A stretch of DNA of 37,842 bases from Mariprofundaceae bacterium (GCA_015488115.1 WFOK01000033.1:1-37842), one strand, 5' to 3'; shown: positions 1 to 37,842, counted from the first letter of the stretch. Notes: a model not told the origin generated them from the letters alone. Numbers and translations: made by a program.

Positions 1-216
1 GAGGAAGATCTTATCGATTTGTTCGCACAGTTTGGCGACGTGGCTTCGGCCAAGATCATCACCGACCGCGAGACCGGCCGCAGCCGTGGCTTTGCGTTCG
101 TTGACATGGACAACCAGGATGAAGGCCTGGCCGCCATCGAGGCTCTCAATGGTCGCGAGCACATGGGTCGTAACCTGACCGTGAACGAGGCACGCCCACG
201 CCAGCCGCGCTACTGA
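1..216 (+). CDS. RRM-domain RNA-binding protein (5' end outside window)
   Basis: This is the last 71 codons of a small single-RRM protein. The reading frame is open from base 1 and ends at TGA 214-216, so the true start lies upstream of the window. The RNP1 motif RGFAFVDM and the surrounding pattern ([20 protein letters not shown], then EALNG and LTVNEARP) are typical of bacterial RRM proteins, which bind single-stranded RNA in the cytoplasm and are often cold- or stress-induced. The C-terminus stops just after the fold (RPRQPRY), without the glycine-rich tail found in many relatives. The RNA target cannot be inferred. A strong terminator follows directly. Confidence 0.9.
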
Positions 217-236
217 GTTCGTATCTCACTGCCTTG

Positions 237-267
237 AAAACCGCCCCGGCATGCCGGGGCGGTTTTT
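237..267 (+). terminator. Rho-independent terminator after the RRM gene
   Basis: A perfect 22-base palindrome at 241-262 (arms of the type CCGCCCCGGC) is preceded by AAAA and followed by a run of T. It lies 24 bases after the RRM stop codon. The A-run on the other side could make it work in both directions, but no minus-strand gene ends here. Confidence 0.93.
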
Positions 268-397
268 TCGTTGTGGACGATCGAACCGACAAGATGGCTG
301 TGAAGTGAGGCATTGGTTTCTGATCTTTCAGCTCCGTTTCAGACAAGGGATGCATGCTTCGAAGCGTTCATTTTGACGTTTTGGAAAGGAGAAACTG

Positions 398-964
398 ATG
401 AAAGGCTTCTGGAAGCTTGCATGTGTTGCCATGATGCTCACCTCGTTCGTTGCCACAGCCCATGCCACGGACCCTTATGTGGGGATTGGTTTCGGGGCTT
501 TTAATCTTGGCAACGGCATTCAGAAAAAAGCTGTTGCCGGCGGTTATGTCCAGATTGGAGATGACTTTTCCGAATATCTTGGCGCCGAGGTTCGCATTGG
601 GCGCACGGGTAAGACCGGAGAGGAATTCACCCTGCAGCCGCGTATGGGCATCGATTACTTTGTCGCGGCCTACTTGAAACCGCACTACCAGTTCAGTGAT
701 CGTCTGATGGGCTATGCCTTGCTGGGAGCGGCAACGCTGCGTTCCAGCTACAGCATTGCCGGCAGTCCGGTCCAAAAGAAGACCAGAAGCGGCTACGCCT
801 ATGGCTTGGGCCTGCAATATCGCATCGCCGATGCCTACAGCCTTGGCATCGAGTATTCACACATGCTGAGCAAGCCCAAGACCAATCCGCTGGCCATCCG
901 GACAAACTTTCAGGGATTGGAAACCAGTTCGCTGAGCGCGAGTTTCAAATACTTCTTTTTCTGA
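398..964 (+). CDS. Outer-membrane beta-barrel protein, porin-like family
   Basis: A 188-residue protein with a clear signal peptide (residues 1-23, ending AHA before TDPYVGIGFG). The mature part is made of short amphipathic strands rich in Gly, Tyr and alternating hydrophobics (LGAEVRIGR, YFVAAYLKPHYQF, YALLGAATL, YGLGLQYRI, YSLGIEYSHM). It ends in SFKYFFF, the C-terminal aromatic signal for BAM-dependent insertion. The pattern fits the eight-stranded OmpA/OmpX-like 'outer membrane beta-barrel' families, and no periplasmic OmpA-like domain follows. The start ATG at 398 has a good ribosome-binding site (GGAAAGGAG, 383-391). It is a single-gene unit between two terminators. Its substrate or role is unknown; structural or small-solute functions are both possible. 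Confidence 0.82.
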   Translation: MKGFWKLACVAMMLTSFVATAHATDPYVGIGFGAFNLGNGIQKKAVAGGYVQIGDDFSEYLGAEVRIGRTGKTGEEFTLQPRMGIDYFVAAYLKPHYQFSDRLMGYALLGAATLRSSYSIAGSPVQKKTRSGYAYGLGLQYRIADAYSLGIEYSHMLSKPKTNPLAIRTNFQGLETSSLSASFKYFFF

Positions 965-1025
965 TCCAGCGGCTCTCGAGGCGTCTTCATGATATTCCTC
1001 CCCTCCTGATTGCAGAGCCTCGGGG

Positions 1026-1055
1026 AAAAGGCGGAAGCGGTGCTTCCGCCTTTTT
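1026..1055 (+). terminator. Rho-independent terminator after the barrel gene
   Basis: Stem GGCGGAAGC (1030-1038), loop GGT and stem GCTTCCGCC (1042-1050), preceded by AAAA and followed by TTTTT. It sits 65 bases after the stop codon of the outer-membrane protein gene. Confidence 0.9.
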
Positions 1056-1372
1056 GCTGTCATCATGGTGACACAGATCAAACGCATGCTGCGCTTCCAA
1101 AAGTAGGTTGTTCGCGCATGCCCGATAACGGCCAGCGTTGGCTGGCTCTTTGGGTCGTCGAATGCAACTGCACGTGGCCTCCGTTGACACGCAAGAAACA
1201 GATAGCGTCCGAGCCATGGTCAATTTTTTCGCTCCTGATAGGCGCAGCATGGCCTTCCTCGACTTGCGGATGGAGCCTCCACGTGTGCTGCCTTGCTCCT
1301 TGGTCGGGTGCTTAGCGGGGATGCGAGATCTGCAAAACAAGCGTGAACGGCTCATGTCATTGGGGATGAATC
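1056..1372. other. Intergenic stretch with no recognised gene
   Basis: About 317 bases between a terminator and the EAL-CBS-GGDEF gene. Short open frames exist on both strands, but their translations show no domain, low-complexity basic or Cys/Trp-rich composition, and no ribosome-binding site. A TTGACA at 1184-1189 has no acceptable -10 at the right distance. The promoter of the downstream gene is presumably here, but I cannot point to it. Confidence 0.55.
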
Positions 1373-3220
1373 ATGAAGTCAGAACAATGTGTTCAATGTC
1401 CGGCAGGGCTCTCGGAGACACTACTTGGCGGAGGTATGGCGCCTGTTCGCGAAGCGCTGGTCGAAATTGTGCGGACGGGGGCCATTACGCCCCATTTCCA
1501 GCCCATCTTTAATCTTCGCGACCGGAGCATATTTGCCTTCGAGGCCCTTGCCCGCGGACCGCAAGACAGCCTGCTGCATCGGCCTGATGATCTGTTTGCC
1601 GCAGCGCGATATTGGAATCAGCTAGCCGAAATCGATTTTCTTTGCCGATACAAGGCCATTGAAAGCTTTGTGCGTCTAGGTCTGCCAGGATGCCTGTCGA
1701 TCAATATCGATCCACATGCGCTTATGGATGCGGCCTTCCGCAAGGGACGCACATTGACCATGCTCAAGGACTTCGGGCTGCCTGAAGGGAGAGTCATTCT
1801 TGAGTTGACCGAACACACACGAACGGAGCAATATCGTGAGCTTCGTGAAGCCGTCCATCACTACCGTAGCGAAGGGTTCATCATTGCGATCGACGACCTC
1901 GGGGCAGGCTATTCCAACCTTCGGCTGCTTGCCGAGCTTGAGCCGGATTTTCTCAAGCTGGACAAGTTTTTCATCTCCCAGCTTCAGCGGAATGCCAAGG
2001 CACAGGATTTCATCCGCCTGATCGTCGATCTCGCCAAGCGTGTAGACTGTCAAATCATCGCGGAGGGCATTGAGACCCAGGAAGAATTGCTCTTTCTGTC
2101 GCGTCTTGGCATCGAGTATGCGCAAGGATACCTTCTTGGCCGTCCGTCTCCCGAGCCCGCGACATCCACGCCATGTTCTCTACGGCAATTGCCTGAACCA
2201 GATGAGGCGGACTCAATCCATCGACAAGTGCCCCTGTCGTCGTCAAATGGAGAGGAGGAGACCGTTGCGGCCTTGCGCCTTCATCCCGTCCCGCCGTGTT
2301 CTCCCGAAACCTCCTTGTTGGAGGTTCTCGAGCGATTCAGGAGTGAGCCGAGGCTGCGTGCGATTCCTGTGGTCAGGAAGCAGGAGGTTCTTGGCTTGCT
2401 GACCCGTGACCGCATTCTGGAAGAGTTCGCCTCTCAATATGGTCATCAGCTTAATCGCAAACGCAGCGCGGCAGAAAAAATGGAGCGCAATCCACTCGTG
2501 GTTTCAGTGCATGATCCGCTTACCAAGGTCAGTCAATGGGTGACCCAGCGCGAGGCAGATATGCTTTATACTCCGTTCATTGTTTGCAATCGCGATGGAT
2601 ACATGGGCATGGTTTCTGTTCGCAACCTGCTGAAAAAAATCACCGAGATTCAGATCCTTCATGCCCGTCAGAGCAACCCGTTGACCGGATTGCCGGGAAA
2701 CTTGTGCATTCAGAAGAGAATGCAGATGCTGCTCAAGATGCGTCGCTTTTTTGTTGTCTGTCATCTCGACATCGATCACTTCAAGGCCTTCAACGACACG
2801 TATTGCTATGAAAGAGGCGACCAAATGATCCAGCTGGTTGCAAGGACGCTTTGCGAATGCGCTCGCCAAGACGATTTCATCGGCCATATTGGCGGTGACG
2901 ACTTTGTGTTTATTGCAACAGACGACCAGTGGCTCCAGCGTTTGGAGCATTGTCTGATGCTGTTGGACCAGCGTTTTCCAGCACTTTATGACCCTACAGA
3001 CCGCGAGCGGGGCTTTATTGAAGCCGAGAACCGAAATGGGCAACGGCAGCGTTTCCCGTTGGCATCCATCTCGGTCGCCGCTTTGCCTTGCCCGCCGGGC
3101 AGCTTTGGCTCCCATCTGGAGGTATCGGAGGTTCTGGCAGAGCTGAAGCATCAGGCGAAACGTCAGCCTGGCACATCCTTGATTGTCGAGCGTCGGGGAC
3201 GTCCGGCTGCTCAGGGCTGA
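1373..3220 (+). CDS. EAL-CBS-GGDEF cyclic-di-GMP turnover/signalling protein
   Basis: A 615-residue cytoplasmic protein without membrane segments. The EAL phosphodiesterase domain spans about residues 30-270 and keeps the expected catalytic pattern: FEALARGP (E57), SINIDP, LELTEH, IDDLGAGYS, LKLDK, IAEGIET and QGYLLGRP. A CBS-pair region follows (about 290-430), and then a GGDEF domain (about 445-600) with LDIDHFKAFND and a variant active-site loop, GGDDF instead of GGDEF/GGEEF. The NPLTGLPGN entry to the GGDEF domain is characteristic of this EAL-CBS-GGDEF architecture. The EAL half probably hydrolyses c-di-GMP; whether the cyclase half is active or a regulatory GTP-binding module is uncertain. 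The CBS pair could sense adenine nucleotides. ATG 1436 is a possible alternative start. The gene overlaps the convergent kinase gene by 10 bases. Confidence 0.9.
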   Translation: MKSEQCVQCPAGLSETLLGGGMAPVREALVEIVRTGAITPHFQPIFNLRDRSIFAFEALARGPQDSLLHRPDDLFAAARYWNQLAEIDFLCRYKAIESFVRLGLPGCLSINIDPHALMDAAFRKGRTLTMLKDFGLPEGRVILELTEHTRTEQYRELREAVHHYRSEGFIIAIDDLGAGYSNLRLLAELEPDFLKLDKFFISQLQRNAKAQDFIRLIVDLAKRVDCQIIAEGIETQEELLFLSRLGIEYAQGYLLGRPSPEPATSTPCSLRQLPEPDEADSIHRQVPLSSSNGEEETVAALRLHPVPPCSPETSLLEVLERFRSEPRLRAIPVVRKQEVLGLLTRDRILEEFASQYGHQLNRKRSAAEKMERNPLVVSVHDPLTKVSQWVTQREADMLYTPFIVCNRDGYMGMVSVRNLLKKITEIQILHARQSNPLTGLPGNLCIQKRMQMLLKMRRFFVVCHLDIDHFKAFNDTYCYERGDQMIQLVARTLCECARQDDFIGHIGGDDFVFIATDDQWLQRLEHCLMLLDQRFPALYDPTDRERGFIEAENRNGQRQRFPLASISVAALPCPPGSFGSHLEVSEVLAELKHQAKRQPGTSLIVERRGRPAAQG

Positions 3221-4515
3221 GGAAGTTCGATGCAAACCTTGAGGCCCCCGAGGGACGCAGAGCGACCAAAGTGCAGCCTGCCCTCGTAGGCATCGACAAT
3301 CTCATTGACGATGGCAAGGCCAAGTCCGTGCCCGGGTTTGCTTTCATCAGCCCTGGCCCCGCGCTGGAGGACCCTTGCAGCCATGTCTTCCGTCATGCCT
3401 GGGCCATCATCTTCCACCTCGATCAGCAGAAGGGAACCATTCCGCCGCATGCTGCAACGCACCATGGTCCGTGCCCATTTTGCTGCATTGTCCAGCAGGT
3501 TGCCAAAGATTTCGAGCATGTCTTCCCGGTCCGCCGCTATTTCAAGCGTATCATCCATGGCCAGATGAACGGATATTTTGGGGTGTGCAAGCTCGATCAA
3601 ACGCGTTATGTCACACAGGTCCCGGTAAACATTGGCCCATTTCCCGCCCGGTGCACGTCCTGCCGTGCGTGCACGCGCCAGCTCGTGCTCAATCCTTCGT
3701 TCGATTTCCTGTAAGCGCATTCTGGCTTGGTCCATATCCGTGCCGGGGGGCTGGCGGTCAAGGATTTGTCCAAGCGCGGCAAGCGGGGTTTTCAATGCAT
3801 GCGCAAGATCGCCCAAGGCGTGCCGGGAGCGGTTCAGTCGCTGGCGAACCAGATCCACAAGTCGGTTGATTTCCTCGACAAGCGGCAGAATCTCCCGAGG
3901 AACATTCGTCGTCACCCGGTCGATTTCGCCTTGCTCCAGTTGCCTTAACTGGTTGCGTATCAGCAGTAATGGCTGCAGCCCGTATCGGACAACCCATGCC
4001 TGCAGCACGAGCAATAGCAGGACCGCAATCAGAGCATATACGAGAAGGTGGCGTTGAAATGCTGCGGTATTCTTCTTCAGTACGGAAATATCTTCGGCCA
4101 CGCGCAATTCGATGGGGCTTCCGTGCCAGTCGAAGCTTCTTCTCAGCAACAACAGCCGCTGGCCGGACGGTCCGGGAACTTCCCAGTGGGTCTTGTGCGC
4201 CAATGCGGGAAGCTGCTCATCCCAGAGAGAGCGGGAACGCAAGACATGGGTTCCTGCATGGATTTCAAAGTAATGCCCCGAAAAGGGGCGCCGGTAAATC
4301 ACGGGAATTCGGTCCTCATCCAGCGTCGGCGTCGATGCGGGGTCAGGCCAGTGAAATGCAGCAAGAATCTCCTGCTGGTCATGTTCCAGGCGGGAGAGAA
4401 CATTCTGTTCGCTCAATGTTGCCACCTCGCGGCCAATCATCAGGGTTTGAGCCGCGAAAAAGACCGCCAGGCTGGCCGCCAGGCTCAGCATCAGGCGCAT
4501 GATCAATGAATTCAT
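3211..4515 (-). CDS. Sensor histidine kinase (PhoQ/QseC-like)
   Basis: A 434-residue membrane kinase, last gene of a six-gene minus-strand operon. TM1 is about residues 6-27, the periplasmic sensor about 28-155, and TM2 about 157-176, followed by a HAMP linker. The dimerisation domain has the phospho-acceptor in HALKTPL (H239). The ATPase domain shows the N box (NLLDNAAKWA, 339-348), DDGPGM (369-374) and GHGLGL (395-400). All key residues are present, so it should autophosphorylate and pass phosphate to the response regulator encoded just upstream. The start codon overlaps that gene's stop (ATGA). The HALKTP form of the H box is typical of PhoQ-type kinases. The stimulus is unknown; the cytochrome and PepSY genes in the same operon suggest a redox or envelope signal. 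Confidence 0.93.
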   Translation of the reverse strand: MNSLIMRLMLSLAASLAVFFAAQTLMIGREVATLSEQNVLSRLEHDQQEILAAFHWPDPASTPTLDEDRIPVIYRRPFSGHYFEIHAGTHVLRSRSLWDEQLPALAHKTHWEVPGPSGQRLLLLRRSFDWHGSPIELRVAEDISVLKKNTAAFQRHLLVYALIAVLLLLVLQAWVVRYGLQPLLLIRNQLRQLEQGEIDRVTTNVPREILPLVEEINRLVDLVRQRLNRSRHALGDLAHALKTPLAALGQILDRQPPGTDMDQARMRLQEIERRIEHELARARTAGRAPGGKWANVYRDLCDITRLIELAHPKISVHLAMDDTLEIAADREDMLEIFGNLLDNAAKWARTMVRCSMRRNGSLLLIEVEDDGPGMTEDMAARVLQRGARADESKPGHGLGLAIVNEIVDAYEGRLHFGRSASLGGLKVCIELPQP

Positions 4516-5189
4516 CGATGTGACCGCAAGACCTCAGAGCGCAGGAAATAGCCCTGGCCCCTGCGGGTTCCGATGACATCATGCCCCAGCTTCCTTCGCA
4601 GTCGGCTGATGTACACCTCAATGACATTGCTTTCTTTTTCTTCATTGAAGTCATAGACATGTTCAACCAGATGCGAGGCGGAAAAAACCTTGTCCGGGTG
4701 CAGCATCAGATATCGAAGCAGTCGAAACTCCGTGCCGGTCAAATCGATCTCTTTTCCGCTCCAAGACGCTTTCTGGCTCCCTTCGTCCAGCTTCAGTGCT
4801 CCGATTTCAAGCACAGGCGAGCCAAAGCCTCTCATTCGTCGGCCCAATGCCTGAAGGCGCACGACGAGTTCTTCGAAATGGAACGGTTTGGTCAGGTAAT
4901 CATCGGCTCCGGCGCGAAAGCCCTCGACCTTCTCATGCCAGGCCCCCCGTGCGGTCAGAATCAATACGGGGGTGATGATGCCGGCCCTGCGCCAATGCTG
5001 AAGCACCTTCAGGCCCGGAACTTCAGGCAAGCCGAGATCGAGCACGATCAGGTCATAGGGTTCCGTTTCGCCCATGAACCATGCCTCATCTCCGCTTGAG
5101 GCCTCATCCACGGCATAACCACGCTCGCGCAGCCCCTTACCCAACGATTGTCGCAGCTCAGGGTCGTCTTCCACCAAGAGAAGGCGCAT
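4512..5189 (-). CDS. OmpR/PhoP-family response regulator
   Basis: A 225-residue two-domain regulator. The receiver has the acidic pair in LLVEDDPE, the phospho-acceptor D51 in VLDLGLP, the Thr in LTARG and the Lys in LTKPF. The C-terminal winged-helix DNA-binding domain is recognised by LTGTEFRLLRYLMLHPDKVF and ending VIGTRRGQGYF. ATG 5189 is preferred over TTG 5192, because it overlaps the stop of the upstream PepSY gene by one base (TGATG) and gives the normal family length. It is the partner of the adjacent kinase. Its targets are not visible; control of its own operon is plausible. Confidence 0.94.
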   Translation of the reverse strand: MRLLLVEDDPELRQSLGKGLRERGYAVDEASSGDEAWFMGETEPYDLIVLDLGLPEVPGLKVLQHWRRAGIITPVLILTARGAWHEKVEGFRAGADDYLTKPFHFEELVVRLQALGRRMRGFGSPVLEIGALKLDEGSQKASWSGKEIDLTGTEFRLLRYLMLHPDKVFSASHLVEHVYDFNEEKESNVIEVYISRLRRKLGHDVIGTRRGQGYFLRSEVLRSHR

Positions 5190-5494
5190 CAATGCCGCTC
5201 CTTGCCCATGGGGCGTGCCGTTCTGGCATCAATTTCCAGGTGATGGATTCGGTGGTCTCGACCGATGAACTCGATTTCGTAAACCAGTCGCTTACCTTCC
5301 TCTTCCAGTTCGACATCCAGCAGGGCCCGCTTTTCAATGCCAAGTCGCTTTACAATTTCAGACAGGGACAAGATTTTTCCCTCACTCCGGAGCTCCCTGG
5401 CCCGCTCGGCATCATGTGCTTGTGCATGCAGCGACCAGGCCTGAGATACCAGGCAGACAAGCAGACAAGCCGAGTGTCGTCCTAGTCGTCCCAT
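5189..5494 (-). CDS. Periplasmic PepSY-domain protein
   Basis: A 101-residue protein with a signal peptide (about residues 1-27, MGRLGRHSACLLVCLVSQAW then a SLHAQAHD region). It carries one PepSY domain: LSLSEIVKRL, then VELEEEGKRLVYEIEF and HHLEIDARTARPM. Small PepSY proteins next to PhoP/PhoQ-type systems are common, and PepSY domains often inhibit or modulate envelope proteins. Here it could adjust the sensor kinase or a cytochrome, which is an inference from position. It overlaps the diheme cytochrome gene by 13 bases and the response regulator by one base, so translation is probably coupled. Confidence 0.87.
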   Translation of the reverse strand: MGRLGRHSACLLVCLVSQAWSLHAQAHDAERARELRSEGKILSLSEIVKRLGIEKRALLDVELEEEGKRLVYEIEFIGRDHRIHHLEIDARTARPMGKERH

Positions 5495-6051
5495 TGCCCG
5501 AAGCCGGGAATGCGCACGGTGTCCTCATCATAGATGCCCCTGTCAGCCATGGTATGGCAACTCGCGCAATTGGCAAAGGAGCGAACCTTGGGGTTTTTTT
5601 GCACCATGCGCGGAGGGATCTCGCGATGCTTGTAACGGAAAAATGGCGTTTCGGTGATTCTCAACGGCGTTTCTCCTTCCGACAATGAACGAAGCATGCT
5701 GCGGCTGAAACGGTTGGGCACATGTTCGGCTGCATGGCCACGCAGATAGTTCTCGATTTTTTTGCGCGTGTCCTCATCCAGTTCGGCGTTTTCTCCAAAA
5801 TGATCATCGAGCCGGCGCATCAGCTGCACCCAAGATCGCTCCGGCAACAGGCCGGCGGGGTAGGCGAAATGGCAAGCCGAACATTCATTCCGGTATGTGG
5901 GGTCGCTGGCCGGTTCAACCCCCGCACTTCGATGCCAGAAGCCATGATCATGTTCCCAAGGCTCATCTTCGTCACTCCAGCCGAGGCTTGCAACCGAAAC
6001 CGACAAGGCTGAAAGCAGCACGACTGCACCCAGATATTCTCGTTTGGTCAT
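5482..6051 (-). CDS. Diheme cytochrome c, DHC family
   Basis: A 189-residue exported cytochrome with two CxxCH heme-binding sites: CSACH in the N-terminal part and CASCH near the C-terminus. The N-terminus (MTKREYLGAVVLLSALSVSV) is a signal peptide or anchor. The order of features, the FWHRSAG region and the second heme close to the C-terminus fit the dihaem cytochrome c (DHC) family. The frame is open further upstream, but ATG 6051 is chosen because it overlaps the stop of the SHP gene in an ATGA arrangement and puts the signal peptide at the N-terminus. DHC is known as an electron donor to SHP in purple bacteria, and here it lies between SHP and PepSY genes. It should act in the periplasm. 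Confidence 0.88.
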   Translation of the reverse strand: MTKREYLGAVVLLSALSVSVASLGWSDEDEPWEHDHGFWHRSAGVEPASDPTYRNECSACHFAYPAGLLPERSWVQLMRRLDDHFGENAELDEDTRKKIENYLRGHAAEHVPNRFSRSMLRSLSEGETPLRITETPFFRYKHREIPPRMVQKNPKVRSFANCASCHTMADRGIYDEDTVRIPGFGQWDD

Positions 6052-6470
6052 TTCTTCTTGCCTCCAGGGTTTGATTGACGGATAAACATGAGCAAATCCC
6101 CTTTCTCCTGTGGTGTGCACACCCTTCCCCAGGTCCAGCGGCAATTGCGTCGGAACCATTTCTCAACCTTTTTCGCATCCATCAGGCGAGATGGATTCAC
6201 CGCAGGAGACATCGGTTCAATGTGCTTGCCTGTGCGCAAGTGCTGTCCTGGTCTGGTCAAATCCGTTGTATGGCAGGAAGCGCAAGACACCGGCTTTCCG
6301 AGCTTTGACTGCATGTGCCTGGCTTCCCATAGCTTTTTGCCTCGTATGGGGTTGAAATCTCCTGCTCCCTGGCGCTGGTATTGCTGTAGCAGGCTCTCCA
6401 CAGCTCCGGCCGATGCAGTTGCTGGTAACAATATCATCGCCAGGCACACGCAGGTGTATGCTTTCCTCAT
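6048..6470 (-). CDS. SHP-type monoheme cytochrome c (DUF1924 family)
   Basis: A 140-residue protein with a signal peptide (about residues 1-22) and one heme site, CASCH. The motif FRRNCRWTWGRVC matches the SHP (sphaeroides heme protein) family, where an Asn next to a disulfide-bonded Cys serves as a displaceable sixth heme ligand; here Asn is followed directly by Cys, with a second Cys eight residues later. SHP proteins bind small ligands such as oxygen or nitric oxide in vitro, but their physiological role is unsettled. Starts and stops overlap by four bases with the genes on both sides, giving b561-SHP-DHC. The product should be periplasmic and receive electrons from DHC. Confidence 0.88.
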   Translation of the reverse strand: MRKAYTCVCLAMILLPATASAGAVESLLQQYQRQGAGDFNPIRGKKLWEARHMQSKLGKPVSCASCHTTDLTRPGQHLRTGKHIEPMSPAVNPSRLMDAKKVEKWFRRNCRWTWGRVCTPQEKGDLLMFIRQSNPGGKKK

Positions 6471-7063
6471 GGTTTATCCTCCATGTCCCGCATGGTTTTG
6501 CAGCCGGTGAACATTGCGCTCACGAGATTCACTTTTTGCAACCAGCTTTCCACGAGAACACCGGCAATATGCACGATGACCAAGGCCATCAACGCATCGG
6601 CCAGGCGCTCGTGCAGATCCATCACCCAGATTTCCTGCTCAAAGCTCATATGATCGACCCATCCAGCCCATGGCCCGGCATCCAGTTGCAGCGCAAGCAA
6701 AAGGCTGCCTGTGGCATACATGAACATGAGCGCGCACAGCAGCAGGAAAATCATTACACTTCCCAGTGGCGTGTGTCCGAGATGGCGGTGAGGACTTCCC
6801 TTCAACAGGGATAGGAAATGTGCCTTCAAGGCCGAGTATCGAGGGAAGAAGCTGCCGAATCGCGCATGTTCCGGGCCGACAGCCCCCCAAAACAGACGGA
6901 AAAGCAGCAAGCCTCCGAGCAGGCTTCCCGCCAGTCCGTGCACGCGCAGGTCTGTGCCGTCGGACCAATAGGCCAGCAGAACGGCTATCACGGTCAGCCA
7001 ATGAAAGATGCGCAGCAGCGGATCCCATACCCGGATCACTTGGCGTTTGTGCTGAAGGGCCAT
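6467..7063 (-). CDS. Cytochrome b561-type membrane protein
   Basis: A 198-residue, four-helix prokaryotic cytochrome b561. The first helix begins with the typical VWDPLLRIFHWLTV, giving a heme-ligand His. Further His residues occur in RVHGLAG and MDLHERLADALMALVIVHIA. Hydrophobic segments are about residues 12-30, 37-58, 92-115 and 145-165. Proteins of this type oxidise quinol and hand electrons to periplasmic cytochromes, so it is the likely source of electrons for DHC and SHP encoded downstream. ATG 7063 is the only sensible start; an AGGAG lies about 17 bases upstream, rather far for a ribosome-binding site. Probably the first gene of the operon. Confidence 0.88.
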   Translation of the reverse strand: MALQHKRQVIRVWDPLLRIFHWLTVIAVLLAYWSDGTDLRVHGLAGSLLGGLLLFRLFWGAVGPEHARFGSFFPRYSALKAHFLSLLKGSPHRHLGHTPLGSVMIFLLLCALMFMYATGSLLLALQLDAGPWAGWVDHMSFEQEIWVMDLHERLADALMALVIVHIAGVLVESWLQKVNLVSAMFTGCKTMRDMEDKP

Positions 7064-7321
7064 GTTGCGGAAGTGTAGTGCTCCTGGCTTAAACCTCGCT
7101 GAAAGGATGGCTTCCTTTTCGCCTCGAAAAGTGGCTCCAAGGCGCCCGGGAGAAGACATGAGCCGGCTTCTTTTCTTGTTTTTCCTTCGGCTGTAATGTT
7201 CCGGTACCGAGGCTGATGCGGGCATGAAAACCATGCATGTCAGGATGAAAACAGATGGATGATGCAGTTGGGGCGCGTCTATCTGTGGTCTCGTTGCCAG
7301 GCTTGCATCAGGAGATGGATC
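7064..7321. promoter_or_regulatory. Divergent intergenic region (b561 operon / pfkB-like gene)
   Basis: 258 bases separate the start of the minus-strand cytochrome operon from the plus-strand sugar kinase gene, so promoters for both should be here. I cannot recognise a convincing -35/-10 pair on either strand. AGGAGA at 7310-7315 is the ribosome-binding site for the kinase gene. Confidence 0.4.
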
Positions 7322-8215
7322 ATGGATGTACTGTGCGTCGGGCATGCTTCGTTTGACGTGACGATGTCGGTGCCGCATCACCCGTCGGCCGATGAAAAAA
7401 CGCGGGCCACGGCCATGCGCTTGTCCGGTGGCGGCCCGGCGGCCAATGCCGCCGTTCAGGTGGCTCGCCTGGGCGGCAGGGCGGGCTTTGCGGGTTATCT
7501 GGGGCAAGATGTTTTCGGGTGTGCACATGCCGCGGAGTTCGAGCGCGAAGGCGTGATGCTGGATGCCCTCGTGCGAGGCAGGGCGCCGACGCCCGTTTCA
7601 CAGGTGCTGGCCAAGCCAGATGGTTCGCGCTGTGTCATCAATTACAGCAAGGACACGCCGGCCCTGCCGGGCCATGCGATCCAGCCGGACAGCCTTCATG
7701 CAAGGGTCATGCTGTTCGACGGCCATGAGCCGCATGTCTCCAGGCGGTTGTGTGCCTGGGCGAGAGGGCAGGGCATTCCGACTGTTCTCGATGCAGGCAG
7801 CCTTCATGACGGGACCCAGGCGCTTGCCATGGAGGTCGATTACCTGCTGGGCTCCGAGAAGTTCGCGCGGCAATACACGGGATGTCGTGATGCAGGTCTG
7901 GCATTGCAGGCCCTTGCCTGCCAGAGGGATCATGTGGCCATCACCCTGGGCTCGCGGGGGCTTGTCTGTTATGGCCAGGGACGCTTTCGCTGGATACCCG
8001 CCTTTGCCGTGGATGCCGTGGATTCAACCGGGGCTGGCGATGCGTTTCATGGCGCCTTCGCCTTGGCCGTGGCCGAGGGAAAGGGGTGGATGGATGCGCT
8101 CCGCTTTGCTTCCGCGGCCGGGGCGCTGGCCTGCACTGGCTTGGGGGCGCGCCACGCCCTTCCGCGCCGGACGGAGGTCGACAGACTGCTTGCTCAGTCG
8201 GATGCTGGTGGATGA
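7322..8215 (+). CDS. PfkB-family carbohydrate kinase
   Basis: A 297-residue ribokinase-like kinase. The N-terminal VLCVGHASFDV and the glycine-rich LSGGGPAANAAVQVARLGG form the sugar-binding part. The second PfkB signature DSTGAGDAFHGAFA carries the catalytic base Asp and the anion hole. It should phosphorylate a sugar or nucleoside with ATP in the cytoplasm; the substrate cannot be told from sequence. ATG 7322 is chosen over TTG/ATG codons further upstream because AGGAGA precedes it at good spacing and the conserved beta strand begins at residue 2. Its 3' end overlaps the convergent DUF3422 gene by 22 bases. No transporter or pathway gene lies beside it. Confidence 0.9.
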   Translation: MDVLCVGHASFDVTMSVPHHPSADEKTRATAMRLSGGGPAANAAVQVARLGGRAGFAGYLGQDVFGCAHAAEFEREGVMLDALVRGRAPTPVSQVLAKPDGSRCVINYSKDTPALPGHAIQPDSLHARVMLFDGHEPHVSRRLCAWARGQGIPTVLDAGSLHDGTQALAMEVDYLLGSEKFARQYTGCRDAGLALQALACQRDHVAITLGSRGLVCYGQGRFRWIPAFAVDAVDSTGAGDAFHGAFALAVAEGKGWMDALRFASAAGALACTGLGARHALPRRTEVDRLLAQSDAGG

Positions 8216-9516
8216 GAACGACGCCGGCGCAGCAACCACCAGATGGCCCCCGCCGCCAGCAGGGGTGCGCTGATGCCGCGCACGGTCAGCTCGTTGATTT
8301 CCATGTGAGCAAGCCCGCCCAGAAAGGCGATCAGATCGGCGAGAAGATGCGTCGAGTAATAGGTAAAAATGGCAACGGACAGCAATTCGGCGGCCTGCTG
8401 CAGGCGAAGCTGGAGGGAGAAGCGGCGGTTCAGGGCTGAAAGCAACTGTTGATTCTGTTCTTCCTGCCGGACGGAGACCCTGGTGCGCAGCAGTTCTCCC
8501 AGAGCCCCGATGCGTCCGGACAATTGTTCCAGCCAGTGTCCAACGTCATGGATCGTGTCCCTGGCGCTTTCCAGTCTGCGCGTCAGGAAGGGCTTGACCG
8601 GAGGGATGGCTTCGAAGGGTTTGGTCTCCAGGGCTTCCAGACGTCGCTCGAGCAGTTCGAAATAGGCCTTGGAGGCCGTGAACCGACGGGCGTTCTCGGA
8701 AAGGTGTCTTTCGACCTTGAGGCCCAGGGCAAGCAGATCCTGCAGCGCCTGTTCATCGGCGGTTTTCTGGGCGCTGATTTCATTCGACAGCCGCTGGAAC
8801 TCGATTTCCAGCTGCGGCAGCTCGGCAAGCAATCGGTTGGCCGCCGGCAGGCCGAGCAGTGCGAGCATGCGGTAGGCCTCGATGTCGAGCAGCCTTCCGA
8901 GCAGGCGACCATGTTGTTCGGGCGTTCGGGCGCGGGAAAAGATCAGGAAGCGGATGAATCCGTCATCATCGGGCATGAAGTCCGAGAACAGCGCCGACTC
9001 GGAGCGGCCGACGTAGGATCCGACAAGTTGCCGGCCAAAGATGTTGCGGGCGAAGCTCACCCAGGACGAAGCCTCTGTTTCAGCCGACGGATGCAGGACG
9101 AATTTTGCCGCCGTGAGAACCTGACCCGGAATGGTGTCCATGGCCTCGGCGGGAAGGCGGTTCCAGATGCTTCCTGCGAACGGATCGTCGCATGGGTAGC
9201 CATCCCCTTCCTTGTTTTCGGCCAGAAAAAGATAACGTGACGTTTCCACATGGCGCTGGATGGATGCCCGCCAGCGCTCCCCCCGCAGCCACTCTACCCC
9301 ATCCGTCGTGTGCATGGTCACATGTTTTTCCAGCGAGGCAAGATGCTGGATCCATCGATGCTCCTGTTCCTCTTGTACATCGGTGACCAGTATGAAGGCG
9401 GCTACGGCGGGAAGATCGACAGGTTCATAGGGAAGCCAGTGGATTTCACTATTGAGCCGCTGTCGGAGCGGGTGCATGTTCCGTTTGTCCAGTCTCATCA
9501 TGCTTGATGATTCCAT
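8194..9516 (-). CDS. DUF3422-family membrane-anchored protein
   Basis: About 440 residues, recognised as DUF3422 by the N-terminal HPLRQRLNSEIHWLPYEP and the FVLHPSAETEASSWVSFARN region. The middle is a long, mostly helical segment likely to form coiled coil (about residues 220-370). Two hydrophobic segments lie near the C-terminus (about 380-403 and 415-432), followed by the basic RRRRSH, suggesting a protein anchored by its tail with the bulk in the cytoplasm. The function of the family is unknown. The start is uncertain: ATG 9516 has an AAGGTGG very close by, while ATG 9501, 9498 and 9477 are also in frame. It is alone on its strand. Confidence 0.83.
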   Translation of the reverse strand: MESSSMMRLDKRNMHPLRQRLNSEIHWLPYEPVDLPAVAAFILVTDVQEEQEHRWIQHLASLEKHVTMHTTDGVEWLRGERWRASIQRHVETSRYLFLAENKEGDGYPCDDPFAGSIWNRLPAEAMDTIPGQVLTAAKFVLHPSAETEASSWVSFARNIFGRQLVGSYVGRSESALFSDFMPDDDGFIRFLIFSRARTPEQHGRLLGRLLDIEAYRMLALLGLPAANRLLAELPQLEIEFQRLSNEISAQKTADEQALQDLLALGLKVERHLSENARRFTASKAYFELLERRLEALETKPFEAIPPVKPFLTRRLESARDTIHDVGHWLEQLSGRIGALGELLRTRVSVRQEEQNQQLLSALNRRFSLQLRLQQAAELLSVAIFTYYSTHLLADLIAFLGGLAHMEINELTVRGISAPLLAAGAIWWLLRRRRSHPPASD

Positions 9517-9583
9517 GCCACCTTCATGAGTGCAAGCGGCATGACAACTGGCGGCCGGCGGTTTTGTCTATTAATCTAGCGTC

Positions 9584-10084
9584 ATGCAGAAAATTCTTGT
9601 CAGTTCCTGCCTCCTTGGCGAAAAGGTGCGGTATGATGGGCGGTCCTGCGCCCAGGACGGACTGCTTCGCCTTTGGCAGGAAGAGGGGCGCATCGTCCCC
9701 TTCTGTCCGGAAAGCGAGGGCGGGCTTTCGACGCCGAGGCCGCCGGCCGAGATCGAGCCCGGGCACAGCGCTGAAGATGTGCTCCGCGGGGCGGCAAGGG
9801 TGATGCGCGAGGACGGCGGCGATGTCACGGCTGCCTTTGTGCAGGGCGCAGAACGGGCGCTGGCCTGTTGCTGGAAACACCGGATCAAGATTGCCATTCT
9901 CAAGGAGGGAAGCCCGTCCTGTGGCGTGGCTTGCGTGCATGATGGGACCTTCAGCGGAAGGAAAAAGCCCGGCCAGGGAGTCACGACCCGTCTGCTGGCC
10001 CGTCATGGTATCTCCGTGTTCCATGAAGGGCAGTTGGAGCTGGCCGCGTGCAGACTTGCGGAACTGGAGCGTGATTGTGGCTAA
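9584..10084 (+). CDS. DUF523-family protein
   Basis: A 166-residue cytoplasmic protein with the family hallmarks: ILVSSCLLGEKVRYDGRS at the N-terminus and ILKEGSPSCG in the second half. The conserved cysteines in these two motifs suggest a metal or iron-sulfur site, but the biochemical function is not established; related sequences occur fused to or beside YbgA-type DUF1722 domains. The start ATG 9584 has no strong ribosome-binding site, and a TATTAA lies about 10 bases upstream, so the mRNA leader may be very short. The 3' end overlaps the methyltransferase gene, indicating a shared transcript. Confidence 0.88.
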   Translation: MQKILVSSCLLGEKVRYDGRSCAQDGLLRLWQEEGRIVPFCPESEGGLSTPRPPAEIEPGHSAEDVLRGAARVMREDGGDVTAAFVQGAERALACCWKHRIKIAILKEGSPSCGVACVHDGTFSGRKKPGQGVTTRLLARHGISVFHEGQLELAACRLAELERDCG

Positions 10085-10739
10085 CAGGAGCCTCAGTCTG
10101 GATGACGGACTGTACCGCTACCTTCAGGGCGTCGGGGTGCGCGAGCCGGATGTGCTGGCCCGCCTGCGCGAGGCCACCGAACGCGAGGAAGGCGCCGAGA
10201 TGCGCTCGGCGCCGGAGCAAGGCCAGTTCATGGCATGGATGCTGAGGCTGATGCATGCAAGTCGGGTCATCGAAATAGGGACATACACCGGCTATGCGAG
10301 CCTGTGGATGGCCCTGGCCCTGCCGGAGGATGGCTGGCTTGTCACCTGCGAGGTGGAGCAGCGATGGGCCTTCATTGCCCGCAGGTTCTGGGAGCATGCC
10401 GGCGTGGCCGGACGCATCGAGTTGCATCTGAGGCCGGCCATGGAGACGCTGGAGATGCTGATGCGTTCGGGGGAGAGGGAAAGCTACGATTTCGTGTTCA
10501 TCGACGCCGACAAGGAGCGCTATGCCGAGTATTACGAGGCCAGCCTCCAACTGCTGAGGAAGGGCGGTGTGATCGCCGTGGACAACACGCTTTGGGGCGG
10601 CGCCGTCGCCGATCCAAAGCGGCACGATGCCTCAACGGAGGCCATTCGAAGCTTCAATCGTTTCGTGCATGATGATGATCGCGTCGATCTTGCGATGCTG
10701 CCCGTTGCCGATGGCCTGACCTTGCTGATGAAGCGTTGA
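10077..10739 (+). CDS. SAM-dependent O-methyltransferase (caffeoyl-CoA OMT-like)
   Basis: A 220-residue class I methyltransferase. It has the SAM-binding motif VIEIGTYTGYASLWMA, the acidic strand end TCEVEQ, the metal/catalytic stretch FVFIDADKERYAEYYE and the late motif GGVIAVDNTLWGG. These fit the cation-dependent O-methyltransferase family (COG4122), whose bacterial members methylate catechol-like hydroxyls; the natural substrate is unknown. GTG 10077 is preferred: GGAG at 10066-10069 is well spaced for it, and it overlaps the DUF523 gene by eight bases. GTG 10071 is an alternative. The open frame extends further upstream, but only as an overlap with DUF523. Confidence 0.88.
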   Translation: MANRSLSLDDGLYRYLQGVGVREPDVLARLREATEREEGAEMRSAPEQGQFMAWMLRLMHASRVIEIGTYTGYASLWMALALPEDGWLVTCEVEQRWAFIARRFWEHAGVAGRIELHLRPAMETLEMLMRSGERESYDFVFIDADKERYAEYYEASLQLLRKGGVIAVDNTLWGGAVADPKRHDASTEAIRSFNRFVHDDDRVDLAMLPVADGLTLLMKR

Positions 10740-10758
10740 TCCTGCAAAGCGGTTCGGT

Positions 10759-10771
10759 GTCTGCTATGCTC
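10759..10771 (+). promoter_or_regulatory. Possible extended -10 promoter
   Basis: TGCTATGCT (10762-10770) is an extended -10-like element in the 51-base gap before the membrane protein gene at 10791. No good -35 is seen at the matching distance. Confidence 0.3.
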
Positions 10772-10790
10772 CGAGGCATGGAGGCCGGTC

Positions 10791-11402
10791 ATGGGTGATG
10801 AAGAGCTATCCTTTGGGGACATGTTGCTGCAACTGGATGCGCTCCGCATCTGCCTGATCGTGGGTATTCCTTTTGTGGCCACGTTCAGCGAGATCAACTT
10901 CAGCCTTGGTCAGAACATGCTTGGGGGCATTGAGCTCTTGATGATGCTGAGCTTGGCCGCGCTGGCATGGCTGACCTGGCGCAGGGGCAGTCGTCCGGAA
11001 TATGGTCATCTGTTTCTGGTCCATGCAGCCGTGTTGTTCGGCTTGCTCTACTTCCTCGGCGGCTTTGGAGGTATCGGCTTTATCTGGAGTCTTGGCTTTC
11101 CCTATATCGCGTGTCTTGTGACGGGCTCGGTTGCCGGAGGGGTCTGGTCGCTGGCCTATCTGCTCGCGCTTGCCGTGATCGGTCTTTTCGTCCAGGAGGC
11201 CATTGTTCATACGACGGCCCAGCTTTTGTATATCGCCCTGGCATACATGGCGATGGGGCTGATCGCCTATTGTGCGGCCGTGGTTCGTGAGGCCAGGGAA
11301 GAGCGCGTGGCAAGGCTTGAGCGTCAACTGGGGCTGCGTGCTTCCTCGCAGCAGGGTGTTCCCTCCTTCCTGGAGGTTCTGGAACAATCGGACGGCCGGT
11401 AA
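10791..11402 (+). CDS. Six-helix membrane protein resembling a sensor (MASE-like) domain without an output domain
   Basis: A 203-residue integral membrane protein. Hydrophobic segments are visible at about residues 17-33, 43-60, 70-86, 91-112, 115-134 and 140-160. A charged helical tail follows (VVREAREERVARLERQLG) with coiled-coil character. The pattern, especially GGFGGIGFIWSLGFPYIAC, looks like the N-terminal membrane part of many diguanylate cyclases and histidine kinases, where such a tail leads into the catalytic domain. Here the protein ends about 40 residues after the last helix, with no GGDEF, kinase or other domain. No frameshifted remnant is seen in the 14 bases before the next gene. 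Function unknown. Confidence 0.72.
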   Translation: MGDEELSFGDMLLQLDALRICLIVGIPFVATFSEINFSLGQNMLGGIELLMMLSLAALAWLTWRRGSRPEYGHLFLVHAAVLFGLLYFLGGFGGIGFIWSLGFPYIACLVTGSVAGGVWSLAYLLALAVIGLFVQEAIVHTTAQLLYIALAYMAMGLIAYCAAVVREAREERVARLERQLGLRASSQQGVPSFLEVLEQSDGR

Positions 11403-11416
11403 CGAGTGGCGTCCTT

Positions 11417-12463
11417 TCAGGCATCAGGCATGTGATTGATGACGGTGGGTGGGGTGTTGTCTGCGGCCGCCTGCATGGCGAGGGCTTCGGGATGTCGCTG
11501 GTAGTGCCGGCGAACGGTGTTGGCCAGCCGCTTCTTGCAGATAGCATCCACCGTGCATGGTGATTCATCGGGCAGGGCACGGATCAAATCCTGAAGCAAT
11601 TCGTCCTGCGGCGAGCACATGCGCGGAACCCACGACTGGAGCAGGGCCTTGTCAATCCGCGCAGGCAGCGAGCCCATGATGCCCAAGTCATTCTGATCAT
11701 GAACAAGCAGGCCCGACGTGGTTCCACGGTCGAGCGTGAGTACCTGGAAGAAATAAAGCGTGTGATAGTCCAGCTGGGCCCGCAATTGGTCTCTGCTGGG
11801 TGGTTCGGCACGCTCCAGCCGCTGTCGGAGGATGGTGCCATAGGTGTCCACGGCGGCCTTGCCGACGCTTTCGGCGAGTTCAAGATCGGCGTCGAAGTCT
11901 CCGCTGTTGAATTGTTCGAGGTAGAAGTGAACGACGCCCCGATGGCGCCCCAGGGCGGGAATGAAGAAATACCGGTCGCCCTGTTGCCGCGCGTGATGGA
12001 AGTGCGCCGGTGCGGCTTGACGCAGGGCCTGTTCAAAGTTCGCCGCATCGCTGGCCTGCGGAATGGAAGGGTTCAGATCGGCCATGATGCGCCAGTAGCC
12101 GTGTTGGTGTTTCATTTCCGTCCAGCTTATGTGGATGTGTATGGAGGGTGCCAGCGGATGGACGGGATGGATGATTGTCGAGATGGCCGTGGCCGATCCC
12201 AGCCTGCGGGATGGATCGTCGTCATAGTGCACCTGTGAGACATTGATGGAGCCCCGTCCGATCATCGGGCCATCGGCCGTTTCCAGTCTCATGCCTCCGC
12301 CGTGCCTGCCCTCGTCCCTTTTCCACCGGACCGGGCTGAAGCGCTGATTCATGCCCAGATCGGTCGCGATGTCTTCCAGAAGCTGCGCAAAGCGCTGTTG
12401 CAGGGAGGAAACGAGATCAAGGGCCTCCCTGGCCTTGGGCGAGCTGGCCGAGATGTGATGCAT
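11417..12463 (-). CDS. Divergent HemF-like coproporphyrinogen III oxidase homologue
   Basis: A 348-residue protein that aligns by eye with oxygen-dependent coproporphyrinogen oxidase. Matching blocks are GRHGGGMR, RGSINVSQVHY, ISTIIHPVHPLAPSIHIHIS (with the active-site His), YFFIPALGRHRGVVHFYLEQ (matching the family's YFYLKHR-RGIGG-FFDD block) and LTLDRGTTSGLL (with the conserved Asp-Arg). The usual FGGGxDLTP motif is replaced by YWRIMADLNPSIP: the Asp-Leu-Pro remains but the glycines are gone. It may be an oxidase of altered specificity or a paralogue with another role. A strong ribosome-binding site (AAGGAGGT) precedes ATG 12463, and part of it can pair in a small hairpin. It is downstream of a zinc-ribbon protein gene on the same strand. 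Confidence 0.78.
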   Translation of the reverse strand: MHHISASSPKAREALDLVSSLQQRFAQLLEDIATDLGMNQRFSPVRWKRDEGRHGGGMRLETADGPMIGRGSINVSQVHYDDDPSRRLGSATAISTIIHPVHPLAPSIHIHISWTEMKHQHGYWRIMADLNPSIPQASDAANFEQALRQAAPAHFHHARQQGDRYFFIPALGRHRGVVHFYLEQFNSGDFDADLELAESVGKAAVDTYGTILRQRLERAEPPSRDQLRAQLDYHTLYFFQVLTLDRGTTSGLLVHDQNDLGIMGSLPARIDKALLQSWVPRMCSPQDELLQDLIRALPDESPCTVDAICKKRLANTVRRHYQRHPEALAMQAAADNTPPTVINHMPDA

Positions 12464-12471
12464 TGGTACCT

Positions 12472-12487
12472 CCTTGCAGCGGCAAGG
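12472..12487 (-). promoter_or_regulatory. Hairpin overlapping the Shine-Dalgarno of the HemF-like gene
   Basis: On the minus strand CCTTGC, loop CGCT and GCAAGG form a six-pair stem whose second arm includes the first bases of AAGGAGGT, the ribosome-binding site of the gene starting at 12463. It could reduce translation when folded. The stem is short, so this may be chance. Confidence 0.35.
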
Positions 12488-12570
12488 CTCCGATGCTGCA
12501 GATATCGGAAGCGCTGTCCATGCGCCAATCGTCTTCTGTTATGAGCCTGTTGGATGAGGCTGCTGGTTCG

Positions 12571-12867
12571 TCAGGGAGAGGCCTGATAGGCGTCCTGCCT
12601 TGCGGCACGCAGCCTTCCTGCATAGACGATGAAGGGACCGTAACCGCCCCCGAGGCCGATTTCATGGAAATCCATGCGGCCTTGCGCCAGATCGGGGGCG
12701 AGTTCCAGCCTTTTGGCAAACTGCTCCTCAAGGACGTCCCTGTCCTCGGCAAAGCCGATGGCCAGCATTCCTCCGCAAGCGCATTGCACGATGCTTTCAA
12801 AGATGCCGAGCTGCCTCGGGGCATCACAGAACGGACAATGGATGTTCAGCCTGACGCTCGAGTCCAT
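12571..12867 (-). CDS. Small zinc-ribbon-like hypothetical protein
   Basis: A 98-residue soluble protein with a CPFC knuckle near residues 11-14 and a CACGG knuckle about 20 residues later, which together could bind one zinc or iron ion. The rest (EDRDVLEEQFAKRLELAPD, then GLGGGYGPFIVYAGRL) matches no family I recognise. ATG 12867 is preferred over ATG 12885, because AAGGAG lies nine bases upstream of it and the metal motif then falls at the N-terminus. The gene lies 107 bases upstream of the HemF-like gene on the same strand and may share its transcript. Confidence 0.6.
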   Translation of the reverse strand: MDSSVRLNIHCPFCDAPRQLGIFESIVQCACGGMLAIGFAEDRDVLEEQFAKRLELAPDLAQGRMDFHEIGLGGGYGPFIVYAGRLRAARQDAYQASP

Positions 12868-13442
12868 GATCGATTTCTCCTTCATGCGAATTCGTCCGTG
12901 ATTCTCGAGCCGGGTCGAGGAGAAACGATGATCTGTGTCACAACCGGGGCATGGATGACTCTGCCCCTATGGTTTTGGAGCTGGGGGCTTTCTGACATCC
13001 ATCCATGTCTTTCGAAGCCTTTGTCCCTTGGGCGAGGAGTCTCTGGCCTTGTTGCGATTCAGTCGGTCCATCATCCGGCTGCCAGCCGGCAGCAACTGTT
13101 TCAGTCGTCCCGTAGAAGAATACACGTCTGAAATGATGTTTGCCGGCAGTCTGGAAGAAGTCCATGTGATCAAATTGCTTGGCCCGGTCAGTGGGTCCTC
13201 AAGTGGTTGTGTTCAGTTGTATAGGCATCTGCGCATCGTGTGAGGCCAATGGGATGGTCCGATCATCCCCCTCAGTTTTAAGGATCAGGTTACCATGGTC
13301 AGCTTCTGGTATGGTGAAATTTCGCCGATAGCCATATTCTACCACTTGGCATTGTTTCGCCACAGGCATTTTGTGGCAAGTTGTTGAGTCGCTCGATCGA
13401 CTCAAACAAGTTTCTTCTCATTCATACTTGGTCTGAAAAATA
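12868..13442. other. 575-base stretch without a confident gene
   Basis: The stretch lies between the zinc-ribbon gene start and the marR stop. Its right half (about 13200-13440) is noticeably richer in A and T than its surroundings. Several open frames of 60-75 codons exist on both strands, none with a recognisable domain or good ribosome-binding site. Two hairpins are visible: GCCACA/TGTGGC near 13360-13378, and a longer one at 13381-13409. It could hold a decayed gene, a small RNA or only regulatory DNA. Confidence 0.5.
13381..13409. other. Stem-loop between the marR end and the gene-free stretch
   Basis: TTGTTGAGTCG (13381-13391) pairs with CGACTCAAACAA (13398-13409) through one bulged base, with loop CTCGAT. 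It lies 34 bases past the marR stop codon and could end the marR transcript, although no clear T-run follows on the minus strand. It may also be an operator. Confidence 0.4.
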
Positions 13443-13880
13443 TCAACGACGCGAGACCTTCGACAGCAGCGCCATGACCTTGTACCAACCCGCCTCGGCA
13501 TCGGGCCCGGCCTGTTCAAAGACGCGGGCAAAGAGTCGCCGTTGGCCGCCGGAGAGCTCCTCCTCCAGCGCCGCGCCCCTGGCGGAGAGCGTCAGGCGCT
13601 TGACCCGCCGATCCCTGGCATCCGCTTCGGCGCAGACATAACCATGCTCGATCAGTTGCCGTAGCGGACGGTTGATATACTGCTTGGTAGCCTGCAGGCG
13701 TTTCAGCAGGTTGCCGACGCTGCAGCCGGGCTCGCGGGCTATGAAATAGAGAATGCGATGATGCACACGCGACATGCCCAGCTCCTTCAGGCGCGCATCC
13801 GGCTCGGCGATCAACGCCCTGAAGCCAAAATACATCGCTTCCAGCGCGCGGTTGAGTTCGGCGTCATTTAGGTCATTCAT
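13443..13880 (-). CDS. MarR-family transcriptional regulator
   Basis: A 145-residue winged-helix regulator. The central part reads SRVHHRILYFIAREPG, then the helix-turn-helix VGNLLKRLQATKQYINRPLR, then the wing DARDRRVKRLTLSARG, all typical of MarR. It is divergently transcribed from the aminotransferase gene with overlapping promoters in a 74-base gap, so it very likely controls itself and the aminotransferase-cupin unit. MarR proteins respond to small aromatic or oxidising ligands, but the ligand here is unknown. The -10 of its promoter lies so close to ATG 13880 that the mRNA may have no leader. Confidence 0.92.
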   Translation of the reverse strand: MNDLNDAELNRALEAMYFGFRALIAEPDARLKELGMSRVHHRILYFIAREPGCSVGNLLKRLQATKQYINRPLRQLIEHGYVCAEADARDRRVKRLTLSARGAALEEELSGGQRRLFARVFEQAGPDAEAGWYKVMALLSKVSRR

Positions 13881-13917
13881 GTTGACATATTAGCAACACA
13901 TCCTTTAATGTTCAACA
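13881..13917. promoter_or_regulatory. Overlapping divergent promoters and candidate MarR operator
   Basis: For marR (minus strand): -35 TTGAAC (13915-13910), 17-base spacer, -10 TAATAT (13892-13887). For the aminotransferase (plus strand): -35 TTGACA (13882-13887), 18-base spacer, -10 TAATGT (13906-13911). The two promoters lie face to face on the same 35 bases. The outer ends form an imperfect inverted repeat (GTTGACAT near 13881 and ATGTTCAAC ending 13917), a likely binding site for the MarR protein. Confidence 0.65.
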
Positions 13918-13954
13918 GGTCAATATAGATTACCCTTATGGCCGGGAGTCAATC

Positions 13955-14827
13955 ATGCAAGCCATCTGCTGGAAAAACGGTGACATCATGTCGGCAAAGG
14001 AAGCGACCATTTCCGTATTCGATCACGGACTGCTCTACGGCGACGGTGTGTTTGAGGGGATTCGCTTCTATCACGGCAAGCCCTTTCTCCTCGATGCGCA
14101 CCTGCAACGTCTCGAGGATTCGGCACGCGCCATCGCGCTGGAGATCCCGTATCGCCGCTGCGAACTGGCCGGTGCCGTGAACGAGGTGATCGCGGCGTTT
14201 GCCGCGCCCGCAGGTTATATCCGGCTGATCGTCACGCGCGGTGTCGGCTGCCTGGGCATCAACCCGAAGCATTGCACGAAGCCCACGGTGCTTATCATTG
14301 CCGATCGCCTTGCGATGATCAGTGAAGCCATCCGGCGGCGCGGCGCCCGGGTGATTGTTGCCGCAACGCGCAAGCCGTCGGCGGACAGCCTTGATCCGCG
14401 CATCAAGAGCCTGAACTATCTGAACCATATCCAGGCGCGCATCGAGGCCAACCATGCCGGCGCCGATGAGGCCCTGTTGCTCAATGCGCAGGGCCATCTG
14501 GCCGAAGGCACGGCGGACAATGTGTTTCTGGTCAAGGGCGATGAGTTGCTGACCCCGCCTGTCAGCGATGGCGCGCTGGCCGGCATTACCCGCGCCGCCA
14601 TCATCGAACTGGCCCGCGATGCGGGCATCGCAGTGAGCATACGCTCGCTTGGCATTTATGATCTGCATACGGCGGATGCCTGCTTTCTGACCGGTACGGG
14701 CGCGGAGCTGATCCCCGTGGCCAGCATTGACGGCCGCAGACTGCCCCAATGCCCGGGCGCGATGTTTGAGGTATTGAACGACGCATTTCATGCACTGATT
14801 GCGCATGAATGCGGGGGAGGCGAATAG
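13955..14827 (+). CDS. Class IV PLP aminotransferase, branched-chain type
   Basis: A 290-residue fold-type IV aminotransferase. It has the N-terminal FDHGLLYGDGVFEGIRFYHG block, the PLP-binding lysine K151 in RIKSLNYLN, the glutamate of LAEGTADNVF (E184) and the phosphate-binding GALAGITRAAI region. The closest fit is branched-chain amino acid aminotransferase (IlvE-like), which interconverts Leu, Ile and Val with their 2-oxo acids; D-amino acid aminotransferase or 4-amino-4-deoxychorismate lyase are possible relatives. It starts a small plus-strand cluster with a cupin gene and lies opposite a MarR regulator, suggesting catabolic or specialised use rather than core isoleucine-valine synthesis. 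Confidence 0.88.
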   Translation: MQAICWKNGDIMSAKEATISVFDHGLLYGDGVFEGIRFYHGKPFLLDAHLQRLEDSARAIALEIPYRRCELAGAVNEVIAAFAAPAGYIRLIVTRGVGCLGINPKHCTKPTVLIIADRLAMISEAIRRRGARVIVAATRKPSADSLDPRIKSLNYLNHIQARIEANHAGADEALLLNAQGHLAEGTADNVFLVKGDELLTPPVSDGALAGITRAAIIELARDAGIAVSIRSLGIYDLHTADACFLTGTGAELIPVASIDGRRLPQCPGAMFEVLNDAFHALIAHECGGGE

Positions 14828-14828
14828 G

Positions 14829-15284
14829 ATGCAGAAGCCACCCGTTGCGGCACTGGATGTGCCGGCCAGAAAAGGCGCAACGAACTATCCGGAGCCGTTC
14901 GCCCGCCGGGTCGCAGGGCGTTGCAAGCGCAAGCTGGGAGAATATTTCGCCTTGCAGAACTTCGGCGTCAACCTGACCACGCTGGAGCCGGGCGCGGTCT
15001 CGGCGCTGGCGCATCACCACTTGCGGCAGGACGAGTTTGTCTATGTGCTTGACGGTGAGCTAACCCTCTTGCTGGGCGAGGAGGAACACCTGATGCGCCC
15101 GGGCGACTGCATCGGCCTGCCGGCGGGAAGCGGCATCGCCCATCAGCTCATCAACCGCTCCCGGCAGGATGCCACCTACCTGGAAATCGGCGATCACACG
15201 GCGGACGATCAGGCTTGCTACCCGAAGGACGACCTCGAGGTTCGGCTCGTGGACGGAAGCTGGGTGTTTACCCGGCGCGGCTGA
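14829..15284 (+). CDS. Cupin-domain protein
   Basis: A 151-residue single-domain cupin. The metal-binding motif is seen as HHHLRQDEFVYVLDGELTLL, with the second motif around LPAGSGIAHQLINRS. The C-terminal tail YPKDDLEVRLVDGSWVF is shared with a group of small proteobacterial cupins of unknown role. ATG 14829 follows GGGGGAGG at good spacing, one base after the aminotransferase stop codon, so the two genes form an operon. The metal and substrate are unknown; it may be an isomerase, a dioxygenase or a sensor. Confidence 0.85.
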   Translation: MQKPPVAALDVPARKGATNYPEPFARRVAGRCKRKLGEYFALQNFGVNLTTLEPGAVSALAHHHLRQDEFVYVLDGELTLLLGEEEHLMRPGDCIGLPAGSGIAHQLINRSRQDATYLEIGDHTADDQACYPKDDLEVRLVDGSWVFTRRG

Positions 15285-15293
15285 ACGGGCTCT

Positions 15294-15314
15294 GATATTT
15301 GCAGATGCAATATC
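15294..15314. promoter_or_regulatory. Inverted repeat before the TfoX-like gene
   Basis: GATATTTGCA (15294-15303) and TGCAATATC (15306-15314) form a near-perfect dyad in the gap between the cupin stop codon and the small TfoX-type gene. It is AT-rich against a GC-rich background and could be an operator or an RNA hairpin. Confidence 0.4.
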
Positions 15315-15333
15315 CTCTCGGGAGGATCTGCGC

Positions 15334-15531
15334 ATGGGCGAGTTGAGCAAGCTCAAAGGATTGGGGCCGAAATCAGAGCAATGCCTGAACGGTGCCGGCA
15401 TCCATACCGTGGCCGAGCTTAAAGCCATTGGCCCGATAGAGGTGTTCGTTCGCCTTTGCAATGAAGGGCGAATCAAACCCAGTCTGAATTTTCTCTATGC
15501 GCTGGTCGGCGCGCTCGAAGGTCGCTCATGA
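15334..15531 (+). CDS. Stand-alone TfoX C-terminal-domain protein
   Basis: A 65-residue protein that is entirely a TfoX C-terminal domain: LSKLKGLGPKSEQCLNGAG, then IHTVAELKAIGPIEVFVRLC and LNFLYALVGALEG. This helix-hairpin-helix-like fold is half of TfoX/Sxy, the competence regulator; the N-terminal domain is absent here. Small single-domain versions are widespread, with no firm function. GGGAGGA (15320-15326) precedes ATG 15334 at good spacing, so this start is favoured over an in-frame start far upstream inside the cupin gene. Confidence 0.85.
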   Translation: MGELSKLKGLGPKSEQCLNGAGIHTVAELKAIGPIEVFVRLCNEGRIKPSLNFLYALVGALEGRS

Positions 15532-15599
15532 CAGGATGTCGCCCGTAGTGACAAGGCCTGCGTTGCTGGAGTTACAGGACTATCAGGAGCTGCGGATGC

Positions 15600-15691
15600 T
15601 GTTATACTGATCCCACACGCGATGCTGGGGATGCAAGCTAACCTCGTTGCGTGGGAACGCGACGCATGTTCAGGCCGGCAATCTATTGCCG
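15600..15691 (+). other. Promoter-like element and two hairpins; possible small RNA or REP-like remnant
   Basis: TGTTATACT (15600-15608) is a good extended -10. About 37 bases downstream CGTTGCGT and ACGCGACG (15645-15664) form a stem with one G-T pair and loop GGGA. CCGGCAAT and ATTGCCGG (15674-15691) form a perfect eight-pair stem. No protein-coding frame is convincing here. The GCGTGGGAACGC portion resembles proteobacterial intergenic repeats of the GTTCCCACGC type. The second hairpin also lies just past the nrdJb stop and could serve as its transcript end. Confidence 0.35.
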
Positions 15692-15704
15692 GTGAATCCG
15701 GTCC

Positions 15705-16343
15705 TCAGCCGCACTTGGAATCGCCGCACTCCAGGCAGGTGTTGCAGTTGTCCAGGCGCACCACGGCCATGGCACCGCACTTGCCGCATTGCGCGCCCTT
15801 GGCCGCGGCTTCCTCGCCCAGCCTTTTCCTGGCCTCGCGGCGCTTGGCCTCGAGCTCCGGCGTGGAAAGCTGTCCCTCCATCATGCCGATCGAAATCAGA
15901 TGCTGCTGAATGACCTCACCAATTTCGGCCACGATGGAGGGCATGTACTTGCCGCCCTTCTTGTAGTAGCCGCCCCTGGGGTCGAAGACGGCTTTCAGCT
16001 CCTCGACGAGGAAGTTGATGTCCCCGCCCTTGCGGAAGATGGCCGAGATCACGCGCGTGAGGGCCACGATCCACATGAAGTGTTCCATGTTCTTCGAGTT
16101 GATGAAGATCTCGAACGGGCGCCGGTGCTCATCGGGCTGCCCCTTGTTGATGACCACATCATTGATCGTGATGTACATCGCGTGATCGGAGATGGGCGTC
16201 TTGATCTTGTAGGTCATGCCTTCAAGGATGTCGTCCCGTTCCAGCAGAGGGGCGATCGCGGTGACCTTCTCCTCCTGGGGCTTTTGTTCCTCGTTCTTGA
16301 CGACCTCATAGCCGACGATCTTTTTTTCAATTTTGGTGGCCAT
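15705..16343 (-). CDS. nrdJb: Class II ribonucleotide reductase, small C-terminal component NrdJb
   Basis: A 212-residue protein matching the NrdJb half of split adenosylcobalamin-dependent ribonucleotide reductases such as that of Pseudomonas aeruginosa. The N-terminus is KIEKKIVGYEVV, the middle carries FEIFINSKNMEHFMWIVAL and VFDPRGGYY, and the C-terminus holds the cysteine cluster CGKCG, CNTC, CG and CG. This cluster binds zinc and passes electrons from thioredoxin to the active site. The frame is open upstream, but ATG 16343, preceded by GAGGA, fits the family start. It follows nrdJa after a 171-base spacer and is needed for multiple turnover. Confidence 0.9.
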   Translation of the reverse strand: MATKIEKKIVGYEVVKNEEQKPQEEKVTAIAPLLERDDILEGMTYKIKTPISDHAMYITINDVVINKGQPDEHRRPFEIFINSKNMEHFMWIVALTRVISAIFRKGGDINFLVEELKAVFDPRGGYYKKGGKYMPSIVAEIGEVIQQHLISIGMMEGQLSTPELEAKRREARKRLGEEAAAKGAQCGKCGAMAVVRLDNCNTCLECGDSKCG

Positions 16344-16362
16344 GGTATCCTCCTCTGGCGGC

Positions 16363-16383
16363 CAGAAGATCCCTGATCTTCTG
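16363..16383 (-). other. Hairpin in the nrdJa-nrdJb spacer (nearest nrdJb)
   Basis: CAGAAGATC and GATCTTCTG form a perfect nine-pair stem with a three-base loop, 20 bases before the nrdJb start and just upstream of its ribosome-binding site. Confidence 0.6.
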
Positions 16384-16425
16384 CTGGATGGTGCTTGCGT
16401 GATGAAAGGTTCCGCCTCTTTGTCC

Positions 16426-16469
16426 GGGGCGTTGCCGCCCCACAGGGTCATGCCAGGAAGGCATGACCC
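16426..16469 (-). other. Two tandem hairpins in the nrdJa-nrdJb spacer
   Basis: Reading on the minus strand, GGGTCATGCC and GGCATGACCC (16469-16445) form a perfect ten-pair stem with a five-base loop. A few bases later GGGGCG, loop GCAA and CGCCCC (16441-16426) form a six-pair stem closed by a GNRA-type tetraloop. No T-run follows, so these are not classical terminators. They may stabilise the upstream mRNA or set the ratio of the two products. Confidence 0.6.
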
Positions 16470-16514
16470 AGAGGTTGATCGGCGGGATGCGGAAGTCTGC
16501 CCAGTGAACGCGCA

Positions 16515-18671
16515 TCAGAACTTCCCGTAATAGCCTTCTTTCAGCGCATCGAACAGGTTGGCTGCCGTGTGAATCTCACCGTCATATTCGACTTCCTCAT
16601 TGCCCTTGAGTTCGATTTCCGTTCCATCTTCAAGCTTGAAGCGATACGTCGTGTTGGCCAGATCCTCCTCCTTGACCAGCACGCCCTGGAACGCCTCGGG
16701 GTTGAAACGGAATGTCGTGCAGCCCTTCAGCCCTTTCTCGTAGGCATAGAGGTAGATGTCCTTGAAATCCTCATACGGGAAGTCCGTTGGCACGTTGGCG
16801 GTCTTCGAGATCGAGGAGTCGATCCATTTCTGCGCCGCGGCCTGGATGTCGACATGCTGCTTCGGCGTCACATCGTCGGCGCTGATGAAAGAGTCGGGCA
16901 GCCGGTTTTGCTCGTCCTCCGCATGGGGCATGGCATCCGGGTTGACCAGCGTGCGGTAGGCCAGCAGTTCGAAGGAGTAGACGTCAACCTTCTCCTTTGT
17001 CTTGCGGCCTTCGCGGATCACATTGCGCGAATAATGGTGCGCAAAGGACGGCTCGATGCCGTTGGATGCATTGTTCGCCAGGCTCAGGCTGATCGTGCCG
17101 GTGGGCGCGATCGACGTGTGATGCGTGAAGCGGCAGCCGTACTTGAGCAGGTCTTCGAGCAGCTTGCGGTCTTCCTCGCGCCCGGTTTCAGCGAATTGCT
17201 GCAGATAGCGGGAATAGCGCACCCAGAGAATGCGGCCCTTGACCCTGTCGCCGACCTTGATGCCGTCATCCGCCATCTCGGGGCGCTTGGCCATCATTTC
17301 CTGCGTGATTTCGTATTCCTCGGCCAGCGCGGGGGCTTCTCCCTTTTCCCTGGCCAGCTCGATGCCAACCTGATAGCCGGTGCGTGCCATCTCATAGGAG
17401 ACCCTTTCCGTGAATGCCAGGGACGCTTCCGAGCCGTAGCGTATGCCGAGCATGGTCAGGGCGCTGCCAAGGCCCAGGAAGCCCATGCCATGACGGCGCT
17501 TGCGCATGATTTCCTGTCGTTGCTTCTCCAATGGCAGGCCGTTGATCTCGACGACATTGTCGAGCATGCGCGTGAAGATGGCCACGACCTTGCGGAAGGT
17601 TTCCCAGTCGAAGCGGGCCTTGTCCGTGAACGGGTCGCGCACGAACTTCGTCAGGTTGACACTGCCGAGCAGGCAGGCGCCGTAGGGGGGGAGTGGTTGT
17701 TCGCCACAAGGATTGGTCGCGCGGATATCCTCGCACCACCAGTTGTTGTTCATCTCGTTGACACGATCGATCAGGATGAAGCCTGGCTCGGCGTAATCGT
17801 AGGTCGAGGCCATGATGATGTCCCACAAGCGCCTGGCTTTCAGCGTGCGGTACACCTTGCAGGCCACCCGCCCCCTGTCGTCGCGAATGCAGCCTTCCGG
17901 TGGATTGGCCATGCGGCGGAACACGATGCGGGTCTCGGGGTCGTCGATTTCCGCCTGGCTGGCGGGAAACACGAGGTCCCAGTCGGCATCGTTCTTGACC
18001 GCTTCCATGAAGTCCTTCGTGATCAGCACGGAAAGGTTGAACTGGCGAAGCCTTCCATCCTCCCGCTTGGCTCGGATGAAGTCGATGACATCGGGGTGGC
18101 TGATGTCAAAGGTTCCCATCTGTGCGCCACGGCGTCCGCCGGCCGAGGAAACCGTGAAGCACATCTTGTCGTAGATGTCCATGAAGGAAAGCGGCCCGGA
18201 GGTATAGGCCCCGGCTCCCGAAACATAGGCTCCCTTGGGGCGAAGCGTGGAGAACTCATAACCAATGCCGCAGCCGGCCTTCAGCGTGAGTCCGGCCTCA
18301 TGCACCATGCGCAGGATGCCGTCCATCGAGTCCGGGATGGTTCCGGAGACCGTGCAGTTGATCGTGGACGTGGCGGGCTTGTGTTCCTCGGCGCCCGCAT
18401 TGGACATGATGCGACCGGCCGGAATGGCGCCGTGGGCCAAGGCCCAGAGGAACTGATTGTACCAGTCATCGCGCTTGTCCTCGCTCTCGACATTGGCCAG
18501 GGCCCGGGCTACGCGCTTGTAGGTGTCCTCGATCGTCTGATCCACGGGGCGGCCGAACTTGTCCTTGAGACGGTATTTCTTGTCCCAGATGTCGAGGCTT
18601 GCTTCCTGGAATGGAATTTCGTCCGGCTGGATCCTGGCCATGTTTTCTACCCTGATGACGTTTGTGCTCAT
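16515..18671 (-). CDS. nrdJa: Adenosylcobalamin-dependent (class II) ribonucleotide reductase, catalytic component NrdJa
   Basis: A 718-residue catalytic subunit that reduces ribonucleotides to deoxyribonucleotides using vitamin B12 coenzyme. Recognisable elements are TSTINCTVSGTIPDSM with a substrate-reducing Cys, AGCGIGYEFSTLRPKGAYVS, GRLRQFNLSVLIT, the radical-site loop ATNPCGEQPLPPYGACLLGS and PTGTISLSLANNASNGIEPS. The C-terminal thioredoxin-reactive cysteines are missing and are supplied by the separately encoded NrdJb. ATG 18671 is preferred, giving MSTNVIRVENMARIQ; the upstream in-frame extension is low-complexity. A promoter with two NrdR-like boxes lies upstream. A long antisense frame over this gene is a shadow. 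Confidence 0.93.
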   Translation of the reverse strand: MSTNVIRVENMARIQPDEIPFQEASLDIWDKKYRLKDKFGRPVDQTIEDTYKRVARALANVESEDKRDDWYNQFLWALAHGAIPAGRIMSNAGAEEHKPATSTINCTVSGTIPDSMDGILRMVHEAGLTLKAGCGIGYEFSTLRPKGAYVSGAGAYTSGPLSFMDIYDKMCFTVSSAGGRRGAQMGTFDISHPDVIDFIRAKREDGRLRQFNLSVLITKDFMEAVKNDADWDLVFPASQAEIDDPETRIVFRRMANPPEGCIRDDRGRVACKVYRTLKARRLWDIIMASTYDYAEPGFILIDRVNEMNNNWWCEDIRATNPCGEQPLPPYGACLLGSVNLTKFVRDPFTDKARFDWETFRKVVAIFTRMLDNVVEINGLPLEKQRQEIMRKRRHGMGFLGLGSALTMLGIRYGSEASLAFTERVSYEMARTGYQVGIELAREKGEAPALAEEYEITQEMMAKRPEMADDGIKVGDRVKGRILWVRYSRYLQQFAETGREEDRKLLEDLLKYGCRFTHHTSIAPTGTISLSLANNASNGIEPSFAHHYSRNVIREGRKTKEKVDVYSFELLAYRTLVNPDAMPHAEDEQNRLPDSFISADDVTPKQHVDIQAAAQKWIDSSISKTANVPTDFPYEDFKDIYLYAYEKGLKGCTTFRFNPEAFQGVLVKEEDLANTTYRFKLEDGTEIELKGNEEVEYDGEIHTAANLFDALKEGYYGKF

Positions 18672-18744
18672 TGTGCCTTCTGTTCCTCCCCCCGTCCAAT
18701 TTGTCGACGGACTCCGGCCGTGAGCCATGGAGCCACGGCGACCA

Positions 18745-18773
18745 ACGATATGCCCCAATATTTAGGGTGTCAA
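18745..18773 (-). promoter_or_regulatory. Sigma70-like promoter of nrdJa
   Basis: On the minus strand -35 TTGACA (18773-18768), exactly 17 bases, then -10 TATCGT (18750-18745). Transcription would begin near 18738, leaving a leader of about 67 bases. One NrdR-like box fills the spacer. Confidence 0.65.
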
Positions 18774-18800
18774 GCCTGTTTGGTGCACAAGGGATTGTGT
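18753..18800. promoter_or_regulatory. Two candidate NrdR boxes upstream of nrdJa
   Basis: Box 1, CCCCAATATTTAGGGT (18753-18768), lies between -35 and -10. Box 2, GCACAAGGGATTGTGT (18785-18800), lies just upstream of -35. Each matches about 12 of 16 positions of the NrdR consensus as I recall it (ACAC, AT-rich centre, GTGT). They begin 32 bp apart, the three-helical-turn spacing seen for NrdR box pairs. NrdR represses ribonucleotide reductase genes when dATP is plentiful. Confidence 0.72.
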
Positions 18801-19004
18801 TTTAGTGCACATTCCATCCACTGATTTTCCACAGCTTTCTCCCTTGGGCGCAACAGTCTTGCGTCCGCGATGTGCCTGGTTCCGCGCCTTGGCCGTCCGC
18901 TTGCGGAGCGGTGATATCGCCCCTGATCCGGATGTGCCCGCATTGGACGGCTCCGATGTGAATCGCAAGCCGGCAAGGAGCGTAGGGGATGGGAACAAAG
19001 GCGT

Positions 19005-19033
19005 TTGGCCTGGACGGGCAAGGCTGATACGAT
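19005..19033 (+). promoter_or_regulatory. Possible ubiE promoter
   Basis: -35 TTGGCC (19005-19010), 17 bases, -10 TACGAT (19028-19033). Each hexamer has four matches to consensus. The predicted start of transcription, near 19040, is almost at the ATG, and no ribosome-binding site is visible, so the mRNA may be leaderless. Confidence 0.4.
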
Positions 19034-19042
19034 GCGCAGCCT

Positions 19043-19798
19043 ATGAGCAACGAGCGGCAAACGACCCATTTCGGTTTCGAGCGCGTCAGCACGGGTGAAA
19101 AGATCCGCCGCGTCATGGGCGTCTTTTCATCCGTGGCCGAGAAATATGATCTCATGAACGATCTCATGAGCGCAGGTCTTCATCGGTTGTGGAAGCGCCA
19201 GATGATCGCTCGGACCAGGGTGCGGGCCGGTTCCCTGGCGCTTGATGTAGCGGCCGGATCGGGGGATATCGCCACGGGGCTGCTCGGGAAGATGGGCGCG
19301 GCCGGCCGGGTCGTGCTGACGGACTTGAACGGTCCCATGCTTCGTGAAGGGGCCCGGCGCATGATCGATGCGGGCTTCCTGCCCGGCAGGGCCGATTGCG
19401 TCCAGGCCGACGGGACAAGGCTTCCCTTTGCCGACAATACCTTTGATGCCCTGACCATTGCCTTCGGCATCCGCAATTTTGTCGATGTCGAGGCCGGCCT
19501 GGCGGAGTTTTTGCGCGTGCTCAAGCCAGGAGGGCAGTTTGTCTGTCTTGAATTTTCCCGTCCCGTGCTGCCCCTACTGGACATTGCCTATGATGCATAC
19601 TCCTTCAATCTCATTCCTGCCCTGGGGGAGTTTGTGACCGGAGACAGAGAGTCGTATCAGTATCTGGTCGAATCGATCCGGCGCTTCCCGGATCAGGGGA
19701 GGTTTGCCAAGATGATTCGAGGCGTTGGCTTTGAGCTGGTCAAGTATGAGAACATGAGTGGGGGCATCGTGGCCATCCACCGTGGATACAAGGTGTGA
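19043..19798 (+). CDS. ubiE: Ubiquinone/menaquinone biosynthesis C-methyltransferase UbiE
   Basis: A 251-residue SAM-dependent methyltransferase. The family N-terminus is clear (TTHFGFERVSTGEKIRRVMG, then FSSVAEKYDLMNDLMSAGLH). So are the SAM motif LDVAAGSGDIA, the central LPFADNTFDALTIAFGIRNF and LKPGGQFVCLEFSRP. UbiE adds the C-methyl group in ubiquinone synthesis, and in menaquinone synthesis where present. It is the first gene of the ubiE-ubiJ-ubiB group, all on the same strand with four-base gap or overlap. It consumes SAM made by MetK, encoded further down the same strand. Confidence 0.95.
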   Translation: MSNERQTTHFGFERVSTGEKIRRVMGVFSSVAEKYDLMNDLMSAGLHRLWKRQMIARTRVRAGSLALDVAAGSGDIATGLLGKMGAAGRVVLTDLNGPMLREGARRMIDAGFLPGRADCVQADGTRLPFADNTFDALTIAFGIRNFVDVEAGLAEFLRVLKPGGQFVCLEFSRPVLPLLDIAYDAYSFNLIPALGEFVTGDRESYQYLVESIRRFPDQGRFAKMIRGVGFELVKYENMSGGIVAIHRGYKV

Positions 19799-19802
19799 GT
19801 CC

Positions 19803-20462
19803 ATGAGCATCATGTTTCTTCCCTTGCGCTTGGTTCCTGTGCCGGCTCAATGCGTGGTGTTGTCCACGGTGCTCGGCCTTGTGTTCTCGAGGGATGAAGG
19901 GCTCAAGCCCCTGTTGGAGGAGCTTGAGGGAAAGGTGTTCCGCATCCATGTACGGGATACGGGGGCGGTGATGTTTCTTGGGTTTTCGCGTGGCAGGCCT
20001 TGGGTTCACCCGCGGTGCGAGCAAAGGCCGGATGTGAAGATTGACGGTTCGCTGGAAGGCTTCGCCCGCATGTGTTTTGCCCATGAGGATCCGGACGAGC
20101 TCGTGTTCGCCCGGTTGTTGCGGGTCTCGGGTGACTCGGAGGCCATGCTGCGCTTCAAGAAGCTGCTCGCCGAGGCGGACCTGGACTGGGAGCGGGAATT
20201 GAGGGCCGCTTTTGGAGATCTGTTCGGCGGGCGCGTGGCCAGGGCGGCCAGGGCGTTGATGGCCTTGGAACAGAAGGCGGAGCGCCAGTCCAGGGAGCTG
20301 GCCGAAGGCTGCCTCAAGGGCATTGGCCTGCCCGATCAGGCGCGGTTGCAGGCCTGGCAGGCTGGTGTCGAGCAGGCTTCGCATCGCCTCAGCAGGCTCA
20401 AGGGGCGCGTCACGCGTCTGGAGCATCGGCTTCAGTCCCAGCATGACGAAGGATCGCAGTGA
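19803..20462 (+). CDS. ubiJ: Ubiquinone biosynthesis accessory factor UbiJ (SCP2 domain)
   Basis: A 219-residue protein in the position always held by UbiJ, between ubiE and ubiB. The N-terminal half is an SCP2-like lipid-binding domain (FRIHVRDTGAVMFLGFSRGR, then DVKIDGSLEGFARM and RLLRVSGDSEAMLRFKKLL). The C-terminal part is helical and ends in a heptad-like segment (ASHRLSRLKGRVTRLEHRLQ). UbiJ with UbiK assists the late steps of ubiquinone assembly, probably by presenting the lipid intermediates. The stop codon overlaps the GTG start of ubiB (GTGA). Sequence conservation in this family is low, so the neighbours support the name. Confidence 0.88.
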   Translation: MSIMFLPLRLVPVPAQCVVLSTVLGLVFSRDEGLKPLLEELEGKVFRIHVRDTGAVMFLGFSRGRPWVHPRCEQRPDVKIDGSLEGFARMCFAHEDPDELVFARLLRVSGDSEAMLRFKKLLAEADLDWERELRAAFGDLFGGRVARAARALMALEQKAERQSRELAEGCLKGIGLPDQARLQAWQAGVEQASHRLSRLKGRVTRLEHRLQSQHDEGSQ

Positions 20463-22057
20463 TACTTTTTCACGGCAGCCTGCGCCGCAACTTTCGCATC
20501 CTGCAGATCACGCACATTCTCGCGACCCATGGCCTGGCCGCCATTGCCGTGCGCATGCGTCTGTTTTATCCCTATGTCTGGCTGCTTCAGTTGTTTCGCA
20601 AGGAGCCCTTGCCGCGTGAGCTGGGCGTGCAGATTCGTCAGGCGCTCGAAAGGCTTGGTCCCACATTCATCAAGTTCGGGCAAATGTTGTCCACGCGCGT
20701 CGATCTTTTGCCGCTTGAGGTGGCGCTCGAGCTCAAGCGGCTTCAGGACGATGTGCCGCCCGAGCCGTTTGAGCGTATCAGGGATGTTGTCGAAGGCAGC
20801 TTCAAGAAGCCCCTGACAGGGGACAATGGGATCTTCCGCCATTTCAGGCGCGACCCCGTGGCGGCGGCCTCGATTGCCCAGGTGCATTTCGCCGAGCTTC
20901 AGGATGGCAGGGCCGTCGCCGTGAAGGTGAGGCGTCCGGGGATCGACCGGGTCATCGAGGCGGATCTTGCCATTCTGAAATTGCTGGCGGATTTGTTCGA
21001 CAGGTATTTCCCTGAGTATCGCCGGCTGAAGGCCCCGGAGGTTGTCGAGGAATTCGCCCAGACGATCCGGGGGGAGCTGAATCTTCGCGCCGAGGCTGCG
21101 CATGCAGGGCGTTTCGCCGAGAACTTCATGGCCGTGGACGGGGTCCGCGTACCGGAGGTGTTGTGGGACTACACATGCACCGAGGTCATGACGACCGAGC
21201 GCATTTCCGGCATCTCCATCGACGAGCGTGATGCCCTGGTTGCCGCCGGCCATGATTGCCTGAAATTGTGCGAAAGGGCGGCGACGCTGTTTTTCCACAT
21301 GGTCTTTGTGGATGGGTATTTCCATGCCGACATGCACCCGGGCAATATCTTCGTCGCCGACAACGGGGACATCGTGCTGGTCGACTTCGGCATCGTCGGG
21401 CGCCTGGACATGAAGACACGCCGGTACCTGGCCGACATGTTGCTGGCCTTCCTGCAGGAGGATTACCGGCGGGCTGCCGAGGTGCATCTCGAGGCGGGCT
21501 ATGTGCCGGCGGATACGGATCTTTCGGCCTTCGAGGATGCGCTCCGCGAAGTCGCCGTGCCGATCTTCAACCGGCCCCTGGCCGAGATTTCGATTGCCGA
21601 GCTTCTGCTGGTCATGTTTGCCGTCACCGAGCGTTTCCAGATGGAGACCCAGCCGCAACTGCTGCTGTTGCAGAAGACCATGGTCGTGATCGAGGGGGTG
21701 GCCCGCGAGTTGGCCGACCAGGCCAACATCTGGATGTTGGCCCGTCCGCTGGTGACGGACTGGGTGGCCAGGCACATGGGTCCGCGAGGGCGGGCCGAGG
21801 CCATGCTCGAGGATGTGCGTCTCCAGATGCGCCGGTGGGCAGCCCTGCCCGATCGCATCGAGGAGATGGCGGCGTCTTCGACCATGCTTGAGGGTGGTGA
21901 GGAGCGGCAGGGTCACCCCTGGTGGGGGGGCTTTCTGACTTCCGGAGGCTTGGCTCTCATGCTGGCGCATGCCTTGGGGGAGATCGTGGGAGCATGGCCC
22001 TTGTATGGCGGCGCCTTCTTGCTGGCCCTGGGCATCGGCTTGCTTGCCTCACGCTGA
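20459..22057 (+). CDS. ubiB: Ubiquinone biosynthesis regulatory protein UbiB (ABC1/ADCK kinase-like)
   Basis: A 532-residue membrane-associated atypical kinase. It has the KxGQ motif in FIKFGQMLSTR, the Ala-rich loop and lysine in AAASIAQVHFAELQDGRAVA followed by VKVRRPGI, the catalytic HADMHPGNIFV and the metal site VDFGIVGRLD. Two hydrophobic segments at the C-terminus (about residues 480-528) anchor it in the membrane. UbiB is needed for ubiquinone synthesis; it has ATPase activity and may help extract lipid intermediates. It starts with GTG 20459 inside the ubiJ stop codon, which indicates translational coupling. Confidence 0.95.
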   Translation: MILFHGSLRRNFRILQITHILATHGLAAIAVRMRLFYPYVWLLQLFRKEPLPRELGVQIRQALERLGPTFIKFGQMLSTRVDLLPLEVALELKRLQDDVPPEPFERIRDVVEGSFKKPLTGDNGIFRHFRRDPVAAASIAQVHFAELQDGRAVAVKVRRPGIDRVIEADLAILKLLADLFDRYFPEYRRLKAPEVVEEFAQTIRGELNLRAEAAHAGRFAENFMAVDGVRVPEVLWDYTCTEVMTTERISGISIDERDALVAAGHDCLKLCERAATLFFHMVFVDGYFHADMHPGNIFVADNGDIVLVDFGIVGRLDMKTRRYLADMLLAFLQEDYRRAAEVHLEAGYVPADTDLSAFEDALREVAVPIFNRPLAEISIAELLLVMFAVTERFQMETQPQLLLLQKTMVVIEGVARELADQANIWMLARPLVTDWVARHMGPRGRAEAMLEDVRLQMRRWAALPDRIEEMAASSTMLEGGEERQGHPWWGGFLTSGGLALMLAHALGEIVGAWPLYGGAFLLALGIGLLASR

Positions 22058-22071
22058 AATCCGGCATGGGC

Positions 22072-22116
22072 TTGGCGCAGGCGGGTCAGACCGCTAGGGT
22101 GCGGCCGAATCCGCAC
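22072..22116 (+). promoter_or_regulatory. Possible metK promoter and leader hairpin
   Basis: -35 TTGGCG (22072-22077), 17 bases, -10 TAGGGT (22095-22100) in the 80-base gap after ubiB. GTGCGG and CCGCAC (22099-22116) can form a six-pair hairpin. The -10 is weak, so metK may instead be read through from the ubi genes. No known SAM-sensing riboswitch is apparent. Confidence 0.3.
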
Positions 22117-22137
22117 TTGCAGAGGAGCTGCTGAACC

Positions 22138-23313
22138 ATGAGCCGGAACTTTCTTTTCACGTCCGAATCGGTATCGGAGGGACATCCCGACAAGGTCGCG
22201 GATCAGATCTCCGATGCCGTTCTGGATGCGATCCTCACCCAGGATCCCGAGCCCCAGCGTGCGCGCGTCGCTGTTGAAACGCTGGTGAAGACCGGCGCGG
22301 TCATCGTTGCCGGCGAGGTAACCACGGAGGCCTGGGTGGACCTCGACGAACTCGTGCGCGGCGTCATCTGCGATATCGGATATACAAGCTCGGATGTTGG
22401 TTTTGACGGTTCCACCTGCGCGGTCATGAGCCTGATCGGCAAGCAGTCCGCAGATATTGCGCAGGGCGTGGACAGGGACGCCCCCGAGCGGCAGGGGGCC
22501 GGAGACCAGGGCCTGATGTTCGGCTATGCCACGAATGAAACTGAGGTCTACATGCCGGCTCCGATCCTGTACGCCCACCGGCTTGTCCAGCGTCAGGCCG
22601 AGATGCGCAAGGAGCGCATCCTCCCCTGGCTCAGGCCGGATGCCAAAAGCCAGATCACGTTCCGTTATGAGGACGACAGGATCGTCGGCATCGATGCGGT
22701 CGTGCTTTCCACGCAGCATGATCCCGATATCGAATACAATCACCTGCGCGAGGCGGTCATGGAGAACATCATTCAGCCCGTGCTGCCGAAGGCATGGCTG
22801 GATGCCTGTCCTGCGGACAAGATTCATATCAATCCGACCGGCAAGTTTGTGATCGGTGGTCCAGTCGGCGACTGCGGGCTCACGGGCCGTAAGATCATCG
22901 TCGACACCTATGGCGGCATGGCCCGACATGGTGGAGGGGCCTTTTCCGGCAAGGATCCCTCGAAGGTGGATCGTTCCGCGGCCTACGCCTGCCGTTATGT
23001 GGCCAAGAACATCGTGGCGGCCGGGCTTGCCGATCGATGCGAGATCCAGGTGTCGTACGCGATCGGCGTGGCCGAACCCACCTCGATTCTGGTTGAGACC
23101 TTTGGAACGGCCAAGATCAACGAGGAACGCATCGCCGAGCTGGTTCGGCGTCATTTTGATCTGACGCCTTATGGCATCTCCCGCATGCTCGATCTGGTGA
23201 GGCCGATTTATCGCAAGACCGCGGCCTACGGTCACTTCGGGCGGGAATTGCCCGAATTCTCATGGGAGCGTACGGACAGGGCCGATGCCCTGCGGGAGGA
23301 TGCCGGGCTGTAG
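22138..23313 (+). CDS. metK: S-adenosylmethionine synthetase
   Basis: A 391-residue enzyme that makes SAM from methionine and ATP. The N-terminus [20 protein letters not shown], the hexapeptide GAGDQG ([16 protein letters not shown]-like region), the [15 protein letters not shown] stretch and [19 protein letters not shown] are all canonical, as is the full length. AGAGGAGC before ATG 22138 serves as ribosome-binding site. It is followed, across a 109-base gap containing an SAH riboswitch, by ahcY, so SAM production and removal of its by-product are linked here. Confidence 0.97.
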
Positions 23314-23325
23314 GCTGGCACGTTT

Positions 23326-23389
23326 CGCCGAGGGGCGCTGCAACCGGATGGATGCCGGTCAGGCTCGGCTTAAGCAACAACGGCGCCCG
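23326..23389 (+). promoter_or_regulatory. SAH riboswitch controlling ahcY
   Basis: The sequence matches the S-adenosylhomocysteine riboswitch closely. P1 is GCCGAG (23327-23332) with CTCGGC (23364-23369). The conserved GGGGCGCTGCAACC follows the first arm. A P2 hairpin forms from ACCGG and CCGGT (23343-23359), then CAGGCTCGG. The pseudoknot arm GCGCCC (23383-23388) pairs with GGGCGC (23332-23337). It lies in the metK-ahcY gap, the usual place. Binding of SAH turns expression on, so the hydrolase is made when SAH accumulates. Confidence 0.94.
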
Positions 23390-23412
23390 TTTAATTCAGA
23401 AACAATTAAACG
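23388..23412 (+). other. Hairpin between the SAH riboswitch and the ahcY ribosome-binding site
   Basis: CGTTTAATT (23388-23396) and AATTAAACG (23404-23412) form a perfect nine-pair stem with a seven-base loop. Its first base is the last base of the riboswitch pseudoknot arm, and its last base is the first G of the GGAGGAG ribosome-binding site (23412-23418). It could be part of the expression platform. Confidence 0.6.
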
Positions 23413-23422
23413 GAGGAGTTCG

Positions 23423-24835
23423 ATGAGCGTCATGAAAGGGAAAAAGGGCGATTATGTTGTTGCCGATGTCAGCCTGGCTGGCTGGGGGCGCAGGGAAATC
23501 GCCATTGCCGAGACCGAGATGCCGGGGCTCATGGCCATCCGGGAGAAATACAAGGGCCAGCAGCCGCTCAAGGGGGCGCGCATTGCCGGCAGTCTGCACA
23601 TGACGATCCAGACGGCGGTTCTGATCGAGACGCTGGTGGAGCTGGGTGCCGAGGTGCGTTGGGCGTCGTGCAACATCTTCTCGACCCAGGACCATGCGGC
23701 TGCGGCCATTGCGGCCGAGGGTGTGCCGGTCTTCGCCTACAAGGGCGAGAGCCTGGAGGAGTACTGGGCGTTCACGCACCGCATCATGGAATGGCACGAT
23801 GGTGGCGTGCCGAACATGATCCTGGACGATGGCGGCGATGCAACCCTGCTTGTCATGCTGGGGGCGAAGGCCGAGCAGGACCCCTCGCTGGTCGAACATC
23901 CCTCCTCCAAGGAGGAAGAGGCCCTGTTCGCTGCGATACGCGCAAGGCTGGCCGAGCAGCCGGGCTTCTATTCTCGTATTCGCGCATCCATCCGCGGCGT
24001 GACCGAGGAAACGACCACAGGTGTGCATCGCCTTTACCAGATGCAGGAGCGCGGCGAGCTGCCGTTTCCAGCCATCAATGTGAACGATTCGGTGACAAAG
24101 TCGAAGTTCGACAACCTCTATGGTTGCCGCGAGTCGCTGATTGACGGCATCAAGCGCGCGACTGATGTCATGATCGCTGGCAAGATCTGTGTCGTGCTTG
24201 GCTATGGTGATGTCGGCAAGGGTTGCGCCCAGGCCTTCCGCGGCATGGGGGCCACGGTCTGGGTGACTGAAATCGACCCGATCTGCGCCCTGCAGGCGTC
24301 CATGGAGGGCTATCGGGTCGTGACGATGGACGAGGCGGCACCGCTGGCCGATATCTTCGTGACGGCCACCGGCAACTATCATGTGATCACGCACGAGCAC
24401 ATGAAGGCCATGAAGGATCAGGCCATTGTCTGCAATATTGGTCATTTCGACGATGAAATCGATGTGGCCAGTCTCAGGCAGTATCCCTGGGAAAACATCA
24501 AGCCCCAGGTGGATCAGATCGTGTTTCCGGACGGCAAGCGCATCACCCTGCTTGCCGAGGGGCGGTTGGTGAATCTTGGTTGCGCGACAGGCCATCCGAG
24601 CTTTGTCATGTCCAACTCGTTCACGAATCAGGTGCTTGCCCAGATCGAGCTTTACTGCCATGGCGAGAACTACGAAAACAGGGTGTACATGCTGCCCAAG
24701 AAGCTGGATGAGGAAGTGGCCCGGCTGCATCTGGAGAAGATCGGTGCGAAGCTCACGAGCCTGACGCCCAAGCAGGCGGAATATATCGGCGTGCCGGTCG
24801 AGGGGCCCTACAAGCCGGATCATTACCGGTACTGA
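23423..24835 (+). CDS. ahcY: Adenosylhomocysteinase (S-adenosylhomocysteine hydrolase)
   Basis: A 470-residue NAD-dependent enzyme that splits SAH into adenosine and homocysteine, relieving product inhibition of methyltransferases. Visible hallmarks are [20 protein letters not shown], the substrate residues in [19 protein letters not shown] and [13 protein letters not shown], the NAD-binding [19 protein letters not shown] and the C-terminal KPDHYRY. ATG 23423 is chosen over an in-frame upstream start (23285), because the latter would translate the riboswitch, and GGAGGAG precedes 23423 at five bases. Expression is expected to rise with SAH. Confidence 0.97.
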
Positions 24836-24838
24836 TTG

Positions 24839-25105
24839 ATGTTCCACCGCGTCCGGCTTGGTCTGTGGGTGCCGGCCTCGCTTCTGCTGCTGGCCGCCGG
24901 GGGTGTGGATGTGGATCGAAACTTTGACCGGACGGGAGATGGTCTGGTTGATGCCTCGGACTGGAGAATCATGGATGAGCAGACACGCCGGGCGTATGCC
25001 AGGGCGTTTCTCCAGGCCATCGGCGAGAATCCGGATGCCCCCCTGCCTGATGGTGGTACCAGGTTGGATCGTTACCTGCAGGGGCTGAGTGTCGTGTATG
25101 AGTGA
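24839..25105 (+). CDS. Small secreted hypothetical protein with an EF-hand/dockerin-like loop
   Basis: An 88-residue protein beginning three bases after the ahcY stop. Residues 1-22 are a probable signal peptide (WVPASLLLLAAGGV). The mature part begins DVDRNFDRTGDGLVDASDW, which has the spacing of a calcium-binding EF-hand or dockerin loop (Asp at positions 1, 5, 9 and 12, with Gly at 6). The rest is a short helical region with no recognisable domain. Start at ATG 24839 or the preceding TTG; the ribosome-binding site is weak, so it is probably coupled to ahcY. No family is recognised. It could be a calcium-dependent envelope protein, or a small product of no known role. Confidence 0.6.
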   Translation: MFHRVRLGLWVPASLLLLAAGGVDVDRNFDRTGDGLVDASDWRIMDEQTRRAYARAFLQAIGENPDAPLPDGGTRLDRYLQGLSVVYE

Positions 25106-25118
25106 GCAAATTTTCTGG

Positions 25119-25147
25119 TTGAAGTGCGCGGCCCTTTCTGCTAGAAA
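25119..25147 (+). promoter_or_regulatory. Likely atp operon promoter
   Basis: -35 TTGAAG (25119-25124), 17 bases, -10 TAGAAA (25142-25147) with an upstream TGC resembling an extended -10. It lies in the 72-base gap before atpI, and transcription would begin near 25154. Confidence 0.55.
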
Positions 25148-25177
25148 TCGCCGCGCCTGCATCGGAGGGGTTTCCGT

Positions 25178-25579
25178 TTGCCTGCCAACAGTGCTGGATT
25201 GATGTCCTCAGCCGGATTGAATGGACGGCTGATGGTCAGGCTGGCGGTGCTGCAGTTGGCCTTGGCCTTGCTGCTCGCCTTGCTGCTGGGGTATGCTGGC
25301 TTCGGGCGCTTTATTCCCTCGATGTTGCTTGGCGTGGTGCTGATGCTCCTGAATGGCCTGGCGCTGCTGCAGACGGTGCGGCGGGCAGCCGGCCGGGATG
25401 GCAAGAGTGGTCAGCGCCTGTTGTATGTCGGGGCGGCTGTTCGCTTTGGTCTGTTGATCATCGCGCTTGCCGCTGCGCACGGAATGGGATTTTATCTGCC
25501 ATGGGTTGCCGGGGGCATGCTCGTGGCTCAAGTGGCGGTCTATATCGCGGGGTTCCGTGAGGTTCGTCGCCAGGAATGA
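25178..25579 (+). CDS. atpI: ATP synthase subunit I (assembly-related)
   Basis: A 133-residue membrane protein with four hydrophobic helices, in the normal first position of the atp operon. The pattern fits AtpI: LAVLQLALALLLALLLGYAG, then IPSMLLGVVLMLLNGLAL, then a basic loop and GGMLVAQVAVYIAGF. AtpI helps c-ring assembly and possibly ion supply, and is not essential for the enzyme. TTG 25178 is chosen as start because GGAGGGG (25164-25170) lies seven bases upstream; ATG 25202 is an alternative without such a site. Confidence 0.85.
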   Translation: MPANSAGLMSSAGLNGRLMVRLAVLQLALALLLALLLGYAGFGRFIPSMLLGVVLMLLNGLALLQTVRRAAGRDGKSGQRLLYVGAAVRFGLLIIALAAAHGMGFYLPWVAGGMLVAQVAVYIAGFREVRRQE

Positions 25580-25591
25580 TGGAGGTGGGCA

Positions 25592-26461
25592 TTGGCTGAA
25601 CAGGGCCACAGTGGGGGCATTGCCGAACATCTGAAGTATTGGTCGGTGTCGTTTGATGATGCCAACCCGTTCATGCAGTTGCATCTGGACACGCTGCTGC
25701 TCACCGTGCTGGTGGCGACTGGCATGGTGGTTTTTGCTGCCTGGCTTCGCGGGCGCCTGGTCGAGGGGGCGCCGACGGGCGTGCAGAACTTCATGGAGGC
25801 GCTGATCGACTTCATCAACCAGACGGTCAAGGACAACTTTCCGGTTCACAACCCATTGATCGCGCCGTTGGCGCTGACCATCTTCGTGTTTATTTTTCTG
25901 TGCAACTCGCTGGATATCCTGCCGGCCTATCTGATGCATCATGTGGCCGCGCTGTTCGGGCTCGAGTCCTTCCGGCAGGTGCCGACCAATGACCTGAATC
26001 TTCCGGTTGCGATGGCCGTGTCCGTCTTCATTCTCGTGCTCTATTACGAATTCAAGCTGAAGCCGGTGCACTTCGTTAAGGAGTTGCTGTTTCAGCCGTT
26101 TGCTGCTCTTCTGCTGGAATCGAAGAATCCGGTTGTGAAGCTGATCGGCGTGTTGCTGATCCCGCTCAATCTGGTTCTGAAGGTGATCGAGGAGCTGGCA
26201 AAGCCGCTCTCACTGTCCTTCCGACTGTTCGGCAACATGTTTGCAGGCGAGGTGATCTTTCTGCTCATCGCAAGCCTGCTGCTCGCCAGTCATCTGGAGG
26301 ACTTGCTCTCGGTCGGCGGTTTCGTTTCAGAGATTGCCGGCCTGCTGGTGGGGCTTGGGTGGTCATTGTTCCACCTGTTTATCGGCTTGCTGCAAGCCTT
26401 CATCTTCATGATTCTGTCGGTTGTGTATCTGTCGATTGCGCATCAGCCGGCTGAGCATTAA
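25592..26461 (+). CDS. atpB: F1Fo ATP synthase subunit a
   Basis: A 289-residue membrane subunit forming the proton half-channels beside the c-ring. The essential arginine is seen in LSLSFRLFGNMFAGEVIFLL. The N-terminal HLKYWSVSFDDANPFMQLHL and the QTVKDNFPVHNPLIAPLALT loop are typical. TTG 25592 is the likely start, after GGAGGTGG, since the conserved N-terminal residues begin directly afterwards; the next in-frame ATG would remove them. It is followed by atpE after 33 bases. Confidence 0.93.
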   Translation: MAEQGHSGGIAEHLKYWSVSFDDANPFMQLHLDTLLLTVLVATGMVVFAAWLRGRLVEGAPTGVQNFMEALIDFINQTVKDNFPVHNPLIAPLALTIFVFIFLCNSLDILPAYLMHHVAALFGLESFRQVPTNDLNLPVAMAVSVFILVLYYEFKLKPVHFVKELLFQPFAALLLESKNPVVKLIGVLLIPLNLVLKVIEELAKPLSLSFRLFGNMFAGEVIFLLIASLLLASHLEDLLSVGGFVSEIAGLLVGLGWSLFHLFIGLLQAFIFMILSVVYLSIAHQPAEH

Positions 26462-26494
26462 ATCAAACTTTAGAACTGCATAGGAGTAAAACAA

Positions 26495-26749
26495 ATGGAT
26501 GCAACAACAATCATCACTGCAGCGACGGCAATTTCTGTGGGTGTCATTCTGGCCGCGGCCGGGCTTGGTTCGGCCATCGGCTGGGGTCTGATCTGCTCGA
26601 AGACTCTTGAGGGAATTTCGCGTCAGCCCGAAATGCGCCCGCAGCTGATGTTCAACATGTTCATTTTTGCCGGATTGATGGAGTCCTTCCCGTTCATCAT
26701 TATGGCATTCGCGCTGTGGTTCCTGTTTGCCAACCCGTTCCTGGGATAA
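26495..26749 (+). CDS. atpE: F1Fo ATP synthase subunit c
   Basis: An 84-residue two-helix hairpin that forms the rotating c-ring. Helix 1 has the glycine-rich packing motif AAAGLGSAIGWG, the polar loop is SRQPEMRP, and helix 2 carries the proton-binding glutamate in AGLMESFPFI. The glutamine that marks sodium-type rings in helix 1 is replaced by Trp, so a proton ring is expected. The leader (26462-26494) is AT-rich with TAGGAG, in keeping with the high translation needed for this multi-copy subunit. The sequence is close to acidithiobacillus-type c subunits as I remember them. Confidence 0.96.
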   Translation: MDATTIITAATAISVGVILAAAGLGSAIGWGLICSKTLEGISRQPEMRPQLMFNMFIFAGLMESFPFIIMAFALWFLFANPFLG

Positions 26750-26788
26750 GGTGAAAGAGGGACACGGAAAACGTTGCGAGGTTAAGGC

Positions 26789-27271
26789 ATGAGTATCGAC
26801 CTTACATTCATTTCTCAGGTTATCGTTTTTGTCGCCATGGTCGTGCTTCTGTGGAAGCTGCTCTATGGTCCGCTGAACGACCTGATGGAGGCCCGCTCGA
26901 AAAAGATTGCCGAGGGCCTGGCGGCTGCCGAGGCAGGGCTTGAGGCCAAGGCCGAGGCCGAGGCCGAGGTGGCCAGACAGCTGGAAGATGCTCGTGCCCG
27001 CGCCCATGAGATCATTGCTGCTGCCGAGCGGCGGGCGGCCGAGATCAATGAGGAGGCCGTGACACGCGCCCGCAAGGAAGCGGAAGGCATCCTTGATGCT
27101 GCCCGCGAGGAGGTGCATGCCGAGGTGGCAAAGGCGCGCCAGCAGTTGCGCGAGGAGGTCGCTTCCATTGCCCTGATGGCCGCAGAGCGGATTCTCGAGG
27201 TGGAGCTTGATGCGAGCAAGCATGTCAAGCTCATCGAGGGCATCGTGGACAAGGGGCTTGGGTCCGCATGA
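26789..27271 (+). CDS. atpF: F1Fo ATP synthase subunit b
   Basis: A 160-residue peripheral-stalk subunit. One N-terminal membrane helix (IDLTFISQVIVFVAMVVLLW) is followed by a long, charged, Ala/Glu-rich helix that dimerises as a right-handed coiled coil and reaches the delta subunit on top of F1. The DNA encoding residues about 45-60 is repetitive (GGCCGAGGCCGAG-type), giving AKAEAEAEVA. The last four bases overlap the atpH start (ATGA). Confidence 0.95.
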   Translation: MSIDLTFISQVIVFVAMVVLLWKLLYGPLNDLMEARSKKIAEGLAAAEAGLEAKAEAEAEVARQLEDARARAHEIIAAAERRAAEINEEAVTRARKEAEGILDAAREEVHAEVAKARQQLREEVASIALMAAERILEVELDASKHVKLIEGIVDKGLGSA

Positions 27272-27792
27272 GCACGCAGTTCATTTCCAGGCGCTATGCG
27301 CGCGCCCTGTTCGATCTGCTGAAGGAGGGCGTGGATGTGCGCGATGGCCTGCATGCGCTGGCGGAAGCCCTGAAAACTGATGATGAGATTCGCTCATTCT
27401 TCGCTTCTCCTGCGGTGCCCGCTTCCAGTAAGGTGCAGGCCCTTCTCAAGGCCGTTCCGTCCGTTGGTGGCGAGCTTGAGCGTCTTGTCAGACTGCTGGC
27501 CGAGCGCAACAAGATCGTGCTGCTGCCAGAGATTGCCGATCTTTTGGATGATCTCGTCCGGCAGAGCCAGGCCGAAGATGTGGCCGATGTCCTGGTGGCA
27601 GCCCCATTGAGTGAGGGCATGCAGCAGAAGATTGCCCGCGCGTTGAGCGAGCGATTCGGGAAGAAGGTCAGTCTCCGTGTGCATGAGGACCCATCCATAC
27701 TCGGCGGCTTGGTCATTCGCCTTGGTGACCGGCAACTGGATTATTCGCTGCGTACGCGCCTGGAAGGCTTGCGTCGCGCAATCGCAGGTTGA
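27268..27792 (+). CDS. atpH: F1Fo ATP synthase subunit delta
   Basis: A 174-residue subunit that ties the b stalk to the top of the alpha-beta hexamer. The N-terminal ISRRYARALFDLLKEG and the C-terminal KVSLRVHEDPSILGGLVIRL and DYSLRTRLEGLRRA are characteristic. It overlaps atpF by four bases, so translation is coupled. It is followed by atpA after 39 bases. Confidence 0.95.
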   Translation: MSTQFISRRYARALFDLLKEGVDVRDGLHALAEALKTDDEIRSFFASPAVPASSKVQALLKAVPSVGGELERLVRLLAERNKIVLLPEIADLLDDLVRQSQAEDVADVLVAAPLSEGMQQKIARALSERFGKKVSLRVHEDPSILGGLVIRLGDRQLDYSLRTRLEGLRRAIAG

Positions 27793-27831
27793 AGGAATAT
27801 TTAAGACTAGAGTCCTGACAGAGGTTGAATT

Positions 27832-29373
27832 ATGAAACTCGATACGGCTGAAATCAGTTCGATCATCAAGGAGCAGATCAAGGGCTATGAAGGCGCTGCT
27901 GCCGATACGAATGTCGGCACGATCATCAGTATCGGTGACGGCGTTGCCCTGATCCACGGCATGGCGGGGGCCATGGCGGGCGAGTTGCTCGATTTTCCTG
28001 GAGGCACGCGCGGCATTGTGCTCAACCTCGAGGAGGATTGCGTTGGCGCCGTGATCTTTGGCGATTACACGCATCTGCGCGAAGGGGACGAGGTTCGCTG
28101 CACCGGGCGCATCTTTGAGGTTCCGGTCGGTCCTGAACTCAAGGGTCGCGTGGTGAACGCCCTTGGCGATCCCATTGATGGCAAGGGGCCGATCAACGCA
28201 TCAGCCACGGATGTGGTTGAGAAGGTCGCTCCTGGTGTGATCTGGCGCAAGAGCGTGGATCAGCCGCTGGCCACGGGTATCAAGGCCATCGACGCGATGA
28301 TTCCGATCGGCCGCGGCCAGCGTGAGCTGATCATTGGCGACCGGCAGACCGGCAAGACCGCAATCGCGATCGACACCATCATCAACCAGAAGAATACGGG
28401 CGTGACCTGCATCTATGTCGCCGTTGGCCAGAAGGCCTCGAGCGTGGCCAATGTCGTGCGCACGCTCAAGGAACATGGCGCGCTCGATCACACGATCATC
28501 GTTGCGGCCAACGCGTCTGAGTCCGCTGCCCTGCAGTACCTCGCCCCATACACCGGATGCACGATGGGCGAATACTTCCGCGATCGTGGCGAGGACGCCC
28601 TGATCGTCTACGATGATTTGACCAAGCAGGCCTGGGCGTACCGGCAGGTTTCCCTGATTCTTCGTCGTCCTCCGGGGCGCGAGGCATATCCTGGCGATGT
28701 TTTCTATCTGCACTCCCGTTTGCTGGAGCGTGCCTCAAGGGTGAATGAACAGTACGTCGAGAACTTCACCAAGGGAGAGGTGAAGGGTCGGACCGGATCG
28801 CTGACGGCTCTCCCGATCATCGAGACGCAGGAGGGCGATGTTTCGGCCTTCGTTCCGACCAACGTCATCTCGATTACCGACGGTCAGATCTTCTTGGAGA
28901 GCGGACTGTTCAACGCAGGTCAGCGCCCGGCCGTGAATGTCGGCCTGTCCGTATCCCGAGTGGGTGGCGCCGCCCAGACCAAGGCCGTGAAGAAGGTTGG
29001 TGGCGGTTTGCGCCTTGATCTCGCGCAATATCGAGAGTTGGCCGCATTTGCACAGTTTGCCTCGGACCTGGATCCGGCAACGCGCGCCCAGATCGAGCGC
29101 GGAAAGCGCGGCATGGAGGCACTCAAGCAGAATGAGAACTCTCCGATGAGCGTCGCGGAAATCACTGCCATCCTCAATGCGCTGAATGAAGGCGACCTGG
29201 ACGACATCGAGGCTGATCGCATTGTCGATTTCGAGAAGGCTTTTCTGGCCTATCTGAATTCGGAGCATTCCAGCCTGATGGAGGAGCTCAACGAAAAGGC
29301 TGTCCTGACCGAACAGATTGCCGAGGGCCTGAAGAAGGCCACGGCAGAGTTCAAGGCCAAGGGAACCTACTAA
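27832..29373 (+). CDS. atpA: F1Fo ATP synthase subunit alpha
   Basis: A 513-residue nucleotide-binding, non-catalytic subunit of F1. It has the Walker A motif [14 protein letters not shown], the N-terminal [15 protein letters not shown] barrel, the [12 protein letters not shown] segment and [20 protein letters not shown]. The length is normal. GAGG precedes ATG 27832. Together with beta it forms the alternating hexamer that drives or uses the rotation. Confidence 0.97.
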
Positions 29374-29386
29374 AAGGAGCGCAACG

Positions 29387-30244
29387 GTGGCGACTGCAAA
29401 GGAAATTCGGGGTCAGATCAAGGCCGTTCAGAACACGGCCAAGATCACGAAGGCCATGGAGCTCGTGGCTGCGAGCAAGATGCGCAAGGCGCAGGACCGG
29501 GTTCTGGCCGGTCGTGCCTATGCGGAAGGCATCCGCCGCGTGATCGGCAATCTGATGCAGGCCCACCCCGAATACAGCCATCCGTTCATTACGAAGCGTG
29601 ATCAGGTGAAGAAGGTCGGCGTCATCGTGGTGACGACGGACAAGGGGCTTTGCGGTGGCTTGAACACGAATGCGCTGAAGGCAGCCCTGAATCTGGTCAA
29701 GGATGTTCAGGTTGGCGTCGAATCCTACACCATTGGCCGGAGGGCGGCCCAGTTCATGCGCAAGATTGTCAAGGATCTTCCCGCCGCAGTTGATGAAATC
29801 CCGGATGCAGCCGAATTGTCGGACGTGCTTGGCGTGGTTTCAGTGGCCATGGAGCGCTATATCGCCGGCGAGGTTGATGAGGTTCATCTCGTCTACAGCG
29901 AGTTCATCAACACGATGACGCAGCGCCCTGTCGTCACGCGCCTGTTGCCCTGCTTGGAGGTTCAGGAGCCCACGCATCCCGGTTACTGGGATTACATTTA
30001 CGAGCCGGACAGCAAGGCGGCCCTTGATGGCCTGCTGCGACGCTATGTGGAATCCCTTGTTTATCATGCCGTGCTTGAGAACAAGGCATGCGAGCATTCG
30101 GCGCGCATGATTGCGATGAAGAGCGCGACGGACAATGCGAAGGGCATCGTCCGCGACTTGAAGATTTCGTACAACAAAGCCCGGCAGGCAAGCATTACGC
30201 AGGAAATCGCCGAGATCTGTTCTGGCGCGGCTGCTGCGGGATAA
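29387..30244 (+). CDS. atpG: F1Fo ATP synthase subunit gamma
   Basis: A 285-residue central-stalk subunit. The N-terminal helix KEIRGQIKAVQNTAKITKAM followed by ELVAASKMRKAQ, the middle VTTDKGLCGGLNTN and the C-terminal helix with MKSATDNAKG and YNKARQASITQEIAEI all fit. The start is GTG 29387 after AAAGGAGC, 13 bases past the atpA stop. It couples rotation of the c-ring to catalysis in the beta subunits. Confidence 0.96.
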   Translation: MATAKEIRGQIKAVQNTAKITKAMELVAASKMRKAQDRVLAGRAYAEGIRRVIGNLMQAHPEYSHPFITKRDQVKKVGVIVVTTDKGLCGGLNTNALKAALNLVKDVQVGVESYTIGRRAAQFMRKIVKDLPAAVDEIPDAAELSDVLGVVSVAMERYIAGEVDEVHLVYSEFINTMTQRPVVTRLLPCLEVQEPTHPGYWDYIYEPDSKAALDGLLRRYVESLVYHAVLENKACEHSARMIAMKSATDNAKGIVRDLKISYNKARQASITQEIAEICSGAAAAG

Positions 30245-30257
30245 GTTTGATTTATAG

Positions 30258-31663
<1,406 letters not shown>

Positions 31664-31664
<1 letters not shown>

Positions 31665-32074
31665 TGGCCACGATGAATGTACTCGTCGCGACGGCTGAGC
31701 GCGAGGTCTACCGCGGAGAGGCCGACATGCTCGTGGCGCCTGGCCTTGCAGGCGAGCTCGGCATTCTTCCCCGGCATGCTCCTCTACTCTGTCAGCTCAA
31801 GGCGGGCGAGCTTCGGATCAGGAAGGGCGAGGAAGAGGATCAGGTGTTTGTCTCCGGTGGCTTCATGGAGGTACAGCCCGACATGGTGACCGTGCTGGCG
31901 GATACGGCCGAACGGGCAACGGACATCGATGAGGCACAGGCCATTGAGGCCGAAAGGAGAGCCCGGGAACTGCTTGAAAAGCGCTCCGGGGACACCGATA
32001 TCGCTCTCGCCGAGGCGGAGCTGGCCCTGGCCGTTGCGCGCCTGGAATGGCTGAAGAAGCGCAAGAAGCATTGA
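31664..32074 (+). CDS. atpC: F1Fo ATP synthase subunit epsilon
   Basis: A 136-residue rotor subunit. The N-terminal beta-sandwich contains APGLAGELGILPRHAPLLCQ and VFVSGGFMEVQPDMVTVLAD; the C-terminal helical hairpin (about residues 90-136) can inhibit ATP hydrolysis. It begins in the last base of atpD and ends the operon, 25 bases before a strong terminator. Confidence 0.95.
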
Positions 32075-32099
32075 AGCTTGCAGTCAAGCACGCAACAAT

Positions 32100-32131
32100 G
32101 GGGCCGCACGGTGTGCGGCCCCATTTGTTTT
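32100..32131 (+). terminator. Rho-independent terminator of the atp operon
   Basis: GGGGCCGCAC (32100-32109), loop GGT and GTGCGGCCCC (32113-32122) form a perfect ten-pair stem followed by ATTTGTTTT. It separates the ATP synthase operon from glmU. Confidence 0.9.
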
Positions 32132-32154
32132 GATTGATTTCAGAGGAGATCTTG

Positions 32155-33555
32155 ATGTCCCGTTTGATGCATTATCCAGACTTGATGGTATGCGTGCTTG
32201 CTGCAGGTCAGGGCAAGCGCATGCGCTCGAAACTGCCCAAGGTGTTGCATCCGATTTTGGGCAAGTCCATGCTCGAGCATGTGCTGCATACCGTGGAGGA
32301 ACTGCAACCGCACAAGATCGCCGTTGTTACGGGCGATGGGGCGGAGCAGGTGCGCGAACATATCGGCCAGCCTGCGAATCTCGAATGGGTCATGCAGGAC
32401 CGGCAGCTGGGGACGGGACATGCCGTCCAGCAATGCGAACAGGTCTGCTCGGATGTGGATCATGTCATGATTGTCTGTGGGGATACGCCTCTGCTCCGAT
32501 GCGAAACGTTGGATCGCCTGGCCAGACATCACAAGGACAGCGGCGCGGAGGTGACCTTTCTTTCTGCGCATCTGCCCGATCCCTTCGGTTACGGGAGGGT
32601 CTTGCGTGATGAGGCGGGGAAGATCATCGGCATTGTCGAGGAACGGGATGCCACCAGTGAGCAGAAGCGGATCAAGGAGGTGACCAGCGGCATCTACTGC
32701 GTCAGGCAGGATGTTCTGTTCCGGCTGCTGGAACGGGTCGGCAACCGGAATGCGCAGGGCGAATACTACCTGCCTGACATCGTACCGCTGGCTCTTGAGG
32801 CCGGCATGCGCGTCGAGGCCGTCGCCATGGATGACGCCGAGGAGATCCGGGGCGTGAACAATCGCAAGCAACTGGCCGAGGCCGAGGCCGTTCTGCAGCA
32901 GCGGATCATCGAAGACTGGCAGCTTTCGGGCGTGACCATTCTTCAGCCGCACACGGTACGCATCGAGGCCTCCGTGCGCATCGGCATGGATACGATCATT
33001 CATGCGGGTACCCAGTTGCTAGGGGCCACCAGCATTGGAGACGAGTGCGAGATCGGTCCCTATGCCGTGCTCGACAATTGCTGGGTCGATGATGGCTCCA
33101 GCGTGCTTGCCTTTAGTCACTTGCAGGATGCCAGTGTCGGGGCGCATTGCAGAATTGGTCCTTTTGCCCGGCTCAGGCCTGATGCCAAGCTTGCTGATGA
33201 GGTCCATATCGGCAATTTTGTCGAGGTCAAAAAGGCCATTGTCGGTGATGGGAGCAAGATCAACCACCTGACCTATATCGGCGATGCGATCATCGGCAAA
33301 CAATGCAACATCGGCGCCGGCACGATCACCTGTAATTACGATGGAGCAAACAAGCATCTGACCGAGATTGGCGATGATGTCTTTGTCGGTTCGGACACGA
33401 AGCTCATCGCACCGGTTCGCGTGGGCTCGGGCTCGACCATCGGCGCTGGCAGCATCATCACCAGGGATGTGCCCGAAGGTGGCCTAACCCTTTCCGCCCG
33501 TCCAGACCAGCGGCATCTACCCGGCTGGCGCCGTCCCCGCAAGGAGGATCGCTGA
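32155..33555 (+). CDS. glmU: Bifunctional UDP-N-acetylglucosamine pyrophosphorylase / glucosamine-1-phosphate acetyltransferase
   Basis: A 466-residue two-domain enzyme. The N-terminal uridylyltransferase domain has VCVLAAGQGKRMRSKLPKVL, then DRQLGTGHAVQQ and CGDTPLL. The C-terminal left-handed beta-helix carries the hexapeptide repeats and acetyltransferase residues (VEVKKAIVGDGSKINHLTYI, NIGAGTITCNYDGANKH, FVGSDTKLIAPVRVG). It makes UDP-GlcNAc for peptidoglycan and lipopolysaccharide. ATG 32155 follows GAGGAG at six bases and is preferred over TTG 32134. The stop overlaps the glmS start by one base (TGATG), so the two steps of the pathway are coupled. Confidence 0.96.
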   Translation: MSRLMHYPDLMVCVLAAGQGKRMRSKLPKVLHPILGKSMLEHVLHTVEELQPHKIAVVTGDGAEQVREHIGQPANLEWVMQDRQLGTGHAVQQCEQVCSDVDHVMIVCGDTPLLRCETLDRLARHHKDSGAEVTFLSAHLPDPFGYGRVLRDEAGKIIGIVEERDATSEQKRIKEVTSGIYCVRQDVLFRLLERVGNRNAQGEYYLPDIVPLALEAGMRVEAVAMDDAEEIRGVNNRKQLAEAEAVLQQRIIEDWQLSGVTILQPHTVRIEASVRIGMDTIIHAGTQLLGATSIGDECEIGPYAVLDNCWVDDGSSVLAFSHLQDASVGAHCRIGPFARLRPDAKLADEVHIGNFVEVKKAIVGDGSKINHLTYIGDAIIGKQCNIGAGTITCNYDGANKHLTEIGDDVFVGSDTKLIAPVRVGSGSTIGAGSIITRDVPEGGLTLSARPDQRHLPGWRRPRKEDR

Positions 33556-35381
33556 TGTGCGGGATTATTGGCGCCCTTTGCGATCACGATGTTCAGGATG
33601 AATTGCTTGGTTCCCTGAGGCGCATGGAATACAGGGGCTACGACAGTGCTGGGGTTTGCATGCTCAATGGCGGTTCCTTTCAGCAGGCGAAGGCACCGGG
33701 CAAGCTCTCAAATCTGGAACGCAAGCTCGCCGATCGTCCATTGTCGGGTCGGATTGGCATCGGTCACACGCGCTGGGCCACGCATGGAGAGCCCACGATC
33801 ATCAATGCGCATCCGCACATCAGCTCATCCGTTGCCCTTGTCCATAACGGGATCATTGAAAACCATCATGAGCTGCGCACACGGCTGAGTGCGCAAGGTT
33901 GCACGTTTGTGTCCCAGACAGATACGGAAGTCCTGCCCCATCTGCTCGAGCAAAAGATCCGACAACAGGAGTTGCTTGATGCTTGGCGCGAGATGCTTGC
34001 TGAGCTTGAGGGAGCCTATGCAATCGCGGCCATCATCAGAAGCCTGCCTGGCTCCCTGTGGTTTGCGCGCAAGGGGAGCCCGCTCCTGGTCGGCCGCAGC
34101 GCCCATGGGGTTTATGTCGCCTCGGATGCGCTCGCGCTTGCCGGCCTGGTGGATGAGGTCATGTACATCGATGACCATGAGTGGGGGCGCCTCACACTTG
34201 AGGGAATCGAGCTGTATGATCTTTCCGGAAAGCCGGTGGATCGCGAATGGGAGCCCCTGCCGGTTGCCGCGCATGATGCCGAAAAGGGGGGGTTTCCCCA
34301 TTACATGCTCAAGGAGATCCATGAGCAGCCAGCCGTGCTTCGGCGCATCCTTCGACAGTATGTGCGGGAGGGAGGTGAGATCATGTTCGAGCACGCATCC
34401 TTCCTGCATGAGAAACCCTTGCCCAAGCGCATTGTCATGGTTGCCTGCGGCACATCCTACCATGCAGCCCTGACAGCCAGGTACTGGCTTGAACGCTACC
34501 TGAAGGTTCCTGTCGAGGTGGATATTGCGAGCGAGTACCGTTACCGTGATCCGGTCATCGGCCAGAGCACACTGCTTGTTGTCCTATCCCAGTCGGGAGA
34601 GACGGCCGACACCCTGGAGGTGTTGCGCATGTTCAAGCAGCATACCCCCGAAAATGATGCGTTGGCCCTGTGCAATGTGCCCAGTTCCTCGCTGGCCAGG
34701 GAGGCCGATGGTCTCATCGAGCTGCTTGCTGGTCCGGAGATCGGGGTTGCCTCGACGAAAGCCTACATGGCCCAGTTGGCGGTTTTGGCCCTGTTGACGC
34801 TGTTCATGGCCCGTCGCGCCGGTGTGATGCCCGAGGGAAGCCTCAGCGAACATCTGGCGGGCCTTGAAAGGGCTGCGGCCGCCATGGAGGGGTTGCTGGC
34901 GGATACGTCGGCCGTGCGCCGTGCGGCAGAACAGTTTGCCGATGTGCGCGGTGCCCTCTATCTTGGACGAGGTCCGTGTTATCCGATGGCCTTGGAGGGG
35001 GCTCTGAAGCTCAAGGAAATCAGCTATCTTCATGCTGAAGGTTATGCCGCAGGCGAAATGAAGCACGGGCCGATCGCTCTGATCGACGGCCAGCTCCCGG
35101 TCGTCGTCATCGCGCCACGGCAGTACCATCTGGAAAAGGTGATCTCGAATCTTCACGAGGTTCAGGCTCGTGGGGCAAGGATTATCCTGATCGTGGACAT
35201 GCCCGAGACAGGACGTTCTGCGAATGCAGCTTGCGTGTTGCGCGTGCCGGAAGGTGACTATTTCTCAACGCCCCTGTTGGTATGCATACCTTTGCAATTG
35301 CTGGCCTATGAGGTCGCCTGCATGCTGGGCACGGATGTGGATCAGCCGCGCAATCTGGCCAAGTCGGTGACCGTGGAATAA
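33555..35381 (+). CDS. glmS: Glucosamine-6-phosphate synthase (isomerizing glutamine-fructose-6-P aminotransferase)
   Basis: A 608-residue enzyme making glucosamine-6-phosphate from fructose-6-phosphate and glutamine, the first step to UDP-GlcNAc. The N-terminal MCGIIGAL exposes the catalytic Cys2 after Met removal. The glutaminase domain continues with RMEYRGYDSAG, GHTRWATHGEPT and SSVALVHNGIIENH. Two SIS isomerase domains follow (ACGTSYHAAL, SQSGETADTL, LGRGPCYPMALEGALKLKEI), and the family C-terminus AKSVTVE is present. I saw no glmS ribozyme upstream, since the gene begins inside the glmU stop codon. Confidence 0.97.
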   Translation: MCGIIGALCDHDVQDELLGSLRRMEYRGYDSAGVCMLNGGSFQQAKAPGKLSNLERKLADRPLSGRIGIGHTRWATHGEPTIINAHPHISSSVALVHNGIIENHHELRTRLSAQGCTFVSQTDTEVLPHLLEQKIRQQELLDAWREMLAELEGAYAIAAIIRSLPGSLWFARKGSPLLVGRSAHGVYVASDALALAGLVDEVMYIDDHEWGRLTLEGIELYDLSGKPVDREWEPLPVAAHDAEKGGFPHYMLKEIHEQPAVLRRILRQYVREGGEIMFEHASFLHEKPLPKRIVMVACGTSYHAALTARYWLERYLKVPVEVDIASEYRYRDPVIGQSTLLVVLSQSGETADTLEVLRMFKQHTPENDALALCNVPSSSLAREADGLIELLAGPEIGVASTKAYMAQLAVLALLTLFMARRAGVMPEGSLSEHLAGLERAAAAMEGLLADTSAVRRAAEQFADVRGALYLGRGPCYPMALEGALKLKEISYLHAEGYAAGEMKHGPIALIDGQLPVVVIAPRQYHLEKVISNLHEVQARGARIILIVDMPETGRSANAACVLRVPEGDYFSTPLLVCIPLQLLAYEVACMLGTDVDQPRNLAKSVTVE

Positions 35382-35449
35382 TTTCTTGAAAAGTTCATTG
35401 ACATTTGCAAAAATAAATAGCGAAAAAATCCCGCATGCAAGGAGGTCTC

Positions 35450-36163
35450 ATGTCTGTGAAGAGGATATGGCAAGCGTTTGCTCTTCTCGCCTTGTTCAGC
35501 GGCATGGTTCATCCCGCTGCAGCAGCTGGCTATGCGGGGGTGTATGAAGGTCGTTTTATTGGAGGGCACCAAGGGACCTTTGCTCTTTATGTACGATCGA
35601 ACAATACGGGAGTCGTGATTAGCTATGATCAGACAACCAATACGGGCTTTTCAGATCGCCGGGTTCGGATCCGTCCCAATGGGAGTTTTGTGCTGAACAA
35701 TGTTGGTGGTACCGGCACCAAGGTTAAAGGGAAGATTTTGCGCAGTGGTCGTGTAAGGGGGGCTTATGTGACCAGTTTGGGCGTGAAAGGCAGGTTTGTG
35801 GCCAAGCGCGTGCCCGGTAAGGGTCCGCATCGCAGGCATGCAGGGTATTATGCGGGGGTGTTTTCCAGCGACCCGGCAGCCTGCGGGGGCTTGAAAGGAT
35901 CTGGCAAGGCAACAGCTATTCTTGCCGCCGATGGAAGGATGGCCTTGTATACGCGCATTACTCGTTCAAGTAATCCTGCCTTGTGGCCCGTTGGCCAACA
36001 GGATGCTGGCACTGCAAAAATGAATCGAAGGGGCTTGTTTTCCGGCCGCTTGGCGAGCGGGGCCGGCATCAAGGGGCAATTGAAGGGCAGGCTTATTCGC
36101 GGAACCTTTTCTGTTCCGGGAGGCACTTGTGTGGGGAACTTCCGTTTGCTGAAGCGTCGCTGA
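35450..36163 (+). CDS. Secreted hypothetical protein with two similar halves
   Basis: A 237-residue protein with a signal peptide of about 26 residues (ALLALFSGMVHPAAAA). The mature region contains two related parts: GYAGVYEGRF to KGKILRSGRVRGAY, and GYYAGVFSSD to KGQLKGRLIRGTFSV. In each half a YAGV start leads to a strand with ALY, then a short NGxF/RGLF turn, and then a Gly-rich, basic pair of strands, suggesting duplicated beta-rich domains. Two cysteines are in the second half only. AAGGAGGT precedes the start; ATG 35450 is close to it, and GTG 35456 would be better spaced. The 68-base upstream gap is unusually AT-rich. No family is recognised. It stands alone between glmS and aroE. Confidence 0.7.
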   Translation: MSVKRIWQAFALLALFSGMVHPAAAAGYAGVYEGRFIGGHQGTFALYVRSNNTGVVISYDQTTNTGFSDRRVRIRPNGSFVLNNVGGTGTKVKGKILRSGRVRGAYVTSLGVKGRFVAKRVPGKGPHRRHAGYYAGVFSSDPAACGGLKGSGKATAILAADGRMALYTRITRSSNPALWPVGQQDAGTAKMNRRGLFSGRLASGAGIKGQLKGRLIRGTFSVPGGTCVGNFRLLKRR

Positions 36164-36205
36164 ATCAAACCGTGGCTTCCGTTTGACAGGTCTTGTCTGT
36201 ATTGG

Positions 36206-36222
36206 AACGGGCCCCGCCCGTT
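36206..36222 (+). terminator. Hairpin after the secreted-protein gene (weak terminator)
   Basis: AACGGGC, loop CCC and GCCCGTT form a perfect seven-pair stem 43 bases past the stop codon, followed only by TTGA. It may end the transcript, but the T-run is poor. Confidence 0.4.
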
Positions 36223-36312
36223 TGACTGCCGCATGCCTGGGGGCATCATTGGACATGGGCGCGTTGCCGGCATAGCAAGCCTTCGGCGGGCGGTCATGAG
36301 GGTGGGGATGTC

Positions 36313-37182
36313 ATGAGGATCAATGGGAAGACAAGGGTGTACGGTGTTGTCGGCTGGCCTGTGGAGCATTCACTGTCGCCCTGGTTTCAGAATCGGTTCA
36401 TTGAGGAACAAGGGCTCAATGCTGTGTACATACCGTTTCCCGTCCCGGTGGGCCGCATTGGCCCGGCGTTGCAGGGGTTGCATGCGGCTGGCGTGGAGGG
36501 CCTGAATGTGACCGTTCCGCACAAGGAGGTTGCCGCCCGGCTTGCGGAGACGGATGCGGATGCGCGCAGGATCGGGGCCGTCAACACTCTTCGTCGCGTG
36601 GAGGAGGGCTGGCTGGCGACGAATACGGATTGGCGCGGTCTTCGTCTGGTCATTGAGGGACTGGGTCTGAATCTGTGCGGCGGACATGTGGTGATGTTCG
36701 GAGCTGGAGGAACGGCGCGGGCCTTTGTGCACGCGCTCAATGGCCTGGGCTGCCATCTGACCCTTTGCAATCGGAGCCCTGAACGCGCCTCGGATTTGCT
36801 GTCGCATGTCGTTTCCAGTTATCCCGACTTGCAATGCGAAGTCATTCCCTGGACAGCCGATGCCGTGTCACTGGTCTGCGAGGATGCGCGACTGCTGCTC
36901 AATGCCACTAGCCTTGGCCTGAGGGAGCGTGATGTGTTTCCATTCGAACTGTCCGGAGAGGGCGTGGCCATTGATGCTGTTTACCGTCCCGATGGATGCA
37001 CACCTTTCTGTCAGGCGGCTGCCGGTCGCACGACGCTTGACGGCTTGCCCCTGCTTGTTGCACAGGGCGCCACGGCCTTTTCCTGGTGGCATGATGCGGA
37101 CATGCCTTCGCTGAAGAACGCTCTGATCGGGATGCAGCGGCAACTGGGGCGCGACATTCTGCCGTTGCCGGAATGGGTTTGA
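36313..37182 (+). CDS. aroE: Shikimate dehydrogenase
   Basis: A 289-residue NADP-dependent enzyme reducing 3-dehydroshikimate to shikimate in aromatic amino acid synthesis. Visible are the substrate motif PVEHSLSPWFQN, the catalytic lysine in NVTVPHKE, the Asp in NTDWRG, the nucleotide-binding GAGGTARA and the C-terminal LVAQGATAFSWW. Length is usual. The 149-base gap before it has no clear promoter; GAGGGTGGGG precedes the ATG. The pilC gene follows after 41 bases on the same strand. Confidence 0.95.
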   Translation: MRINGKTRVYGVVGWPVEHSLSPWFQNRFIEEQGLNAVYIPFPVPVGRIGPALQGLHAAGVEGLNVTVPHKEVAARLAETDADARRIGAVNTLRRVEEGWLATNTDWRGLRLVIEGLGLNLCGGHVVMFGAGGTARAFVHALNGLGCHLTLCNRSPERASDLLSHVVSSYPDLQCEVIPWTADAVSLVCEDARLLLNATSLGLRERDVFPFELSGEGVAIDAVYRPDGCTPFCQAAAGRTTLDGLPLLVAQGATAFSWWHDADMPSLKNALIGMQRQLGRDILPLPEWV

Positions 37183-37223
37183 TGATGGCAGGCCGGCGTT
37201 CCGGGGGCATGGCGTAAGCGGGC

Positions 37224-37842
37224 ATGGCGACGTTCGAATGGCAGGCGAGGGACCGACAGGGCAACCCGAAAAAGGGTGAAATCGAGGCCGAGAACCGTAA
37301 CCAGGCCTTGGCCATATTGCGCAGGCAGGGACTGACGCGCATTGAGGTCAGAAAGAAGCCAAAGGAGATCCGCCTTTTTCCCGAGAAGATCACGGACAAG
37401 GACTTTGCGATCTTTTTCCGGCAGCTGGCCACGATGATCAATGCGGGCCTGCCGCTCGTACAGTGTTTCGTGCTGGCCGAGCAGAGCAGCGAAAACAAGA
37501 CGCTGGTCAAGCTGCTGCGAGAGATCCGCGAGTCCCTCGAGCAGGGCAATGCGCTGGGAGACACCCTGCGAAAGTATCCCCAGTATTTCGATCAGTTGAC
37601 CTGCTCCCTGATCGAAGCCGGGGAACAGGGGGGCATTCTCGATGCAATCCTGCTGCGCCTGACGGAGTACAAGGAGAAATCCCTGGCGCTCAGATCGAAG
37701 ATCAAGTCGGCGCTCGTTTACCCGGTTTCCATCGTCGTGATTGCGTTCCTCGTCACGGCCATCCTGATGATCTTCGTCATTCCGGTTTTCGGTGAAATGT
37801 TCGCGGATTTTGGCGCCGATCTTCCGGCTCCGACGAAGATCA
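37224..37842 (+). CDS. pilC: Type IV pilus inner-membrane platform protein PilC (3' end outside window)
   Basis: The first 206 codons of a GspF/PilC-family protein; the frame is open to the end of the window. The N-terminal MATFEWQARDRQGNPKKGEI is the typical opening. The first T2SF domain follows (FFRQLATMINAGLPLVQCF, then LEQGNALGDTLRKYP and LIEAGEQGGILDAIL), and then a membrane helix (YPVSIVVIAFLVTAILMIFV). PilC or GspF sits in the inner membrane and links the assembly ATPase to pilus growth or secretion. PilC is preferred to GspF by the MATFEW start, but the neighbouring pilB and pilD genes lie outside the view. Confidence 0.88.
   Translation, partial: MATFEWQARDRQGNPKKGEIEAENRNQALAILRRQGLTRIEVRKKPKEIRLFPEKITDKDFAIFFRQLATMINAGLPLVQCFVLAEQSSENKTLVKLLREIRESLEQGNALGDTLRKYPQYFDQLTCSLIEAGEQGGILDAILLRLTEYKEKSLALRSKIKSALVYPVSIVVIAFLVTAILMIFVIPVFGEMFADFGADLPAPTKI

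Follow-up and report, generated by a model that had tools for sequence, protein, structure and literature searches.

SHP (sphaeroides haem protein) is an oxygen-binding c-type haem protein with a history of decades and still no consensus on what it does. In a stretch of 37,842 nucleotides from a Mariprofundaceae bacterium (GCA_015488115.1 WFOK01000033.1:1-37842; hereafter the window), its gene shares an operon with two other cytochrome genes and with the genes of a two-component system, which raises the question of whether the regulatory proteins monitor the cytochrome chain or govern its production. The host genome, a 1.69 Mb assembly of 72 contigs, encodes a single SHP.

Gene content and earlier descriptions of the operon

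The operon lies on the minus strand and begins with a membrane cytochrome b561 (6467..7063; PF01292, E=5e-24), followed by SHP (6048..6470; PF09086/DUF1924, E=5e-38, one CXXCH) and the dihaem cytochrome c DHC (5482..6051; PF09626, E=1e-38, two CXXCH). The regulatory half comprises a small, secreted, DbfQ-like PepSY protein (5189..5494; PF03413, E=6e-6), an OmpR/PmrA-type response regulator (4512..5189; PF00072 and PF00486), and a sensor kinase of the SK1 type (3211..4515; HATPase_c, with RSRSLWD in its periplasmic domain). All five junctions overlap, by ATGA at b561/SHP and SHP/DHC, by 13 bases at DHC/PepSY, by TGATG at PepSY/regulator, and by ATGA at regulator/kinase. An earlier note on this DNA had described six genes running from 7063 to 3211 with five overlapping junctions, and all of these are present, with Pfam families that agree. 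The EAL–CBS–GGDEF gene that lies past the kinase is not conserved beside the operon and was dropped as a candidate partner.

The cytochromes are readily recognized. SHP scores 129.8 bits against PF09086 (cut-off 22.5) and carries the haem site CASCH, and in its alignment with the solved Rhodobacter sphaeroides protein (1dw0, E=5e-21) the Asn ligand and the C-x7-C pair are kept (RNC...C). DHC aligns to the solved DHCs 3u99 (E=5e-43) and 2fw5, with both haem sites present. Together, b561, SHP, and DHC form an already described oxygen/NO-binding cytochrome chain, and ligand binding by the SHP of the window is predicted.

The six-gene layout has been known since 2010, when Meyer, Kyndt, and Cusanovich reported SHP operons that carry any of three sensor kinases and described the arrangement CytB, SHP, DHC, Orf1, RR, SK1 in Magnetococcus, Reinekea, Mariprofundus, and Shewanella oneidensis (PMC2909971). 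In that study, SK1 is recognized by variants of SGVYWQ and RSRSLWD. The window kinase contains SGHYFE and RSRSLWD, with S, G, Y, and SRS invariant across 17 aligned rows, which identifies it as SK1; its cytoplasmic part is closest to PhoQ. The window and the SK1-type operon of 2010 therefore share the six genes, the RSRSLWD motif, and the placement of Orf1 beside the regulator and SK1. The two accounts differ in that Orf1 was not named as a PepSY protein in 2010, and a text search of the paper found no mention of an operator or of an outer-membrane target. From the shared operon position, Orf1 appears to be the PepSY protein, an identification made in the present analysis. What is new here is the predicted regulatory logic, together with a predicted regulon made up of the SHP operon and an outer-membrane barrel gene.

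Distribution of SHP and of the PepSY–regulator–SK1 module

We surveyed 397 genomes from the phylum, of which 64 encode DUF1924, and inspected 71 SHP loci. SK1 is found at 32 of these, 25 times in an operon with PepSY, the regulator, and SK1 on the same strand (the kinase of two lies beyond the contig end or is unmatched) and seven times divergently. A different regulator–kinase pair, without PepSY, occurs at 11/71 loci, and the remaining 28, some of them on short contigs, have no two-component genes nearby. The link between SHP and two-component genes that the earlier note had drawn from a single locus thus recurs among DUF1924 neighbourhoods. Since the same gene set, strand, and order are found at 25/71 SHP loci in five taxonomic families, the layout is not a product of chance.

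The regulatory module has a much wider distribution than SHP. The SK1 sensor domain is present in 195 of the 397 genomes, and when 40 SHP-free SK1 loci were taken, approximately 33 paired PepSY with SK1, nearly all in the arrangement PepSY–regulator–SK1 and most without any cytochrome chain. Judged by gene content, the module is usually found apart from SHP, DHC, or b561. In a tree, the SHP-adjacent SK1 kinases do not form one clade, with at least five forced changes, and a single origin of the SHP–SK1 coupling was rejected on this ground. This pattern, along with the mostly SHP-free occurrence of the module, points to a general sensor that either joined SHP on more than one occasion or was lost and later acquired again. 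Only two of the hits in a single-protein scan were true relatives. The nearest named relative is a zetaproteobacterium MAG, PEWE01000022.1, and the window itself is very probably zetaproteobacterial.

A QseC-like kinase, SK2 in the 2010 study, accompanies a second class of SHP operons, in which the same SHP–DHC–b561 chain is joined to a regulator and a kinase. These differ in their order, SHP–DHC–b561–RR–HK, in having no PepSY gene, and in carrying a site of the CTTAAG-N5-CTTAAG type in several cases.

Predicted operator, promoter, and second target

Relatives of the operon carry TTCAGGTTTATTTCAG upstream of b561, in which a short element is directly repeated every 11 bases. The window has a predicted response-regulator operator, TTCAG-N6-TTAAG (TTCAGCGAGGTTTAAG; 7088..7103, minus strand), that matches this footprint, overlaps the -35 position, and starts 40 nt from the b561 ATG. 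Ten nucleotides past the box is a predicted -10 element, TACACT (TAnnnT; 7072..7077, minus strand), put forward from column conservation. The aligned promoters show the same arrangement, with TAnnnT ten bases on from the box and the ATG mostly 38-40 nt from the box start; across 18 loci, positions +27 (A) and +31 (T) are 100% conserved, and position +26 is T in 67%. Such spacing suggests that the box occupies the -35 position and that the transcript probably starts at or next to the b561 ATG, making it leaderless. In keeping with a box that replaces the -35 element, no standard promoter was detected at the start of the operon in a sigma-70 scan.

The repeat follows the module closely. With up to one mismatch, TTCAG-N6-TTCAG precedes 23 of the 25 SK1 operons, against 1.0 expected in shuffles, in a sample dominated by one family (18/25 loci). 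The window operator was located separately, since the open reading frame at its longest begins at 7528 and this placed the site outside the scan; it raises the count to 24/25. At the same threshold, the site is found at five of the seven divergent SK1 loci (0.15 expected) and at 2/27 SHP operons without two-component genes (0.5 expected). The SHP operons with the other regulator–kinase pair have CTTAAG-N5-CTTAAG instead, in 4/11 cases with up to one mismatch and in 6/11 with up to two, where 0.05 would be expected. The operator type, TTCAG-N6 or CTTAAG-N5, offers a means of distinguishing two classes of SHP operons. A literature search found no paper describing this distinction, which to our knowledge is new.

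Across the whole genome, there are seven perfect TTMAG-N6-TTMAG sites, the window operator among them, and four of these lie ahead of the operon or of barrel genes. Genome-wide, TTCAG-N6-TTCAG exceeds its reversed control even in genomes that are free of SK1, so total counts are unusable and only sites in promoter position are considered. Given the conserved operator on its promoter, the operon is in all probability under the control of the response regulator that it encodes. Combined with the overlapping junctions, this shared promoter supports a single unit, in line with the co-production of all six genes that the earlier note had proposed.

Besides the operon box, the window contains one other perfect promoter-positioned site, a predicted operator (TTCAGCTCCGTTTCAG; 327..342, plus strand) situated 71 nt before a gene for a small outer-membrane beta-barrel protein of 188 aa (398..964, plus strand; PF13505), the predicted co-target of the regulator. 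Of the family's barrel homologues, 30 were compared, and the box lies 63-103 bases upstream in all 16 close orthologues and in none of the 14 distant paralogues. The close orthologue is restricted to genomes bearing SK1, the exception being one 86%-complete assembly in which SK1 was not found. Moreover, the barrel gene adjoins 11 SK1 operon loci, including that of the window, and none of the other SHP loci. The barrel protein has no known redox function, and its gene has an operator in common with the SHP operon. Taken together, the regulator probably drives both, as far as promoter sites and gene neighbourhoods can tell.

Possible signal and probable output of the module

Two known systems resemble the regulatory half of the operon. 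In Vibrio cholerae, the secreted PepSY protein DbfQ is encoded before dbfRS, binds the sensor of DbfS, and shifts this kinase to a phosphatase; DbfQRS is activated by outer-membrane damage, and its authors suggested positive autoregulation (PMC12714742). In DbfQRS as in the window, the gene for a small secreted PepSY protein immediately precedes those for a regulator and a membrane kinase. They differ in that the targets of DbfQRS concern biofilm and metabolism, the paper makes no mention of cytochromes, and there is no physical link to an SHP chain (PMC12714742). The same authors list BqsS as the Pseudomonas aeruginosa orthologue of DbfS (PMC12714742). The operator of BqsR is TTAAG-N6-TTAAG, the downstream half of which overlaps the -35 element in the bqs promoter (PMC4682146), and BqsS binds Fe(II) directly through a periplasmic ExxE motif, E45xxE48 (PMC12666569). 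BqsRS, also called CarRS, has in common with the window the tandem pentamers with a 6-base spacer, the placement of one half at -35, and PepSY genes upstream (PMC4682146, PMC12666569), and the window operator TTCAG-N6-TTAAG is one base from that of BqsR. Unlike BqsS, however, the window kinase has no ExxE motif, and the bqs operon has no reported SHP chain.

The reading that best fits these observations, and that we regard as likely, is a PepSY-gated module that answers envelope or metal stress and acts on the SHP chain and the outer-membrane barrel, with the chain as its output. Sequence comparison supplies the gene order, the families, the operator, and the second target on which this reading builds. 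By homology with DbfQ and DbfS, the PepSY protein of the window should be a brake on SK1: we infer that it would sit on the periplasmic sensor and hold the kinase in its phosphatase state. Envelope stress, in the form of outer-membrane damage or of a metal or cation load, would relieve this brake. The phosphorylated regulator would then bind TTCAG-N6-TTMAG, standing in for the -35 element, and activate the b561–SHP–DHC–PepSY–RR–SK1 operon, providing both positive feedback and more brake, along with the small barrel gene. Quinol electrons might pass from b561 to DHC and on to SHP, which in the periplasm may reduce or oxidise O2, NO, or some other small ligand. With the operon and the barrel both activated by a PepSY-gated switch, the cytochrome chain would be what the sensor controls and not what it reads, and the conserved DNA site before both suggests a stress-response effector and not a self-contained redox sensor.

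More tentatively, and at somewhat less than an even chance, SHP–DHC–b561 could be the electron-transfer arm of an envelope or metal stress response in which a PepSY-gated kinase acts through one operator type on both the chain and a co-evolving small outer-membrane barrel, with SHP serving to protect or repair the envelope and not for respiration or sensing. In A. vinosum on pyrite, few genes are induced as strongly as those for SHP, DHC, b561, and a regulator next to them, and efflux genes rise as well (PMC11267869), which is consistent with metal or envelope stress. Linking Orf1–SK1 to DbfQRS and BqsRS, together with the operator and the second target, makes the question of SHP function testable.

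A specific form of the stress-module reading, whose probability overlaps with it, is that SK1 is a BqsS-like sensor of Fe(II) or cations and that the chain and the barrel guard the envelope against damage by metal, alone or together with oxygen. We consider this possible and the less probable version of the two. It would suit an iron-oxidising lineage, the nearest named relative being a zetaproteobacterium, and it draws on the near-identical operator of BqsRS with its direct Fe(II) sensing and on the pyrite response of A. vinosum. A His-Asp pair (H45-D46) is also conserved in the SK1 of SHP operons at BqsS-numbered positions 45-46, in an alignment made via a Pseudomonas-like protein and not BqsS itself. 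Against this, E45xxE48 is missing: no ExxE motif is present in residues 28-150 of the window kinase, where positions 45-49 read HDQQE, and DbfQRS did not respond to Fe (PMC12714742). A sequence profile of the SK1 sensor matched no solved structure, and an AlphaFold model of the sensor (mean pLDDT 84, from three sequences) had no PDB match below E=0.001, with weak PAS/PDC-like matches that include the Zn sensor CzcS.

The earlier note had instead cast the operon as a self-contained redox sensor, in which the b561–DHC–SHP chain is monitored for its redox or ligand state by the kinase or the PepSY protein. Several observations favour this idea: chain and module share one operon in several families and are sometimes divergent, two kinase types have been recruited beside SHP, the chain is nearby and periplasmic in SHP-containing genomes, and functional coupling was likewise inferred by Meyer et al. 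(PMC2909971). However, neither the periplasmic sensor predicted for the window kinase nor the PepSY protein in its mature form contains a cysteine or a haem motif such as CXXCH, the Cys of PepSY being confined to its signal peptide, which leaves direct redox sensing without visible chemistry. In addition, the module is retained in many genomes without an SHP chain, the operator is common to the barrel gene, and the related DbfS and BqsS answer outer-membrane damage and Fe(II), respectively (PMC12714742, PMC12666569). Redox sensing by the kinase or PepSY is therefore improbable; co-transcription, as proposed earlier, and self-regulation through the promoter operator are supported, while the redox-sensing part of that proposal is not. 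Least probable, and nearly ruled out, is a passive neighbourhood of two unrelated units whose two-component genes regulate something else, to which the SHP loci lacking such genes nearby lend some credit, but against which stand the five overlapping junctions, their recurrence in several families, and a shared-promoter operator whose occurrence follows that of the SK1 module.

The b561 promoter and operator types

The promoter spacing at window positions 7061-7103 predicts that the b561 transcript would be leaderless, and aligned promoters place the response-regulator box 38-40 nt from the ATG in most relatives. SHP operons with another, QseC-like response regulator-kinase pair instead carry a site of the CTTAAG-N5-CTTAAG type, located upstream of SHP at the surveyed loci L055, L056, L060, and L069; operator type thus follows kinase type.

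We also identified the predicted operator at two additional genes for small outer-membrane beta-barrel proteins in the window's own genome (G000), besides the one in the window. One, at G000:C19:1-190, is cut by the contig end and is nearly identical to the window copy, while the other lies at G000:C30:5116-5713.

Genes beside and within the operons

Beyond the kinase gene lies a convergent EAL–CBS–GGDEF gene (window 1373-3220), overlapping it tail-to-tail by 10 bases; this neighbor is not conserved across the compared operon loci.

In SHP operons lacking two-component genes, b561 and SHP are often separated by an additional, fourth gene, as seen at loci L025 (7277-7879), L042 (7301-7885), L048 (1457-2083, minus strand), and L054 (7259-7879). 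Its product is a membrane protein of roughly 200 amino acids with conserved histidines and only sub-threshold similarity to b561. The consulted passages from Meyer 2010 (PMC2909971), which described SHP operons, make no mention of this gene.

Split and reduced arrangements

Two family members, L096 and L129, have DHC–PepSY–RR–SK1 without SHP at the locus, and in both genomes SHP-DHC resides on a separate contig. In one of these genomes, the box is also present at the distant b561-SHP-DHC unit (L020). At six other SHP-free SK1 loci (L091, L092, L093, L102, L108, and L127), a lone b561-like gene adjoins PepSY or the module. These lone genes may be remnants or may reflect a separate b561–PepSY partnership.
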